The notes under the pieces were generated by a model. That model did not search any database. It saw only the letters and a program-made list of their open reading frames with translations, and was not told where the DNA came from. This document shows, one piece after another, positions 1-64,000 of a stretch of 64,000 nucleotides of DNA (position 1 is the stretch's first letter; every line of letters starts with the position of its first letter). A program made the translations under genes and the position numbers. This DNA is from Sphingobacteriaceae bacterium (lineage in GTDB: Bacteria > Bacteroidota > Bacteroidia > B-17B0 > Aurantibacillaceae): positions 2,356,001 through 2,420,000 of the forward strand of contig NVQB01000001.1 in NCBI GenBank assembly GCA_002319075.1, written 5' to 3'.

Positions 1-1
1 C

Positions 2-625
2 TTTGACAATCCTTACACCTCGCAGAGTATCACAGAATTTTGGCGGCGTTGGCATATTACTTTGGGAAGTTGGATGAAAAATTATTTATACATCCCGCTT
101 GGTGGTAATAAGGTTAGCAAAGCACGAATGTATTTTAATTTATGGCTGGTTTTTCTCGCTTCTGGTTTCTGGCATGGCGCTTCCTGGACCTTTATCATAT
201 GGGGGATTTATCATGGAACGTTTCTTGTTTTAGAAAGACTTTTTTTGTTAGAATTTTATAAGAAAATCGGAAAAATTCCATCAACCGCTTTTACTTTTTT
301 ATTAGTAGCCATTGGTTGGGTGTTCTTTCGCGCAGACTCGGCTTCCAGCGCCATTGGTATTCTAACAAAGTTGTTTAGTGTTAACTATACTTTACCAATT
401 GGCTATTACACCAATCAATTTATTTTTTACTTTGGGCTAGCCGCGGTCTTTTCTTTTTTTACACTGGTTAAAGGCGCAGAAAAGCTTCAGATAAAAATTT
501 TTGAACCCAGGGCAGCACTGGGAGGAACTTTGATTTATACTGTCACGGCTTGTATTTTATTTACTGTAGCCGTTGCCAGCATTGCGTCAAGTAGCTTTAA
601 TCCATTTATTTATTTTAGATTTTAA
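2..625 (+). CDS. MBOAT family O-acyltransferase (AlgI/PatA-like), 3' part
   Basis: The reading frame is open from the first bases of the window, so the N-terminal part lies outside it. The visible 207 residues begin with the MBOAT signature region (SITEFWRRWHITLGSWM) followed by YIPLGGNK, and contain FWHGASWTFIIWG, which holds the near-invariant catalytic histidine of the family. Several hydrophobic helices follow. Family knowledge: AlgI-type MBOAT proteins move acetyl groups across the inner membrane for O-acetylation of exported polysaccharides. The stop codon overlaps the next start (TAATG at 623-627), so it is translationally coupled to an AlgJ/AlgX-like gene, which supports a two-gene O-acetylation unit. 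The polymer modified cannot be told from this window. Confidence 0.9.
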   Translation, partial: FDNPYTSQSITEFWRRWHITLGSWMKNYLYIPLGGNKVSKARMYFNLWLVFLASGFWHGASWTFIIWGIYHGTFLVLERLFLLEFYKKIGKIPSTAFTFLLVAIGWVFFRADSASSAIGILTKLFSVNYTLPIGYYTNQFIFYFGLAAVFSFFTLVKGAEKLQIKIFEPRAALGGTLIYTVTACILFTVAVASIASSSFNPFIYFRF

Positions 626-1929
626 TGGAGCAAGAAAAAATAGAAAGAAGTGGTAAAATCATAATCCTATTTGGATTACTGGCCTTTCTTTTTATTCCAT
701 TGATTCAAAATGTCACCCACATTAAAAAGTACGAAAAACCTCTTGAAGGCGCTTTCTATCCAGAGAGCGACACTGATATTTCATGGTTAAACTGGTTTAG
801 CGGCGACTATCAAGCGCAGAAAGATAAATTTATTAAAGAAAATTTTGGCCTTCATAATTATTATATCCGGTTAATATGCCAGATAAATTTTTCGTTGTTT
901 AAAAAAGCAAGCGTTTCTTACGTGGTTGTGGGTAAGGAGAATTATCTCTATGAAACTGGCTACATAGATGCTTATTACGGTAGAGATTTTATTGGACAGG
1001 CGAAGGTAGACAACTACATAAATAAGCTTAAGAGAATACAGGATACACTTGAAAAACAAAACAAGTTAATCTTTGCCGTATTCGCTCCAGGAAAAGCTTG
1101 TTTTTATCCAGAATTTATTCCTGACAATTACAAAAGTGAAAAAACAATAAGCAACTATCAAGCATTCAGAGACGCAGCTTTTAACAAAGGCCTTAACCAC
1201 ATAGATTTCTATAAATTTTTTCAGGACCAAAAAATAAAAAGTAAGTACCCTTTGTATCCACAATTAGGGATTCATTGGAGCAATTATGGCGCAATTTTAG
1301 CTTTTGATTCCATGGTTCACTATACAGAGAAAAAATTAGATATCGCTTTGGCGGATATCCAACTTACAAACATTGAACTTAGCGACTCCTTGCGAAATAC
1401 AGATGATGATGCCATTAGAAGTTTAAACCTTTATAAGAATCCAAAGACTTTTAAAATGGCCTATCCGGACTTGAAAGTAAACTATGATTCGTTAAAACAT
1501 AAAAAGCTTAGATTACTGGTTATATCCGATAGCTTCTGGTGGTACATTTATAGCACAGGACTTCCGGACAACATCTTCGCTCCAGCAAGATTCTGGTATT
1601 ACAATAAAGAAATGTATCCTGAATCATTTACATCGCCCGTGCATGTTTCTGAAGTAGACTATGCAGCAAAAATACGGGAAGCAGATGTAATAATTATCAT
1701 GCATGCAGAAGCAACATTGCATAAGTTTGGAGGGGGATTTGTAGATATGTGCTACGATACATATTACAAACCAAACAAACGGAAAGAAGAATTGCAGGCT
1801 ATCAAAGAAAAAATAAGAAGTACGCCTGCGTGGTTTAAAGAAGTCTCTGAAAAAGCACAGAATAGTGGTTTGGAAGTTGATTCGATGTTAACCCTGGATG
1901 CCATCTACATGCTGGATCATAAAAAATAG
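625..1929 (+). CDS. AlgJ/AlgX-like SGNH-type O-acetyltransferase partner
   Basis: 434 residues. An N-terminal membrane anchor (about residues 12-30) is followed by a periplasmic domain. Two motifs fit the AlgX/AlgJ SGNH-like domain: GIHWSNYGA (His217) in the position of the DSHW/GxHW motif, and VISDSFWW (Ser303) in the position of the nucleophilic serine. FAPGKACFYPEFIP resembles the conserved AlgX/AlgJ 'APGK..FYPE' block. Its start overlaps the stop of the MBOAT gene by one base. Inference: it takes acetyl groups from the MBOAT partner and attaches them to a surface polysaccharide. A bidirectional terminator follows. Confidence 0.82.
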   Translation: MEQEKIERSGKIIILFGLLAFLFIPLIQNVTHIKKYEKPLEGAFYPESDTDISWLNWFSGDYQAQKDKFIKENFGLHNYYIRLICQINFSLFKKASVSYVVVGKENYLYETGYIDAYYGRDFIGQAKVDNYINKLKRIQDTLEKQNKLIFAVFAPGKACFYPEFIPDNYKSEKTISNYQAFRDAAFNKGLNHIDFYKFFQDQKIKSKYPLYPQLGIHWSNYGAILAFDSMVHYTEKKLDIALADIQLTNIELSDSLRNTDDDAIRSLNLYKNPKTFKMAYPDLKVNYDSLKHKKLRLLVISDSFWWYIYSTGLPDNIFAPARFWYYNKEMYPESFTSPVHVSEVDYAAKIREADVIIIMHAEATLHKFGGGFVDMCYDTYYKPNKRKEELQAIKEKIRSTPAWFKEVSEKAQNSGLEVDSMLTLDAIYMLDHKK

Positions 1930-1936
1930 AGGCCAT

Positions 1937-1970
1937 AAAAAAGCCCTTCTGATTTCAGAAGGGCTTTTTT
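1937..1970. terminator. Bidirectional intrinsic terminator between convergent genes
   Basis: An 11-bp perfect stem (arms 1942-1952 and 1955-1965, starting AGCCCTTC) is flanked by an A-run on the left and a T-run on the right. It can therefore end both the plus-strand acyltransferase operon and the minus-strand TPR gene. Confidence 0.9.
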
Positions 1971-1972
1971 AT

Positions 1973-3721
1973 TTAATTCTTAGCTCCGGGTTTAGGTGCC
2001 GCAGTTGGCTGAGGTTTTTTAGGATTTAGAAAAGCATTTGCTTTAACATTCGTTGGATCAAGTTCTTTTACGAGTAGCCATTGCTCTTTAGCTTTTGCAT
2101 CGTCTTTTTTAGTTACATAATAAAAGCCAAGGTATTCATAAGCTTCAATAATATTAGCTTTGTAAGAAGAGGTTCTCTCTTCAGGTTTTACGAGTTGAAT
2201 TACTTTTTCGTAATACGTTTTTGTAGAATCACTGGTTACTTTTGGATCAATGATAGAGTTTGTTCTGCCTCTCCATGTGTAGCCCCATGGCCAAACAGTG
2301 TTTAATTGCGTTAAATGTTTAAAGGCAGTGTCAGCTTTTACAAAGTTTGATAAAGCTTCTTCTTCTTTTGCGCTCACTTCAGGATTGTCGGTTGGCTTTT
2401 TCTTTTTCGCAAGCGCATCCTTCATGTCGTTAACTTCTTTTTGTTTGGCTGTACCTGTGAAATAATACGCTTTACCCAGATCAAAGAAATCGTTTACATT
2501 TAAATTTTTATAATTTCCTTTTGCTTTTTTCTCCATGTAAAGAATTACTTTATCGTATTTTTTATTTTTAGCAGCCATGGTGGCTAAAGTTCCGTAAATC
2601 TCACCTGCAGACGAAGAATCAAGTGCAATGGCTTTTTCCATTTGAATAACGCCCAAAGAATCTTTACCCATCTTAGATAACAGAATTCCCTTGTATTTGT
2701 AATCGTTTGAAATGTATTTAAAATTTGGACCAGCGGTGTCAAAAAATTTATTGATCGCTTTTAATCCTTTTGTGAAAGCAGCAGTATCTGTTTTGTTTCC
2801 AGCCTCAGCATAACTGTATGCAGCTAAACGCTCCAGGTAAACATTGTCAAAATTCGCTTTTTTCAGGCTTTCATATTCTGTTACGGCTTCTGAATATTGT
2901 TTGTTTGCGAAGAGTGCACTCATAAAACGGTAACGGGCATAATCACTGTTGTTTAACTCCAGGTATTTTTTCCAGTTCTCAATAGATTTAGATGGTTGTC
3001 CGGCTAATGAATACAGTTCTGCAATCTCCCTGTATGCCGGAGCGAAGTTAGGGTCAATGCCCATAGCTTTTTTATAATAATCTAAAGCTAATTGATAGTT
3101 TCTACCACGTTGGTAAAGTTTTCCTTCACGTAAAATACCTTTGGTGCTTTTTGAATTTAAGGTAGAAGCTGTCTGGTAACTTTTAACGGGAGCGCTACCA
3201 TCTGTTGGATTTTTCTCCAATTGAGCGTCACCTAACAAAATATAATTCTCAGGATTTTTCGGATCAATTTTAATGGCGCTGGTAGCAAGAGCTATGGCTT
3301 CGTCTGCATTTTTAGTATCTGTCACTAACCATGCTTCAGCAATTCTGCGAAGAACTTCGGCGTTTTTATTTGCGCCTAACGTTACTGCTTTAAAGAATTG
3401 GGTTTTAGCTTCGGCAGTTTTTCCGTTTGCTAACAGGACTTTTCCAACTCCTACATAGTTTAAAGGATTTGTAGCATTTGTTTCTGCTCCTTTAGTATAC
3501 ATATAATTAGCACTGTCGATCTCTCCTTGTTTAAAAAAGTTTTCTCCAAAATAAAAATAATTCTCGCCTTTAGCAGGATCTTTAGCAATAAGAGATCGGT
3601 AGCCTGCTTCAGCTACTTCAAAATTCTCATTGTCGGTCTTTGTAATTAATTCCTGCAGGGTTTGTGCGAATCCTGCAACTGTTGACAGAGCAAACGCTGC
3701 TGTATAAACTAAATTTTTCAT
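1973..3721 (-). CDS. Secreted tetratricopeptide-repeat protein
   Basis: 582 residues beginning with a signal peptide (MKNLVYTAAFALSTVAGFAQ, cleavage after the AQ). The rest is a string of TPR-like helical pairs, for example NPLNYVGVGKVLLANGKTAEAKTQ, read from about residue 88, and YKKAMGIDPNFAPAYREIAELY around residue 215. The C terminus is Pro/Lys/Ala-rich (KKPQPTAAPKPGAKN). It is the last gene on the minus strand after exbB-exbD-exbD-tonB, the small membrane protein and the PstS-like lipoprotein, with 156 bases separating it from the latter. The product is probably periplasmic and a protein-protein scaffold; no enzymatic motif is visible. No exact TAnnTTTG box was found directly upstream. 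Confidence 0.88.
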   Translation of the reverse strand: MKNLVYTAAFALSTVAGFAQTLQELITKTDNENFEVAEAGYRSLIAKDPAKGENYFYFGENFFKQGEIDSANYMYTKGAETNATNPLNYVGVGKVLLANGKTAEAKTQFFKAVTLGANKNAEVLRRIAEAWLVTDTKNADEAIALATSAIKIDPKNPENYILLGDAQLEKNPTDGSAPVKSYQTASTLNSKSTKGILREGKLYQRGRNYQLALDYYKKAMGIDPNFAPAYREIAELYSLAGQPSKSIENWKKYLELNNSDYARYRFMSALFANKQYSEAVTEYESLKKANFDNVYLERLAAYSYAEAGNKTDTAAFTKGLKAINKFFDTAGPNFKYISNDYKYKGILLSKMGKDSLGVIQMEKAIALDSSSAGEIYGTLATMAAKNKKYDKVILYMEKKAKGNYKNLNVNDFFDLGKAYYFTGTAKQKEVNDMKDALAKKKKPTDNPEVSAKEEEALSNFVKADTAFKHLTQLNTVWPWGYTWRGRTNSIIDPKVTSDSTKTYYEKVIQLVKPEERTSSYKANIIEAYEYLGFYYVTKKDDAKAKEQWLLVKELDPTNVKANAFLNPKKPQPTAAPKPGAKN

Positions 3722-3877
3722 ATGTTGCTTTTTAATATCGCGTTACTTCTTGTTTAATGATGATGAGAGAATCGGCGATAAACTATTATTTTTGAAAGTT
3801 TAAAAATAGGTATTTATGTGTTTACAAAGGGGATGCCAGATAAAATTGTAGGATCTTTTTTAAGGTATTTTAAGAGA

Positions 3878-4849
3878 TTAATCCTGACTTTTATCAACTT
3901 CTCTTTCCATGTTTATATGCAGAGACCTTTCTCCCTGACGCGCAGGCAACAAGCCCTGCTTTAAAAAGGTAAGCTGCCCTTTGGGACCCGCTATAAAACT
4001 TTCAAAACCTTTGGCTAGAGAAAATTCTCCTGTTTTACGCATCACATATACAGTTCGGGTAAAAGGATAAGTTTCCAATTTAAAGCTGCTTTGACTTGGC
4101 AATTCGTAAGAAGTGGATCCTGCTTTGCTGACGCTAAGAAATTTTATCTTATCTGTATTGGCTTTATAAACAGAATCGTCTGTATCGCTCAGCCATGCAA
4201 AGTCGACAAAGGCTATGGAGTTTTTGTTTTTAGCTACATAGTTAATACTCTCAAGACTTGAATTTAAAATGCTACAGCTCGAAGAGAGTTTCTTTTCTTT
4301 GAGAACTGAATCCATCATGTAATGAAGTACAGCAGAATTATTTTTATCAAAAAGTACTGTCAGCGTTTGTTCTTTTCCCATGCTATCTTTAAAAGCATAG
4401 GGATGAGATAAGATTTCGATTACTTGTTCGTAAGAAAGACTTGTTATATTGGTGTTTACATTCGCGATAACAGCAATTCCACTCTTTGCAACCGCTGTGT
4501 ATTTTGGAGAGTATTGCTTAGAATCGAACGCTTTTTTTTCTTTAGGTGTAAGAAGTCTGGATATTACAATTGCCTCGCAACTGTCAGTGTATAGCGCTTG
4601 CACAGCTTCATTCTCAGACGATTCAAAAAGTTCTATCTCAACATTTTTATAGTGTGATTCAAAGGTGGCTGTTTGATTTTTTACATGCAAAGCTAAGCCC
4701 TCATCGTAGTACACTTTTAGTTTCCCTGAAGTGGGCGAATTATCATTATAGTCATTTTTAAAGGGGCCACTACAGGATGTACACAGCAGTATAAAGGCCA
4801 GAACAGAGTAAACTTTAATGGTTTTAAGAGCTGAAATTCTAGTCTTCAT
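3878..4849 (-). CDS. PstS-like periplasmic substrate-binding lipoprotein
   Basis: 323 residues with a lipoprotein signal (hydrophobic stretch ending LLCTSC, lipid-modified Cys near residue 26). The body looks like the PBP-like domain of phosphate-binding PstS proteins: early GKLKVYYDEG, then FDSKQYSPKYTAVAKSGIAVIAN, read about residues 108-130, and a C-terminal YPFTRTVYVMRKTGEF segment typical of the family. There are no pstCAB transporter genes nearby. Instead it overlaps a small membrane protein gene by 11 bases, downstream of a TonB/ExbBD system. It could bind phosphate or another anion, or be a structural relative without a transport role. The ligand is unknown. Confidence 0.8.
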   Translation of the reverse strand: MKTRISALKTIKVYSVLAFILLCTSCSGPFKNDYNDNSPTSGKLKVYYDEGLALHVKNQTATFESHYKNVEIELFESSENEAVQALYTDSCEAIVISRLLTPKEKKAFDSKQYSPKYTAVAKSGIAVIANVNTNITSLSYEQVIEILSHPYAFKDSMGKEQTLTVLFDKNNSAVLHYMMDSVLKEKKLSSSCSILNSSLESINYVAKNKNSIAFVDFAWLSDTDDSVYKANTDKIKFLSVSKAGSTSYELPSQSSFKLETYPFTRTVYVMRKTGEFSLAKGFESFIAGPKGQLTFLKQGLLPARQGERSLHINMEREVDKSQD

Positions 4850-5054
4850 ATTTATTTTGTTTTAATAACTGACGTAATCTAAAAATGCGGTATACTGCAT
4901 ACGCTAACAATAGTAAAACAAAGAAAATGCGCTTTGGACCGAATAATCTGTCGTCCATAAAATTAGTAAAAGCAAAGGCTATGGCCCCCGATAAAACTAA
5001 AAGTATCATTATCATGCCAAACCAGATGGCCATTGTATTTAATCCGAGTTTCAT
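4839..5054 (-). CDS. Small two-helix membrane protein, unknown function
   Basis: 71 residues if the ATG at 5054 is used (MKLGLNTMAIW); an upstream TTG extension to 5099 would run into the tonB terminator and is unlikely. Two hydrophobic helices are visible (about residues 8-28 and 41-57) separated by FMDDRLFGPKR, with a charged tail (RLRQLLKQNKYED). The 3' end overlaps the PstS-like gene start by 11 bases, so the two are probably co-translated. I do not recognise the family. Its fixed place between tonB and the PstS-like gene suggests a membrane role linked to that cluster. Confidence 0.7.
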   Translation of the reverse strand: MKLGLNTMAIWFGMIMILLVLSGAIAFAFTNFMDDRLFGPKRIFFVLLLLAYAVYRIFRLRQLLKQNKYED

Positions 5055-5086
5055 AGTTTGTGTTTTTATACTTCTGTTGAGTGCCA

Positions 5087-5122
5087 AAAAAAGCCACAAT
5101 GTTGATCTTGCGGCTTTTTTTG
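5087..5122 (-). terminator. Intrinsic terminator downstream of tonB
   Basis: A hairpin with arms AAAAAGCCaCAA and TTGcGGCTTTTT (one A-C mismatch) and an 8-base loop lies just past the tonB stop. On the minus strand it ends in a run of T. It probably terminates or attenuates the exbB-exbD-exbD-tonB transcript before the PstS-like genes. Confidence 0.7.
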
Positions 5123-5136
5123 AGAGTGAGCTTAAT

Positions 5137-5928
5137 TTATTGAATTTTGAAACTAAACGGTAAGTTGAAATAACATTTTACTGCGCGTCCCGTCATTTTT
5201 GCGGGTTTCCATTTCGGCATGGATTTAACCACACGAATAGCTTCCTTATCGCAATCAGGACATCCTGGAACGCCTTTTAAAACTTCAACATTACTAATAT
5301 CACCAGTTTCGTTTACAACAAATTTAAGGAAACATTTCCCTGAAATTCCTGCTTCACGAGCCATTGCTGGATATTGAACATTTTGTTGAATGTATTTCAT
5401 CATAGCCGCTATACCGCCTGGAAATTCTGCATTTTCTTCCACGATTGTAAAAATCTCCGGAGCTGCAGGTTCGCCTGGTCCATTATCAACGGTTGGAGGA
5501 GCAATAATTTGTTCACCTTCCTGATCTTTCACGCCAACTTGCGTTTCCTTTACTTCTTCCTGTAATTTTTGAGGCTCTTCTTCAACAGCATCATCTTTAA
5601 TTACGGGAGGCGTAAATTTCACCATCTCAACCATTGGGGGTGGTGGTGGCGGCGGTGGGGGAGGTGGTTGTTCTTCCTGAGGCGGCGGCGGAGTCAAATC
5701 AATTTGTTCCACTTTAATAGTCTCAGCAATGATTTCTTTTTTCGGACGATCTGCAAATTTCTTTACGCCTAATAAAACGAAAGAAAATAGGATCATTCCA
5801 CCAATAATAAGCGTTACACGTTTATTGTAGTTTCTTCTTAGTTCGTAAGCACCATAGTTTTGGTTACGACCTTCAAAAACAATGTCGTTCCTTTCATCTA
5901 GTGTTACGCTATTCCAGCTTTTAAACAT
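5137..5928 (-). CDS. tonB: TonB energy-transducer protein
   Basis: 263 residues. The protein starts with a cytoplasmic segment with NYGAYELRRNY, then one transmembrane helix (about 37-55), then a proline-rich periplasmic spacer (about 75-100) holding an uninterrupted run of prolines. The C-terminal TonB domain begins near EFPGGIAAMMKYIQQNVQYP and includes AGISGKCFLKFVVNETG. GVPGCPDCDKEA has the paired cysteines common in Bacteroidota TonB proteins. It couples the proton motive force, harvested by ExbB/ExbD, to outer-membrane receptors. It is third in line after two exbD genes (11-base gap). The proline run is encoded by a G/C-rich simple-sequence tract (about 5636-5692) that might slip during replication. 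Confidence 0.93.
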   Translation of the reverse strand: MFKSWNSVTLDERNDIVFEGRNQNYGAYELRRNYNKRVTLIIGGMILFSFVLLGVKKFADRPKKEIIAETIKVEQIDLTPPPPQEEQPPPPPPPPPPPMVEMVKFTPPVIKDDAVEEEPQKLQEEVKETQVGVKDQEGEQIIAPPTVDNGPGEPAAPEIFTIVEENAEFPGGIAAMMKYIQQNVQYPAMAREAGISGKCFLKFVVNETGDISNVEVLKGVPGCPDCDKEAIRVVKSMPKWKPAKMTGRAVKCYFNLPFSFKIQ

Positions 5929-5939
5929 TATTACCTCCT

Positions 5940-6587
5940 TTAGTTAGCTCCAACTTTTTCGTTAACCAGATCGAGCTCAGGTTTCATGATATCTACCATA
6001 ACGTACTTTCCTACTACGTTAATGTTTAATTCGTCAATTACGTCAATTACGTTTTTATACGTTGCCTTATCATCTGTTTTAATAAGGTAGGTAAACGACG
6101 ATTTATCAGCTTTAACTTCTCTAACCATGCGTTTAAACGTGGTATCAGCCATTTGTTTCTTTTGATGTCTGTCGTCTAAAGCTTTAATTTGATCCTGCAT
6201 AGCCTTGTTTTTTTCAAGTAAGTATTTATGCAAACCGTTAGAGCCTCCCTGAGCGAAACTTAGTTCTGCCAAAGTAGTTTTTGGTCCTTTAACCGGATCA
6301 TCCGTAGGTTTAAACTCACCTTCGTAATAGAAGATTCTATCATCCTTTGACAATAAAAAAGTAATACCATTTTTTATCGGAGGAGAGTCATCTAATTTTT
6401 CCGGAGGCGCCGGAAACGTAAGCTCCATGGATTTAGGTTTACTGAAAGTAGCTGTTAAAACGAAGAACGTTAATAACAAAAACGCTAAGTCAACCATGGG
6501 AGTCATATCTACACGGGTAGACTGTTTCTTGGCTCTTTTTTTACCGCCTTTGTGGCCACCGCCACCGCCGTCTTGTATCTCTGCCAT
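5940..6587 (-). CDS. exbD: ExbD/TolR biopolymer transport protein (second copy)
   Basis: 215 residues. A Gly/Lys-rich N terminus (GGGGGHKGGKKRAKKQ) precedes the family hallmark VDMTPMVDLAFLLLTFFVL, a single transmembrane helix with the proton-coupling aspartate in MVDLAF. The periplasmic part ends with the usual INVVGKYVMVDIMKPE type fold. It lies between another exbD (41-base gap) and tonB (11-base gap). Having two exbD genes per exbB is common in Bacteroidota; the two products may form a heterodimer inside the ExbB pentamer (inference). Confidence 0.93.
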   Translation of the reverse strand: MAEIQDGGGGGHKGGKKRAKKQSTRVDMTPMVDLAFLLLTFFVLTATFSKPKSMELTFPAPPEKLDDSPPIKNGITFLLSKDDRIFYYEGEFKPTDDPVKGPKTTLAELSFAQGGSNGLHKYLLEKNKAMQDQIKALDDRHQKKQMADTTFKRMVREVKADKSSFTYLIKTDDKATYKNVIDVIDELNINVVGKYVMVDIMKPELDLVNEKVGAN

Positions 6588-6628
6588 TGTTAATTAAATT
6601 TTTATACTGCCTGGGCAGCGTTAATTCT

Positions 6629-7312
6629 TTATTTTACAGGATTTATAACTGTTCCGCCACCTTCTAAAGAAGTGATCAAATTAAACTGATAGATCTTTAG
6701 GTCGGTAAAGGTTTTAACAACGTCCTTCACAAAAATGTACTTTGTTTTAGCAGCACATTTAATAGCGTAACGTGGTTTCTCTGCTTTAAAATCCTGGTTT
6801 TTTGCTTCTGCAGCATCTTTAGCTGCCAGGTATGTTTCCACTGCTTTTTTACCACCAATCGCAATCCAGTCTTTTAACTGATTGTTAGGAGTAATAGTAT
6901 CCAATGGAACTCCGGTTTGACCTTTAAAGTTTTTACGTTCATCTTCTTTTGCATTGATGTATGCAGGAAGATCTTTTATATCAACACCAAAACTCGGTAA
7001 ACCGCTGAACTTTTTTATTTGTTCTTCGGTAAAACCAACTTTGTATTTAGCAGCCATCTCTCTCAGGGCTTCCATCTTTGCAGTGGAGTTGCTTATCCCG
7101 AAAAAGGAACGGCCTTTATCGTCGATGGTTACCATGATATGATTATCCGGTAAATCTACCTGTCCAATGGAGGAAGGAGGATCCACCACCACTGGTTCGG
7201 CCATACGAAAAGAAGCTGTCAACATAAAGAATGTAACCAGAAGGAACGCTAAGTCCACCATGGGCGTCATATCTATCGAAGGCGATCCGCCTTTTGATGG
7301 TTTTTTTGACAT
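6629..7312 (-). CDS. exbD: ExbD/TolR biopolymer transport protein (first copy)
   Basis: 227 residues. SPSIDMTPMVDLAFLLVTFF gives the single transmembrane helix and its conserved aspartate. A longer periplasmic domain than in classical ExbD follows, with KYIFVKDVVKTFTDLKI near the C terminus. It is paralogous to the gene immediately downstream but diverged outside the transmembrane motif. The gene sits 102 bases after exbB on the same strand. Confidence 0.92.
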   Translation of the reverse strand: MSKKPSKGGSPSIDMTPMVDLAFLLVTFFMLTASFRMAEPVVVDPPSSIGQVDLPDNHIMVTIDDKGRSFFGISNSTAKMEALREMAAKYKVGFTEEQIKKFSGLPSFGVDIKDLPAYINAKEDERKNFKGQTGVPLDTITPNNQLKDWIAIGGKKAVETYLAAKDAAEAKNQDFKAEKPRYAIKCAAKTKYIFVKDVVKTFTDLKIYQFNLITSLEGGGTVINPVK

Positions 7313-7414
7313 CTTTTGTTTCTTTTTATTTAGATGAATACTTTATTAAAATTCCATAAACTCAAGATGAAAAATTATCTGAATTTATTTTTCCCCGCAT
7401 AAGCGGAAAGGAAT

Positions 7415-8230
7415 TTATTTTCCGGTTGATTGAAATTCTTTTACAATAGAGAAACCTGCTTCATCCATTGCATAAGTAATCTGATCGATACGGTTACTGA
7501 AATAGTTATAAAAAATAATAGCTAAAGCAGAAGTTAAGATCCCAACCAAAGTGTTTACAAGAGCTTCAGAGATACCAGTTGCTAATGCCGAAGTATCAGG
7601 AGCGCCCGCAGCAGATAAAGCCGAGAATGCCGTGATCATCCCTACAACCGTTCCAATAAGACCAGCTAAAGTTCCGATGGAAGCCATTGTTGAAATAACA
7701 ACCATGTTTTTAGATAACATTGGTAATTCTAAAGAAGTAGCTTCTTCAATAGATTTCGTTATTGCCTCAACTTTTTGCTCTTTATCCATATGCGAATCGT
7801 TTTCAACGAAACGGTATTTTAAAATACCTTCGTGAACAACATTAGCTAAAGATCCACCTTGTCTGTCGCATTCTGCTAAAGCACCTTCGAAATCGTGGTT
7901 AGAAATTAAGGTTTTAATTTTAGATACAAATTTATCGGTGTTTCCTTTTCCACTTGCTTTCATAATAGTGATGAAACGCTCAATAGCAAAAGTAATTACA
8001 GTTAATAAGAAACCGATTAAGATTGGCACAATGAATCCACCCATGTACATGGTTCCAAGAATATTAATGGGAGTTCTGTGACCGCTGGCGCTTGCATGTC
8101 CACCACCTTCAAAGTTAGAAGGAGCTCCTAAAATAGCCTTGTAAATAAAGACTCCAAGTCCAAGACAAATTACAATGGCTAAGGCCGAAACAATTAGTGG
8201 GAAACCTCCCGATGTTTTTTTTGTGCTCAT
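7415..8230 (-). CDS. exbB: MotA/TolQ/ExbB proton channel protein
   Basis: 271 residues. It has an N-terminal helix (about 10-32), a second helix starting MYMGGFIVPILIGFLLTVIT, and the TolQ/ExbB core: ASIGTLAGLIGTVVGMITAF, then ALVNTLVGILTSALAIIFYN, where the conserved Thr residues line the proton path. It is the first gene of the minus-strand exbB-exbD-exbD-tonB unit and follows a promoter-like element at 8280-8313. Its job is the proton-driven stator that powers TonB. Confidence 0.93.
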   Translation of the reverse strand: MSTKKTSGGFPLIVSALAIVICLGLGVFIYKAILGAPSNFEGGGHASASGHRTPINILGTMYMGGFIVPILIGFLLTVITFAIERFITIMKASGKGNTDKFVSKIKTLISNHDFEGALAECDRQGGSLANVVHEGILKYRFVENDSHMDKEQKVEAITKSIEEATSLELPMLSKNMVVISTMASIGTLAGLIGTVVGMITAFSALSAAGAPDTSALATGISEALVNTLVGILTSALAIIFYNYFSNRIDQITYAMDEAGFSIVKEFQSTGK

Positions 8231-8279
8231 GTTTGTTTGTTATTTTTGATTTGTTTGTTAGTTTAAATTTTAAGAACGC

Positions 8280-8313
8280 CAAACTTAATAAAATAGTTTT
8301 AAAAAACTATCAA
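8280..8313 (-). promoter_or_regulatory. Bacteroidota-type promoter for exbB operon
   Basis: On the minus strand the -7 box TAAGTTTG (8287-8280) matches TAnnTTTG exactly. A TTG (8313-8311) lies 23 bases upstream, the long end of the accepted 17-23 spacing. The exbB start is 50 bases downstream of the box. Confidence 0.5.
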
Positions 8314-8593
8314 GTGCTCAGTATTTTTGATGTTTTAACGGTAATTACAGTGCAAATATTTCGAAGTTTTATAAATAAATTAGGTGCTGTTTTACATCTG
8401 GCATTAAATTCAGGATATTTGGACACCAATATTAAGAAATTGTTATGAATGCTGTAATCAGTGTGGGAACGCAGTTTTTCGGGGATTGATGTGCGACGGA
8501 AACTACATAATTTTAAGTTTTTTTAAGCCTTTAAATATGGATCATTCTAAATTAAATCATATTAATAATTAATGTATTAAATACACTTATTCA
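8314..8593. other. Intergenic region, no gene seen
   Basis: Together with the exbB promoter this forms a 363-base divergent gap between exbB and the MmcQ/YjbR gene. It is AT-rich. I saw no RNA gene, coding frame with a plausible start, or exact TAnnTTTG box for the plus-strand gene. Confidence 0.5.
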
Positions 8594-8947
8594 ATGAATG
8601 CAGAAGAAATCAGAGAAATATGCCTTTCTAAAAAAGGTGTTGAAGAAGGTTTTCCGTTTGGAAATGAAACGCTGGTATTCAAGGTTGGAGGTAAGATTTT
8701 TTTATTGGTAAGCCTTGAATCGCAAATACTACAATTTAATGCAAAATGCATGCCTGACCGGGCAATTGAACTAAGGGAAAAATTTTCTACCATTTTGCCG
8801 GGGTACCACATGAATAAAAAACATTGGAATACTGTAATCTGCGACGGCTCAATTCCTAAAGTATTGATAAATACTATCATAGAAGATTCTTACCAGCTCG
8901 TTTTATCCAGTTTAACTAAGAAAATAAGGGCTGAATTTGCTTTATAA
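8594..8947 (+). CDS. MmcQ/YjbR family protein
   Basis: 117 residues matching the whole length of the small MmcQ/YjbR domain. Features are the early GVEEGFPFGNETLVFKVGGK motif, LLVSLESQILQFNAKC, and the LPGYHMNKKHWNTV block with the family's conserved Lys-x-x-Trp. The fold is double-stranded-DNA-mimic/CyaY-like. A cellular role has not been settled for this family, so no function is assigned. The gene stands alone, 68 bases before a T9SS cargo gene. Confidence 0.88.
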   Translation: MNAEEIREICLSKKGVEEGFPFGNETLVFKVGGKIFLLVSLESQILQFNAKCMPDRAIELREKFSTILPGYHMNKKHWNTVICDGSIPKVLINTIIEDSYQLVLSSLTKKIRAEFAL

Positions 8948-9015
8948 AAAAAGCGGATCCAGAGTTATTCGTTTGGAAAAATTATTTATCTTAGACGAAA
9001 ATTAATTCTAAAATC

Positions 9016-10914
9016 ATGAAAAGAAAAATTACTCTTCTACTTCTTGCGGCTGGATCTCTATTCAAAATGAATTCGCAAGTGGTACTTTCTGAAAACTTTA
9101 CGGCAACTTGGACGCCGGCTACCTTTAACTGGGGTGTGCAAAACAACTCTTCTGCTGCTGGCAGCTTAAGCTGGTTTCAGGGAAACGGTACAAATGTATT
9201 TCCGGCGTATAACGGCGGAGTTAACGATTATTACGCAGCAAACTTTAATAGCCAGGCTACTACGCAAGGCGGTATCAGCAATTGGTTAATTACTCCAACT
9301 GTAACTATTTACAATGGTGCGGTTATCGAATTTGCAACCAGAACTCCTAATACAGCAACTGTATTTCCTGATGGTTTACAATTAAGAATGAGTACTGCAG
9401 GTGTATCTTCTGTTATTCCTACAGGTAGTGCAAGTGTTGGTACTTTTACCAATTTATTATTAGACATTAATCCTTTATTATCAACAAGTACTGCATCTGC
9501 AGTAAGTAATGGAAGTGTTAACGGGTATCCTAACGCATGGACAGTTTATTCTGTTCAAATCAGCGGTGTTACAGGAACAGTGACTGGGCGTTTTGCGTTC
9601 CGTTATGTTGTTGATGATGGAGGTCCGAACGGAACTAACAGTAGCTATGTTGGAATTGACGCAGTGAAATATACTTTACCTTGCGGACCAACAGTTCAAA
9701 ACTACACAACTTGTGCTGGTGCGTCTACAACAATCCAGGCAATGGGTTTACCAGTTACCACTTATTCATGGAGTACTGGTGCTACAACTTCTTCAATCGT
9801 TGTTAGTCCTAGTACTACTACTACTTATTCGTTATATCCTTCAGCCAATGCAACTTCTTGTGGTACTGTTATTACAGCAGTAATAACAGTTAGTACCAAT
9901 TTACAAGTAGGTGTAAGCGCATCTGATAATACAGTATGTGCCGGAGAAACTGTTACTTTAACTGCTTCTGGATCAGCTACTTCTTACACATGGATTGCAG
10001 GTAGTACTCCAATCGGAACAGGTGCAGTAATTACTGTTACTCCGGGCGCTAATACTACTTATAGTGTAGCAGGTCAAACTGGTTTTTGTTTTGGTGGTAC
10101 AGGTATTTCTATTACAGCTTTACCTAATCCAACAGTTACAATTGCAACTGCAAACTCTGTAGTTTGTGTTAACGGTCCTTCAACAACAGCAACTTTCTCA
10201 GCTGGTGGTGCAAGCGCTTATTTATGGGTAGTTGGTGCTAGCACAGCAACCAATGTTAATATTAACTTGATCATTTCTGCGCAAACGGCTACAACTCCTG
10301 CAGCTTACACTCAAACTGTAGGTTTACTTGGGCAAAGTGCTAATGGATGTATTTCTGAAGCTATTTACACTTTAACTATTAACAAGACTCCATCTTTATC
10401 TGTTGCTTCAAACACAGTAAAGGCTTGTACAAATTCAACTGTAACTCTTACTGCAACTGCTACTAATAGCACTGCAATCAGCGGTTATACATGGACTTCA
10501 GGTTCAGTTACGGGAACAACAAATCCTTTAGCTTTAGCAGTGGGTACTGTTGTGGGATCTAAAACAATTTCAATAGTAGTTAGTTCAGCTAATGGTTGTA
10601 CAAACACTGCAACCTTCTCTCAAAGTGTTGCTGTTTGTAGTACTACTACAACTACTAATACAGTTGGAGTTGGTTCTTACAGCCCAAGCGAAGAGTTATC
10701 TATCTTCCCAAATCCTTTTGCAAATGAATTAAGAATTAGCGCTTTAGATGGTAAAGTGATTGTTTATAACACTTTAGGACAAGCTGTGATTACATCGGTT
10801 GTTCGTTCTTCAGAAACAATCAACACTTCAGAATTACCTAAAGGTGCCTATTTCGTTAAAGCATTTAACGAAAATGGTGAAGTGGTTAAAACTGTGAAAT
10901 TGGTGAAAAACTAA
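9016..10914 (+). CDS. T9SS type A cargo protein with choice-of-anchor J and Ig-like repeats
   Basis: 632 residues. It starts with a signal peptide (MKRKITLLLLAAGSLFKMNSQ). Residues about 22-215 form a choice-of-anchor J-like jelly roll (VVLSENFTATW, then GGISNWLITPTVTI). Next come repeated Thr/Ser-rich Ig-like modules, each opening with a Cys near a CAGxTxT motif (for example TVCAGETVTLTASGSATSY). The C terminus is a T9SS type A sorting domain (LSIFPNPFANELRIS, then LPKGAYFVKAF). The protein is expected on the cell surface or secreted. No enzyme motif is visible; adhesion is a guess. A strong terminator follows directly. Confidence 0.9.
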   Translation: MKRKITLLLLAAGSLFKMNSQVVLSENFTATWTPATFNWGVQNNSSAAGSLSWFQGNGTNVFPAYNGGVNDYYAANFNSQATTQGGISNWLITPTVTIYNGAVIEFATRTPNTATVFPDGLQLRMSTAGVSSVIPTGSASVGTFTNLLLDINPLLSTSTASAVSNGSVNGYPNAWTVYSVQISGVTGTVTGRFAFRYVVDDGGPNGTNSSYVGIDAVKYTLPCGPTVQNYTTCAGASTTIQAMGLPVTTYSWSTGATTSSIVVSPSTTTTYSLYPSANATSCGTVITAVITVSTNLQVGVSASDNTVCAGETVTLTASGSATSYTWIAGSTPIGTGAVITVTPGANTTYSVAGQTGFCFGGTGISITALPNPTVTIATANSVVCVNGPSTTATFSAGGASAYLWVVGASTATNVNINLIISAQTATTPAAYTQTVGLLGQSANGCISEAIYTLTINKTPSLSVASNTVKACTNSTVTLTATATNSTAISGYTWTSGSVTGTTNPLALAVGTVVGSKTISIVVSSANGCTNTATFSQSVAVCSTTTTTNTVGVGSYSPSEELSIFPNPFANELRISALDGKVIVYNTLGQAVITSVVRSSETINTSELPKGAYFVKAFNENGEVVKTVKLVKN

Positions 10915-10938
10915 TTTAAGGTTTAAATTCTTTAAGAG

Positions 10939-10972
10939 CCCGTCCCGATAATTATCGGGACGGGTTTTTTGT
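10939..10972 (+). terminator. Intrinsic terminator built on the CCGATA palindrome
   Basis: A perfect 26-base palindrome (10939-10964, core TCCCGATAATTATCGGGA) is followed by TTTTTTG. It ends the T9SS cargo gene on the plus strand. Its core matches three other palindromes in the window (46357, 57961, 60514). Confidence 0.88.
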
Positions 10973-10981
10973 TTTTTAACC

Positions 10982-11010
10982 TTGTTCAAACAAATGATTT
11001 GGTAAATTTG
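10982..11010 (+). promoter_or_regulatory. Promoter of mqnC
   Basis: TTG (10982-10984), an 18-base spacer and TAAATTTG (11003-11010) match the Bacteroidota consensus TTG-N17-23-TAnnTTTG. The predicted transcription start lies about 20 bases before the ATG at 11038. Confidence 0.72.
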
Positions 11011-11037
11011 TAAAACCTTTTGGGGTGGCTAATAATT

Positions 11038-12165
11038 ATGACCGTTGATTCACTTTTAAACCGCGCTCTAGCTTTCGATTTTTTAAGTATAGAGGAAGGC
11101 GTTTTTCTTTTTGAGAATGCACCCACAGCCGATCTGGCATTTGTTGCAAATGAACTCAGAAAGATTCAGAAAAAAAACTCTAACAAAGTTACCTGGCAAA
11201 TTGATAGAAATTTAAATACCACAAACGTTTGTATTGCGAATTGCAAATTCTGTAATTTTTATAGAATTCCAGGACATGCTGAGGCTTATATAACTGATAT
11301 TGACACTTACAAAACGAAAATTGCTGAGACAATTAAGTATGGTGGTGACCAGCTTTTATTACAAGGGGGACATCATCCTGACCTTGGGCTTTCTTTTTAT
11401 GTGAACCTGTTTAAAGAAATTAAATCTCACTTTCCCCAAATCAAATTGCACTCTTTAGGTCCACCTGAAATTGCACATATTACTAAACTGGAGAAAAGCA
11501 CCCATACAGAAGTTTTAAAAGCATTAGTGGATGCTGGCCTTGACAGTTTACCCGGTGCGGGCGCAGAGATCTTAAACGACCGCGTACGTAGGTTAATAAG
11601 CAAAGGAAAATGCACAGGGCGCGAATGGCTGGAGGTTATGAAAGCCGCACATCAGTTGAACATCACAACAAGTGCTACTATGATGTTTGGGCACGTGGAA
11701 ACTATTTATGAGCGTTTTGAACATTTAGTCTGGATTCGAGAAGTACAAGCTCAAAAACCCGCAGAGGCAAAAGGATTTTTGGCATTTATTCCCTGGCCTT
11801 TTATGGATGATGGTACCTTGTTGAAACGTGTGAAGGGAATTAAAAATAATGTCACTTCAGACGAATATATACGGATGCTTGCTTTAAGCCGTATCATGCT
11901 TCCTAATATTGAAAATATACAAGCGAGTTGGTTAACTGTTGGTAAAGCTACTGCACAAATATGCCTGCATTCTGGCGCTAACGATTTCGGCAGTATTATG
12001 ATAGAGGAAAATGTTGTGAGTGCTGCAGGAGCGCCACACAGGTTTACTTATAAAACCATACAGGATTCTATTCGTGAAGCGGGGTTTGAACCGCAATTAA
12101 GAAATCAACAGTATGGTTTTCGTGAAATTCCTGAAGGTATTGAAGAACAGGTAGTGAATTATTAA
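11038..12165 (+). CDS. mqnC: Cyclic dehypoxanthinyl futalosine synthase (radical SAM)
   Basis: 375 residues from the ATG at 11038; a TTG extension to 11020 is disfavoured because it overlaps the promoter region. The radical SAM cluster motif is CIANCKFC (Cys65, Cys69, Cys72). Family-specific blocks are LLQGGHHPDLGL, SLPGAGAEILNDRVRR, KGKCTGREWLEVMKAAH, MMFGHVET and AFIPWPFMDDGT, which fit MqnC better than its relative MqnE. The enzyme cyclises dehypoxanthinyl futalosine in the futalosine route to menaquinone. The other mqn genes are not in the window. The stop codon is one base from the stop of the convergent XRE gene. Confidence 0.93.
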   Translation: MTVDSLLNRALAFDFLSIEEGVFLFENAPTADLAFVANELRKIQKKNSNKVTWQIDRNLNTTNVCIANCKFCNFYRIPGHAEAYITDIDTYKTKIAETIKYGGDQLLLQGGHHPDLGLSFYVNLFKEIKSHFPQIKLHSLGPPEIAHITKLEKSTHTEVLKALVDAGLDSLPGAGAEILNDRVRRLISKGKCTGREWLEVMKAAHQLNITTSATMMFGHVETIYERFEHLVWIREVQAQKPAEAKGFLAFIPWPFMDDGTLLKRVKGIKNNVTSDEYIRMLALSRIMLPNIENIQASWLTVGKATAQICLHSGANDFGSIMIEENVVSAAGAPHRFTYKTIQDSIREAGFEPQLRNQQYGFREIPEGIEEQVVNY

Positions 12166-12166
12166 T

Positions 12167-12526
12167 TCATTTGCTCTGAATCTTTTTTTCAAAAATAACC
12201 TTCCACAAGCGATCGTTTACAGCTTTTAAGTGGCATATATCGCTTTCAAGCATTTCAATGTTTTTTTTCAATTCAACGATATAGCCCTCAGCTTTATTTA
12301 AATCCCTTTCAACGGAGCAATGTTCTGTACTAAGTATATCAAATCCACGTATATTTAATACCCGACAAATTCTTATTAGTTTTTCAATACTAAGATTACT
12401 CTTGTCAGACTCGAGCTTTGAATAGGCGGCCTGTGTAATATTTAATTGCACAGCCATATATTCCTGAGAGTAATTATGACTTTCGCGAATTTTTTTTATA
12501 AAAAAACCAAACATAGATCGAGCCAT
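12167..12526 (-). CDS. XRE-family transcriptional regulator with coiled-coil tail
   Basis: 119 residues. The N-terminal helix-turn-helix runs about residues 8-65 (IRESHNYSQEYMAVQLNIT, then YSKLESDKSNLSIEKLIRIC), a classical Cro/CI type DNA-binding domain. Residues about 75-112 are a predicted coiled coil (AEGYIVELKKNIEMLESD), which could give dimerisation. The start is either 12526 or the internal ATG at 12514 (MFGFFIKK). It is divergent from the Cys-rich lipoprotein/thioredoxin pair, with operator-like inverted repeats in the gap, so autoregulation and control of that pair are plausible (inference). Confidence 0.85.
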   Translation of the reverse strand: MARSMFGFFIKKIRESHNYSQEYMAVQLNITQAAYSKLESDKSNLSIEKLIRICRVLNIRGFDILSTEHCSVERDLNKAEGYIVELKKNIEMLESDICHLKAVNDRLWKVIFEKKIQSK

Positions 12527-12572
12527 TCAGGCGGATCAATATTATAAAAAAAAGTACAATTTTACGCTATAG

Positions 12573-12593
12573 GTGTACTATTTTTTAATACAC
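12573..12593. promoter_or_regulatory. Operator-like inverted repeat 1
   Basis: A 21-base site with GTGTA and TACAC arms around an AT-rich centre, about 47-67 bases upstream of the XRE start. It shares length, arms and a central TTTT with the site at 12675-12695 (16 of 21 bases identical by eye). Confidence 0.5.
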
Positions 12594-12674
12594 ATTATAA
12601 GTGCTTTTTTTCCACTGCGTTTAAATTGTTTGGTATGCTTATAATTGTTTCAGAAACGAAACCTGTTATTAAAA

Positions 12675-12695
12675 GTGTATGAATTTTGCATACAC
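12675..12695. promoter_or_regulatory. Operator-like inverted repeat 2
   Basis: Perfect 7-bp arms GTGTATG and CATACAC with a 7-base spacer, 21 bases in all. The centre is 102 bases from that of site 1. It is a likely binding site for a dimeric regulator, with the divergent XRE protein the obvious candidate. Confidence 0.55.
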
Positions 12696-12740
12696 ATGTA
12701 AAATGATTATTTTTGGATACAAAACGGATTATAACGTGTA

Positions 12741-12756
12741 GTTATAGTATTATAAC
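12741..12756. promoter_or_regulatory. GTTATA-GTAT-TATAAC inverted repeat
   Basis: A 16-base inverted repeat with perfect 6-bp arms lies upstream of the lipoprotein promoter. ATTATAAC occurs twice in direct orientation here (12729-12736 and 12749-12756). It may be a second regulator site. Confidence 0.4.
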
Positions 12757-12788
12757 TGGCAGGTATTAGCATCAGGGCAGATTGGATT

Positions 12789-12796
12789 TAGGTTTG
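12789..12796 (+). promoter_or_regulatory. -7 box upstream of the Cys-rich lipoprotein
   Basis: TAGGTTTG matches TAnnTTTG exactly and lies 25 bases before the ATG at 12822. No TTG was found at the right distance, so the promoter may depend on an activator. Confidence 0.45.
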
Positions 12797-12821
12797 TGGC
12801 ATAAACTTAAATTTAGAAAAA

Positions 12822-13499
12822 ATGAAAAAAAAGATTGTAATTGGATTGCTGGTTGGGGTTGTGTCCGTTGCCAGTGTATTGTTTTCATGTAAAAAAGAAA
12901 CCGAAGAAAAAGTGGTTACTAGTAAAGCCATAGAACAAAATGAAAGTTTTGAAGTCGCCTCTCGTCTGATGGGCTCAAAGGTCTACTATTCGAAAAACAA
13001 GGCTGGTACGGTTTATAAACTGGTTGTTACAGGATCAGCTGAAGGTACCTTATCGGTTGATAGGAGTGTTTACCGTACAACAAGACCTGATACAATTAAG
13101 AAACGCATATTCTTTAGTCCCGAAGTACATTATACCGGATTGCAGTTACAACCGGATGGTAACTATAAAGGTAAAGCGGCCACCATAACAATTCCCAATG
13201 GGAAAAAGTATTACTATATACCTTTTACACCGGGCTTGCCTACTCATGAAGGCAGACCTGTTGAAGGCGGTTACGAAGTGGTTTGCTACAGTTGTTGCGA
13301 TCAGTCACTTACTGACTGGACATACGACTGCGCTGTTTTCGGTAACACAAAAGAGTGTTGCGCAGATTGTATGTCGCTTAAATGCGATGATTGCGAGGTA
13401 ATTTGCTATTGGAACCCTGGTAAAGCTTCGCCCTTCAGAGTTTATAATGATGGGGGCGGACTTATAATTGAAGGAGAGTCGGTAAATATTGTTCATTAA
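12822..13499 (+). CDS. Cysteine-rich lipoprotein, unknown family
   Basis: 225 residues. The signal peptide ends in VLFSCKKE, a Bacteroidota lipobox with lipidated Cys near residue 23. A mid region has charged beta-like strands. Residues about 150-205 hold ten cysteines in the order CxxCC, C, CCxxC, CxxC, C (within EVVCYSCC, KECCADC and KCDDCEVIC). The spacing suggests a disulfide-knit or metal-binding module; there is no CxxCH haem motif. The stop overlaps the start of the next gene (TAATG at 13497-13501), a thioredoxin-domain protein, so both are made together. I do not recognise the family. Confidence 0.82.
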   Translation: MKKKIVIGLLVGVVSVASVLFSCKKETEEKVVTSKAIEQNESFEVASRLMGSKVYYSKNKAGTVYKLVVTGSAEGTLSVDRSVYRTTRPDTIKKRIFFSPEVHYTGLQLQPDGNYKGKAATITIPNGKKYYYIPFTPGLPTHEGRPVEGGYEVVCYSCCDQSLTDWTYDCAVFGNTKECCADCMSLKCDDCEVICYWNPGKASPFRVYNDGGGLIIEGESVNIVH

Positions 13500-14698
13500 T
13501 GGTAGAACTTAAAAATAAGACGATCAGATATCTGGCAAGGGGAATTGTTCTCCTTGCCTTTTTGAGTAATTTTTTGCGTGGACAAACTATCCTTGATTCC
13601 ATTGATGCGTTCTATCAAAAAAAGGAAATTTGCTATCAGTTTACGGAAGTGCGTCACCTCTCAAATGACAAGGGTATTGTTACATATAATGGTCAATTAT
13701 TAGCCACTACACCCTATGATAGTACCTTTTACATTATTGAGTTTGAGATACCAGAACTTGAAGTAAAATGCGAGGCGATAAAACAGGAATTTTATTATGG
13801 TAGAAATGACTATGTGAGAAAACACTTTAAAGATTACAAAATAAAACGTGATGGTGCTCATTATTTTTACGACGGCCATACTCCCGGGCACATTATTGTT
13901 AGAGGTGATAACTCATTGATAAATCAGATGCCGGATAGCGGTATACTAAAAATTAAGCGGGACAAAGACTTTTATTATGTTAGTTATGCTGATACCATGA
14001 TAAATGAGACGAACATAAAAGGCCTTACCCGCAGATGGATAAAAGAATATAAAATTAATAAGCAGGATTATAGTATTGTATATTCCCGCAGTGAAGAAAT
14101 ATTTACCGGAAGCAATGCAGAATTGCGAAATGTATCTGAGTTTACGTACACTTACACCTGTAAAAACGGTGACAGTTTGATGAAAAGGCTTAAAAACTTT
14201 GTCCCCATGCAACTCGCAGCCCCACCTCAAATGGCTCAGCCGGGCAATCACAACTTACCAGATTATATTACAATCTTCCCGGCATTTCATTTAAAAGATA
14301 CTGCCGGCTCAATGATATCTGATAAAGACATTCAGTCACGACTTGTATTTGTAGATTTCTGGTATAAGGGCTGCGCACCATGCCTGGCAAACATGTCGAA
14401 TCTCTCACAGATTACCAGTAACTTTTCCTCCGAGGACGTTCAGGTGCTTGTGATAAATGCCCGCGACAGTCTTGATAACGATATAAAACGGATGATCGAT
14501 AAATTTAACAACGGCAGCCGTTTTCTTTTTGGAGGAGGGCTACTTTACAAAGAACTGCACGGCAGAGCTTTTCCAATGGCTATTATTTATGATAACCAGA
14601 CAAAAAAGATAATTTTTAGCAAACCAGGAGCGAGTTCAGAAAGCACGGCTTTAATGGTTGATCTCATGAGAGATTATATCCGCTTGAACAAGAATTAA
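13499..14698 (+). CDS. Secreted protein with C-terminal TlpA/thioredoxin-like domain
   Basis: 399 residues with an N-terminal signal peptide (RYLARGIVLLAFLSNFLRGQ). Residues about 25-240 form a beta-rich domain reminiscent of LolA/lipoprotein-carrier folds (weak resemblance only). From about residue 255 a thioredoxin-like domain follows, with LVFVDFWYKGCAPCLANM giving the redox motif Cys292-Ala-Pro-Cys295 and a later AFPMAIIYD with the cis-proline. Translationally coupled to the preceding Cys-rich lipoprotein, which is therefore a plausible redox substrate in the periplasm (inference). Confidence 0.82.
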   Translation: MVELKNKTIRYLARGIVLLAFLSNFLRGQTILDSIDAFYQKKEICYQFTEVRHLSNDKGIVTYNGQLLATTPYDSTFYIIEFEIPELEVKCEAIKQEFYYGRNDYVRKHFKDYKIKRDGAHYFYDGHTPGHIIVRGDNSLINQMPDSGILKIKRDKDFYYVSYADTMINETNIKGLTRRWIKEYKINKQDYSIVYSRSEEIFTGSNAELRNVSEFTYTYTCKNGDSLMKRLKNFVPMQLAAPPQMAQPGNHNLPDYITIFPAFHLKDTAGSMISDKDIQSRLVFVDFWYKGCAPCLANMSNLSQITSNFSSEDVQVLVINARDSLDNDIKRMIDKFNNGSRFLFGGGLLYKELHGRAFPMAIIYDNQTKKIIFSKPGASSESTALMVDLMRDYIRLNKN

Positions 14699-14766
14699 AG
14701 AAATCTCTACTTTAAACCGGCCTCTGCTTAGTGGTATTTTTCTATCTCTCTAAAAGATATAAAAAC

Positions 14767-14774
14767 TATATTTG
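14767..14774 (+). promoter_or_regulatory. -7-like box adjacent to the start codon
   Basis: TATATTTG matches TAnnTTTG and ends three bases before the ATG at 14778. If used, the transcript would have almost no leader. There is no TTG at the right distance, so this is tentative. Confidence 0.3.
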
Positions 14775-14777
14775 TTG

Positions 14778-15425
14778 ATGCTTAAAAAGCTCTCTTCAAC
14801 TATTATATTACTGCTAATTTTGCAAATTTCTTTTGGGCAGAAAGCACAAGACACTATTTTCTTAATGAATGGTCACGTGATCGTGAAACAGGTTATTGAT
14901 ACAACCTTTAGCACTGTAACCATTATGAATCCCAAAAAACATGGTAAAAAGATTCATTATGAAATGGATCAATTATACATGGTGAAATTCGCGAATGGTT
15001 ACCAACGCTTCTATTACACTCAGGATCCAAGCATTTACAACGAATTTACTCGGGAGGAAATGTGGCTTTTCACGAAGGGAGAGGCTGATGCGCGAAAAGG
15101 ATTTAAGGCAAGAGGCGCTATGATTACTGCAGGTGTATTGGGTTTTGCGGCAGGTGCAACCGGAACTTTTTTTGCTCCCGTTGCCCCTTATGGTTTTATG
15201 GCTTTAAGCGGCATTACTAAAGTACGAATCAAACATAGTACAATTAGTAATCCAAAATATATTGAAAGCGATGCTTACATTTTGGGATATGAAAGAGTTG
15301 CTCGGCAGAAAAGGAAAACAAAATCTCTTGTGGGGGGAACAATTGGTCTGGCATTGGGTTATGGCTTTTACGCCATTTTTCACAACAGTTATCCTGAAGG
15401 TGGCAACATAGGGTTTAATAGATAG
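14778..15425 (+). CDS. Secreted/membrane protein of unknown function
   Basis: 215 residues from the ATG at 14778. It starts with a signal peptide (MLKKLSSTIILLLILQISFGQ), then a small beta-rich region that opens DTIFLMNGHVIVKQVID, the pattern of many Bacteroidota proteins with a short SH3-like or DUF-type periplasmic module. Two Gly/Ala-rich hydrophobic segments (about 113-145 and 185-203) may be membrane helices. It is followed after 15 bases by the M43 metalloprotease gene. No function assigned. Confidence 0.78.
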   Translation: MLKKLSSTIILLLILQISFGQKAQDTIFLMNGHVIVKQVIDTTFSTVTIMNPKKHGKKIHYEMDQLYMVKFANGYQRFYYTQDPSIYNEFTREEMWLFTKGEADARKGFKARGAMITAGVLGFAAGATGTFFAPVAPYGFMALSGITKVRIKHSTISNPKYIESDAYILGYERVARQKRKTKSLVGGTIGLALGYGFYAIFHNSYPEGGNIGFNR

Positions 15426-15440
15426 AAGAAAAAATTAATC

Positions 15441-17579
15441 ATGAAAAAAATATTTTTTTTAGCTGCACTTAGTTCCTTAATTCAACTATGTAATGCGCAA
15501 AATTCCTTTAACTGTTCGAGTCATGAAATGTATTTGAACGAATTAAAGTCAAATCCTGCCTTTAAAATAAATCAACAACAACTCGAAAAGGAAACGGAAA
15601 CTTACCTGGAAAGGATTTCGTCGGCAAGACCAAATGCTGCCAGTTATGTTATTCCTGTTGTATTTCATGTAATATACACAACCAATGCTGGAAATATTTC
15701 TGACGCTCAAATAGTAGATCAGATTGCAATTTTGAACGAGGAGTTTAACCGTCAGCAGCCCGATACTGTTTTAACACCAGCAGCATTCAAATCTGCTGCA
15801 GCGCCATTTAGCGTTGAATTCAGACTTGCCACTATTGACCCTAATGGCAAATGCACCAATGGGATCAACCGAATTTACAATTCTCTCACCAATTGCTCTT
15901 TCGCTCAGGATGATGTAAAAAGTTTATCCTACTGGCCAAGCAATATGTATTTAAATATTTGGATTACCCAATCTATGCATTATTCAGGTAGCCTGGATTG
16001 CAGTGGCGGCGGATATGCAACTTTTCCGGGAGGTAGTTCTGTGCTTGACGGTATTAACATTCGGGGCGATCTTATCAGCAATATTGGTACAGCCGCAACG
16101 AACACCTCCTGGGGGAATTTCAAAGGCCGCTATTTGATTCATGAGTTAGGGCACTGGTTTAATTTGAGACATATTTGGGGAGACGCAACCTGTGGCAATG
16201 ATTTTGTTGCAGATACTCCTCCTGCGGAAGCATCCAACGGAGGTTGTCCCACGTTTCCGCACAATGCGTTCAGCAGCTGCTCGGGAAGTAATGGCGATGG
16301 TGAGATGTTTACAAACTACATGGATTATACAAATGGTCCGTGCTTAAACATGTTTACTTCGGGGCAGGTAGCCCGCATGACAGCATGTATAACTTCTGCA
16401 GTAGGAGGAAGAAGTAATCTTTGGTCGCCAGCGAATTTGAATGCAACTGGAGTAAGCAGCCCATACACTTACCCGGTAGCCTGTGTTTCTAATCCCGCTA
16501 TTCTGCCCTATGGAACTTTAGTAGTGTGTAAAGGAGACTCCGTGCGATTCACAGATAATTCTTATGGTGGAAACTCTACTTCGCGCAGCTGGAGTTTCCC
16601 GGGAGGCTCTGCTTCAAGTCTTACTGACAGTATTGTGAAAGTTAAATACAATGCAGCAGGACTTTACACAGTTGCTTTAACAAAAAATTATCAAAGCACG
16701 AGTAAAACAGAAACATTTATAGACAAAGTTCAGGTTTTGGAAACTACCTCGAATATAAACTATTCTGCTCCTTTTAGCGAGGGTTTTGAAGATGGGTCTA
16801 CTTTCGATACCGATTGGGTTGTGGTAAATAGTAACCAGGATGTTTCAAAATGGGAAGTGATAACAACAACCGGTTATAATGGCTCTAATTGCGTAGGTAT
16901 TATGAATTTCGGAAAAAGCGCACCTTTAACCGACGATCTGATTTCACCGGCGTATGATCTTTCAACTATTTCCAGCCCCACACTCACCTTTCGTCTGCAT
17001 TTTTCAAAAGTTGTCACCGCTAATACAGACAGACTGGTAGTTTCTATTTCTTCTAATTGTGGTAAGAGCTGGCAACAGCTATACTCGCGGAATGGAATTA
17101 GCAATTTAAGTACGGTTACCGGAAACATATCCAGCTCAAACATACCACCCTATAATTCGGATGAGGACTGGAGACTTGAAAAAATAAACATGATGACCGC
17201 ATGGGCAAATGGAACTGTGCGTTTTAAATTTGCTTTTACAAGCGGCGGCGGAAATAATATTTTCATTGATGATATAAATATTGATGGGGTTAGTACAACA
17301 GGATTAACAAAAATCTCTTCTTCGGCCCAAATAACACTAGTACCAAATCCGGCAAAGGATGAGCTTCAGATAAAAGTAGGGCCTAATACACAGACATCTT
17401 CTGAGATTGAAATTTTTGATATAATGGGCAAACTTTGTCTCCTGCAAAAGATAGATAAAAGCAAAGAAAACGGAAGTCATATAAACATTAGCACTTTAGA
17501 GAATGGTGTTTATTTTGTGCGCGTTAAACAAGCGGATAACACGGTTTATACTAAGAAATTTATTAAACAAGATTTTTAA
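15441..17579 (+). CDS. T9SS-exported M43 (cytophagalysin/pappalysin) metalloprotease
   Basis: 712 residues. Signal peptide (about 1-19). The catalytic domain contains the metzincin zinc motif [11 protein letters not shown] (His234, Glu235, His238, His244) and a downstream NYMDYTNG Met-turn, both typical of peptidase family M43. Cysteines around [14 protein letters not shown] fit the family. A PKD-like domain ([14 protein letters not shown], then YTVALTKNY) and a jelly-roll domain ([13 protein letters not shown]) follow. A type A T9SS sorting domain ends it ([15 protein letters not shown], then [11 protein letters not shown]). An extracellular protease of Cytophaga type. purT starts four bases after its stop. 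Confidence 0.93.
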
Positions 17580-17583
17580 GGTT

Positions 17584-18753
17584 ATGCAAAAAAAAGTAAT
17601 GCTGCTTGGTAGCGGTGAACTTGGAAAAGAAGTTGTAATTGCACTTCAAAGATTAGGTCAGTATGTTATTGCGGTAGATAGTTATACCGATGCTCCTGCC
17701 ATGCAGGTTGCGCATACCTTTGAAGTTATTAATATGCTGGACGGAGAAGCCCTCGATAAAATTGTTGCTAAACACAAGCCTGATCTGATTGTGCCTGAAA
17801 TAGAAGCTATAAGAACTGAGCGTTTTTATGATTACGAAAAGCAAGGCATCACAGTCGTTCCAAGCGCGAAGGCTGCTAATTTTACAATGAACCGTAAAGC
17901 TATACGCGATCTTGCATCAAAACAGCTGGGACTAAGAACTGCAAACTACGCTTATGCAAGCACACTGGAAGATTTTAAGAAAGCTATTCTAGTTATAGGT
18001 ATTCCTTGCGTTGTGAAACCATTGATGAGCAGCAGTGGCAAAGGACAGAGTGTTATTAAAACAGACGCAGATATCGAGAAAAGCTGGAATTATGCTATGG
18101 AAGGCTCTCGCGGAGATTATAAAGAAGTTATTGTAGAAGAGTTTATAAAATTTGATTCAGAAATTACTTTGTTAACTGTAACTCAGAAAAGTGGCAAAAC
18201 TTTATTTTGTGCTCCTATCGGCCACCGACAAGAGCGTGGCGATTACCAGGAGAGTTGGCAACCTTGCGCCGTAAGCGATAAAGATTTAAAAGAGGCGCAG
18301 GAAATGGCTGAAAAAGTTACCCGGGAACTTACAGGTTATGGGATTTGGGGAATAGAGTTTTTTCTTACAGCTAAAGGAATTTATTTTAGCGAATTATCTC
18401 CTCGTCCACACGACACTGGTATGGTAACATTAGCAAACACACAAAATTACAATGAATTTGAACTTCATGCTCGCGCAATATTAGGTTTGCCCATACCCAA
18501 TATTGAGCTTATTAAGCAGGGAGCTTCTGCTGTTGTACTTGCTTCAAAGGAAGGTATACGCCCTGATTTTAAGGGAATTGAGGAAGTTCTGGAAAATAAA
18601 AATACCGATGTAAAAGTGTTTAATAAACCAACTACCCGTCCGTACAGGCGCATGGCTGTTGTTTTATGCAACGATATTATTGAAGCGGATATTATGCTGA
18701 CAAAAGAAAAGGCGATTGCGCTTTCTAAAAAAATTGAAATCATTCATTCATGA
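17584..18753 (+). CDS. purT: Formate-dependent phosphoribosylglycinamide formyltransferase (GAR transformylase 2)
   Basis: 389 residues from the ATG at 17584; upstream in-frame TTG codons lie inside the protease gene. An ATP-grasp enzyme: N-terminal pre-ATP-grasp fold ([21 protein letters not shown]), EIEAIRTE block, ATP-binding [15 protein letters not shown], then [28 protein letters not shown] with metal-binding Glu and Asp residues, characteristic of PurT rather than PurK. It makes formyl-GAR from GAR, formate and ATP in purine synthesis; purH, a later step, is also in this window. The stop overlaps the next start (ATGA at 18750-18753). Confidence 0.95.
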
Positions 18754-19292
18754 AAAAACTTCTGAGCCTCTTTTTTAATTTACTAGTTATTGGACTTTGG
18801 TCTCAAAACGAACCCAACACTATTGCATCTAACAGTTTATTTAAAGATGTAAAGCAAGGCGATTCGTTAACTTTTTATCAATGCCATGTGGAGGAAGCGG
18901 TTCAGCAAATGGCTACTGCTTCTGGGCAAACACTCACGGGTAAATCTCAAAAATATACGATAACTGAAAAGTATGTTTTCCATAGAAATGAAACCGGTTA
19001 TTCCGTGAGCTATTATACGTCTTCTTTAAATGTATTTCCAAATAAAAAATTTTCGGGATTAAAAATAAGAGAAAGACCGTATTGGGCGTTTAAATTGGAA
19101 AAGATATTTCCATTAAAAGAAGACGACCTTAAAGTTTTTTTAGCGTTGGAGAAAAAGGGCAGGGAAGCAATTGAATATGATTTTGCCATCACACGTTACA
19201 CCACCAATCAAATTATCATCAAGCAGAGAAAAGATTTTAAGCAGCTTGTTATAGATGGCAATTATGTGATTTCAAAACTGATTAGTTTCTAG
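18750..19292 (+). CDS. Secreted protein of unknown function
   Basis: 180 residues with an N-terminal signal peptide ([19 protein letters not shown]). The mature part is rich in beta-type segments and lysine, with no Cys pairs or known catalytic motif. It is translationally coupled to purT by a four-base overlap, yet purine biosynthesis gives no clue to a periplasmic role. The convergent cysQ gene ends only four bases away. I do not recognise the family. Confidence 0.72.
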
Positions 19293-19296
19293 AAAA

Positions 19297-20124
19297 CTAA
19301 TTAGAGCGAGAACCACATTTTGCGATAAAATAATTATTATGCATGTCTTCACGGTTGTAAACCATCGGAAGATTTGTTTCGAGATCAATAAGTTGACATC
19401 CGGCTTCTTCCAGAATGCATTGTCCCGCAGCAGTATCCCATTCCATAGTGGTTCCATAACGAAGGTACTCATGCGCTTTTCCCTCTGCTACCCAACATTG
19501 TTTTATACTGCTTCCTACGCTGATCATATCTACATCGCCATATAAATTGCGCAGCTTGTCTACATGCACATTAATTTCTCTGCTTAAATGTGAACGACTT
19601 CCAACAACGGTATAAGTTTTTGGTAGCTTTTGGGAAGGAAGTTTTTTTGCAAATTCAAAAAGGTGGTCGCTGAGGTTTTTTTTAGTCAGCTCCATGATCA
19701 TGTCGTGTTGTGTTATTTTGTAGCTACCGCCTTTGTGATAAGCGAAATATATATCTTTTAAAACCGGGGCATAAATAATTCCAATAACGGGCTTGTTATT
19801 TTCAACCAGCGCAATGTTTACAGCAAATTCACCATTACGTTTTACATATTCTTTGGTGCCATCTAAAGGATCTACAATCCATACCCGGGGCCACGTTTTA
19901 CGAATGGAGTAGTCAAGAATTTCTTCTTCTTCGCTTATAATTGGAATATTTGAGGCAGATAATATTTTTGAGATGCATTCTCCTGATGTGCGATCAGCTA
20001 GTGTAACCGGTGTATTATCAGATTTTGTCTCTACATAAAAATCTGTGCTGTAAATCTTTAAAATCTCTTCACCTGCTTTAAACGCTGCATTAATTGCGAG
20101 CTTAAGAAGTTCATTATAATCCAT
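19297..20124 (-). CDS. cysQ: 3'(2'),5'-bisphosphate nucleotidase (PAP phosphatase)
   Basis: 275 residues of the inositol-monophosphatase superfamily. Metal-binding residues lie in PIISEEEEIL and in WIVDPLDGTKEYVKRNGEF; the C-terminal WDTAAGQCILEEAG is the second family signature. The GTKEF-type block after the DPLDG motif favours CysQ over inositol monophosphatase. It removes 3'-phosphate from PAP, a by-product of sulfate assimilation and sulfotransfer. It overlaps the alpha/beta hydrolase gene by 11 bases and forms an operon with it and a rhodanese. Confidence 0.92.
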   Translation of the reverse strand: MDYNELLKLAINAAFKAGEEILKIYSTDFYVETKSDNTPVTLADRTSGECISKILSASNIPIISEEEEILDYSIRKTWPRVWIVDPLDGTKEYVKRNGEFAVNIALVENNKPVIGIIYAPVLKDIYFAYHKGGSYKITQHDMIMELTKKNLSDHLFEFAKKLPSQKLPKTYTVVGSRSHLSREINVHVDKLRNLYGDVDMISVGSSIKQCWVAEGKAHEYLRYGTTMEWDTAAGQCILEEAGCQLIDLETNLPMVYNREDMHNNYFIAKCGSRSN

Positions 20125-20761
20125 TAAAGTAAGTATTTAAAAGTGAGTTTATTTCTTGTGCTTTGTAAACTATCATGGCGTGGTTACCATGTTCAATGAG
20201 CTGATACTCTTTAATAGAGGTGTGAGAAAGCAAATTGTCGGCGTTTCCATGAATGTGATAAATTTTCTGCGTGTTACTTTTTTTATCCCAGTGAATGATC
20301 ATGTCTACGCAATATTTAAAATAATTTTTAGGCATTTGTTCCAACATCCTTAAAAATTCAGGAAGATAGTCTTTTTCGAAACCCACAATCCAGTTGAGTT
20401 TTGAAGCAAGCGACCTGTATAGAGAGTCGGTAACTAATTTTTGAACCGGCAGTGTTTTTAAAATTCGGATGTTTGCCGGCAGCTCCGTTCGGTTTTTGCA
20501 AGAGGAAATCAAAACAATTTTATTTACAGGAATCATGTCTGCAATCTCGGCGCATAACATTCCACCAAAGGAAACGCCCATAAGATTTACAGGGGAGGTT
20601 GTATCAATTTGCTCAACAAATTCTCTGGCGTAATCTTTTAGATTCCAGCCAGTTTTTGGTTCTGGCCATTCCATTACTTTTACCTGGAAGTTTGGCACTG
20701 AAATGTTTTTAAACAGCTCTTTTGTAGTGCCTAATCCGGGTATGGTATAAATTACATGCAA
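20114..20761 (-). CDS. Alpha/beta hydrolase
   Basis: 215 residues. The nucleophile elbow is MGVSFGGMLCAE (Gly-Val-Ser-Phe-Gly) near residue 63, and a C-terminal IEHGNHAMIVYKAQE provides the likely catalytic histidine. HGNADNLL resembles the acid-bearing HGxxD block. No signal peptide, so cytoplasmic. The substrate is unknown. It is the middle gene of a rhodanese-hydrolase-cysQ unit (13-base gap upstream, 11-base overlap downstream). Confidence 0.85.
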   Translation of the reverse strand: MHVIYTIPGLGTTKELFKNISVPNFQVKVMEWPEPKTGWNLKDYAREFVEQIDTTSPVNLMGVSFGGMLCAEIADMIPVNKIVLISSCKNRTELPANIRILKTLPVQKLVTDSLYRSLASKLNWIVGFEKDYLPEFLRMLEQMPKNYFKYCVDMIIHWDKKSNTQKIYHIHGNADNLLSHTSIKEYQLIEHGNHAMIVYKAQEINSLLNTYFNGL

Positions 20762-20774
20762 GGTCTGAAAGATT

Positions 20775-21167
20775 TTATTTTACTGTTTCAAAACCTTTTC
20801 TTTTCCAATCGTCATAACCCTTTTCAAGATTAATTATTTCTTTAAATCCGGTTTTTTGCATTAGTTCTGCGCAGTCGCCGCTTCTGCCGCCACCGGCACA
20901 GTATATTAGGTAGGTTTTGCTCTTGTCGAGTTTAGCAATTTCTTTTTCAGAATCTTTTGAAAGAAAGTCAATTTGTTTAGCGCCCGCAATTTTACCTTTT
21001 GCATTAATCTCGTCGTTTGTTCGAAGATCAATTAAAACAGCACTTTTTTGGTCGATTAATTTTTTGAATGTTTCAGCATCTACATTTTTAATGGTTCCAG
21101 TGACTTGAGTTTGTGCAGTAACGAAAAATGCAGTGAAAAGAAGCAGAAGGGAAAGTGTTTTTTTCAT
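20775..21167 (-). CDS. Periplasmic rhodanese-like sulfurtransferase
   Basis: 130 residues from the ATG at 21167; upstream extension codons are TTG-started and would bury the signal peptide. Signal peptide MKKTLSLLLLFTAFFVTAQ. A single rhodanese domain contains AVLIDLRTNDEINAKGKI and the active-site loop CAGGGRS (Cys90), which has the six-residue length of sulfur-handling rhodaneses. It may shuttle sulfane sulfur in the periplasm. First gene of the operon with the hydrolase and cysQ. Confidence 0.9.
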   Translation of the reverse strand: MKKTLSLLLLFTAFFVTAQTQVTGTIKNVDAETFKKLIDQKSAVLIDLRTNDEINAKGKIAGAKQIDFLSKDSEKEIAKLDKSKTYLIYCAGGGRSGDCAELMQKTGFKEIINLEKGYDDWKRKGFETVK

Positions 21168-21374
21168 AATCAATTTTGAATGTAAATTTAGTCTTAAAAT
21201 AAAGAAAAATATAAGTAATGGCTTAATATTGCATCTAAAATAAAACTCTGGGCTTTTAATTACTGGCAAATGATAGCGCTGTTTTGCCGACTTATGAACA
21301 GGGGTTTTGAAAAACACTGTGTTTAGTAGTTTTATTATAGCGTATTAATAAACATATTTGTAAAAACTAAACTC

Positions 21375-22232
21375 ATGAAATCAATGATTCACGAAATCAC
21401 TTTTGCAAAAACGATGATAAAAAAAATAATTCTTGGTCTCGTTTTTCTTTTTTCTTTAGGCACTGTAAAATCACAAGGGGCTGATTCACTAATAGTACAC
21501 TATTATGAAAATTTTCCGTATGCATACACAGAGTCGGGTAAATTAAAGGGAATTGAAATTGAAATTATTGAAGCGTATGTGAATTGGTGCAAAGAGAGAG
21601 GGGGAGATTTAAAAGTGATCTATAAGCCCTTTAAAGAATTTAGCACTTTCTACAATTCTGTAAAAGATGGAGGACCTAAAGTAATTGGGCTAGGGTCTGT
21701 TACAAACAGTAAAGACAGGGAAAAAGAGGTAGTGATCTCAGCACCATATTTGCAAAATGTAGCTGTACTTATTACTGCGGGAAAAGTAGCAACCGTTAAA
21801 ACAAAAACAACAGATGAAATTTCTAAAACGCTTGGCGCCCTTAATGCTATAGTTGTTAATAAATCAAGTCACACGCTCTACCTTAACGAGATTAAGAAAA
21901 ACTACTTACCGGCTTTAAAAATCGAAACAACCGAATCTCAAAACATGGTACTCGAAAGAATTCTGGCCGATAATAATAATTTTGGTTATGTTGATATCGT
22001 TGCCTACTGGGCATTTTTGAAAAGCCATCCTTCTAAATTTTTAAAAATTCAGAAGGTGTTTAATGAGCCGAAAGAATATCTTGGATTTATCATGCCAAAG
22101 AAAGCCGCGCATCTGAATTTAATAAACGAATTTTTTGAAAGTGGTTTCGGATTTACTTCAACAAAAGCTTACCATCAAATCCTGGAAAAATATCTGGGAT
22201 ACGAGATTATAGAGTCTGTGGAAATAAAGTAG
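21375..22232 (+). CDS. Extracellular solute-binding protein, family 3-like
   Basis: 285 residues. A signal peptide is present whichever start is used: ATG at 21375 or the internal ATG at 21414 (MIKKIILGLVFLFSLGTVKSQ). The body has the SBP_bac_3 pattern: LIVHYYENFPYAYTESGKLKGIEIEI, read about residues 40-65, then the second lobe with GALNAIVVNKSSHTLYLNEI and NNFGYVDIVAYWAFL. No permease or ATPase is nearby, so transport or a sensory role cannot be told. It ends one base from the convergent RNA methyltransferase stop. Confidence 0.83.
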   Translation: MKSMIHEITFAKTMIKKIILGLVFLFSLGTVKSQGADSLIVHYYENFPYAYTESGKLKGIEIEIIEAYVNWCKERGGDLKVIYKPFKEFSTFYNSVKDGGPKVIGLGSVTNSKDREKEVVISAPYLQNVAVLITAGKVATVKTKTTDEISKTLGALNAIVVNKSSHTLYLNEIKKNYLPALKIETTESQNMVLERILADNNNFGYVDIVAYWAFLKSHPSKFLKIQKVFNEPKEYLGFIMPKKAAHLNLINEFFESGFGFTSTKAYHQILEKYLGYEIIESVEIK

Positions 22233-22233
22233 G

Positions 22234-23424
22234 TCAGGATTTCTTTTTGAGAAGTGCCATGTAAAATCCATCGTAACCCTGATTGGGCAAAAGCGTTTTG
22301 TCTTTTACCAATTCAAAGTCATTTGTGTTTTTTAGAAATTCAGTAACCTGATCCTGGTTTTCAGATGGCAGCAAGCTGCATGTACTGTAAACCATAAGGC
22401 CACCCGGTTTTACCATTTTGGAGTATTCAGTAATAATAGTTTGCTGTAATTTTTTAGTACGTTCGATAGATTCGGCATTCAGTTTCCACTTAGCATCAGG
22501 ATTACGTTTTAGAACTCCTAATCCACTGCATGGCACATCCAACAATAATTTATCTGCTTTATTATAAAGTTGCATAATTGTTTTATCGGGAAGGATAGCT
22601 CGTGTTTCAATGTTTGACACACCTGCACGTTTAGCTCGTTTTTTTAGTTCTTCGAGCTTCCAGTCTTCCACATCGAGACTGATAACTTTACCTTTGTTTT
22701 TCATCAGAGCTGCCAGATGTAAGCTTTTACCACCGGCACCGGCACATGCATCAATAACGTAATCGGTTGGTTTAGGGTCAAGAAATTCGCTGATAAGTTG
22801 TGAACCAGCATCCTGCACTTCAAAAGAGCCCTCTTTAAAAAGCCTGGTTTGAAAAACATTTTCCCTTTTAGAAAGTTGTAAAGCGTTTGTTATTTCTGGA
22901 ACTGGTATGGTCTCAATTTTTTCATTTCTCAAGGCGTCAACAAGTTTTTCTTTACTTGTTTTTAGAGTATTAACCCTCAAGAAAACTGGCGCCTGCTGAT
23001 TCATTGCGAGAGCCTGTAGCTGCCATGCGTCTTCTCCTAACTCTTTTGTCCCAAGTTCCCATAGCCAGTCGGGATAAGATTCATATACTGGTAAATTCGA
23101 TTTTAAACTTTCTTTCTTATCACGAATGTAATTTACATCCACATGTTTAAACTCCTGCCAGTCGGGAATTTCTATATCTTTAAGTACTAACCAAACAGCT
23201 GTGATAAACCAAAAGTTATTGGGAGATTCTGCGAGTTCAGCATACAGGCGATAATTTCTTACGATATCATAAACACCTTCGGCCACAAAACGCCTGTCTC
23301 TGCTTCCCCACTGAGGATTTGCTTTGAATATCTTTTCAAGTGCCTTATCGGCGTAACGGTTCTTGACAAAAATTTCCTGTAAAGTTAAAGCAACAGAATT
23401 GACAAGGTTTTTATAAAGTTTCAT
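22234..23424 (-). CDS. RsmB/NOL1/NOP2/sun-type RNA (cytosine-C5) methyltransferase
   Basis: 396 residues. An N-terminal NusB-like helical region (about 1-130) is followed by the SAM-dependent methyltransferase: VIDACAGAGGKSLHLAALM (SAM-binding motif I), LLLDVPCSGLGVLKRNP (motif IV with the releasing Cys) and VYSTCSLLPSENQDQV (motif VI with the catalytic Cys). That pair of cysteines is diagnostic for m5C RNA methyltransferases. The likely target is 16S rRNA (as for RsmB, position 967 in E. coli), but the exact site is not certain. Confidence 0.92.
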   Translation of the reverse strand: MKLYKNLVNSVALTLQEIFVKNRYADKALEKIFKANPQWGSRDRRFVAEGVYDIVRNYRLYAELAESPNNFWFITAVWLVLKDIEIPDWQEFKHVDVNYIRDKKESLKSNLPVYESYPDWLWELGTKELGEDAWQLQALAMNQQAPVFLRVNTLKTSKEKLVDALRNEKIETIPVPEITNALQLSKRENVFQTRLFKEGSFEVQDAGSQLISEFLDPKPTDYVIDACAGAGGKSLHLAALMKNKGKVISLDVEDWKLEELKKRAKRAGVSNIETRAILPDKTIMQLYNKADKLLLDVPCSGLGVLKRNPDAKWKLNAESIERTKKLQQTIITEYSKMVKPGGLMVYSTCSLLPSENQDQVTEFLKNTNDFELVKDKTLLPNQGYDGFYMALLKKKS

Positions 23425-23428
23425 GCTG

Positions 23429-23436
23429 CAAAGATA
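23429..23436 (-). promoter_or_regulatory. -7 box abutting the methyltransferase start
   Basis: TATCTTTG on the minus strand matches TAnnTTTG and lies four bases before the ATG at 23424. Transcription from it would start at or within the start codon, giving a leaderless mRNA. No TTG at the usual distance was seen. Confidence 0.42.
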
Positions 23437-23496
23437 GTCGTAAAGCTGAAATTACCTTGCATTAACTAAGATCGCAGAATTAAAGTGCAAGAAAAC

Positions 23497-26244
23497 CTAA
23501 CGGGCTACATGAACAGTGCCTTTCAGCGTACGTTTTACAATGCCTTTTAAACGGGGCTCATAAACATCACATACATAAAAGTAGGTACCATCACTTACCG
23601 CTACTTTTGACACCATGCTCACACTACTCCATTGAAAATAAGGGTCTTTAGTGGTATAAACCAGGTTGCCCCAACGGTCAACGATAGATAAATTAATTTC
23701 TTTAATCATACGCACTTTAATAGCTTTAAAGAAATCATTAACACCGTCTTCATTAGGAGTAAAGATATTGGGAAGTTCAAATTCGGGACAATTGTCGATA
23801 CAAAAATCCTGGCTCATTTGCCCTACATTATCGTGAATGTCAATAGCTTTAACAGCATAACAGCCTGAGAAAGAATTAGGATCGTCTTGTTGGAATTCAA
23901 GAGGATCATTTTTATAAACTGTGGCAATCTGGTTATAGGTGCCGTTTACCAAGGGCTTATAATACAAATAGTATTTTGCAACATCATCACTTCTCGGAAT
24001 TTTACTAACATCGGTCCAGCTTACCTTTACGGTACCTTTTGGACAATCAGCTTCAATAGTGATTGTTGGACTTGTTGGAGGCGTTAAATCCTTCGGTTTG
24101 TTGCAGGTTATTTGAGAGGCATTCACAAGGGGATTAAAAATTGTCGGATCAGAATATTTTCCTTCGCTAAGTACATAGTAGCAATAAGTGCTTCCATTTA
24201 CAAGATTCGTACTATCGCTAAAAGTGGTGAGTGAAGTTGTGCCAATCAACACAAAAGCGGGGGATGTAGAATCCTGACGCATTACCGTGTAGCGGTAATT
24301 CTTCCAAGGTGTTTTTGACGTCCAGGTTAGGTCAATTCTTCTGTCAGAAGGAACCGTACTTAAAAAGACAGAGGTGGCTTTTTGAGAAGATCCAACGGTA
24401 ACAGTACCTGACATAAACTCAATCATGTACTCTTCCAGCCCTGTTTCGGTGTTTATATTGGTATGCAGAAATTGCGTATCTATTTTCGCTATAAAATTAT
24501 TTGTAAAACTTTGCACATCTGTAAAGGTAGTAGCAGTGGCGGAACGATGCTTTAGAGTAAAGCGATAAGGCCCCGGATATTTAAGTGTATCCAGATTGGC
24601 GGTATCAGTAAGGGGCCTTGTCCATCTTATCCAAATAGAACCTGCGGCGGCGGTTGATTTAACATCAACATTTAAAATAACAGGAACATCTCTTTTTAAT
24701 TTCGCACAAATTTGTGAACTGCCAAAACTTTCGGTGCCGTCTTTATAAAAGGCTACAACAATGTAACTGTAATCCTGTCCTACAACAAGTCCATCGCCGC
24801 CGTTATTATCCATTATTAAAGAATCAAGTGGACCTGTTGTTTTTATAAGTTCAAAGCCGCTCGTAGAAGGAACACCTGTTTTACAAGGATCAAAAATAAA
24901 AGGCGTACAATCCTGCTTTCTATATACTTTATAGCCTAACAGAGGATTAAGTGCGGGACTGCATTTAGAAGGCGTCCATGTAATTTTCATTTCCGTACCG
25001 CTGGGTGTAGCTTTTACGTTCTTTATACTAGGAGGAACAACCTTTATACTCATTGTACTAAATGAGACAAGTTTTACTTTATCGTCATCATCTTCTACTT
25101 TAAAAGTACTTAGATAGGGTAAACTCTGAATGTGGTCGCAAGTTGTCTGCCATGAGAAAAAAACATTAAATGCTTTACCTTTGGTAGAATCGATAATTCC
25201 GGAGCCTGGATTAAACGTAGCTACTGGATTTGTAGCAGCAAAGGCTCCACCGCCACCTTGCACCGTAACAAAGTCGCCGGCATTGGGATCAGAAACTGTT
25301 AAATTAGCTGTCACAGTTTTTCCAGCTTCAATGCATATATCGGGAACCGTTATAGAGGGAGGATCATTTTTACAGTCACGTACAATTACCTGCATATCGC
25401 GCAGTACATAGCCAATCAGATCATAAATACCACTTGTATTTTTCCGCCACTCTTTCACAATAAAAGCGATGTTATATTCGCCCAGCCTCCTGGGAGTACA
25501 CCATTTTAAAAGACCCGTTGTAGCGTTTATTTCAAAAACACCACCGCCAGTTTCAGGAAATGAATACAATGGAACCGTTTGACCGTCTTCCCCCCTGGAT
25601 GTAGTTAATTCATAACTCAAACTGTCACCATCTGGGTCGTAGGCACCCGGGTTATGTTCGAAGCAAACATTAAAGCAGGCTCTGTCAATTGGTGCAAAAG
25701 CAAAAATTGGAGAACTGTTGGCTCCGGTGAAAGTATTTATGATGAGTTGAGATTCAATATAAAAAGGAACATTAATAGAATTGGGAATATTAAAAACGCC
25801 ACCGTTTCTGTTAGGATCAAAAGTTCTTATAAGATAAGAGCCAGCGCCGGGGTAAGTATGTATAATCGTATAAACATTTTTTTTAACGCGATAACCCGAT
25901 TCATTGATTATGACGGAGCCGCAGGTAACAGGTTGACCATTTAAAAATCCACACTGATTATTGCTCGGACATACAGAACCGTTAACCCGTGGCGCTACAC
26001 CGCGGGTATTGTCTCCAAAATAGACAGTATCCACACATCGATCAGCTATTCCGTTTCCATCGTCGGTGTATTTGATAACGGTAATAGAATATGTATATAC
26101 CTGAACAACTATACCCGCTTTAACAGTGGTAAAAGGAGCTACACGTTTGTAAGTTATTTCTCCGGCCCGGTTGTGCGTGGCTTTAGCGTAAGAGAAAATG
26201 AGGAAGAAGAAAACAACAAAAAGTTTATAGCCGCGACCTGACAT
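23497..26244 (-). CDS. Large T9SS type B (gliding-motility C-terminal, CHU_C) surface protein
   Basis: 915 residues. Signal peptide (about 1-22), then ATHNRAGEITYKRV, a very common opening of this Bacteroidota family. Repeated Ig/cadherin-like and fibronectin type III-like domains follow (for example NVKATPSGTEMKITWTPSKC and RRIDLTWTSKTPWKNYRYTV). The C terminus is the CHU_C type B sorting domain: LPNIFTPNEDGVNDFFK, then LSIVDRWGNLVYTT. The protein is expected to be exported by T9SS and held at the surface. Function may be adhesion or gliding; no enzyme motif is visible. It is divergent from kup. Confidence 0.92.
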   Translation of the reverse strand: MSGRGYKLFVVFFFLIFSYAKATHNRAGEITYKRVAPFTTVKAGIVVQVYTYSITVIKYTDDGNGIADRCVDTVYFGDNTRGVAPRVNGSVCPSNNQCGFLNGQPVTCGSVIINESGYRVKKNVYTIIHTYPGAGSYLIRTFDPNRNGGVFNIPNSINVPFYIESQLIINTFTGANSSPIFAFAPIDRACFNVCFEHNPGAYDPDGDSLSYELTTSRGEDGQTVPLYSFPETGGGVFEINATTGLLKWCTPRRLGEYNIAFIVKEWRKNTSGIYDLIGYVLRDMQVIVRDCKNDPPSITVPDICIEAGKTVTANLTVSDPNAGDFVTVQGGGGAFAATNPVATFNPGSGIIDSTKGKAFNVFFSWQTTCDHIQSLPYLSTFKVEDDDDKVKLVSFSTMSIKVVPPSIKNVKATPSGTEMKITWTPSKCSPALNPLLGYKVYRKQDCTPFIFDPCKTGVPSTSGFELIKTTGPLDSLIMDNNGGDGLVVGQDYSYIVVAFYKDGTESFGSSQICAKLKRDVPVILNVDVKSTAAAGSIWIRWTRPLTDTANLDTLKYPGPYRFTLKHRSATATTFTDVQSFTNNFIAKIDTQFLHTNINTETGLEEYMIEFMSGTVTVGSSQKATSVFLSTVPSDRRIDLTWTSKTPWKNYRYTVMRQDSTSPAFVLIGTTSLTTFSDSTNLVNGSTYCYYVLSEGKYSDPTIFNPLVNASQITCNKPKDLTPPTSPTITIEADCPKGTVKVSWTDVSKIPRSDDVAKYYLYYKPLVNGTYNQIATVYKNDPLEFQQDDPNSFSGCYAVKAIDIHDNVGQMSQDFCIDNCPEFELPNIFTPNEDGVNDFFKAIKVRMIKEINLSIVDRWGNLVYTTKDPYFQWSSVSMVSKVAVSDGTYFYVCDVYEPRLKGIVKRTLKGTVHVAR

Positions 26245-26443
26245 GGTAACAAATAGTATTTAGATGTAAGTGATTTTGAGAATCCTCAAAACGTTTAGAA
26301 CAGTTAGTTATTATAAATTTAAAAGTTTATAGTTAGTTATAACAGTACTAAATTTATTAAAAAAATCAGCTATAATGATGTTTTTTAGCTTATTTAACGC
26401 AAAGAAAACGCCCTTTAGTTAAAGCTAAATTATTGTGCGATTA

Positions 26444-26476
26444 TTGCAGGGGGTATGTGATTTTGTAGTAATTTTG
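26444..26476 (+). promoter_or_regulatory. Promoter of kup
   Basis: TTG (26444-26446), a 22-base spacer and TAATTTTG (26469-26476) fit the Bacteroidota consensus. The start codon is 23 bases downstream of the box. Confidence 0.6.
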
Positions 26477-26498
26477 CCCCGTTTAATTAAAACCCCTC

Positions 26499-28451
26499 AT
26501 GGGACACCAGCTTCACGGCCACATCAATAAGATCACCTTCGGCAGTTTACTTGTTACACTTGGAATTATTTACGGTGACATTGGCACCTCTCCCCTCTAT
26601 GTTATGAGTGCGGTGGTTGGCGAAAAAGCCATTGATGCCAGTGTTATTATTGGCGCTATGTCGCTTGTAATATGGACTCTTACGTTTCAAACAACCATTA
26701 AGTACGTTATTTTTACCTTGAGGGCAGATAATAAAGGTGAAGGAGGTATTTTTTCTTTGTACGCTCTTATTAAAAAGGCAAAAAGAAAATGGCTGATCTT
26801 TCCGGCAATTATTGGAGGATGTTGCATTCTTGGCGAAGGGATCATCACACCGCCAATTTCAGTAGCCTCAGCTGTAGAAGGTTTAAAATTAATTCCACGT
26901 TTTAGCGAAATCCACACTATTCCTATTGTGATTGCGATTATAACCGGCTTATTTTTCATTCAACAATTCGGAACAAAATTCATTGGTAAATTTTTCGGAC
27001 CTGTAATGCTGGTATGGTTCCTGACTTTGGGAATTGTTGGAGTGAATGGTTTGATGAAGGACCTAACGGTGCTTAAAGCTTTTAATCCCTATTACGGCAT
27101 TAATATGCTTATCAATCATCCGGGCGGATTTTGGTTGCTAGGAGCAGTTTTTCTTTGCACTACCGGAGCCGAAGCTCTTTATTCAGATATGGGGCATTGT
27201 GGCAGAAACAATATTCGTATGAGCTGGGTGTTTGTAAAAACAATGCTTCTTCTAAATTACATGGGGCAAACAGCATGGTTGGTTTCAAAAGACGGGCAGA
27301 AGTTAGAGGGAGCCAATCCGTTTTATTCTATTATGCCGGATTGGTTTTTACCTGTAGGGATTGGAATTGCTACAATTGCCACCGTTGTAGCGTCGCAAGC
27401 TTTAATAAGCGGATCATTTACGCTCATTAACGAGGCCATGCGTTTAAATTTCTGGCCTAAAGTAAAAATAAAATATCCTACAGAGTTAAAGGGACAGATG
27501 TACATCAGTTCTATTAACTGGTTGCTGTATTTTGGCTGTGTGTTTATTGTATTGTACTTTAAAGAAGCAAAAAACATGGAAGCGGCTTACGGCCTAACTA
27601 TTATTCTTGGAATGATTATGTCGTCGCGTTTGCTTGCTTTCTTTATGCGGCTTAAAAAATATCCTAAATTATTTCTCTATATTTTTATTCCAACCTACAT
27701 TGTTATTGAAGGAACGTTTTTAATTGCCTTACTTGAAAAATTCCCGAAAGGCGGGTACGTAACTTTGTGTATAGCGTTGTTCCTTGCTGCCGTGATGGGT
27801 TGCTGGTATATGGCAAAACTGATCAGACGCCGGTATATCGATCTTGTGCCGCTTGACAATTACAAACCAATGCTTGTGGATCTAAGTACCGACCCAAGTA
27901 TTCAGAAATACGCCACGCACTTAATTTACATGACAAGTGCAAACAATCCGAATGAAATTGAATCGAAAATTATTTATTCTATTTTGCAGAAACGTCCTAA
28001 GAAAGCCGATATCTATTGGTTTGTACACGTGGATGTAATGGACGAGCCTTACCGCATGGATTATAAGGTAACACATATCGCAAACGAAGATATTATTCGT
28101 GTTGACTTTAGAATCGGTTTCCGCATAGCTCCACGCGTTAATCTTATGTTCCGTAAAGTGGTTGCTGATCTGGTAAAAAACGGAGAAGTGGATATTACCA
28201 GTCGTTACGAATCGCTTAACAAGAATAATGTCATAGGAGATTTTAAATTCGTTGTACTTGAAAAATTTCTTTCTTACGAAAACGATTTACCGCTTTTTGA
28301 AAAGTTAATTCTTAATGTTTATTTCACCTTAAAACGCTTTAGTTTAAGCGAAGCAAAAGCATTTGGTTTGGATAGCAGCTCTGTAAAGGTTGAAAAATTC
28401 CCAATGGTGATAAGTCCTCCAAAGGATATTAATTTAAAGCGGATTTCTTAA
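26499..28451 (+). CDS. kup: KUP-family potassium uptake transporter
   Basis: 650 residues, the usual family length. The N-terminal hallmark GIIYGDIGTSPLYVMSAV is present, followed by about twelve hydrophobic helices (residues about 15-430) and a cytoplasmic C-terminal domain (about 450-650). RADNKGEGGIFSLYALI and GGCCILGEGIITPPISVASAVEG are conserved KUP blocks. It imports K+ with protons across the inner membrane. It is monocistronic and convergent with purH. No c-di-AMP riboswitch or other leader structure was seen in the short upstream region. Confidence 0.96.
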   Translation: MGHQLHGHINKITFGSLLVTLGIIYGDIGTSPLYVMSAVVGEKAIDASVIIGAMSLVIWTLTFQTTIKYVIFTLRADNKGEGGIFSLYALIKKAKRKWLIFPAIIGGCCILGEGIITPPISVASAVEGLKLIPRFSEIHTIPIVIAIITGLFFIQQFGTKFIGKFFGPVMLVWFLTLGIVGVNGLMKDLTVLKAFNPYYGINMLINHPGGFWLLGAVFLCTTGAEALYSDMGHCGRNNIRMSWVFVKTMLLLNYMGQTAWLVSKDGQKLEGANPFYSIMPDWFLPVGIGIATIATVVASQALISGSFTLINEAMRLNFWPKVKIKYPTELKGQMYISSINWLLYFGCVFIVLYFKEAKNMEAAYGLTIILGMIMSSRLLAFFMRLKKYPKLFLYIFIPTYIVIEGTFLIALLEKFPKGGYVTLCIALFLAAVMGCWYMAKLIRRRYIDLVPLDNYKPMLVDLSTDPSIQKYATHLIYMTSANNPNEIESKIIYSILQKRPKKADIYWFVHVDVMDEPYRMDYKVTHIANEDIIRVDFRIGFRIAPRVNLMFRKVVADLVKNGEVDITSRYESLNKNNVIGDFKFVVLEKFLSYENDLPLFEKLILNVYFTLKRFSLSEAKAFGLDSSSVKVEKFPMVISPPKDINLKRIS

Positions 28452-28490
28452 CGAGTCTCCACATTTCTATAAATTACCTGCCCGTAAGGA

Positions 28491-30017
28491 CTAGTGTTTA
28501 AAGTGTCTCACACCCGTCATCACCATGCTCATGCCATGAGCATTGCAATAGTCGATGCTTTCTTTATCTTTAATTGAACCACCAGGCTGAATAACCGCCC
28601 TGATGCCTGCATCATGGGCAATCTCTACACAATCAGGAAAAGGAAAAAAGGCATCGCTCGCCATAACCGCTCCATTTAAATCGAAACCAAAAGTGTTCGC
28701 TTTTACAATGGCTTGTTTTAAAGCATCCACGCGTGAGGTTTGACCGGTGCCACTTGCTATCAATTGTCCGTTTTTTGCAAAAACAATGGTATTTGATTTT
28801 GTATGTTTTACGAGTTTGTTAGCGAACAATAAATCTTTAATCTCGCTGGCAGACGGGGACAAATTGGTAGCCGGTTTTAGATCTGCTTCTGTTTCAATTT
28901 TTAAATCTTTATCCTGTTCAATTACGCCATTTAATAGCGTGCGGAAAGAATTTTTACTAAACTCTACTTTATTTTGAATGAGTATAATTCTGTTGGCTTT
29001 GGATTTTAATAAAGTTAAGGCGTCTTGGTCATATCCGGGTGCAATAATGACTTCACAGAACAGTTTATTTACTTCTGTAGCCGTTGCCATGTCAATAGTT
29101 CTGTTAGCAATTAATACTCCGCCAAATGCTGAGGTAGGATCGCCCGCCAGGGCATCTTTGTAGGCCTGCGCGATAGTTTCTCTCGAAGCAACACCACATG
29201 CATTGTTATGTTTTAAAATCGCAAAAGTAGGTTCTGTAAAATCACCAATAAGATTTACTGCTGCATCTACATCTAACAAGTTGTTATACGATAACTCTTT
29301 GCCGTTTAGTTTTGTAAAAAGGGCATCTAGGTCTCCGTAAAAAGTTCCTTTTTGGTGAGGATTTTCTCCATAGCGTAAAACCTGACTTTTTTGAACGCTT
29401 TGTTTGAATTCAGGAATATTTTCGCTGGTATTAAAATAATTGAAAATGGCCGTGTCGTAATGTGAAGACGTTGCAAAAGCTTTAGCAGCAAAACGCTTGC
29501 GGTCTGCAAGAGCAGATGTTCCGTTTTTACTTTCTAATAAATTCAGAAGTTCTGAGTAATCATTACGAGAAGACACAATAACAACATCGTTAAAGTTTTT
29601 GGCTGCCGCGCGAATTAATGAAATCCCTCCAATGTCAATTTTCTCTATAGTATCTTCTTCAGAAGCTTTCGCTGCAACAGTTTCCTCGAAAGGATAGAGG
29701 TCTACTATTACAAGGTCAATATCTGGAATATTATGTTGTTCTTTTTCTTTTTTATCAGACGCGTTATCCCGGCGATTTAAAATCCCCCCAAAAATAGCGG
29801 GGTGCAAAGTTTTTACACGACCCCCAAAAATCTCGGGGTAAGTTGTTACCGAATCTACCGCCGTTACAGGGATATTCAATTTTTCAATAAACGAAAGGGT
29901 TCCTCCAGTGCTATATAATTTTACACCAAGGGAGTGCAGTTTTTTAATGATCGGTTCTAAATTATCTTTGTAATAAACCGAAACTAATGCGCTTTTAATC
30001 GTTTTTGAATTATCCAT
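28491..30017 (-). CDS. purH: Bifunctional AICAR transformylase / IMP cyclohydrolase
   Basis: 508 residues. The N-terminal IMP cyclohydrolase domain (MGS-like fold) runs about 1-195 with LYSTGGTLSFIEKLNIPV and GGRVKTLHPAIFGGILNRR. The C-terminal transformylase domain has LRYGENPHQKGTFYG, AILKHNNACGVAS (catalytic Lys-His pair) and DAFFPFPDCVEIAHDAGI. It catalyses the last two steps of IMP synthesis. Together with purT it is one of two unlinked purine genes in the window. A -7 box lies just upstream. Confidence 0.96.
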   Translation of the reverse strand: MDNSKTIKSALVSVYYKDNLEPIIKKLHSLGVKLYSTGGTLSFIEKLNIPVTAVDSVTTYPEIFGGRVKTLHPAIFGGILNRRDNASDKKEKEQHNIPDIDLVIVDLYPFEETVAAKASEEDTIEKIDIGGISLIRAAAKNFNDVVIVSSRNDYSELLNLLESKNGTSALADRKRFAAKAFATSSHYDTAIFNYFNTSENIPEFKQSVQKSQVLRYGENPHQKGTFYGDLDALFTKLNGKELSYNNLLDVDAAVNLIGDFTEPTFAILKHNNACGVASRETIAQAYKDALAGDPTSAFGGVLIANRTIDMATATEVNKLFCEVIIAPGYDQDALTLLKSKANRIILIQNKVEFSKNSFRTLLNGVIEQDKDLKIETEADLKPATNLSPSASEIKDLLFANKLVKHTKSNTIVFAKNGQLIASGTGQTSRVDALKQAIVKANTFGFDLNGAVMASDAFFPFPDCVEIAHDAGIRAVIQPGGSIKDKESIDYCNAHGMSMVMTGVRHFKH

Positions 30018-30034
30018 TTTTTGTAAATAAAGCG

Positions 30035-30042
30035 CAAAGATA
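30035..30042 (-). promoter_or_regulatory. -7 box of purH
   Basis: TATCTTTG on the minus strand matches TAnnTTTG; the ATG is 17 bases downstream. At the -33 distance the sequence is TTC rather than TTG. No purine riboswitch or PurR-like site was recognised. Confidence 0.5.
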
Positions 30043-30132
30043 CGCTTAGAAATGAAAATCCTGAACTTTGTTTAAAAAGGTTTAAAAGCTGCTTGCTATC
30101 GACTTGAAAGGTTAAGAACTGATTAATATACA

Positions 30133-33100
30133 TCAATACCCTAAAGCAGGACCCAGCCATTTTTCGGCTTCTTCAAACTTCATATTCTTACGTTGAGCGT
30201 AGTCTTCGACTTGCTCTTTAGTGATTTTTCCGATTCCGAAATAATGCGCTTGCGGATGTCCAAAATACAGGCCACTTACAGCTGCTGTGGGCACCATGGC
30301 TAAACTATCTGTCAGGATGATTCCCGTGTTTTTTTCTACATCCAGTAATTTCCAGATGGTCAGTTTTTCAGTATGATCGGGTTGTGCGGGATATCCAGGT
30401 GCCGGGCGAATTCCTGCATATTCTTCCTTAATAAGTTCTTCGTTGGTAAAGGTTTCGTTGCTGGCATATCCCCAATACTCTTTACGCACCTTTTTATGAA
30501 GTAATTCTGTAAAGGCTTCCGCTAGCCTGTCAGCAATAGCTTTCAGCATAATGGCACTGTAGTCATCATGATCTTTTTCAAAACGCGCTACATGCTCATC
30601 GATACCAATACCCGTTGTGGCAGCAAAAGCGCCGATGTAGTCTGTCATTTGATTGTCACTTCGAGCGGAGTCGAGAAGGGCCTTAGGTTTAATAAAATCG
30701 GCAAGAGCAATATTGTATTGTCCAGCCGGTTTTTTTGTTTGTTGACGGATAGAATGGAAAGTATGTTTGGTTACTTTTCCATTTTCGTAGATCACTTCTA
30801 TGTCGTCATCGTTAACGGTGCTTGCCGGATAAATTCCAATCACAGCATTTGCTCTGAGCCATTTTTCATCAATTATTTTTTTGAGCATCGCTTGGGCGTC
30901 GTCGAATAATTTTTGAGCTTCGGCGCCACGCGTAGGATCTTTTAGAATTTTTGGATAAGAACCCTTCATTTCCCAACTATGGAAAAACGGTGTCCAGTCG
31001 ATGTATTCAGAGATTTCTTTTAAGTCGTAATCGCTAAACACTTTATTTCCAAAAAAGGTTGGTTTAGTGATCTCGGTTTTTTCCCAATCAATAGGAAATT
31101 TGTTTTGTCGGGCTTCCGACATAGAAATAAACTTATTTTGCGATTGCGCATTTTTATTTTGTTCACGAACGCGGATATAATCTTTAGTTACATCGGCCAT
31201 GAAGGCATCTCTTAGTTCTTTAGAAATTAGGCTGCTGGCAACAGGCACAGATTTACTGGCGTCGTTAACGTGAACAACCGGGCCAGAATAATTTTGTGCG
31301 ATCTTAACGGCAGTGTGCACTTTAGAAGTGGTAGCACCGCCGATTAATAAGGGCGTTTTAAATCCTAAACGCTCCATTTCTTTTGCTACATGTACCATTT
31401 CGTCTAACGAAGGAGTTATCAAGCCACTCAGACCAATAATATCAACATTGTGTTTTTTAGCTTCTTCCAGAATTTTATCGGCGGAAACCATTACACCAAG
31501 GTCAATAATTTCGTAGTTATTACATGCGAGTACAACACCCACAATATTTTTTCCAATATCATGCACGTCGCCTTTTACAGTGGCCATTAGAATTTTACCG
31601 GCATTTGTTCTGCCATCGCCTACAATTCCCGCTTTGGCATTATCTTCTTTTTCTTTCAAAAGATAAGGTTCTAAATAAGCAACTGCTTTTTTCATCACAC
31701 GTGCGCTTTTTACAACCTGAGGTAAAAACATCTTTCCTTGTCCGAAAAGATCTCCCACAATGTTCATTCCATCCATTAAAGGACCTTCAATAACATGTAA
31801 AGGGCGACCCAGTTTTTGGCGTGCTTCTTCAGTATCGGCATCAATATGTTCTACCAGGCCTTTCACCAATGCGTGACTCAGGCGAGATTCTACTGTGCCT
31901 TTGCGCCACTCTTCATCCTTCTCTGTTTTTTCTTTGGTAATTCCTTTTAAAGATTCGGCATGTTCAACCAAACGTTCAGTAGCATCATCTCTGCGGTTTA
32001 ATAAAACATCTTCTACCAGTTCTAAAAGTGTTTTATCAATATCGTCGTAAACCTGTAATTGTGCGGGATTTACAATTCCCATATCCATACCGGCTTTTAC
32101 GGCATGGTATAAAAACGCTCCATGAATTGCTTCACGCACATGATCATTTCCACGGAAAGAAAAAGAAACGTTACTCACGCCCCCACTTACTTTTGCGTGT
32201 GGTAAATTTTCTTTGATCCATTTGGTGGAATTAAAAAAGTCAAGCGCGTTTAAGCGGTGCTCTTCCATTCCGGTAGCTACAGGAAAGATATTCGGGTCAA
32301 AAATAATATCCTGTGGCGGAAACTTTACTTTATCCACAAGCACGTCATACGCGCGTTTACAAATTTCTTTTCTTCTTTCTAAAGTATCTGCTTGCCCAAC
32401 TTCATCAAAAGCCATCACAATAACAGCCGCGCCATATTGTTTTATTTTCTGAGCTTGTTCTATAAATTTTTCTTCTCCTTCTTTTAACGAGATTGAATTT
32501 ACGATCGCTTTTCCCTGCACACATTTTAATCCTGCCTCAATCACACTCCATTTAGAAGAGTCGATCATTATTGGAACGCGTGAAATATCTGGTTCAGACG
32601 CAATCAAATTTAAGAAGGTTGTCATGGCAGCTTCGCTATCTAACATTCCCTCATCCATATTCACGTCAATTACCTGCGCCCCCCCATCTACCTGGTCTTT
32701 GGCAATAGATAAAGCTTCTTCATAATTTCCTTCTTTAATTAAACGCAAGAATTTTTTAGATCCAGTTACATTTGTGCGCTCACCAACATTTAAGAAGTTA
32801 CTTTCCGGAGTTAATGTATAAGGTTCTAACCCACTTAAGTGCATTAAAGTATCAGGTTGAGGTTTTTTTCGAGGCTTGGCATCTTTAGCTAATTCAGCAA
32901 TACGCTTAATATGCGAAGGAGTGGTTCCGCAGCACCCGCCCACAATATTTAAAAACCCGGCTTCCAGAAAATCTTCTATCTGGTGCCCCATCTCATGGGC
33001 GTCCTGGTCGTATTCGCCAAACTGGTTCGGTAAACCGGCATTGGGATAAGCGCTCACATAAAACGGGGCTTTAGAAGAAAGTTCTTCTAAATAAGGACGC

Positions 33101-33858
33101 ATATCTTTAGCTCCAAGGGCACAATTCAAACCCACGCTCAATAAATCAACGTGAGAAACAGAATTTAAAAAAGCTTCTGTAGTTTGTCCGGAGAGCGTTC
33201 TGCCACTGGCATCTGTAATAGTACCCGAAACCATCACGGGCATTTTTCTATCAATTTTCTGACAATAATTCTGAATAGCATACAAAGCTGCTTTTGCATT
33301 CAGAGTGTCAAAAATGGTTTCGATCAAAAGCAGGTCGGCTCCGCCATCAATAAGTCCGCGCACTTGTTCAGTATAAGCATCTGAAAGCTCATCAAAAGTA
33401 ATGGCTCTGAATCCAGGATCGTTTACGTTCGGAGATAAAGATAATGTACGGTTTGTAGGACCAATTGCTCCGGCAACGAATTTTGGAATGGAAGCAAATT
33501 CAGGAAATTCTTTTCTGAATTCAGCTATTGCTTCTTTCGCAATCTTAGCAGACTCGTAATTTAGTTCATATACAAGCTCTTCCATGCCGTAATCAGCCAT
33601 AGCAATTGAAGTATCGCTGAATGTATTGGTTTCAATAATATCGGCACCTGCTTTTAAATATTCCTTATGAATGGTCTTTATGATTTGCGGTTGTGTAATC
33701 GACAATAAATCGTTATTCCCCTGCAGGTCCTTAGGCCAATCACTAAAACGTTTCCCACGGAAATCTTTTTCAGTGAGTTTGTATTGTTGAATCATGCTGC
33801 CCATTGCACCATCAATTACCAATACGCGTTTTTCTAATTCTTGTTGTATAGTATTCAT
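30133..33858 (-). CDS. metH: Cobalamin-dependent methionine synthase, full length
   Basis: 1241 residues, with all modules of MetH. Homocysteine-binding domain (about 1-330) has zinc ligands in GLNCALGAK and [10 protein letters not shown]. The pterin-binding domain (about 350-620) has [14 protein letters not shown]. The cap and B12 domains (about 640-900) have [14 protein letters not shown], whose His coordinates cobalt. The reactivation domain (about 930-1241) has [15 protein letters not shown]. It transfers a methyl group from methyltetrahydrofolate to homocysteine. The gene is preceded by a SAM-I riboswitch and terminator, so it should be switched off when SAM is plentiful. Confidence 0.97.
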
Positions 33859-33861
33859 ATA

Positions 33862-33902
33862 TAAAATAAAAAATCCCTTCCGTTTTTATCGGAAGGGATT
33901 AG
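33862..33902 (-). terminator. Riboswitch-controlled terminator in the metH leader
   Basis: On the minus strand an 11-bp stem (arms AATCCCTTCCG and CGGAAGGGATT, loop ATAAAAA) is followed by TTTTTATTTTAT, and then the metH ATG. Placed between the SAM-I aptamer and the gene, it is the expected expression platform. Bases that could form a competing antiterminator were not worked out. Confidence 0.85.
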
Positions 33903-33938
33903 TGTATATTGTTTTTAAATGTTGACTAATGTGCTCCG

Positions 33939-34120
33939 ACTTATTTTCTCTCACGCTGATAAATCAGAACGAGAACGAATTCCCACCTTCTTTTAGAGTT
34001 TCTGATTTTTGGTTTCTTATTTGAGGTTTAAAACCAGAAACAGGAAACAAAAAAATAAGAAACCCCTGTAAGGGTTGGTAAAGCTTCAAAGGGCGTATCC
34101 CTCAGCTTTTCTTAATAAGT
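33939..34120 (-). ncRNA. SAM-I (S-box) riboswitch upstream of metH
   Basis: Read on the minus strand, the P1 helix closes ACTTATT (34120-34114) with AATAAGT (33945-33939). The 5' core then matches the S-box order: TTAAGA, GAGGGA (34103-34098), GCCC (34094-34091), TGAAG (34088-34084) and CCAAC (34078-34074). A long AT-rich hairpin (GGTTTCTTATTT pairing with AAATAAGAAACC) extends P3, and GGTGGGA (33987-33981) sits at the P4 position. A promoter upstream and a terminator downstream complete the leader. The consensus match is by eye; a covariance search would settle it. Confidence 0.87.
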
Positions 34121-34138
34121 GTATTAAAGAACGAAGAC

Positions 34139-34169
34139 CAAAGGTATCACATTTTAATTAAACCTACAA
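34139..34169 (-). promoter_or_regulatory. Promoter of the metH riboswitch leader
   Basis: On the minus strand TTG (34169-34167), a 20-base spacer and TACCTTTG (34146-34139) fit the Bacteroidota consensus exactly. Predicted transcription begins about ten bases before the SAM-I P1 helix. Confidence 0.8.
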
Positions 34170-34351
34170 TTCATCCTTAAAATTTAATTTTGAATTTACG
34201 TGCACATATGTTAATAATAGGGGCTGAGGCCAATAATAATTTGGTGCTTTCTGAAAATTAAACTTTTGAGTAAGGCAAAAAACAGTTTAGATTTGGAGCG
34301 ACAATTCTTAAGTACTTCAGTTACTATTTATTTTAACGCAAAAAACAACTC
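34170..34351. other. Remaining intergenic sequence between the metH leader and the SBBP gene
   Basis: AT-rich, with no gene, RNA or exact promoter box for the plus-strand SBBP gene recognised. The whole gap from the metH start (493 bases) is explained mainly by the riboswitch leader. Confidence 0.5.
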
Positions 34352-37300
34352 ATGAAAAAAAAGGCCACATCCCCTAATTCGGTTAAAGTTTTTTTAACCA
34401 TTTGTTTGGTATTTATTTTAATGCACAGCACTAACATTTATGCCTATAAAGACAAGAATTTAAAACATATCACTCAAGAAAAACCTAAACCAGAAGAAGT
34501 TTCACTGGCAGAAAGTTCTGGATGGCTTAAACATCAAAACGTCGAATTTCTTGAAAACAAAGGGCAGATCATGAATACGGATGATAAACCTGCTACCAAT
34601 GTTTTATTTAAAGCAGAAGCACCTGGACTCGATCTTTATATTACCAAAACAGGTTTGTCTTACGTATTTCTAAAATACGAGGAAGAAAAGCACAAAGAAA
34701 AAAGAAAAGGGGAGGCGAAAAAAGAAGAGCGAGAAGAAGAAAAAATTTCTTATGAACGCCTCGACTTAGACTTAGCAGGAGCGACTATTTTGAGTGAGAA
34801 CATTCTTAAGGAAGATACCGGAATAGCATATTTTAATTTTCTTCTGGCGAAGGATAACGTAATTAATCATGTAAAAAAATATAGAAAAATTACTATTAAG
34901 AACGTGTATCCGGGAATTGATTGGGTGCTGTATAACTCAAGTGCAAGTGGGTTTAAATATGATTTTATCGTGCACCCTGGAGCAGATCCTAAGAACATAC
35001 AATTAGTGTATAAGTCAAAAAGAAGCTTAAGTATTGATACCAAGGGTAACTTGCTTATACCTACAAGTTTGGGTACGATTGAAGAAAAAGCGCCCTACAG
35101 TTATATTAAAGACTCTGAAAAAAACATTGAAAGTAAATTTAAACTCATCTCTTCTCAAAAGAAGGGTGGTATGTATGAAACTTCTTTGGGCTTTGATTTG
35201 GGGGAGACAAATTACTCCAGTACTACATTAATCATTGATCCGCAATTGGTATGGTCTACGTTTTATGGAGGCACCAGTAACGAAGGAACTTTGTGCATTG
35301 ATACTGATCCGTCAGGCAACGTATTTTTATGCGGTTACTTAGGTAGCACCGATTTTCCACTTTTGAGTATGGGCACCTATTTTCAAGCAACTCCAGGAAC
35401 TTCTAGTGGATTTCTTGTGAAATTTAATAACACTGGAACCTTGTTATGGTCTACTTTTTTTGGTCCCGCAAGGGTTACCTACCTGGCAACCGATAAATCA
35501 GGAAATGTTTATGTGTGCGGCAGTACTCAATATACTGCTTTTCCAACAGTGAATAACAATACTTATTTTCAATCAGGTTTGGCAGGTTCGGACGAAGCTT
35601 TTATATCTAAATTCGATAACCTTGGAAATTATGTTTGGGGAACTTATTATGGTGGAAGTGGTGGGGACGAAGCAAGCAGTGTTGCTACAGATCAAAGTGG
35701 CAATGTTTTTCTTGTGGGATCTACTTATTCAACAGACTTCCCTACTCAAAACGCCTCTACTTATTTTGAATCCAGTCTTGCGGGTATGCATAGTGGCTTT
35801 ATCGTAAAGTTTGATAATACCGGCAGCCGCCTGTGGGCAACTTATCTAAAAGGGATGGATTGGAATCCTGTCGCGGCAACTGATGTAAACGGACGTGTTT
35901 ATATTACAGGATTTACCAACACTTTAATTCCACTTAATAATCCGGGTGGATCTTCCTTTTATCAAGGCACTCTATCGGGAGGTACCGATGCTTATTTAAT
36001 AAGGTTTAGTAATACAGGAAGTTTACAGTATGGTACCTACTATGGGGGAAGTAATGGTTCCGATTACGGCACGAGTTTAGCCACTGATAAATACGCTAAC
36101 GTTTTTATTACAGGGTATACATCATCCACCAATTTTCCTTTGCAAAATGCCGGCACCTATTTTCAAGCTGCTAATACCGGTAGCGTTAATGATGTTTTTA
36201 TAGTTAAGTTTGACAGTACTTTAACAAGGAAATGGGCGACTTACATCGGCGGAAGCAGAGATGATACCAATTCCGAGAACGACAATATTACTATTGATAC
36301 TTGTGGAAATGTTTTTTTAGGAATTACTACGCTGTCACGCAATCTGCCTTTTGTGCAGGCGTGTGATGGCGGCATGTATGACCATACCCTTGACACTTCG
36401 TTAAGCACAAGCAACCTGGCTGTTTATCTGGCGCGCTTTTCAAACAATGGCGATCTTATGTGGAGTTCGTATTTTTGTGGCGATGGTAATAGTTTTAGAA
36501 CGACTCTGGCCGCTGATGCGTTCGGTAATGTTTTTTTTAGTGGGGAATGGAATGGTGTTGTTAATCCTTCTACCTATCCCCTGGTATATCCGTCAAGCTC
36601 TACGTATACGCAAGCTTTTATGGGTTCTGAAGATTTGTATGTTGCCAAGTTTACAAATAACCTTGGTCCCCAACATTTTTCATATCCGCCTTTATGTACC
36701 AGCAACCCCAACCAACTACCGAATCTGGCTACTGGGTTCTTAACTGGCGGTACTTTTAGCGCATCACCCGGATTAAGTTTAAATCCAGTCACGGGACAAA
36801 TAACGCCATCGTTATCAACGGCAGGAAACTATACTATCACCTATAAAATGGCGCCTTGTTATTGTCCTGGAGCTGTGCCCGTGAGTGCCGGTAGCACTAC
36901 TGTTTCTCTTATCGCAGGACCCTCCTTATCTATAGCAGGAAAAACAAGTATGTGCCTGAAGGAAAATCGCACTTATACGGTAAGCGGTGGCACAACTTAC
37001 ACCTGGAATACGAGCTCGAATTCTAGTACCATTAGCGCCAACCCTACAACAACAGCAACTATCGTTTATACAGTGAGCAGCAAGTCAAGTAATGGTTGCC
37101 TGGCGACAAAAACGTTGAGTATTACAGTAAGCAAATGCACGGGAGTGGATGAAGTCGAAATGGGTCAGGCAAAACTTAATATTTATCCAAATCCAAATAG
37201 CGGGCAATTTACAGTATCTTCAGATACTGACATCAAATTAGTGATCAGCAACGAACTAGGTCAATTAATACAGGAATTGGAACTTTCTGCTAAAAATGAA

Positions 37301-37399
37301 AGAAAAGTGGTGATTCAAAACTTGCCTACCGGAATTTATTTTATTAAAGACAAAAAAACAAATCAAACTACGAATTATAAAATAGTAGTTACAAATTAG
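34352..37399 (+). CDS. T9SS type A protein with DUF7948-like N-domain and SBBP beta-propeller repeats
   Basis: 1015 residues. Signal peptide-like start (hydrophobic stretch about 11-31). Residues about 65-310 match the N-domain found on SBBP proteins (VEFLENKGQI, LYITKTGLSYVF, YPGIDWVLY). A highly charged Lys/Glu insert lies at about 110-130. From about 310 to 800 there are roughly eight SBBP beta-propeller repeats, recognisable by WSTFYGG/WGTYYGG, then DQSGNVFL/DKSGNVYV and STDFP. An Ig-like domain and a type A T9SS sorting domain (LNIYPNPNSGQFTVS, then LPTGIYFIKDK) complete it. A surface or secreted protein; the ligand is unknown. Confidence 0.93.
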   Translation: MKKKATSPNSVKVFLTICLVFILMHSTNIYAYKDKNLKHITQEKPKPEEVSLAESSGWLKHQNVEFLENKGQIMNTDDKPATNVLFKAEAPGLDLYITKTGLSYVFLKYEEEKHKEKRKGEAKKEEREEEKISYERLDLDLAGATILSENILKEDTGIAYFNFLLAKDNVINHVKKYRKITIKNVYPGIDWVLYNSSASGFKYDFIVHPGADPKNIQLVYKSKRSLSIDTKGNLLIPTSLGTIEEKAPYSYIKDSEKNIESKFKLISSQKKGGMYETSLGFDLGETNYSSTTLIIDPQLVWSTFYGGTSNEGTLCIDTDPSGNVFLCGYLGSTDFPLLSMGTYFQATPGTSSGFLVKFNNTGTLLWSTFFGPARVTYLATDKSGNVYVCGSTQYTAFPTVNNNTYFQSGLAGSDEAFISKFDNLGNYVWGTYYGGSGGDEASSVATDQSGNVFLVGSTYSTDFPTQNASTYFESSLAGMHSGFIVKFDNTGSRLWATYLKGMDWNPVAATDVNGRVYITGFTNTLIPLNNPGGSSFYQGTLSGGTDAYLIRFSNTGSLQYGTYYGGSNGSDYGTSLATDKYANVFITGYTSSTNFPLQNAGTYFQAANTGSVNDVFIVKFDSTLTRKWATYIGGSRDDTNSENDNITIDTCGNVFLGITTLSRNLPFVQACDGGMYDHTLDTSLSTSNLAVYLARFSNNGDLMWSSYFCGDGNSFRTTLAADAFGNVFFSGEWNGVVNPSTYPLVYPSSSTYTQAFMGSEDLYVAKFTNNLGPQHFSYPPLCTSNPNQLPNLATGFLTGGTFSASPGLSLNPVTGQITPSLSTAGNYTITYKMAPCYCPGAVPVSAGSTTVSLIAGPSLSIAGKTSMCLKENRTYTVSGGTTYTWNTSSNSSTISANPTTTATIVYTVSSKSSNGCLATKTLSITVSKCTGVDEVEMGQAKLNIYPNPNSGQFTVSSDTDIKLVISNELGQLIQELELSAKNERKVVIQNLPTGIYFIKDKKTNQTTNYKIVVTN

Positions 37400-37404
37400 A
37401 TCAA

Positions 37405-37821
37405 ATGCTAAGAATAGTTTTAATCCTGTGTTTATTTTTTGTTAGAACGACCTCTGCACAAAACAATACAGCCGACGTATTAAAGTGTATGAAAAAGCAA
37501 GAGGAGAGCTGGAATAAAGGCGATATTCCGGGCTTTATGAACTATTACTGGAAAAGTGATAGTCTCAAATTTATTGGTAGCAAAGGCATAACTTACGGTT
37601 GGCAACAAACGCTCGACAACTATATAAAAAGTTATCCGGATAAAACAGCGATGGGCATATTGAAATTTGAAATTAAAGAATGTACGCAGCTTTCTCCAAC
37701 AAGTATTTATGTTATCGGGAGTTGGGAGCTGCAAAAAAAGAAACAGGCGGGTGGGTATTTTACACTTCTTTGGAAAAAAATAGATGGTAAGTGGGTTATT
37801 GTGACGGATCATACGAGCTAG
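37405..37821 (+). CDS. Secreted SnoaL/DUF4440-like (NTF2 fold) protein
   Basis: 138 residues with a signal peptide (MLRIVLILCLFFVRTTSAQ). The mature part has the NTF2-like pattern: KCMKKQEESWNKGDIPGFMNYYW, read about residues 26-48, SLKFIGSKGITYGWQQTLDNY, and a C-terminal LLWKKIDGKWVIVTDHTS. It begins five bases after the T9SS gene stop and is probably co-transcribed. The cavity of this fold often binds small molecules; no substrate is suggested. Confidence 0.86.
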   Translation: MLRIVLILCLFFVRTTSAQNNTADVLKCMKKQEESWNKGDIPGFMNYYWKSDSLKFIGSKGITYGWQQTLDNYIKSYPDKTAMGILKFEIKECTQLSPTSIYVIGSWELQKKKQAGGYFTLLWKKIDGKWVIVTDHTS

Positions 37822-37840
37822 TTAAAATGTAAAAGCGAAG

Positions 37841-38056
37841 ATGGAAAATGTATCAGTAGGATTATACAAACATTACAAAGGTCAGATTTACGAAGTAATA
37901 GGTGTTGCGAGGCACAGCGAGACACTGGAAGCGCTTGTGGTTTACAAAGCAACTTACCAACCAGAGGGCGAGAATTTATGGGTGCGGCCGCTTGCTATGT
38001 TTGAAGAAAAGATTATTGTAGAGGGTAAAGAAATGAGACGCTTTGCCAGGATTTAA
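37841..38056 (+). CDS. DUF1653 domain protein
   Basis: 71 residues covering the DUF1653 fold completely: GLYKHYKGQIYEVIGVARHSE, read from residue 7, then VVYKATYQPEGENLWVRPLAMFEEKI. No signal peptide. The family is small, cytoplasmic and of undetermined function. It follows the SnoaL-like gene by 19 bases. Confidence 0.9.
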   Translation: MENVSVGLYKHYKGQIYEVIGVARHSETLEALVVYKATYQPEGENLWVRPLAMFEEKIIVEGKEMRRFARI

Positions 38057-38102
38057 TGCTCTTTTCTTAAACCATCTTCGCTATTTCAACGTAAGTGCAT
38101 GT

Positions 38103-39077
38103 ATGAAGGTGAACTATTTTTTCGTGCTTGTATTTTTAATGTCTTTAAGATCTTTTTCGCAAAACGATTCGCTGAGCAAACCTGTTCTCGAAAATTATTT
38201 CGGCTTTAATTACGACAATGATTTTTTCAGTGCCACTGACAGGTATTATACTCAGGGAATCCAACTAACCTTTATTCATCCCATTGTAAGATATTCACCC
38301 TTTTCTTATGCCTTGATAAAACTAAATAAGAGAGCGTTAAACTACTATGGCTTTCATGCCAAACAAGATGTATTTACGCCTAAAAGTATTCGGTATAAGG
38401 GTGGCTCTGTGTATTACGGGGAGAGGCCTTTCACGGCAATTTTCTACATATCCCATTCTTTGACTTCCATTAATTCTTCCAAAAAATTACTTCTCCGTAC
38501 GCAGCTCGACCTTGGTATTCTCGGTCCTGAAGCATTAGGGGAAGAAGAACAAAAAGGCATTCACAAAGCCCTGGACAATATACAGCCATTGGGTTGGGAA
38601 AATCAGCTCTCAACAGACTATATCATTAACTACAATGTAAAGGCTGAGCGCGGTTTATCGTTGAAAAAAAACAGGGAGGCTATGGTTTCTCTTAACGCCA
38701 GGCTGGGAACATTATACACAGATTTTGGTATGGGATTAAATTTCCGTTTCGGAATTTTTAGTCCTTACTTCGACAACCTGGGCCTGGAGAAAACCTCTGC
38801 AAAAAGAAAGAACAGCTTTAAACTCTATGGTGTAGCAAAGGCTAACGGACGTTTCGTAGTGTACAATGCCACTTTGCAGGGGGGGCTCACAAATTCCGGT
38901 AACATTTACCAATTACCTGCCAGCTCTATAACCCGGGGAGTAGCCGATTTATCAGCTGGTATCGTAATGGCTTATAAAAATTTCCAGCTGGAATATACCA
39001 AAGTATACATAACTCCCGAATTTAAAGGGGGTGTAGACCATGGTTGGGGAAGATGCCTGATAACAGTTTGCTTCTAA
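38103..39077 (+). CDS. LpxR-family outer-membrane lipid A deacylase-like protein
   Basis: 324 residues from the ATG at 38103, which begins a clean signal peptide (MKVNYFFVLVFLMSLRSFSQ); a TTG start at 38043 would overlap the DUF1653 gene. NYFGFNYDNDFFSATDRYYTQG is the family's N-terminal signature (about residues 31-52), where Salmonella LpxR carries its catalytic Asn-Asp. ISHSLTSINSS may hold the catalytic His. The remainder reads as amphipathic barrel strands ending in an aromatic residue. It may remove the 3'-acyloxyacyl chain of lipid A, but many Bacteroidota members are untested. Confidence 0.82.
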   Translation: MKVNYFFVLVFLMSLRSFSQNDSLSKPVLENYFGFNYDNDFFSATDRYYTQGIQLTFIHPIVRYSPFSYALIKLNKRALNYYGFHAKQDVFTPKSIRYKGGSVYYGERPFTAIFYISHSLTSINSSKKLLLRTQLDLGILGPEALGEEEQKGIHKALDNIQPLGWENQLSTDYIINYNVKAERGLSLKKNREAMVSLNARLGTLYTDFGMGLNFRFGIFSPYFDNLGLEKTSAKRKNSFKLYGVAKANGRFVVYNATLQGGLTNSGNIYQLPASSITRGVADLSAGIVMAYKNFQLEYTKVYITPEFKGGVDHGWGRCLITVCF

Positions 39078-39201
39078 ATAATTTATTTTTGATCACTTTG
39101 TAACTTTTTTGCAAGGCCGGGCGTCTTATCACCAGTGGTATGCCATCATTGTTAAAATTGTAAAAAACTGGAATTTAATTAGCTGATTTTTACTATTTTA
39201 C

Positions 39202-39209
39202 TATCTTTG
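39202..39209 (+). promoter_or_regulatory. -7 box of uppS
   Basis: TATCTTTG matches TAnnTTTG; the ATG is 17 bases downstream. No TTG occurs 17-23 bases upstream. Confidence 0.5.
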
Positions 39210-39226
39210 CCCACCCATTTTCACAC

Positions 39227-39973
39227 ATGGATTTAAAAGCATCTATTAATAAAAATAACGTTCCTAAACATGTAGCCATCATCATGGATGGAAACGGACG
39301 TTGGGCAAAACAACAAGGGGAAGATCGTGTTTTTGGTCATTACGAAGGAGTAAACTCAGTACGCGAAATTGTAGAGGCTTGCGGAGAAATTGGCGTGAAA
39401 TTTTTGACACTTTACGCTTTTAGCACAGAAAACTGGAATCGTCCGAAAGAGGAAGTAGATGCTTTAATGGAATTATTGGTTTCTACAATTAGCATGGAAA
39501 CACCCAATCTTCATGAAAAGGGCGTGAGACTGCAGGTAATTGGTGATACAGATAGCCTGCCTGTTTCTTGTCAGAACGAACTTAAAGAATCGATGGATCT
39601 TACAGCAAAGAACGAAAGGGTTACTTTGATATTGGCTTTAAGTTACTCCAGCAAATGGGAAATAACCGACGCAGTAAAAAAAATAGCAGCCAAAATCGAA
39701 AAAGGCGAAATCAAAGTAAGCGATATCAATTCTCGTTTAATTGATGATAACCTGAATACCAAAAACTTTCCTGATCCCGAATTAATGATAAGAACCAGTG
39801 GAGAAAGCCGCATTAGTAATTTTTTACTTTGGCAACTTGCCTACGCTGAATTTTATTTTACAGAAGTGCTGTGGCCGGATTTTAGAAAAGACGAATTCTT
39901 TAAGGCTATTCTTTCCTATCAAAACCGCGAACGTCGTTTTGGAAAGACAAGCGAACAAATAACCAACAACTAA
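39227..39973 (+). CDS. uppS: Isoprenyl (undecaprenyl) diphosphate synthase
   Basis: 248 residues, normal for cis-prenyltransferases. HVAIIMDGNGRWAK holds the catalytic Asp21. TLYAFSTENWNRP and the C-terminal RTSGESRISNFLLWQLAYAE with TEVLWPDF are the other conserved regions. It makes the C55 carrier lipid precursor for peptidoglycan and O-antigen. It begins a uppS-bamA-ompH-ompH cluster that is typical of Bacteroidota; bamA starts three bases downstream of its stop. Confidence 0.96.
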   Translation: MDLKASINKNNVPKHVAIIMDGNGRWAKQQGEDRVFGHYEGVNSVREIVEACGEIGVKFLTLYAFSTENWNRPKEEVDALMELLVSTISMETPNLHEKGVRLQVIGDTDSLPVSCQNELKESMDLTAKNERVTLILALSYSSKWEITDAVKKIAAKIEKGEIKVSDINSRLIDDNLNTKNFPDPELMIRTSGESRISNFLLWQLAYAEFYFTEVLWPDFRKDEFFKAILSYQNRERRFGKTSEQITNN

Positions 39974-39975
39974 TT

Positions 39976-42573
39976 ATGACTAAAAGGTTCTATAAATTAA
40001 TTTTTCTTTTAGTTATCTCCTTGCAGATCGCGGCACAACAGAATGATACGCTGTTTATGGAAGCCGCAAGAAACAAAAAGAAGTACACGCTTGGAGCTAT
40101 AAAAATTGAGGGCGCTGATTTTACAGACAGAAATGTTATTAGTCTCTTGTCAGGTCTTACCGAAGGAGAGGAAATAACAATTCCCGGAGATAAGATTTCT
40201 GATGCCATCAAAAAACTTTGGAAACAAGGTTTATTTGAAGACGTACAAATTTTACAGGATAAGATTGAAGGCAAACAACTTTTTCTGATTATTAAAGTGG
40301 TTGAACGGCCGCGTTTATCAAAATTCAGTTTTAAAGGAAACGTAAAAAAGAGTGATGCAGATGAGCTTCGCGGCAAACTCCGTTTAGTGAAAGAGCGTGT
40401 GGTGACTGATTATTTAATTGGAACGGTGAAAAATACCGTTAGAGATCACTATTTAGCAAAAGGATATTACTTTAATAAAGTGGATATTACCCAGGTTAAG
40501 GATACAGGAACTAAAATCCCTCACACAACTCTTACCATTAAAGTTACCAAGGGAAGAAAAGTGCGAATTGGCAAAGTAAATTTTATTGGTAACACTGTGG
40601 TTAAATCTTGGAAGCTTCGCAATAACCTTGAAGACACAAAACAATTCAGATGGTACAATCCTTTTAATTCAGGAAAATATTTAGAAGAAAACCTTCAAAA
40701 AGACCTTCCGGCGATTGCGGCAAAATATAATTCGAAAGGTTACCGCGATGCGCGAGTGGTGAGAGATACAGTTTATTTCACGAGTGATAATCGGGTAAAT
40801 GTTGATATTTATATTGCAGAAGGTAATAAATATTATTTCGGAGACTTTAAATGGTTTGGAAATACAAAATACAGAAGCGGGCAATTGGATACGGTTTTAA
40901 ACATTCATGCCGGTGATGTTTATGACCAGAGTAAACTCGAACAAAAGTTATTCATGAATCCAACAGGGTTTGACATTTCGAGCCTCTACCTGGATGATGG
41001 TTATTTATTTTTCCAGGTGCATGAACAGGAAAGTAATATTCATAATGATACGATTGATTTTGACATTATGATGTTTGAAGGTAAACAGGCCATCATTAAT
41101 AAAGTTACTATTAAAGGGAACGACAAAACGAACGATCACGTTATTTACCGTGAGATTATGACCAAGCCGGGGCAGTTGTTTCGTCGTAGTGATATTATCA
41201 GAACTAACCGCGAGTTAGCACAATTAGGTTATTTTGATCCTGAAAAAATGGATGTAAAACCTACGCCCAACCCGGTAGATGGAACAGTAGATATAGAGTA
41301 TATTGTGGAAGAAAAACCAAGTGATCAGATCGAGTTGAGTGGCGGTTGGGGCGGTCGTTCACAATACAATACCGGTTCATCAGCACGTGGCTTGGGTATT
41401 ATTGGCACACTCGGTGTTACTTTTAATAACTTTTCTACTAAAAATATTTTCAGGAAAGAAGCCTGGAGACCTTTACCAGCAGGTGATGGCCAAAGATTAA
41501 GCATTCGTGCTCAGACCAATGGTGTTTATTACCAATCGTATAATTTCTCTTTTACCGAACCCTGGTTAGGTGGTAGAAAAAGGAACTCATTAACGGTTTC
41601 CGCTTTCCACTCTTTATTTAATAATACAGCAGAAAAAAAATACATTAAAACAGATGGCGTTAAATCTATTAACCCGAACCGCTCAAGCATGAGCATCATC
41701 GGAGGTTCTATCGGGTTAGGCCGCAGGTTAAAATGGCCTGATAATTTCTTTAACATGTACACCAATTTGAACTACAACTACTATGAATTAATCAATTATA
41801 GTTCATTCGTTTTCAAAACGGGGTATGCTAACGATCTTAACTTAGGGATTAATATTTCAAGAAACTCTATTGATGCTCCCATCTATCCTAAGTCGGGCTC
41901 TAACTTTGTGCTAAGTGGACAGTTTACTCCGCCTTATTCTTCTTTCGATAAAAAAGATTATTCACAGCCAATGACAGACGCTCAACGCTATAAATACATT
42001 GAGTATCAAAAGTACAAGATCACTGCAGAATGGTTTACACAGCTTACAAATAAAAAAGCAGCAGAAGGATCGGAGGCACGCAACCTGGTGCTCCGTACAA
42101 AAATCGGATACGGATTTTTAGGGTATTACAACAAAAAAACCGGCTATTCGCCATTCGAACGTTTTTATATGGGAGGAAGCGGTATCAGTGGCTTCCAAAA
42201 CTTCGTAGCGCGTGAGATCATTGGTTTGCGCGGGTACAAAGACAACACCATTTCCTCTCAATACGGAGATCCGATTGTAGGTCGTTACACAATGGAATTG
42301 CGTTACCCGGTGAGTTTAAATCCATCTGCAACCATATTTGTACTTGGCTTTGCAGAAGCAGGGAACAGTTGGGGTAGCTTCAAGCAGTTTAATCCTTTCA
42401 ATGTAAAACGTAGTGCCGGTGTGGGTTTAAGAGTATTCTTACCAATGTTTGGCTTGTTAGGTGTTGATTATGGATGGGGCTTTGATAATCCAACAGGCAA
42501 CACAGATTCCGGCAATGGCAATGGCAAAGGCCAGTTTCACTTCACTATCGGTGGAACATTAGGAGAACTTTAG
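39976..42573 (+). CDS. bamA: Outer-membrane protein assembly factor BamA (Omp85)
   Basis: 865 residues. Signal peptide (about 1-21), then POTRA domains (about 35-440), with GAIKIEGADFTDRNVISLL marking the first and INKVTIKGNDKTNDHVIYREI a later one. The C-terminal 16-strand barrel (about 450-865) includes a conserved YMGGSGISGFQNFVAREIIGLRGY region that carries the loop-6 type RGY motif. It inserts beta-barrel proteins into the outer membrane. Two periplasmic OmpH/Skp-type chaperones follow, matching its function. Confidence 0.96.
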   Translation: MTKRFYKLIFLLVISLQIAAQQNDTLFMEAARNKKKYTLGAIKIEGADFTDRNVISLLSGLTEGEEITIPGDKISDAIKKLWKQGLFEDVQILQDKIEGKQLFLIIKVVERPRLSKFSFKGNVKKSDADELRGKLRLVKERVVTDYLIGTVKNTVRDHYLAKGYYFNKVDITQVKDTGTKIPHTTLTIKVTKGRKVRIGKVNFIGNTVVKSWKLRNNLEDTKQFRWYNPFNSGKYLEENLQKDLPAIAAKYNSKGYRDARVVRDTVYFTSDNRVNVDIYIAEGNKYYFGDFKWFGNTKYRSGQLDTVLNIHAGDVYDQSKLEQKLFMNPTGFDISSLYLDDGYLFFQVHEQESNIHNDTIDFDIMMFEGKQAIINKVTIKGNDKTNDHVIYREIMTKPGQLFRRSDIIRTNRELAQLGYFDPEKMDVKPTPNPVDGTVDIEYIVEEKPSDQIELSGGWGGRSQYNTGSSARGLGIIGTLGVTFNNFSTKNIFRKEAWRPLPAGDGQRLSIRAQTNGVYYQSYNFSFTEPWLGGRKRNSLTVSAFHSLFNNTAEKKYIKTDGVKSINPNRSSMSIIGGSIGLGRRLKWPDNFFNMYTNLNYNYYELINYSSFVFKTGYANDLNLGINISRNSIDAPIYPKSGSNFVLSGQFTPPYSSFDKKDYSQPMTDAQRYKYIEYQKYKITAEWFTQLTNKKAAEGSEARNLVLRTKIGYGFLGYYNKKTGYSPFERFYMGGSGISGFQNFVAREIIGLRGYKDNTISSQYGDPIVGRYTMELRYPVSLNPSATIFVLGFAEAGNSWGSFKQFNPFNVKRSAGVGLRVFLPMFGLLGVDYGWGFDNPTGNTDSGNGNGKGQFHFTIGGTLGEL

Positions 42574-42643
42574 AAAAAATGTTAATTCACGGATAAATTT
42601 TACATTGGCACGTTTTATGTTTAATTTTAAAAACGATAAAATT

Positions 42644-43171
42644 ATGACAAAGAAATTTCTAGTAACACTTGCATTTTTACTTGGCACTTTGCTTGCTAAC
42701 TCGCAAGGTAGCGCCGCAAAATTCGGGTACGTCGATACCGATTATATTCTGAGCCAGATTCCCGAATACAAAGCAGCTCAGAGCGAGCTCGACAAAACCT
42801 CTGTGCAATGGCAAAAAGAAATTGATGCTAAATATGCCGAAGTAGATAAACTTTATAAAGCATACCAGGCAGACGCTATTCTTCTTACTGAAGAAATGAA
42901 AAAGAAACGCGAAAACGAAATCATCAATCGCGAAAAAGAAGTAAAAGATTTACAAAAACAACGTTTTGGAGTTGACGGCGAATTATTTAAAAAACGTCAG
43001 GAGCTTGTAAAACCAATACAGGACAAAGTTTACAACGCTATTAAAGCGGTAGCAGAAAAAGCCGGCATGGGATTTATTCTTGATAAAACCGGGCAGGTAT
43101 CCATTCTTTATGCAAATTCCAAGTACGATAAAAGCGACGACGTATTAGTTTACCTTGGATATAAAAAGTAA
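42644..43171 (+). CDS. OmpH/Skp-family periplasmic chaperone (first copy)
   Basis: 175 residues from the ATG at 42644. Signal peptide MTKKFLVTLAFLLGTLLANSQ. AKFGYVDTDYILSQIPEYK is the family's first strand. A long Lys/Glu-rich coiled coil follows (about 45-125), then KPIQDKVYNAIKAVAEKAGMG, read about residues 125-145, and a closing strand ending in VLVYLGYKK. Skp-type trimers hold unfolded outer-membrane proteins in the periplasm for BamA. It is the first of two tandem copies. Confidence 0.92.
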   Translation: MTKKFLVTLAFLLGTLLANSQGSAAKFGYVDTDYILSQIPEYKAAQSELDKTSVQWQKEIDAKYAEVDKLYKAYQADAILLTEEMKKKRENEIINREKEVKDLQKQRFGVDGELFKKRQELVKPIQDKVYNAIKAVAEKAGMGFILDKTGQVSILYANSKYDKSDDVLVYLGYKK

Positions 43172-43202
43172 ATTTAAACTCTAAAAACTATAAAAAGAAC
43201 AG

Positions 43203-43823
43203 ATGAACACAACAATTAAAAAGGTGGTATTAACACTTGCTGCGGCAGGTTCTTTAACCTTCGCACAAGCTCAAAAAATAGCACATTTAAGCTTTGATTC
43301 TCTTATCAATATGATGCCTGAAACTAAAATCGCTACAGATGCTGCAAAAGTATTTTTAGATGGGCTTGAAAAAGAAGTGATTGCTATGGATAGCGAATTA
43401 CAGGCGAAGTATAAAAAATACATGGAAGAGTCGACAAATATGAGTGATCTTCTAAAAAGAAACAGAGAAGAAGAAATTCAGTCGCTTCAAAAACGTATCG
43501 AAGATTTCAGACAACAAGGTAACCAGGAATATACTCGTAAATCAGCTGAGTTAACAGCTCCGATCATGGAAAAAGCAAAAAAAGGAATTGATGCAGTAGC
43601 CAAAGAAGGAGGTTATAAATATGTGCTGGATACAAGTACTGACAGAACATCTGTGCTATACCACGAAGCTTCTGACGACATTTTAATGTTGGTAAAGAAA
43701 AAACTAGATAGTATGCCACTGGCGCAAATTCCTGGCGTTACGCCTGCTAACACCGGCGGAATTAAAGCTCCACAACAAACGCCACCACAAGGAGGCGCTA
43801 AACCACCGGCTCAGAAAAAATAA
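43203..43823 (+). CDS. OmpH/Skp-family periplasmic chaperone (second copy)
   Basis: 206 residues. Signal peptide (about 1-23), then KIAHLSFDSLINMMPETKI, the coiled-coil arm (about 55-120), and TAPIMEKAKKGIDAVAKEGGYKYV, read about residues 120-143. A Pro/Gln/Gly-rich tail (about 175-206) is missing from the first copy. The two paralogues differ enough that a division of labour is possible. A clear terminator ends the cluster. Confidence 0.92.
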   Translation: MNTTIKKVVLTLAAAGSLTFAQAQKIAHLSFDSLINMMPETKIATDAAKVFLDGLEKEVIAMDSELQAKYKKYMEESTNMSDLLKRNREEEIQSLQKRIEDFRQQGNQEYTRKSAELTAPIMEKAKKGIDAVAKEGGYKYVLDTSTDRTSVLYHEASDDILMLVKKKLDSMPLAQIPGVTPANTGGIKAPQQTPPQGGAKPPAQKK

Positions 43824-43830
43824 GATTTAA

Positions 43831-43859
43831 AAACCCTCTCCAAAAAAGAGGGTTTTTTC
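43831..43859 (+). terminator. Terminator of the uppS-bamA-ompH-ompH cluster
   Basis: An 8-bp stem (AACCCTCT with AGAGGGTT), a loop of about seven bases and a T-run immediately after the stem. Confidence 0.88.
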
Positions 43860-43910
43860 TTGCCTCATAAACAAATATTAAATTCAGGTGTTAACTAGTA
43901 AAATCGGGTT

Positions 43911-44795
43911 GTGCCATCTAAGTATTCCATAAAAGATCTTGAACTAATGTCAGGTATTAAAGCGCATACCCTGCGAATTTGGGAACTGCGCTACAATATC
44001 CTGAAACCTGAACGCACTACAACAAACATCAGGTATTATAATAATGACGATCTGAGGCGTATTCTCAATATTTCTATTCTCAATAAAAACGGACACAAAA
44101 TTTCCAACATTGCCGATCTGGATGATGTGACCCTGGTTAAAGAGGTTGAAAAATACCTTAATGATTACCTGAAAGAAAGCAATAAGATCGAGGGCCTTTA
44201 CATGTCTTTACTAGACATGAACGAAGACCGATTCGAAGAAATTATCAATAATTCTATCCTAAACCTTGGATTTGAAAATACCATTGAGAAAATAGTTTTT
44301 CCTTTTCTGAAACACCTGGGTAATATGTGGCAGATTGGAGCGATTAGCCCAGCACAAGAGCATTATATCTCAAATCTTGTTAGACAAAAACTTATAGCCG
44401 GATTAGATCGACTGAGCCCCGAAATACAAAAGAGTCCGAAAACTTTTTTGTTTTTTCTTCCCAACAACGAGCTCCACGAAATGGGTTTGCTTTACACCTG
44501 TTACCTTGCCAAGGCTAAAGGCCACAAGTGCTTATACCTTGGTCAGAGTGTGCCGCTTGACGATCTAATTGCCATTGGAGAATCGGTAGGACCTGATTAT
44601 CTTGTAAGCATTCTTACAAGCCGTATGCCCGACAATGGATTGGAAGTTTTTTTAAATGGCTGCGAACAAGGGCTCAGGAAATGTAAATTTTTATTAAGTG
44701 GAAGATTGATAATGGACCCGGATGAAAAGGTAAAATTACCCTCGCAACGATTTCTGCAATTTGAAGATTTTAATGCTTTTAAAAAGCAACTTTAA
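43911..44795 (+). CDS. MerR-type regulator with B12-binding domain (CarH/LitR-like)
   Basis: 294 residues starting at GTG 43911, since no ATG in frame precedes the HTH. The MerR winged helix (about 5-70) has IKDLELMSGIKAHTLRIWE. The four-helix cap carries W140-x9-E150-H151, the Wx9EH signature of B12 photoreceptors. The Rossmann B12-binding domain has E187-L-H-E-M-G192, the ExHxxG cobalt-ligand motif. CarH/LitR proteins repress DNA in the dark with adenosylcobalamin and let go in light. No carotenoid or photolyase gene is nearby, so the regulon is unknown. Confidence 0.86.
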   Translation: MPSKYSIKDLELMSGIKAHTLRIWELRYNILKPERTTTNIRYYNNDDLRRILNISILNKNGHKISNIADLDDVTLVKEVEKYLNDYLKESNKIEGLYMSLLDMNEDRFEEIINNSILNLGFENTIEKIVFPFLKHLGNMWQIGAISPAQEHYISNLVRQKLIAGLDRLSPEIQKSPKTFLFFLPNNELHEMGLLYTCYLAKAKGHKCLYLGQSVPLDDLIAIGESVGPDYLVSILTSRMPDNGLEVFLNGCEQGLRKCKFLLSGRLIMDPDEKVKLPSQRFLQFEDFNAFKKQL

Positions 44796-44819
44796 CGCTT
44801 TTATTTTAATAGTATTTAG

Positions 44820-44850
44820 GACTGGAAAATTTTTTTCAGTCTTTTTTTTT
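44820..44850 (+). terminator. Strong hairpin and T9 tract just before cysS
   Basis: A 10-bp stem (GACTGGAAAA with TTTTTCAGTC, one G-T wobble) is followed by nine T. It lies 12 bases before the cysS ATG and 25 bases after the MerR-B12 stop. Confidence 0.8.
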
Positions 44851-44862
44851 GCCGTAATTTAC

Positions 44863-46332
44863 ATGACTATGCAACCGTTATTTTTATACAACACCTTATC
44901 CCGTAAAAAAGAAGAATTTAAACCACTTCATCCGCCATTGGTTGGTTTGTATGTTTGTGGTCCTACCGTTTATAGCGACGTGCATTTAGGGAATTGCAGA
45001 ACTTTTATATCCTTTGATCTTGTTTACAGATATCTTTTGCATTTGGGTTATAAAGTTCGTTATGTTCGAAACATAACGGATGCCGGGCATTTGGAAGGTG
45101 ATCGCGATGAAGGAGATGATAAATTTGCAAAAAAAGCGCGGATCGAACAGCTCGAGCCTATGGAGATTGTTCAGAAATACACCGTAGGATTCAGAGATGT
45201 GATGCGTGAATTTAATACGCTTCCACCAAGCATAGAACCTACAGCTACAGGACACATTTCAGAGCAGATTGAAATGGTAAAGGAAATTATCGCAAATGGA
45301 CTCGCGTACGAAATTAACGGCACGGTTTATTTTGACGTAGAAAAATACAGCAAAGAATTTAATTATGGTCAGCTTACCAATCGCAAGCTCGAAGAACTTT
45401 TAGAAGGCACTCGAGAGTTAGGCGGACAGGATGAAAAGAAAGGAAGACTTGATTTTGCATTGTGGATCAAAGCGAAACCTGAAACCATCATGCGCTGGCC
45501 ATCGCCCTGGGGATGGGGCTTCCCGGGTTGGCACATAGAATGTTCTGCTATGAGCAGAAAATATTTGGGCGATACATTCGATATTCACGGTGGCGGAATG
45601 GATTTGCAGGCAACGCATCATACCAATGAAATAGCGCAATCGCAAGCATGTTACCATAAAACACCGGTAAATTACTGGATGCATACAAACATGCTTACTG
45701 TAAACGGCGTTAGAATGTCAAAATCTGCTGGTAATGGATTTTTACCGGGAGAATTATTTACAGGAAATCATCCTCTGTTGGAACGCGGCTACAAACCCAT
45801 GGCCGTGAGATTCTTCATGCTTCAAACGCATTACCGCAGCACGCTCGATTTTAGTAATGAGGCTTTACAGGCAAGCGAAAAAGGCTTCGAGCGTTTAATG
45901 GATAGTTATACTACTCTGCAAACATTGCAAGCTTCAACAAGCTCGAATGAAAACATTAAAGACATTCAGGATAAATGTTACGAAGCCATGAATGACGATT
46001 TTAATACTTCGGTATTGATCGCACATTTATTCGATGCTGCAAGAATTATTAATTCATGCAACGATAAAAAAACAAATTTAACGCAAAGCGACATAGATCT
46101 TTTGAAAAAAATATTTTCAGATTTTCTATTCGATGTTTTGGGATTAAAGCAAGCAGAAAGTAACGACCGCCTGGATAATGCTTTAGATAAGGTGATGGAG
46201 CTCGTTCTGGATATGAGAGCAAAAGCTAAAACCGGCAAAGATTTTAAACTAAGTGATGAAATTCGTGATAAGCTAATTGCAGCGGGCATTCAAATAAAAG
46301 ATTCAAAAGAAGGTAGTACCTGGAAAGTTTAA
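44863..46332 (+). CDS. cysS: Cysteinyl-tRNA synthetase
   Basis: 489 residues from the ATG at 44863 (44869 is also possible); in-frame upstream codons would run through a terminator. CGPTVYSDVHLGNCRTF holds the first zinc Cys and the HIGH-type motif (HLGN). WHIECSAMS and the downstream HH in QATHHTNEIAQ supply more zinc ligands. RMSKSAGN is the KMSKS loop. Full-length class I enzyme attaching Cys to its tRNA. The initiation region is unusual because a terminator sits directly upstream. Confidence 0.95.
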   Translation: MTMQPLFLYNTLSRKKEEFKPLHPPLVGLYVCGPTVYSDVHLGNCRTFISFDLVYRYLLHLGYKVRYVRNITDAGHLEGDRDEGDDKFAKKARIEQLEPMEIVQKYTVGFRDVMREFNTLPPSIEPTATGHISEQIEMVKEIIANGLAYEINGTVYFDVEKYSKEFNYGQLTNRKLEELLEGTRELGGQDEKKGRLDFALWIKAKPETIMRWPSPWGWGFPGWHIECSAMSRKYLGDTFDIHGGGMDLQATHHTNEIAQSQACYHKTPVNYWMHTNMLTVNGVRMSKSAGNGFLPGELFTGNHPLLERGYKPMAVRFFMLQTHYRSTLDFSNEALQASEKGFERLMDSYTTLQTLQASTSSNENIKDIQDKCYEAMNDDFNTSVLIAHLFDAARIINSCNDKKTNLTQSDIDLLKKIFSDFLFDVLGLKQAESNDRLDNALDKVMELVLDMRAKAKTGKDFKLSDEIRDKLIAAGIQIKDSKEGSTWKV

Positions 46333-46337
46333 AAAGT

Positions 46338-47189
46338 ATGAAGATCCAAAAAAACCTCCCGATAGCTATCGGGATAAAAAAAATAAGCTTTCTTGCTTTA
46401 ATTTGTCTTATAGCTTACGCTTGTGGTACCGATAAAAAAGAAACCCCCGAAAATACCCAGCCAGTTGCAAAGACAGTTCCCGCAATTTCTTATTCCATTG
46501 TAAAAACCTACCCGCACGATACTACTGCATTTACGGAAGGTTTGTTATTTAACGAAGGACAATTATTCGAAAGCACAGGGGATGTTGATTACCTCCCTCA
46601 AACAAAATCTGCCTTGGGAATTGTGAACCTGGAAACAGGCAAACTCGATTTAAAAGTTGAAATAGACAAGACTGCGCACTTTGGCGAAGGAATGGTTATT
46701 CTAAATGGCAAGATCTATCAGGTAACGTTAGATAGCCATGTTGGATTTGTGTACGACGCGAAAACTTATAAAAAAATAGATCAGTTTAATTATCAAAACG
46801 AGGGTTGGGGACTAACTACCGACGGAAAAAGTATCATAATGAGTAATGGCACTTTTAATCTCACATACATAAATCCTTTAACCTATGCGATAGAAAAAAC
46901 CGTAGCGGTAACTGAACAAGGGTACGGACTCGATCATTTGAATGAACTGGAATATATTAAAGGATTTATTTATGCAAATGTTTGGATGACAAATTACGTT
47001 GTAAAAATAAATCCCGAAACCGGAGAAGTAGTGGGTAAACTCGACCTGGACGATCTTAACGTTAAATCAAGAGAAAAGCAGCCGCGTTCCCTGGAAATGA
47101 ATGGAATAGCATACGATGCGATTTCTGATAAAATTTTGGTGACTGGTAAATTATGGCCAAACATCTATGAAATAAGTTTTCCTCACTAA
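46338..47189 (+). CDS. Glutaminyl-peptide cyclotransferase-like lipoprotein
   Basis: 283 residues. Lipoprotein signal ending LIAYACGTD. The body is a five-bladed propeller of the plant-type glutamine cyclotransferase family: SIVKTYPHDTTAFTEGLLF, QLFESTGDVDYL, HFGEGMVILNGKIYQVT, then LDHLNELEYIKGFIYANVW. It converts N-terminal Gln to pyroglutamate in the periplasm. The CCGATA palindrome lies within codons 7-13 and encodes part of the n-region of the signal peptide. It starts five bases after cysS. Confidence 0.88.
   Translation: MKIQKNLPIAIGIKKISFLALICLIAYACGTDKKETPENTQPVAKTVPAISYSIVKTYPHDTTAFTEGLLFNEGQLFESTGDVDYLPQTKSALGIVNLETGKLDLKVEIDKTAHFGEGMVILNGKIYQVTLDSHVGFVYDAKTYKKIDQFNYQNEGWGLTTDGKSIIMSNGTFNLTYINPLTYAIEKTVAVTEQGYGLDHLNELEYIKGFIYANVWMTNYVVKINPETGEVVGKLDLDDLNVKSREKQPRSLEMNGIAYDAISDKILVTGKLWPNIYEISFPH
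46357..46374. repeat. CCGATA palindrome inside a reading frame
   Basis: TCCCGATAGCTATCGGGA, an 18-base perfect palindrome, lies in the first codons of the cyclotransferase gene and is read as roughly LPIAIG. Its outer arms are identical to those in the terminator at 10939-10964. Confidence 0.85.
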
Positions 47190-47413
47190 TTTCTGAACTT
47201 AATTTATTCACACTTGCCAACATGCCTTTTATTACCGGGAAAATTTAATTTTCTTTATAAAAGATTTTCGAGAAAAGAAGGTTTCCTGACTTCAACAATC
47301 CGGTATCAGCAATAATTTGCCGAGTTTAGAAAGGAATGGTTTTCCTACAATTTTAATTATAAGAGCGCACAAAAGCGTTTAAAAACTTTAATGCCTGTTA
47401 GAAGGTTACTATT

Positions 47414-50239
47414 ATGATCACAAAACAAACCGAGAAAAAATTATTTTTACTGGATGCTTACGCCTTAATTTACCGCGCGTATTTTGCTTTTAGTACTAAC
47501 CCACGCGTTAACTCAAAGGGTTTTAATACCTCTGCTATTTTTGGATTCACCAACACATTACTTGAAATTCTGAATAAAGAAAAACCAAGTCACATTGCGG
47601 TTGTATTTGATATGGAGGGTCCAACACAGCGTCATGTAGAGTTTGAAGCGTATAAGGCTAACCGCGAAGAAATGCCTGAGGACTTACGCAAATCAATCCC
47701 TTTCATTTTTGAACTTGTAAGAGGGTTTAATATAGAAGTGTTGGGATTAGAAGGTTACGAAGCAGATGATGTGATAGGAACACTTGCTATTAAGGCAGAA
47801 AAAGCAGGCTTCACTACCTATATGATGACGCCTGATAAAGATTACGGACAGCTTGTAGATGCAAATACTTTTATTTACAAACCAGCGCGTTTAGGAAATG
47901 GCGCTGAAATACTGGGCGTTGAAGAGATTTGCAAAAAGTGGGAAATTAGAAATGTAGCAGAGTTGATTGATATTTTAGGATTGATGGGGGATAAAGTCGA
48001 CAACATTCCTGGCATTCCCGGAGTGGGCGAGAAGACAGCCATTCAACTTATAAAAGATTATGGAAGCATCGAAAATTTATATCTCAATACCGACAAACTT
48101 AAAGGAAAATTAAAAGAAAAAGTTGAGAACAATAAAGAGATGGCGCTTCAATCAAAAAGATTAGCAACCATTTGTCTCGATTGTCCTGTAGAGCTTGACG
48201 AGGAAAAATTAAAATTAAGAGAGCCGAACAAACCTGCCTTGCTCGAAGTGTTCAAAGAACTCGAATTTAGAGCAATTGCTCAAAAAGTAATAGGTGAGGA
48301 CATTGGAGGAAAAGAAAAACTTCCTGCAGAAAAACCTAAAGGAAATTCCGCTCAAGGAGATTTATTCAATACATCAGACGATTCATTGCCGGCTGATTCA
48401 CCCTCAGAGCCCGCTCCAACCAACTTTAAAACGATTGCAGAGGTTGAACACGCTTACGAATTGGTTGATACGGATGAAAAGTTGGCTTCGCTAATGGCAT
48501 TGCTTCAACAACACTCTGAATTTTGTTTTGACAGTGAAACAACTTCACTCAATACCCTGGAAGCAGAAATAGTTGGTTTTTCATTTGCGATAAAAGCTCA
48601 CAGCGCTTATTATGTGCCGTTTCCAGCAGACAGATCGGAAGCTTTCGCGAAACTAAATGTCTTTCGCGAACTGTTTGAAGACGAATCAAAAACGTTAATA
48701 GGGCAAAACATTAAATACGATTTTCAGATTCTAAAAAATTATGGCATCGAAATAAAAAACAAATTGTTTGATACCATGGTGGCGCATTTTCTAATTATGC
48801 CCGAAATGCGACATAACATGGATATTTTATCGCAGACTTACCTTGGTTACACACCGGTGAGTATTGAAACCCTCATTGGAAAGAAAGGAAAAGAACAATT
48901 AAGCATGCGTGATGTGGAGATCGAAAAGATAAAAGAATACGCTGCTGAAGATGCTGATGTAACGTATCAACTTAAAACCGCTTTCGCCCCTAAACTGGAA
49001 GAAAACGAAGTAGAAAAATTATTTACGGAAGTAGAGGTTCCGCTAATTAAAGTTTTAGCAAATATAGAACGCGAAGGCATTAATCTTGATGTTCCGGCCT
49101 TACGCGAGTTCTCTGCGCAACTACAGGGCGATATAACTCTTGTTGAAAAAGAAATTCAGGATTTTGCCGGAACTAAATTTAATGTTTCGTCTCCGAAACA
49201 AGTAGGTGAAATTTTATTTGATTATTTGAAAATTGTAGAGAAGCCAAAAAAAACGAAAACCGGTCAGTATGCTACAGGTGAAGATGTGCTGAGCAAATTG
49301 GAAAACGCACATCCCATAGTCTCAAAAATTCTGGATTACCGCGAATTAGTTAAGCTTAAAAATACCTATGTGGATACTTTACCGGAACTGGTAAATGAAA
49401 AAACAAAACGCATTCATACTTCCTTTAACCAGGTGGTTGCTGTAACAGGGCGTTTGAGTAGTGACAACCCTAATTTGCAAAATATTCCAATTCGTACTGA
49501 GAGAGGGCGACAAATCAGAAAAGCATTTATTCCAAGAGATAGCGATCATATTTTATTGAGTGCCGATTATTCGCAAATTGAATTAAGAATCGTGGCAAGC
49601 ATTAGTGGGGATAAAAATATGTGCGAAGCTTTTCAATTAGGCAAAGATATCCACACTGCAACAGCGGCAAAAGTTTTTGGAGTTGCTGAAGCTGATGTAA
49701 CAAAAGAAATGCGTTATAAAAGTAAAAGTGTAAACTTCGGAATCATCTATGGCCAGGGTGCTTTCGGTTTATCCGAAAATTTAAACATCTCCCGTGGTGA
49801 AGCCAAAGAACTCATTGATAACTATTTTAAAGAGTACGGCGCCATAAAAAGCTACATGGACGAGACCATTAATTTTGCACGCGAAAATGGCTATGTGAAA
49901 ACCCTACTTGGACGTAAACGCTGGCTGCGCGACATTACTTCAAACAACGCTACGGTAAGAAGTTATGCAGAAAGAAATGCTATTAACGCCCCTATCCAGG
50001 GCTCTGCGGCCGATATGATTAAAGTGGCTATGATAAACATTTATAAGGAGTTTGAAAGGCAAAACTTTAAATCAAAAATGTTATTGCAGGTGCATGATGA
50101 GTTAGTGTTTGATATTTATAAACCAGAGTTGGAATTAGTTAAACCCATCATTGAAAAATTAATGAGCGAAGCTTTACCTCTGGCAGTACCCGTTGAGGTT
50201 GGCCTTGGAACCGGTGAGAACTGGCTCGCGGCTCATTAG
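47414..50239 (+). CDS. polA: DNA polymerase I
   Basis: 941 residues with all three domains. The 5'-3' exonuclease (about 1-300) has LLDAYALIYRAYFAF and GYEADDVIGTLA. The 3'-5' exonuclease (about 345-540) looks active: CFDSETTSLNTLE holds the Asp-x-Glu metal pair and YAAEDADVTYQL a later Asp. The polymerase domain (about 570-941) has LSADYSQIELRIVA (motif A), RYKSKSVNFGIIYGQGAFGL (motif B, positions about 757-776) and LLQVHDELVFDI (motif C). A low-complexity linker (about 300-340) joins the first two. Confidence 0.97.
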   Translation: MITKQTEKKLFLLDAYALIYRAYFAFSTNPRVNSKGFNTSAIFGFTNTLLEILNKEKPSHIAVVFDMEGPTQRHVEFEAYKANREEMPEDLRKSIPFIFELVRGFNIEVLGLEGYEADDVIGTLAIKAEKAGFTTYMMTPDKDYGQLVDANTFIYKPARLGNGAEILGVEEICKKWEIRNVAELIDILGLMGDKVDNIPGIPGVGEKTAIQLIKDYGSIENLYLNTDKLKGKLKEKVENNKEMALQSKRLATICLDCPVELDEEKLKLREPNKPALLEVFKELEFRAIAQKVIGEDIGGKEKLPAEKPKGNSAQGDLFNTSDDSLPADSPSEPAPTNFKTIAEVEHAYELVDTDEKLASLMALLQQHSEFCFDSETTSLNTLEAEIVGFSFAIKAHSAYYVPFPADRSEAFAKLNVFRELFEDESKTLIGQNIKYDFQILKNYGIEIKNKLFDTMVAHFLIMPEMRHNMDILSQTYLGYTPVSIETLIGKKGKEQLSMRDVEIEKIKEYAAEDADVTYQLKTAFAPKLEENEVEKLFTEVEVPLIKVLANIEREGINLDVPALREFSAQLQGDITLVEKEIQDFAGTKFNVSSPKQVGEILFDYLKIVEKPKKTKTGQYATGEDVLSKLENAHPIVSKILDYRELVKLKNTYVDTLPELVNEKTKRIHTSFNQVVAVTGRLSSDNPNLQNIPIRTERGRQIRKAFIPRDSDHILLSADYSQIELRIVASISGDKNMCEAFQLGKDIHTATAAKVFGVAEADVTKEMRYKSKSVNFGIIYGQGAFGLSENLNISRGEAKELIDNYFKEYGAIKSYMDETINFARENGYVKTLLGRKRWLRDITSNNATVRSYAERNAINAPIQGSAADMIKVAMINIYKEFERQNFKSKMLLQVHDELVFDIYKPELELVKPIIEKLMSEALPLAVPVEVGLGTGENWLAAH

Positions 50240-50306
50240 ACCGTTTTAAAAAATCCATTAAAAAAGCAGGAGGGCAATATTTCTGTCATTGGTCCGTTTG
50301 AAGACT

Positions 50307-51209
50307 ATGAAAAAATATGCAATAGTTCTCTTTGCTTTAATTTCTGTTCTCTCTGCTAAAGCACAAAAAGATAGTTTAAAAAAGATCCGCTTTTCAGGCA
50401 TACAAGCCGATATCGGGACACATTATTTTCCTGACTACAAGCAGCTCAGTCGGGAAGACTATCAGAAATTTGTAAAGAATAACAAACTTCTTTATGCCGA
50501 TGTTTCAGGATACAAAGTACAAAACGGGTATTATTACACCAGTTACGAGGGCCTTGTAGGACTTAGATTTTACGCTACTATCCAAGATTCTAGAAAATTA
50601 AAAAAAGAAGTCCATATGGGACTGCGATACGGACAGGAGAGTAATATCGGACTCAGTCTTAATAAAAGCACTCATGACACGGTAGCGGTTTACACAAGTG
50701 GAAATAACGAAACCTACTATAAGATAAGAACAACAGACAACAACTACAATTTCGGAATTAGTTCTCAAAAACTAATTTTACCACTCGGTTTTAATTTTAC
50801 TACAAATAAAGATAAGCACATTTGGATCAGTTACGGTGTTGAAGTTTCACCATTTATAAATTTTAAATACCAGTTCCAGTCTTATTATAGTACGAGCTAT
50901 ATTTATACATTAGTGAAACAAGGCGATAGCTTAATGAGTCCGGAAAACTTAACCACTAACAATTCCCGCTTTAACACTAGTTATTATGGAGGTAGTGAAA
51001 GAACTAAATTAAATGGTGTAGGTTATGGAGCTTACCTTTCACTTCCATTCGCAGTTTACCTGCATCCCTTTTTAAAAACACGTTTCTTAAAACATATTAA
51101 TCTTATGGCTTCCATAACGCCGGGTCTTGTTTACTCTTACAGTAAATTTTATGGATCTACAACAGCAGGTGGAGCAAACTTCGCAGTAGGAGTCAGGTAC
51201 AATTGGTAG
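50307..51209 (+). CDS. Putative outer-membrane beta-barrel protein, unknown function
   Basis: 300 residues from the ATG at 50307 (a TTG at 50289 would precede the signal peptide). Signal peptide MKKYAIVLFALISVLSAKAQ. The mature region alternates polar and hydrophobic residues with many Tyr, Ser and Asn, and ends VGVRYNW, so the C terminus is an aromatic residue as in outer-membrane barrels. I do not recognise the family. It lies between polA and a T9SS gene with no evident functional link. Confidence 0.7.
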   Translation: MKKYAIVLFALISVLSAKAQKDSLKKIRFSGIQADIGTHYFPDYKQLSREDYQKFVKNNKLLYADVSGYKVQNGYYYTSYEGLVGLRFYATIQDSRKLKKEVHMGLRYGQESNIGLSLNKSTHDTVAVYTSGNNETYYKIRTTDNNYNFGISSQKLILPLGFNFTTNKDKHIWISYGVEVSPFINFKYQFQSYYSTSYIYTLVKQGDSLMSPENLTTNNSRFNTSYYGGSERTKLNGVGYGAYLSLPFAVYLHPFLKTRFLKHINLMASITPGLVYSYSKFYGSTTAGGANFAVGVRYNW

Positions 51210-51275
51210 GGCAGGTTTCCTGTTAAATTATTTGATACCTGCAATGCTATGATTATATTTATGTAAACATAGCCC

Positions 51276-53462
51276 ATGAAAAGACTTCTATTTTCTCTCT
51301 TCGTTTTTACTGCTTCAAATTTTTATTCTCAGTCTGCCTCCGATGCAGCAGTTCAATTGAGTGCTAGTGTGCAGGCAAGTCCCGCTCAAATTACATTAAA
51401 CTGGATTGGCAATGCTACAAGTACCCAATACCAGGTGTATAGAAAATTAAAGACTTCTTTTTCCTGGGGTAGCTCCCTCGCTACTTTAAATGGAACAGCA
51501 ACGAGTTATGTCGATAATTCAGTAATCTTAGGAGAAAATTATGAGTACCGCGTCTCCCGCAGTGGATCAGGGTATAGCGGACATGGTTATATTAATTCTG
51601 GGATTCGAGTTCCGGAAATTGCTTACCGCGGAAAATTAATTTTGCTGGTTGACAGTAGTTTTATTGTTGCATTATCGTCGGAGCTTTCGAGATTGGTAGC
51701 AGACATTGAAGGTGACGGCTGGGAAGTTATTCGCCACGATGTACTAAGAACAGCTTCTGTAACGCATGTAAAAGAGTTAATCGTTAACGACTACACAGCC
51801 GATACGTCTTTAACAACTAAAGCCGTTTTTTTGGTTGGACATGTACCTGTTCCCTACAGCGGAAATATAAATCCAGACGGGCACAGTGATCATCTCGGCG
51901 CCTGGCCTGCAGATTGTTATTACGGAGACGTTAACGGCAACTGGACAGACAGCTTTGTAAACTCTACAACGGCATCACCCGCAAGGACACAAAATACGCC
52001 AGGCGATGGTAAATTTGATCAAAGTATAATTCCAAGTGATTTGGAGCTACAAGTGGGTAGAGTTGATTTTAATAACATGCCGGCATTTACTTCTTCAGAG
52101 CAACAACTTTTAAAAAACTACCTTGATAAAGATCACGCCTATCGTAAAAAAATATTCGCTCCAGTGAAACAAGCTGTTGTGGATGATAACTTCGGCTACT
52201 TTAGCAGTGAGGCATTTGCAGCCAGCGGTTATAAAAACTTTGGCCCACTTGTAGGTACAACCAATGTTTCGAATGCCGATTACTTTACGAGTATGACTGG
52301 CACAAGTTATGCCTGGTCTTACGGCTGTGGTGGCGGCAGTTATACGAGTGCGGGAGGGATCGGTTCGACTTCTAATTTTGCGTCCTCAAATCTTGAAGGA
52401 GTTTTTACCATGCTTTTTGGTTCGTATTTTGGCGATTGGGATTCACAGGACAATTTTTTAAAGGCACCTTTAGCGCAGGGAAAAATATTAACAAGTGTTT
52501 GGTCCGGGCGGCCTCATTACCAATTTCACCATATGGGATTAGGTGAAAACATTGGTTATGGTGTTTTACAAACGCAAAATAATCCCGGTAATTTATATTA
52601 TGCAAGTCCTACTTCTATTACAGGACGCTGGATCCACAATGCTCTGATGGGCGATCCTACTTTAAGAAATGATGTGGTGGCGCCGGTAGCAAATGTAGTG
52701 GCTACAAAAGTGGGATACAATTGTCACATCTCTTGGAGTGCAAGTACCGAATCAAACACCATTGGATATAATATTTATATGAAGAACGACACCAACGCTT
52801 CCTATGTAAAATTAAATGCGACACCTGTAACAAGTACAAGCTATACCGACAATTGTTTGCAGTATAAAGGAGTTTATACTTACATGGTTAGAACATTAAA
52901 GCTCGAAGATGTTCCCAGCGGCACCTATTACAATATGAGCGAAGGAATTTCAGATACAGCCTATAACTCCAGCCCCTCCAAAATATATGCGGCATTTTCA
53001 GCATCTCTGACAGGCGCACAAATTAATTTTTCGAATACAAGTATTAGCGCAACAAATTACTTTTGGGATTTTGGAAATGGACAAAACAGTACTTTAATGA
53101 ATCCGTCTATTAACTACAATCAAAACAACCTTTATGTCATCACGCTAATAGCGAGCAATACCTGCGACCAGGATACCATTTACCAAACAATTCAAATAAC
53201 AGAAGTCGGTCTAAAAGAGTTTTCAGAAAATAAGGCAGTTAAATTATTCCCAAATCCCAGCAAAGGAATTGTCAGTATCCGTTTCGAAAAAGAGGAAGTG
53301 TTTTCTGTTGACATATACAATAGCGAAGGAAGAATAGTGGCAGAGTTTCACACGGTTCTATCTGATGAAGAAATTAATTTGCAGACGCTGCCTAAAGGAC
53401 TTTACCTGGCACGAATAAGCACAGAAGCTAAATCCGCTTTAAAGAAATTTATGATAGAATAA
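51276..53462 (+). CDS. T9SS type A protein with FN3, C25-like and PKD regions
   Basis: 728 residues. Signal peptide (about 1-18), fibronectin type III-like domain (about 28-105: SVQASPAQITLNWIGNATST, read about residues 30-50), then a large domain (about 110-480) with GKLILLVDSSFIVAL, KAVFLVGHVPVPYSG and ADCYYGDVNGNW, which recalls the gingipain (C25) Rossmann-like fold. A second FN3-like domain, a PKD domain (INFSNTSISATNYFWDFGNG, about 575-595) and a type A sorting domain (VKLFPNPSKGIVSI, then LPKGLYLARIS) follow. The catalytic Cys-His pair of true C25 peptidases is not evident, so enzymatic activity is doubtful. Confidence 0.83.
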   Translation: MKRLLFSLFVFTASNFYSQSASDAAVQLSASVQASPAQITLNWIGNATSTQYQVYRKLKTSFSWGSSLATLNGTATSYVDNSVILGENYEYRVSRSGSGYSGHGYINSGIRVPEIAYRGKLILLVDSSFIVALSSELSRLVADIEGDGWEVIRHDVLRTASVTHVKELIVNDYTADTSLTTKAVFLVGHVPVPYSGNINPDGHSDHLGAWPADCYYGDVNGNWTDSFVNSTTASPARTQNTPGDGKFDQSIIPSDLELQVGRVDFNNMPAFTSSEQQLLKNYLDKDHAYRKKIFAPVKQAVVDDNFGYFSSEAFAASGYKNFGPLVGTTNVSNADYFTSMTGTSYAWSYGCGGGSYTSAGGIGSTSNFASSNLEGVFTMLFGSYFGDWDSQDNFLKAPLAQGKILTSVWSGRPHYQFHHMGLGENIGYGVLQTQNNPGNLYYASPTSITGRWIHNALMGDPTLRNDVVAPVANVVATKVGYNCHISWSASTESNTIGYNIYMKNDTNASYVKLNATPVTSTSYTDNCLQYKGVYTYMVRTLKLEDVPSGTYYNMSEGISDTAYNSSPSKIYAAFSASLTGAQINFSNTSISATNYFWDFGNGQNSTLMNPSINYNQNNLYVITLIASNTCDQDTIYQTIQITEVGLKEFSENKAVKLFPNPSKGIVSIRFEKEEVFSVDIYNSEGRIVAEFHTVLSDEEINLQTLPKGLYLARISTEAKSALKKFMIE

Positions 53463-53464
53463 GA

Positions 53465-54706
53465 TTAATCTTTTACGCAACGAATACTCAAACCAGAAGT
53501 TGCGTACATATAGTATGTATTTAAACTCGTGTAAGAATAGTTTAAACTTTTAGCAGATGTGGAGCTTCCGTTTATCCAGAAATAAGCACTGTAGGTTTGA
53601 TCTCTAAAATACTGTGATTGATCACAATACCCACAACCCGTTCCAGAAAATCCACTTTCGTTCGTTCCAGTGTTATAATACCAATAGTCATTACCTACAA
53701 TTCTCATTTTTGCAGCTGCATTTGATCCAAGTTCATTTTCCAGGGCCAGCCAGTCGCTGCTGTTTGCAACGTGCCAACCCAGCGGGGCAATATTTCTTGT
53801 GGAGTTTACACAGTACCAGTTGTATAACTTGCCATATGCAGGCAGAGTGGTTGAGGCATTATTATAATTGCAGTATCCAGCTGTTGAAAGACTACTCCAT
53901 GAGGTAGTATTATTTACAAAGGGAATCGAAGTGCCATCGTTAAAACGATTAACTCTAAGGTTCTCGGTCATCCATTCTTTACCGCCAATTATCACAGTAC
54001 CATAAACATTTCCATTATAATCCGTCACACTCCCGTAGGTAGTTTTAAATTTTATTTCATCACCATAGGCTGTACCATCAGCATTTGTAGCGTAGGCCCT
54101 CACGTAGTAGACAGTATTATTTGTTAGTCCGCTTAGTGTTAGGCTGTACGTGTAGCCGGTAAAAACAGAGGCTGTATACGTTTTTACGAAATTAGTGATC
54201 TTTGGTTTAGCAGTGGTGCTCCAGCAAAAACCTATAGATGTAATGGGTTTACTGGTAACACTTTGAAGGATTGCGGAACATACTGCCGAAGACTGCGTTA
54301 CAGAAGTTGGATTATTTGTTTTAAGTGTAGGAAGCGGTGGAGGATTGGCAGTTGTGAAGGTCAAAGTTTTTCCATAGCCTGTGCGGTATTTATTTGTGGC
54401 GTAAGCCCGCACATAATAAGTCATATTTGCTTCCAAGCCGCTTGCTGTAGCATAAAAATTATCTTCTCCATCTCCCGCCGAAACATGATTGTCGGTGATG
54501 TCCGGAATATGATCATTACTCCAGCAAACACCTTTCTCAAGTATGGGGCCATTTTCAATTTCTGATCCACCCATACGTGCAGTATAACTGGTTATTGCTT
54601 GAATATCACTTGTTGCAATGCGCGGCGCCGACTCATCTTCCTTTTTTTTGCAGGAACTAATGATGGTAATGCACAGAATAAGAAAACAGATTGTTTTAAA
54701 TTTCAT
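53465..54706 (-). CDS. FISUMP-domain lipoprotein with FN3 repeats
   Basis: 413 residues. Lipoprotein signal (ILCITIISSCKKKEDE). Two or three fibronectin type III-like repeats (about 28-220), each with YYVRAYATNxxGTAYG. The C-terminal region (about 225-413) is the fibrobacter-succinogenes major paralogous (FISUMP) domain: VIIGGKEWMTENLRVNRFNDG, read about residues 242-262 and quoted in part, and APLGWHVANSSDWLALENELG, ending in LSIRCVKD. Surface-exposed lipoprotein of unknown function. Its stop is two bases from the convergent T9SS gene. Confidence 0.9.
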   Translation of the reverse strand: MKFKTICFLILCITIISSCKKKEDESAPRIATSDIQAITSYTARMGGSEIENGPILEKGVCWSNDHIPDITDNHVSAGDGEDNFYATASGLEANMTYYVRAYATNKYRTGYGKTLTFTTANPPPLPTLKTNNPTSVTQSSAVCSAILQSVTSKPITSIGFCWSTTAKPKITNFVKTYTASVFTGYTYSLTLSGLTNNTVYYVRAYATNADGTAYGDEIKFKTTYGSVTDYNGNVYGTVIIGGKEWMTENLRVNRFNDGTSIPFVNNTTSWSSLSTAGYCNYNNASTTLPAYGKLYNWYCVNSTRNIAPLGWHVANSSDWLALENELGSNAAAKMRIVGNDYWYYNTGTNESGFSGTGCGYCDQSQYFRDQTYSAYFWINGSSTSAKSLNYSYTSLNTYYMYATSGLSIRCVKD

Positions 54707-54752
54707 TGGGTGTGATTTTTGAAGTCTAAAGATAAACGAATTATGTAAAAAT

Positions 54753-56246
54753 TTATATTTCCTTGCGCATTCGCCCTACCGGAATATCAAGTTGTTCGCG
54801 GTATTTGGCAACCGTGCGTCGTGCAATGTTATAGCCTTTTTCGTTTAACTTGGCACAAAGCTCATCGTCGGTTAGAGGATGTTTTTTATCTTCTTTCTCG
54901 ATATGATCTTTTAAAATATTTTTTATTTCACGACTACTCACTTCTTCTCCACTATCAGTGCTCATACTCTCACTAAAGAAAGTTTTCAATAAAAAAGTGC
55001 CATAAGGTGTCTGTACATATTTGCTGTTAGCCATTCGCGAAACAGTAGAAAGATCAAGTGCAACACGGCTTGCAATGTCTTTTAAAATCATTGGTCGCAG
55101 TTTACTTTCATCACCCGTTGCAAAATAATCGTTTTGATATTCAAGAATGCACTGCATACACATACTCATAGTTGCGTAGCGCTGCTGCAAAGCTTCAATG
55201 AACCACCCGGCACTTTCTATTTTACTCTTAATAAAACCAGAGGCTTCTTTGCTGCTTTTGTCTTTGCTCCTGGTATATTCTTTCAGCATTTCCTGGTAGT
55301 CTTTACTGATCTTAAGATCTGGCATATTTCGACCATTAATACTTAGTTCAGGTTTTCCATCATTAACCGTTACAATAAAGTCAGGAACAACGGCGCTAAA
55401 ACCACTTTCCTTGGTATCAGTGTTTCCTGGACGAGGATTCAAATGGGTAATCTCACTAATGATATCTTTTAACTCTTCATTGTCAATTTCAAGACGCTTT
55501 AAAATTTTATCATAATGTTTCTTCGAAAACTCCTCCATGTGATGCCTGATCACATCCATAGCAAGAACAACTTCTTTAGTTTTTTCGGTTTTGCGTTCAA
55601 GCTGAATGAGTAAACACTCTTGCAAATTTCTTGCACCTACTCCCGGCGGATCAAAACTCTGAAGAATTTTTAAAACGGATTCTATTTCTTTTACGTCGGT
55701 AGTGATGTTGTAATTAAAAGCCAGATCATCAACAATCAAATCGAGCTCGCGGCGAATATAACCATCTTCGTCAAGACACCCTATCAGATAAGTGCCGATA
55801 GTATACTCACGGTCTGTTATATCTTTTAAACCTAACTGCTGTTCTAAAAGCTCCTGAAATCCTACTCCTTCAACAACCACAAAATCGCGTGTTTCGTCAT
55901 CGGGCCCTTTATTTACAACTTCATATTTATAGGAGTCAAGCTCTTCGGCATCCATGTAGTCTTCCATCTCTACATCACTCGCCGAAGTTTTCATTTCTTC
56001 CTCTTTAAACTCGCCGTTATCGTCAAATTCTTCTTCAGGAGCGGTTTCCCCATCATTTTCATTGCTGTATAACTCTTCTTCAGTACTATTTTCCTGATCT
56101 TCCTCAAGTGCGGGATTTACTTCCAACTCTTCTTTAATGCGTTCTTCAAGTGCCAGTGTTGGTAACTGCAATAACTTCATCAGCAAAATTTGCTGAGGCA
56201 GCAGCTTTTGCGAAAGTTTAAGATATTGCGATTGTTTAAGTGCCAT
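54753..56246 (-). CDS. rpoN: RNA polymerase sigma-54 factor
   Basis: 497 residues. N-terminal region I is Gln/Leu-rich (LKQSQYLKLSQKLLPQQILLM at about 3-23, quoted in part, followed by LLQLPTLALEERIKEEL). A long acidic linker (about 45-100) separates it from the core-binding domain (LIGCLDEDGYIRRELD). The C terminus contains the DNA-binding helix-turn-helix and the RpoN box ARRTVAKYREQL. It directs transcription from -24/-12 promoters with AAA+ activators, none of which is in the window. It is one base downstream of tyrS and probably shares its promoter. Confidence 0.96.
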   Translation of the reverse strand: MALKQSQYLKLSQKLLPQQILLMKLLQLPTLALEERIKEELEVNPALEEDQENSTEEELYSNENDGETAPEEEFDDNGEFKEEEMKTSASDVEMEDYMDAEELDSYKYEVVNKGPDDETRDFVVVEGVGFQELLEQQLGLKDITDREYTIGTYLIGCLDEDGYIRRELDLIVDDLAFNYNITTDVKEIESVLKILQSFDPPGVGARNLQECLLIQLERKTEKTKEVVLAMDVIRHHMEEFSKKHYDKILKRLEIDNEELKDIISEITHLNPRPGNTDTKESGFSAVVPDFIVTVNDGKPELSINGRNMPDLKISKDYQEMLKEYTRSKDKSSKEASGFIKSKIESAGWFIEALQQRYATMSMCMQCILEYQNDYFATGDESKLRPMILKDIASRVALDLSTVSRMANSKYVQTPYGTFLLKTFFSESMSTDSGEEVSSREIKNILKDHIEKEDKKHPLTDDELCAKLNEKGYNIARRTVAKYREQLDIPVGRMRKEI

Positions 56247-56247
56247 A

Positions 56248-57528
56248 TTAATTAATGCTGCAGAGGTAGTAATTTTTTTTACCTTTCTGTATCACGATGT
56301 ATTTATTATTAATGAGATGATTTGTATTCACGATAAGATCGTGACTCTCTACTTTTGTTTTATTTATACTTACACCGCCACCGAGAATCATTTTTCTCGC
56401 TTCGCCTTTACTCGGAAAAACAGAAGTTTTTTCGGCAAGAAGTTCCAGTACTCCTATGCCGGCCTCTAGTTCGGATTTTGTTACACTAAATTGCGGGAGT
56501 CCGTCAAAGACATCTAAAAAAGTTTGTTCATCTAAACCTGTAAGTTCGTTTAATCCGCCGTTAAAAAGAACAGAGCTTGCGTCTATGGCATTGCTGAGGT
56601 CTTCCTGGCTGTGCACCAATGTTGTTAAATCATTCGCCAAAGCTTTTTGCAAAATGCGTTTTCCCGGATCCTTTTCATGTTCGGCAATCATGGCTTCCGT
56701 TTCTTCCTGCGAGAAGAAAGTAAAAATCTTGATCCAGTTTTTAGCGTCGGCATCAGAAGTATTGATCCAGAACTGGTAAAATTTGTAGGGACTTGTTTTT
56801 GTGCGGTCTAACCAAACGCTTCCACTTTCGGTTTTTCCAAATTTTGTGCCATCTGCCTTGCGAATTAGTTGTGTGGTTAAAGCATAAGCTTCATTGCCCG
56901 ACTTACGACGTATAAGCTCTGTTCCGCTGGTAATATTGCCCCATTGGTCAGAGCCGCCCATTTGGAGCTTGCAGTTTTTAGTTTCGTTTAACTTATAAAA
57001 ATCGAAAGCCTGGAGTAGTTGGTAACTGAACTCTGTAAAGCTCATGCCGGTTTCTAAGCGGTTTTTAACCGAATCTTTTGCCATCATATAACTAACGGTT
57101 AGGTGCTTGCCGATATCACGAATAAAGGTCAGAAAAGAATAATCTTTCATCCAGTCGTAATTATTCACAAGAACCGCGCCATTTCCTTCAGATTTAAAAT
57201 CTAAGAACTTTTCGAGTTGTTTTTGCAGACCGGCCACGTTTTTATTTAAAGCTTCTTCATCCAGCAAATTTCTCTCAGCAGACTTTCCACTCGGATCACC
57301 AACCATACCAGTAGCGCCGCCAACGAGAGCAATGGGTTTATGCCCCGCCTTTTGAAAACGCAACAAAGTAAAAACCTGTGTAAGATGACCAATGTGAAGT
57401 GAATCGGCTGTAGGATCAAAGCCAATGTAGCCACTTACAATTTCTTTTTCCAGCAATTCTTCAGTGCCGGGCATAATATCCTGCAGGAGCCCCCGCCAAC
57501 GTAAATCAGCAACAAAATTAAATTTCAT
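56248..57528 (-). CDS. tyrS: Tyrosyl-tRNA synthetase
   Basis: 426 residues from the ATG at 57528; upstream in-frame codons would extend into AT-rich intergenic DNA. Class I motifs: [11 protein letters not shown] (HIGH) and [13 protein letters not shown] (the KMSKS equivalent of bacterial TyrRS). Tyrosine-binding residues lie in [11 protein letters not shown] and [12 protein letters not shown]-terminal S4-like RNA-binding domain starts near [15 protein letters not shown]. The stop is one base from the rpoN ATG. No T-box leader was seen. Confidence 0.96.
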
Positions 57529-57610
57529 AATGCCTAAAATTACAAATATTGCCTGCATTTACAGCAATTATTGTTTTAAAATTTCGGCTTATTATTTCTA
57601 ATTTTACAAA

Positions 57611-57913
57611 ATGTTTATATACAATGTAACGGTTAATATATCCGACGATGTGCACCAGGATTGGGTGAAGTGGATGAAAGAAAAACACATTCCTGATGTT
57701 ATGAAAACAGGATGTTTTATTGATAGTCAAATGGTGAAAGTTTTATACGTAGAAGATGAAGGTCACACTTTTTCAACGCAGTATAAGTTCTTAGAAATGT
57801 CGGACATCGAAAAATACCAGAAAGAATTTGCACCGGATCTGCAAGCAGAGCATAAAAAAATGTTTGGAGATAAGTATACAGCTTTTAGAACTTTGCTGCA
57901 GATTATTGATTAG
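57611..57913 (+). CDS. DUF4286 family protein
   Basis: 100 residues spanning the whole DUF4286 (ferredoxin-like) fold: MFIYNVTVNISDDVHQDWVK, then WMKEKHIPDVMKTGCF and a C-terminal KKMFGDKYTAFRTLLQIID. No signal peptide; cytoplasmic. The family is almost confined to Bacteroidota and has no established function. It is divergent from tyrS with only 82 bases between starts, so their promoters must be packed together. Confidence 0.88.
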   Translation: MFIYNVTVNISDDVHQDWVKWMKEKHIPDVMKTGCFIDSQMVKVLYVEDEGHTFSTQYKFLEMSDIEKYQKEFAPDLQAEHKKMFGDKYTAFRTLLQIID

Positions 57914-57960
57914 GTCTCCAGTACTCTTGACCGGGAAAGTGGAAAAGAAGTTTTAAGCGT

Positions 57961-57978
57961 CCCCGATAGTTATCGGGG
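57961..57978. repeat. CCGATA palindrome, third copy
   Basis: CCCCGATA-GT-TATCGGGG, 8-bp arms, lying between the DUF4286 gene and its terminator. Confidence 0.8.
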
Positions 57979-57994
57979 CAGAAAGGGTAAAAAG

Positions 57995-58023
57995 AAAAAA
58001 GTCGGTAACCAACCGACTTTTTC
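57995..58023. terminator. Bidirectional terminator
   Basis: The stem GTCGGT / ACCGAC extended by A/T pairs, with A-runs on one side and T-runs on the other, lies between the plus-strand DUF4286 gene and the minus-strand unknown gene. Confidence 0.82.
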
Positions 58024-58093
58024 AACCAAAGCAACTAATTGTTTAACCCTTAATTATGACAATTGTTACTTATTCTCTCAACAAGAAACAGCA

Positions 58094-58531
58094 CTAATTC
58101 ATTTTAAACGGAGGAATTTTACCGTCTTTCATTAATTGTAAACTTTTCTTTTTATGTTCTTCAAAATTTCCGAAAGCCAGAGCATCCAGCATTTCCTGGC
58201 GACTCATGTCGGGATTATTAAAATTTTTGCGAATCTCATCTGAACAACGGTCCACATATTTTTCAAATTTCATTGGCGCCCAAACGTATTCTTTTTTTAC
58301 GGCGTCTTTCTTAAATGCAAATTCTTTAGGAAGATCTCCTTCAATTTTAGATTTAATGTCCAAACCTTCGTAGGTTTTTGGCAACTGACGGTTGTCAAAC
58401 AAGAATGGCTTACTCACCATAATTACATGTTTTTTACGTTTTGGATCTATCATCGACAGACCTTCAATGCGTAATCCTTTTTTCTTGAGGAGTCCGTATT
58501 TAGATTCAAAGTGTTTTAGGATTTCAAACAT
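58094..58531 (-). CDS. Small basic cytoplasmic protein, unknown function
   Basis: 145 residues from the ATG at 58531; a TTG at 58552 would add seven residues. No signal peptide or membrane helix. Lys-rich with segments such as GLSMIDPKRKKHVIMVSKPF and a C-terminal DALAFGNFEEHKKKSLQLM. I do not recognise the family. Stand-alone gene between two terminator/regulatory regions; a 10-bp inverted repeat lies just upstream. It precedes, in the direction of the chromosome, an ECF sigma/protease pair on the same strand but 209 bases away. Confidence 0.7.
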   Translation of the reverse strand: MFEILKHFESKYGLLKKKGLRIEGLSMIDPKRKKHVIMVSKPFLFDNRQLPKTYEGLDIKSKIEGDLPKEFAFKKDAVKKEYVWAPMKFEKYVDRCSDEIRKNFNNPDMSRQEMLDALAFGNFEEHKKKSLQLMKDGKIPPFKMN

Positions 58532-58550
58532 GAGAGCAGTAGTTTTAGGC

Positions 58551-58586
58551 AACTAAGTTAACTATTAAATTGTTAATAACTTAGTT
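58551..58586. promoter_or_regulatory. Inverted repeat upstream of the unknown gene
   Basis: Perfect 10-bp arms AACTAAGTTA (58551-58560) and TAACTTAGTT (58577-58586) with a 16-base spacer, 20-55 bases upstream of the ATG at 58531. Possible operator or leader hairpin. Confidence 0.45.
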
Positions 58587-58740
58587 TTAACATTGTTATT
58601 TAAGTTAATATTTTCAAAACCCTTTTCAGGGAATGTTAGCAAGTGGTTAGTAAGCGGTTGATAACAGGTTAAGTCTCTGAAAGAGAACAACTTGTTTTGG
58701 TTCAAAACTCGCGAATGAATGAAGAAAAAGGAACTTAATG

Positions 58741-59832
58741 CTAGTCTTTTTTGTAAACCAAAACATTAAAAACATATGGGTTTATCCTTTTAACCTGTTC
58801 AGAACGCTTCAGTTTTTTTAAACTGCCTTTTTTGCCATTCTGACTCAATAAATCTTGTTTTGTACTGTCTATATCACAAGATTTAATGGAATTTAAGATC
58901 TCTTTAGCTTTGATAGCAAAACCTGTGGCCTCAGCACCAGAAATTTTCCCACGAATTACGCCTATAATAGTACCATTTTCATCCAAAAGCGGGCCCCCAC
59001 TGTTACCAGGATTAACCGGAATAGAAATTTGATACATATTAGTATCGTTAGAATAGCCGCTTAAAGAACTTAAAGAGCCTTCTCCATAAACCATTTCATT
59101 GCGGGGATAGCCTAAAGTAAAAACTTTCTCACCGACATCGGTACTTTTTTCATTTAAGCTAAAAGGTACCTGCCAGTTTTTATAAAGGTCTTTGTTATCA
59201 ACCTTTATAACAGCAAGATCTAATTTCGGATCAAAGAATACTAAGGTTGTAAGCGCTCTTTCAGTAGAAGCATTTCTTATAAAGATACTATCGGCGCCTT
59301 TAATCATATGATAACTGGTGAGGATATACCCTTTATTATTTAAAGCAAACGCACTGCCTTCAAGATTCGCAGGTACATACGGCTTTTTATTATTGGTATT
59401 TTTAAGACCCTCTACAATACCATCAGTAGAAGCTTTTACTTCACTCACTTTGCGGTTAAGCTCTGTGAGTTCGTTGCTTTGTTTAGTGATGAATAAACCA
59501 CCTGTGCTTAAAGCCGCCACGGTGCTCAAAACCGCAATAAAAGCAGTACTTGCAGCCACTACTATAGTGCGGCCGTGACGTTTTGCAAAATTTTCTTCCC
59601 TGTTAATTGAAATGATTTTCGAGTTTCCGAATTCTTTTTCGTGAATAGCTTTTAGTTTATTTTTAAACTCAACGCGTGAGGCATGTTTTTTCAATGAGTC
59701 AACCAGCGCTTTGTGTTCATTAAATGCGTTGGCCATAATGCTGTCGGTATTCAATAAATTTTCAAAGCCTGCTCTATCTTCAGCACTCATACTTCCATTC
59801 AGGTAATTGTCAAATAAATCACTAACTCTCAT
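58741..59832 (-). CDS. Membrane anti-sigma-like protein fused to a trypsin-like serine protease
   Basis: 363 residues. N-terminal cytoplasmic segment (about 1-85) resembles anti-sigma N-domains (MRVSDLFDNYLNGSMSAEDR, then FENLLNTDSIMANAFNEH). One transmembrane helix spans about 90-112. A short coiled-coil linker (about 118-145) leads to a periplasmic S1C/trypsin-like protease domain with the catalytic triad His175 (LTSYHMI), Asp205 (KLDLAVI) and Ser278 (NPGNSGGP). There is no C-terminal PDZ domain, unlike DegP. It is 15 bases downstream of an ECF sigma factor, so the pair is probably a sigma/anti-sigma unit (inference). Confidence 0.85.
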   Translation of the reverse strand: MRVSDLFDNYLNGSMSAEDRAGFENLLNTDSIMANAFNEHKALVDSLKKHASRVEFKNKLKAIHEKEFGNSKIISINREENFAKRHGRTIVVAASTAFIAVLSTVAALSTGGLFITKQSNELTELNRKVSEVKASTDGIVEGLKNTNNKKPYVPANLEGSAFALNNKGYILTSYHMIKGADSIFIRNASTERALTTLVFFDPKLDLAVIKVDNKDLYKNWQVPFSLNEKSTDVGEKVFTLGYPRNEMVYGEGSLSSLSGYSNDTNMYQISIPVNPGNSGGPLLDENGTIIGVIRGKISGAEATGFAIKAKEILNSIKSCDIDSTKQDLLSQNGKKGSLKKLKRSEQVKRINPYVFNVLVYKKD

Positions 59833-59847
59833 AATTTTCTTTCCCCT

Positions 59848-60435
59848 TTATTCTTGTTCAATAATTGCTTTATCAAAAAAATATTTCTTTAATCGTTGTA
59901 AACATTTGTACTTCTGGTTTTTTGCATTATCGGCATTTGTATAGCCAAACTTTTCAGCAATTTCATCCATATTCATTCTATGCACGTAGAAGTCCTTTAT
60001 CAGTGTGGCGCAAGGTTCTCCAAGTTCTGCCAGACTTTTATTCATTTTTTCAATTTCCAGTTCTTTGGCGGTGTGCTCGTTTAAATCTGTGCTCACATCT
60101 ACCACTTCATTCTCGTCGTCTTCTTTAAATAAAAATGTTTTGCCATTTTTTTTAAGTTGCTTTAACCAAAGACGCTTTGAAACAGAATATATGTAGGTCT
60201 GTAGCTGACAATTTAACTCAAACTCTGGCTTTTGCGCGTTTTCGTAAAGCACAATAACTGTCTCCTGGTAAATGTCCTTAGCTGCTTCTTCCGTGCCGCT
60301 GTTGTTTACAATAAATTTAAGAACGATGTTATAATACTTCTTATATAAGGCACTAAGCACTTCACTGTTGCCGCTGCGCAAACCATCAATAAATTGATCA
60401 TCGGTAAACTGCGGTTTGGTTCTGGACATAGACAC
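59848..60435 (-). CDS. ECF-type RNA polymerase sigma factor
   Basis: 195 residues (starting at 60435 or 60429). Region 2 lies at about 20-90 (LSALYKKYYNIVLKFIVNNS, then AAKDIYQETVIVLYENA) and region 4 at about 130-190 (GEPCATLIKDFYVHRMNMDEIAEKFGY, quoted from residues about 136-162). The region 4 helix-turn-helix EIAEKFGYTNADNAKNQK is typical of the ECF group. No transmembrane segment. It is followed by the anti-sigma/protease fusion. A near-consensus TACCTTTA box upstream lacks the last G. Confidence 0.93.
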   Translation of the reverse strand: MSMSRTKPQFTDDQFIDGLRSGNSEVLSALYKKYYNIVLKFIVNNSGTEEAAKDIYQETVIVLYENAQKPEFELNCQLQTYIYSVSKRLWLKQLKKNGKTFLFKEDDENEVVDVSTDLNEHTAKELEIEKMNKSLAELGEPCATLIKDFYVHRMNMDEIAEKFGYTNADNAKNQKYKCLQRLKKYFFDKAIIEQE

Positions 60436-60736
60436 CTTGTTTAGATTAATACTTTGTTTTGATAAAGGTAACCTGTTTTTAACAAATAATTTATTCTAGA
60501 TTTTTTTCCAAAGATCCGATACCTATCGGATTGGCAGATTGCACTCATTAGTTTTTGTAAAGATAAGAGCCTTAACTGGGTCAAATATAGCAGGTAACCT
60601 CCAATTGCAATAAATTTAAGACTTTGATTACCAGTTAATTATGAATTATTCTTAATTTTCGTTCTTTTTTTGGGTTACCATTTTCAAATTCTGGTATAAA
60701 TGTAAAATTAACAATCAATTTAAAACTAAAACCAAA
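60436..60736. other. Divergent intergenic region with a CCGATA palindrome
   Basis: About 300 bases between the ECF gene and the first small lipoprotein. Contents seen: a TACCTTTA near-promoter for the sigma gene and the palindrome at 60514-60531. No RNA gene was recognised. Confidence 0.5.
60514..60531. repeat. CCGATA palindrome, fourth copy
   Basis: ATCCGATA-CC-TATCGGAT, 8-bp arms, sharing the central CCGATA-NN-TATCGG with the other three copies but with different outer bases. Confidence 0.7.
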
Positions 60737-60970
60737 ATGAAAAAAGTATTCTCTATTATCGCTGTAGCTGTTGTTGCTACTTTCGTTGCTTGTGGACCTT
60801 CTGCTGAAGAAAAAGCAAAATTAGAAGAAAGAGCGAAATTTATTCAAGATTCAATCGCTGCTTCAATCAGCGAATCAATGCAAACTACTGAGCCTACTGC
60901 TGATACTACAGCTGTTGCTGCTCCTGCTACTGAAACTGCTGCTCCTGCTGCAGATGCTCACGCACACTAA
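60737..60970 (+). CDS. Small Ala/Pro-rich lipoprotein
   Basis: 77 residues. Lipoprotein signal (MKKVFSIIAVAVVATFVACG, lipidated Cys19). Residues about 22-48 form a charged helix (EEKAKLEERAKFIQDSIAAS), then a low-complexity Ala/Thr/Pro tail ending in HAH. The following lipoprotein is a clear paralogue. Likely a periplasmic or outer-membrane tether, as in Lpp-like small lipoproteins, but this is only a guess. Codons are strongly biased, suggesting high expression. Confidence 0.8.
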   Translation: MKKVFSIIAVAVVATFVACGPSAEEKAKLEERAKFIQDSIAASISESMQTTEPTADTTAVAAPATETAAPAADAHAH

Positions 60971-60999
60971 GAATTTGTGTTTAGTTAGTTAGCTGAATG

Positions 61000-61036
61000 G
61001 CCTCAAAGTTTTTACTTTGGGGCTTTTCTGTTTTTT
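61000..61036 (+). terminator. Terminator after the first small lipoprotein
   Basis: A 10-bp stem (GCCTCAAAGT with ACTTTGGGGC, one G-T wobble), a four-T loop and a T-rich tail. Its 3' arm overlaps the -33 element of the next promoter. Confidence 0.82.
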
Positions 61037-61047
61037 GATTAGCTTTG
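61016..61047 (+). promoter_or_regulatory. Promoter of the second small lipoprotein
   Basis: TTTG (61016-61019), a 20-base spacer and TAGCTTTG (61040-61047) match the Bacteroidota consensus perfectly. The ATG follows 28 bases later. It is embedded in the preceding terminator. Confidence 0.78.
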
Positions 61048-61075
61048 TTTTCCATTAAATTACCTAGTATTTACT

Positions 61076-61300
61076 ATGAAAAATCTTTTTTTACTCTCTG
61101 CTTTCGCTTTTATATTGATTTTAACTTCTTGCGGACCTGCTGCTGAAAACAGACAGGTGATGCATGAACGTGCTAAAGTTTTCCAGGATTCTATTGCGAA
61201 TATGATCCGCACTTCCATGGCGGAAGCTGAGGCTCCAGGAGGTGTGGTAGTTCAACCTGCACCTGCTGCTACGCCGGCACCAGCGCCTGCAAAGAAATAA
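61076..61300 (+). CDS. Small Ala/Pro-rich lipoprotein, paralogue
   Basis: 74 residues. Lipoprotein signal ending ILTSCGP. The charged helix HERAKVFQDSIANMIRTSM aligns with that of the upstream paralogue (ERAKFIQDSIAAS), and the tail is again Pro/Ala-rich, ending PAPAKK. A tandem duplication that has diverged in its tail, each copy with its own transcription signals. Confidence 0.8.
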   Translation: MKNLFLLSAFAFILILTSCGPAAENRQVMHERAKVFQDSIANMIRTSMAEAEAPGGVVVQPAPAATPAPAPAKK

Positions 61301-61323
61301 AAGCCAGATCGGCACTTATACCT

Positions 61324-61331
61324 TAATTTTG
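61324..61331 (+). promoter_or_regulatory. -7 box upstream of the Mrp ATPase
   Basis: TAATTTTG matches TAnnTTTG 11 bases before the ATG. No TTG at the right distance, so the leader would be very short. Confidence 0.35.
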
Positions 61332-61342
61332 TAAACTCAATT

Positions 61343-62431
61343 ATGGAAATTACAGTTCAAAACGTAATAGATGCCTTAAAGTATGTAGATGATCCGGATC
61401 TTAAAAAAGATTTGATCACTCTTAATATGGTTAAGGATATAGAAGTAGAAGGGAAGAATATTTCCTTTACAGTGGTGCTTACTACACCGGCTTGTCCTAT
61501 GAAGGATATGATTCACAATGCATGCATGAATGCGATTCTACATTATGTAGATAAGGAAGCAAAAGTGAAGATCACCATGTCGTCGAACGTTACCACAAAA
61601 AAAGAAAAAGACGAAACGACCTTACGTGATGTGAGAAACATTATTGCTGTTGCCAGCGGTAAAGGTGGTGTTGGAAAAAGCACGATAGCGGCGAACCTCG
61701 CTGTTGGTCTTGCCCGACAAGGAGCTAAGGTAGGTTTGGTGGATGCTGATATTTATGGTCCTTCACAACATATAATGTTTGGTGTACAGGATGAAAACCC
61801 GGGTTCTGTCGAGTTTAACGGACAGAAAAAAATGTCACCGGTAATAAGTCATGGCGTAAAACTAAATTCAATTGGGTTTTTAGCCGGTCCTAACCAGGTA
61901 ATTGCTTTACGCGGGCCTATGGCTACTAAAGCTCTGTCACAATTATTTTACGAAACCGTTTGGGGCGAGCTAGATTATTTGATAGTAGATCTTCCTCCCG
62001 GAACAGGCGATATTCAAATCAGTTTGTGTAGCCAGGTTCCTGTAACAGGCGCTGTTGTGGTTTGTACGCCGCAAGAAGTGGCTATTTCTGATGCGAGAAA
62101 AGGAATTGCTTTATTTCAATTACCACAGGTAAATGTTCCAATACTCGGACTTGTAGAAAACATGGCCTGGTTTACTCCTGAAGAATTGCCTGAGAATAAA
62201 TATTACATTTTTGGTAAAGACGGTGTAAAACATTTAGCCGAAGAATTACAGGTACCACTTATTTCACAAATACCTTTGGTGCAAAGTGTGCGTGAAGCCT
62301 CTGATGCTGGTCGCCCGGCGGTGATGCAGGAAAATACACCGCAAGCATTAGGCTTTTTAGAGCTTGCGCAGAATGTGGCTCAGCAAGTTGCTATTAGGAA
62401 TGCATCAACTACTGTTGAGGCTACCGTTTAA
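61343..62431 (+). CDS. Mrp/NBP35-family iron-sulfur carrier ATPase
   Basis: 362 residues. An N-terminal MIP18/DUF59 domain (about 1-85) has DPDLKKDLITLNMVKDI and TTPACPMKD. The P-loop NTPase follows: ASGKGGVGKSTIAANLAVG, the deviant Walker A with the second Lys, then DADIYGPSQH and IVDLPPGTGD. At the position where many Mrp proteins have a bridging CPxC cluster motif, this one reads VENMAWFTPEELPENKYYIF without cysteines. It is thought to deliver Fe-S clusters; the missing Cys pair makes the mechanism uncertain. Confidence 0.93.
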   Translation: MEITVQNVIDALKYVDDPDLKKDLITLNMVKDIEVEGKNISFTVVLTTPACPMKDMIHNACMNAILHYVDKEAKVKITMSSNVTTKKEKDETTLRDVRNIIAVASGKGGVGKSTIAANLAVGLARQGAKVGLVDADIYGPSQHIMFGVQDENPGSVEFNGQKKMSPVISHGVKLNSIGFLAGPNQVIALRGPMATKALSQLFYETVWGELDYLIVDLPPGTGDIQISLCSQVPVTGAVVVCTPQEVAISDARKGIALFQLPQVNVPILGLVENMAWFTPEELPENKYYIFGKDGVKHLAEELQVPLISQIPLVQSVREASDAGRPAVMQENTPQALGFLELAQNVAQQVAIRNASTTVEATV

Positions 62432-62448
62432 TTTTAAATTTTCGGTAT

Positions 62449-63111
62449 CTATTGTTCGAATGTAAACTCTGAAATTAAAGAGTATTCATATCCAGAATTG
62501 TCGGAAGTATTTTTTTCTGAGGTCAAAACAATTTTCTTGTTTCTGAGTTCCTTAATAGTGTAAGTTAAGTCGGTGCTGCTTCCCTTAGAAAATGTTGAAT
62601 ATCCGCCTCCAACATATCCGCCTCCACCAATTGGATTCAAGTATTGACTAACATACGAATCGAGGTGTATAACAATTTGCTCCTTATTTTTATGAGTACC
62701 TATTCCTGCAGTAAAATTCCATGTTCCTTTTTGGGTAATTCTGCTTTGATTATCTGTGATCATTTCTGAAAAAAATTCTCCATTTTTTTTGAACTCCATA
62801 GTATAAGAGACTGATCCCGTGTAATTATCTGAGAAAGCATTTCCTGCGGAGTCACTGTAAGTGGTTGTACTGGAATAGCGAGCGTCAGTGTAACTGGTAG
62901 AAATACTATTTGCCGAAGCGTTATTTCCTGTAGAAGAAGTATTATAGTTTTCAGTACCGCTTTTTATCTTCCATTCTCCTACAACCCTTGCCTTACGTGT
63001 TCTCAAAGATAACAAAGGATCATCTTCACCTTTTTTGCAGTTTGTAAATAATTGACAGAGAAGTAAAGTTATAAATGCAAAATTTAGTATTTTCATAGTC
63101 TTTGGGTTCAA
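62449..63111 (-). CDS. Lipoprotein of a tandem family (copy 1)
   Basis: 220 residues. Lipoprotein signal ending LFTNCKKG. A conserved block (EDDPLLSLRTRKARVVGEWK) follows, then a variable Ser/Thr/Asn/Tyr-rich region (about 50-105), MEFKKNGEFFSEM and a GTWNFTAGIGTHKNKEQIVI block. The C terminus ends ISEFTFEQ. The pattern resembles lipocalin-like domains of Bacteroidota lipoproteins. It is one of three tandem paralogues. Function unknown. Confidence 0.83.
   Translation of the reverse strand: MNPKTMKILNFAFITLLLCQLFTNCKKGEDDPLLSLRTRKARVVGEWKIKSGTENYNTSSTGNNASANSISTSYTDARYSSTTTYSDSAGNAFSDNYTGSVSYTMEFKKNGEFFSEMITDNQSRITQKGTWNFTAGIGTHKNKEQIVIHLDSYVSQYLNPIGGGGYVGGGYSTFSKGSSTDLTYTIKELRNKKIVLTSEKNTSDNSGYEYSLISEFTFEQ
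62969..63039. repeat. 71-bp repeat shared by two lipoprotein genes, copy A
   Basis: Identical to 63575-63645 except at two positions, including third-codon sites. It covers the segment encoding the lipidation site and the conserved EDDPLLSLRTRKARVVG block. Confidence 0.9.
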
Positions 63112-63177
63112 TTATAATGCTTGTGTAGTAAAATATTGCAGGGAAATTCCCTCGGGTAACTTATAAAGAGCTTAAAA

Positions 63178-63705
63178 TTATTGTTCGAAAGTAAACTCTT
63201 CGTTAAAGCCATTTGCATTATACTGGTATCCTCTGACCAGCACGAGCTTTTTCGCTCTTAGTTCCTTAATGTTATAAACAATGTCTGAGGGGAAAATGAC
63301 ACGAGAATCATGAAGCAAGATTTCTTCCTTATTTTTTTTCCCACCAATTCCTCCGGTAAAATTCCAAGTACCTACAATACCATGTCTGTCGTTGTATTCT
63401 AGCTGACGAGACTCATTTACCTCACCATTTTTTTTAAATTCTATAAAATAGAATATGTCTCCTTTTTCTGTTTGATTAGACCCTGTATATTTTTGTATAT
63501 ATTCATTCCTCGTATATTCAGTCGTGGTAGTCCACGACGGAAAACTAACAGTTGTTTTTAGACCACTTACGAGTTTCCATTTTCCTACAACCCTTGCCTT
63601 TCGTGTTCTCAAAGATAACAAAGGATCATCTTCACCTTTTTTGCATTCGGTGAAACAAAGACTTAATAAAAGTAGAACTGACAAATAGATTTTTTGGGAT
63701 TTCAT
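63178..63705 (-). CDS. Lipoprotein of a tandem family (copy 2)
   Basis: 175 residues. Lipoprotein signal ending LCFTECKKG and the same EDDPLLSLRTRKARVVG block. The middle is shorter than in copy 1 and different in sequence, but FIEFKKNGEVNES, GTWNFTGGIGGKKNKEEILL and NIKELRAKKLVL, ending EEFTFEQ, align with it. The separation from copy 1 is 66 bases. Probably outer-membrane anchored; function unknown. Confidence 0.82.
   Translation of the reverse strand: MKSQKIYLSVLLLLSLCFTECKKGEDDPLLSLRTRKARVVGKWKLVSGLKTTVSFPSWTTTTEYTRNEYIQKYTGSNQTEKGDIFYFIEFKKNGEVNESRQLEYNDRHGIVGTWNFTGGIGGKKNKEEILLHDSRVIFPSDIVYNIKELRAKKLVLVRGYQYNANGFNEEFTFEQ
63575..63645. repeat. 71-bp repeat shared by two lipoprotein genes, copy B
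   Basis: Partner of 62969-63039; 69 of 71 bases identical by eye, in the same orientation. Confidence 0.9.
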
Positions 63706-63741
63706 AAGAAGTTGAATAGGGGACGAAACTACACATTTATT

Positions 63742-64000
63742 TTATTGTTCGAATGTAAATTCTTCTGAGTAAGTAAAATTAGTATTGATATTAGAATTTC
63801 TGCAGAGTACAAGTTTTTTATTTCTTAATTCTTTAATGGAATAAACAACTTCCCTATTTACACTTGTTTGAGGATCGACAATTACGAGTTGCTCCTTGTT
63901 TTTCAACTTTCCAACCCCACCCGTAAAATTCCACGTTCCGCTCATGGTATAAGAACCTGCAGATGCCAAAAGATTTTGGATATCTACAGCGCCGTTCTTA
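63742..64000 (-). CDS. Lipoprotein of a tandem family (copy 3), partial
   Basis: Only the C-terminal part is in the window; the frame stays open to the window end, with KNGAVDIQNLLAS upstream of the first candidate start. GTWNFTGGVGKLKNKEQLVI, SIKELRNKKLVL and the ending EEFTFEQ align with copies 1 and 2. The 5' end, where the lipobox should be, lies beyond position 64000. Confidence 0.8.
   Translation of the reverse strand, partial: KNGAVDIQNLLASAGSYTMSGTWNFTGGVGKLKNKEQLVIVDPQTSVNREVVYSIKELRNKKLVLCRNSNINTNFTYSEEFTFEQ

Follow-up and report, generated by a model that had tools for sequence, protein, structure and literature searches.

In the sigma-E/RseA/DegS/RseP system of E. coli, an autoregulated ECF sigma factor with an envelope-rich regulon is paired with a membrane anti-sigma factor that has a single transmembrane helix, and the anti-sigma factor and the HtrA-type periplasmic protease, DegS, are separate proteins. 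DegS acts as a trimer, its PDZ domain reads the C termini of outer-membrane proteins, and RseB modulates the system. Related proteases are anchored or equipped differently: MarP has a multi-helix anchor, HtrA has a PDZ domain, and neither has an anti-sigma domain. The FecR-type anti-sigma factors of the Bacteroidota have a helical N terminus encoded after an ECF gene, one transmembrane helix and a periplasmic sensor part. The dual membrane-spanning Bacteroidota anti-sigma factors (Dma), which are paired with ECF21 sigma factors, carry an outer-membrane beta-barrel end (PMC13088901), and their existence indicates that Bacteroidota do join anti-sigma domains to unusual outer parts. Clostridial RsgI is an anti-sigma factor whose polypeptide itself contributes to the proteolytic steps ahead of RseP (PMC12203970). 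Class I anti-sigma domains, according to one survey, adjoin only 6% of Bacteroidetes ECFs (PMC7406223).

The locus described here lies in a 64-kb window (the whole stretch of 64,000 nucleotides that was analysed) of a Sphingobacteriaceae genome, and comprises an ECF sigma factor gene followed after a gap of 15 bases, on the same strand, by a gene for a fusion protein that combines a putative anti-sigma domain and a protease (Table 1). An earlier note had claimed this gene order, along with an anti-sigma-like N terminus, one transmembrane helix and a periplasmic trypsin-like domain with an intact triad and no PDZ domain. Coordinates and strand were confirmed, and the description of the protein is borne out by the evidence set out below. 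The sigma protein matches Sigma70_r2 (3.3e-7) and the sigma70-ECF profile TIGR02937 (2e-17 over residues 27-185). Its profile match and length agree with an ECF sigma factor, for which regions 2 and 4 only and ~160-200 amino acids are expected; the Pfam profile search returned no match to a region 4 model. Homology among relatives begins at residue 3, the internal ATG, which makes this a likelier start than the upstream GTG.

Set beside the sigma-E system, the locus offers an ECF sigma factor with predicted autoregulation, a membrane anti-sigma protein with one transmembrane helix, a periplasmic protease whose best structural match is of HtrA type, an RseP-like protease encoded elsewhere in the genome and an envelope-rich predicted regulon. 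What E. coli keeps as two proteins is, however, one chain here, there is no PDZ domain and no RseB-like neighbour was noticed; by analogy, the system appears to resemble the RseA-DegS part of the pathway joined in a single polypeptide. The likeness to FecR-type proteins extends to the helical N terminus, the membrane helix and a weak profile similarity, but the periplasmic part is a protease rather than a FecR domain (no match to which was found in the fusion protein with Pfam) and no TonB-dependent receptor gene is adjacent. Like the Dma proteins, the fusion is a single chain beside an ECF gene with an anti-sigma domain, a transmembrane helix, a linker and an unusual outer domain, though its chain ends in a protease and not in a beta-barrel. 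Involvement of the anti-sigma chain itself in proteolysis before RseP, as proposed here, recalls RsgI, whose self-cleavage is not known to use a trypsin-like protease domain. With the MarP/HtrA family the protein shares its protease fold and profile, the anti-sigma domain being found only here.

Table 1. Features of the sigma/fusion locus and the genes facing it (positions in the window)
Feature	Position	Strand	Remarks
Fusion protein gene, 363 aa	58741..59832	-	Anti-sigma domain, transmembrane helix, linker, HtrA/DegS-like protease, conserved C-terminal tail
C-terminal helix and strand, residues 341-363	58744..58812	-	Strongly conserved LKRSEQ.KRINPYVFNVLVYK; related tail in protease-only relatives
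Chymotrypsin-fold protease domain, residues 158-318	58879..59361	-	Triad H175/D205/S278; no PDZ
Periplasmic linker, residues ~113-157	59362..59496	-	Heptad-spaced L/V/I; low confidence in model; putative cleavage region
Single transmembrane helix, residues ~90-112	59497..59565	-	Conserved small residues A93, A94
Putative anti-sigma domain, residues 1-68	59629..59832	-	Helices 3-12, 17-29, 31-68; AlphaFold pLDDT ~90; no cysteine
ECF sigma factor gene	59848..60435	-	Sigma70_r2 and sigma70-ECF profiles; 195 aa from GTG 60435, likelier 193 aa from ATG 60429
Predicted sigma promoter of operon, GGTTACC-N14-GTATTAA	60446..60473	-	16 bases upstream of ATG 60429
Predicted divergent promoter of same type, GGGTTACC-N14-GTATAAA	60672..60700	+
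Tiny lipoprotein, 77 aa	60737..60970	+	Lipobox ..FVAC; predicted target facing divergent site
Second tiny lipoprotein, 74 aa	61076..61300	+	Similar N terminus; terminator-like hairpin between both lipoprotein genes

The N terminus of the fusion protein is very probably an anti-sigma domain, as fold, profile and paralogue comparisons suggest. AlphaFold, run on 39 relatives, predicted its three helices (3-12, 17-29 and 31-68) with confidence, and a Foldseek search against 350,542 PDB chains returned seven matches in total, all seven of them anti-sigma factors (RslA, RskA and RsiW), albeit weak ones with E-values of 1.2-7. The family matched by most members of the domain is the NCBIfam family 'antisigma' (14 of the 39; best 0.0017), whilst no curated Pfam family was matched by residues 1-90 of the window protein and a PDB sequence search with the domain gave no anti-sigma match. 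An N-terminal three-helix domain encoded beside a sigma gene is the hallmark of class I anti-sigma proteins, which the fusion displays, if with weak fold matches; the HxxxCxxC motif of the zinc-binding class I subset is absent, there being no cysteine in residues 1-90.

The strongest evidence comes from the same genome, in which 30 sigma-like genes were examined for downstream anti-sigma-like proteins. The two closest paralogues of the sigma factor (146 and 91 bits) each have a downstream neighbour whose N terminus matches the domain profile (1.1e-12 and 7e-5) and which lacks a protease. In one of these proteins the domain leads into a membrane helix and a cytochrome-c domain; the second, of 87 amino acids, consists of the domain alone. 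Because these N termini are homologous and stand beside sigma paralogues, the domain can be taken as common to sigma partners and joined to a protease only here within this genome. The cytochrome-c protein, encoded beside the closest paralogue (L059, sigma gene near C1:3489300), is possibly a redox-sensing anti-sigma factor. FecR anti-sigma proteins of the genome match the domain profile weakly (1e-4 and 1e-3). The domain is shortened in Spirosoma and its neighbours, which lack the first two anti-sigma helices and retain no more than the segment around L60-H64, so that the mode of sigma binding may differ there. These shortened loci (L100-L102, L105 and L106 in Spirosoma, L098 in Fibrivirga) keep the gene pair, the divergent promoter and the triad, and most keep the sigma site.

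A single hydrophobic helix, preceded by basic residues, begins near residue 90 in homologues, in agreement with the single transmembrane helix that had been described. The linker beyond it is 40-50 amino acids long in most relatives, which would be long enough sterically to reach an active site, and it displays no clearly invariant cleavage site among them. Heptad-like spacing of L122, L125, V129, V132, I139 and L143 in the window protein may point to oligomerisation. Residues 158-291 match Trypsin_2 in Pfam (2.5e-22), and the NCBIfam matches are to the MarP (8.4e-26) and Do (7.9e-24) families, all below curated cut-offs. The full-length model is a confident chymotrypsin fold with its best structural and sequence matches to DegS, DegP/MucD, Deg1 and HtrA. 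The protein thus has the chymotrypsin-fold domain and His-Asp-Ser triad of the HtrA/DegS group, but not its C-terminal PDZ domain: no PDZ family was matched in Pfam and the chain ends instead in a short helix-strand tail. His175, Asp205 and Ser278 are identical in all 110 relatives, as are N274, G276 and G279 of the oxyanion loop, and this invariance argues that the protease is used; it is very likely both active as an enzyme and required for function. Conservation of the last 20 residues nearly equals that of the active site. Since a related tail is shared by protease-only relatives (L072-L075), which have neither an anti-sigma part nor a neighbouring sigma match, it would seem to belong to a PDZ-less protease subfamily rather than to signalling specifically.

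The earlier note had asked whether the fusion is conserved beside ECF genes in other Bacteroidota, and the answer is clearly positive. All 37 genus genomes examined have the fusion, nearly always at full length, with 43-77% identity in the 36 relatives, and in most of these genomes it follows the sigma gene at a distance of -4 to ~+17 bases, a start/stop overlap (-4) being found in many relatives. Scanning named genomes with the sigma alignment gave 80 loci, some of them genus genomes again. One (L103) ends at a contig edge and was left out of the adjacency count; in the 79 loci with a continuing contig, the next gene after sigma was the same fusion in every case. The hosts include Pedobacter, Mucilaginibacter, Sphingobacterium, Parapedobacter, Daejeonella, Spirosoma, Larkinella, Pontibacter, Rufibacter and Chitinophagaceae. 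The fusion is therefore conserved across several families and is no single-genome oddity. Surrounding genes vary between lineages whilst the pair, kept in ~110 loci, stays constant, and its conservation is far above chance. Among these neighbours are a 152 amino acid conserved gene with no Pfam family (58094-58552 in the window), found after the fusion gene in several named genus loci, and a peroxiredoxin-like gene, in either orientation, in 19 loci of Pedobacter, Sphingobacterium and Parapedobacter (L107, L112, L113, L116, L124, L127 and others). The latter was considered as a regulon target and rejected, there being no motif site before it. In an even sample of the phylum (296 genomes), a strong match to the fusion was found in 26, confined to a few families, and most of these matches span near full length or the transmembrane helix plus protease. 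The system thus looks to be a trait of some Bacteroidota lineages rather than universal in the phylum. On the sequence evidence, sigma and fusion almost certainly form a conserved ECF/anti-sigma module.

Of 109 loci, 97 have the motif GGGTTACC-N14-GTATTAA upstream of the sigma gene, at a nearly constant spacing (15 bases after GGTTAC in 93 sites, 16 in 11), which is strong grounds for predicting that the sigma factor controls its own type of promoter. A position matrix built from these sites picks out two strong matches in the window, at 60443 on the minus strand (32.8) and 60669 on the plus strand (26.0); the next match scores 6.7 and the best in 60 shuffles 18.6. With a matrix from other families only, the same two sites come top, the sigma site then scoring 12.9, below the best shuffle (18.0). 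Strict sites number 24 in ten genomes of other genera against one for a reversed-pattern control, and 82 against 27 in the genus genomes. The strict pattern is not enriched when the genome of the window is itself searched by pattern (four against seven in the control), which leaves, outside the known sites, either a very small regulon or a degenerate motif. The argument for the promoter draws on where the sites lie, how they are spaced, their conservation across families and what their targets are. Some single motif sites that face unrelated or no clear genes may be due to chance.

Most of the motif's targets are predicted envelope proteins. A lipoprotein close in size to the first one of the window lies behind a divergent site in 54 of the 77 named loci, and in Pedobacter these lipoproteins often occur as two or three tandem copies, each with a site of its own. 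In the window, the two tiny lipoproteins divergent from the sigma operon begin alike after the lipobox (CGPSAE.. and CGPAAE..); control of the second is uncertain because the terminator-like hairpin (~61000-61030) separates it from the first. The motif also stands before the gene for a DUF4349 lipoprotein, both in the same genome outside the window (L185, G000:C1:2751164-2751191) and in about a dozen genus relatives, with the start mostly 17-20 bases past the motif in the genus, as well as in three genomes of other genera (two Pedobacter, one Parapedobacter). The N terminus of the L185 lipoprotein (CGPSREEKEYLEKSA) resembles those of the window's tiny lipoproteins. Further sites precede a gene for a protein with the sequence NGVHTD, possibly DUF2459-like, in two lineages, and a coiled-coil-like lipoprotein gene in three genus genomes. 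The sequence evidence for the regulon is strong, since sites recur independently before the same genes, and autoregulation together with a lipoprotein regulon is highly probable. Elsewhere in the window (62449-63999, minus strand), three tandem related lipoprotein-like genes (KKGEDDPLLSLRTRKARVVG..) are apparently duplicates.

Taken as a whole, the explanation that we favour, and consider moderately probable, is that the locus encodes a sigma/anti-sigma system for envelope stress, with the anti-sigma factor and a site-1-type protease resembling DegS combined in one polypeptide. At rest, the cytoplasmic residues 1-68 of the membrane protein would sequester the sigma factor. Envelope disturbance would switch on the periplasmic protease domain; as this domain has no PDZ, sensing must reside in the domain itself, the tail, the linker or the oligomeric state. 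The protease would then cut the juxtamembrane linker of its own chain or of a neighbouring copy, and such cleavage is a plausible, if still tentative, trigger. An RseP-like metalloprotease could complete the cleavage inside the membrane, a second step that we regard as possible and put forward more cautiously. Once freed, the sigma factor would transcribe its own operon, a positive feedback that would also make more of the brake, and the divergent tiny lipoproteins and the DUF4349 lipoprotein from GGGTTACC-N14-GTATTAA promoters. The fuller proposal, which we advance tentatively, is of one-component regulated intramembrane proteolysis: the anti-sigma factor's own site-1 protease might cut its own or a sister linker on envelope stress and free sigma, without peptide sensing by a PDZ domain, the lipoprotein regulon being conserved across several Bacteroidota families. 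Sensor, protease and anti-sigma factor in one chain, as the earlier note had suggested, is consistent with all of these findings.

Other explanations deserve consideration. Rather than acting as a site-1 protease, the periplasmic domain could be a sensor or effector, in which the binding or processing of misfolded proteins shifts its shape or oligomeric state, this change then passing along the linker and the membrane helix to weaken the hold on sigma; alternatively, the first cut could be made by another protease. Such a role would fit the coiled-coil-like appearance of the linker and the cytochrome-c domain carried by a same-domain anti-sigma protein of this genome, which implies that the periplasmic part may generally be a sensor; the genome also encodes a DegP-like protease and a further HtrA, which are candidates for the separate protease. 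We nevertheless consider it rather unlikely, as a triad and oxyanion-loop glycines that are invariant in 110 of 110 relatives exceed the needs of a binding scaffold (pseudoproteases usually lose the triad) and no other clear membrane-anchored DegS homologue that could make the first cut was found in pattern searches of the genome.

Less probable again is that the protease works in quality control, as a housekeeping or stress-output enzyme whose amount the fusion merely ties to the sigma factor, brake and enzyme being co-induced. The predicted autoregulation would indeed raise protease levels on induction, much as E. coli sigma-E raises DegP, but output enzymes need no fusion to a brake, and the fact that several families all retain the fusion, with no exception, amid changing neighbours points to a signalling role. 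That the N terminus is a generic membrane anchor or scaffold, adjacent to sigma for co-regulation only, seems very improbable: although this would account for the lack of curated Pfam and PDB sequence matches noted above, the domain is homologous to proteins encoded after the nearest sigma paralogues, its fold matches are solely to anti-sigma factors and the start and stop of the sigma and fusion genes overlap (-4) in many relatives.

No published account of an anti-sigma/trypsin-like fusion, of a link between DUF4349 and a sigma factor or of the motif was found in the open-licence literature, an absence that is no proof of novelty; the 2021 ECF reclassification could already list the group. 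The fusion system is apparently undescribed, and the earlier note mentioned neither the promoter motif nor the divergent lipoproteins nor the wider regulon.

Envelope stress sensing is poorly charted in Bacteroidota outside gut Bacteroides. The module supplies a sigma factor, a brake, a protease, a promoter and a short target list, which are testable in culturable Pedobacter, Spirosoma and Pontibacter, and, for DUF4349 lipoproteins as well as for a class of tiny ones, it gives a first clue to how they are regulated. Should the fused protease prove to be the trigger, several proteins that elsewhere act in a cascade would have been condensed into one chain, and how a signal is recognised without a PDZ domain would become a concrete question. 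In these lineages, the module hints at a compact and partly self-contained envelope-stress sensor.
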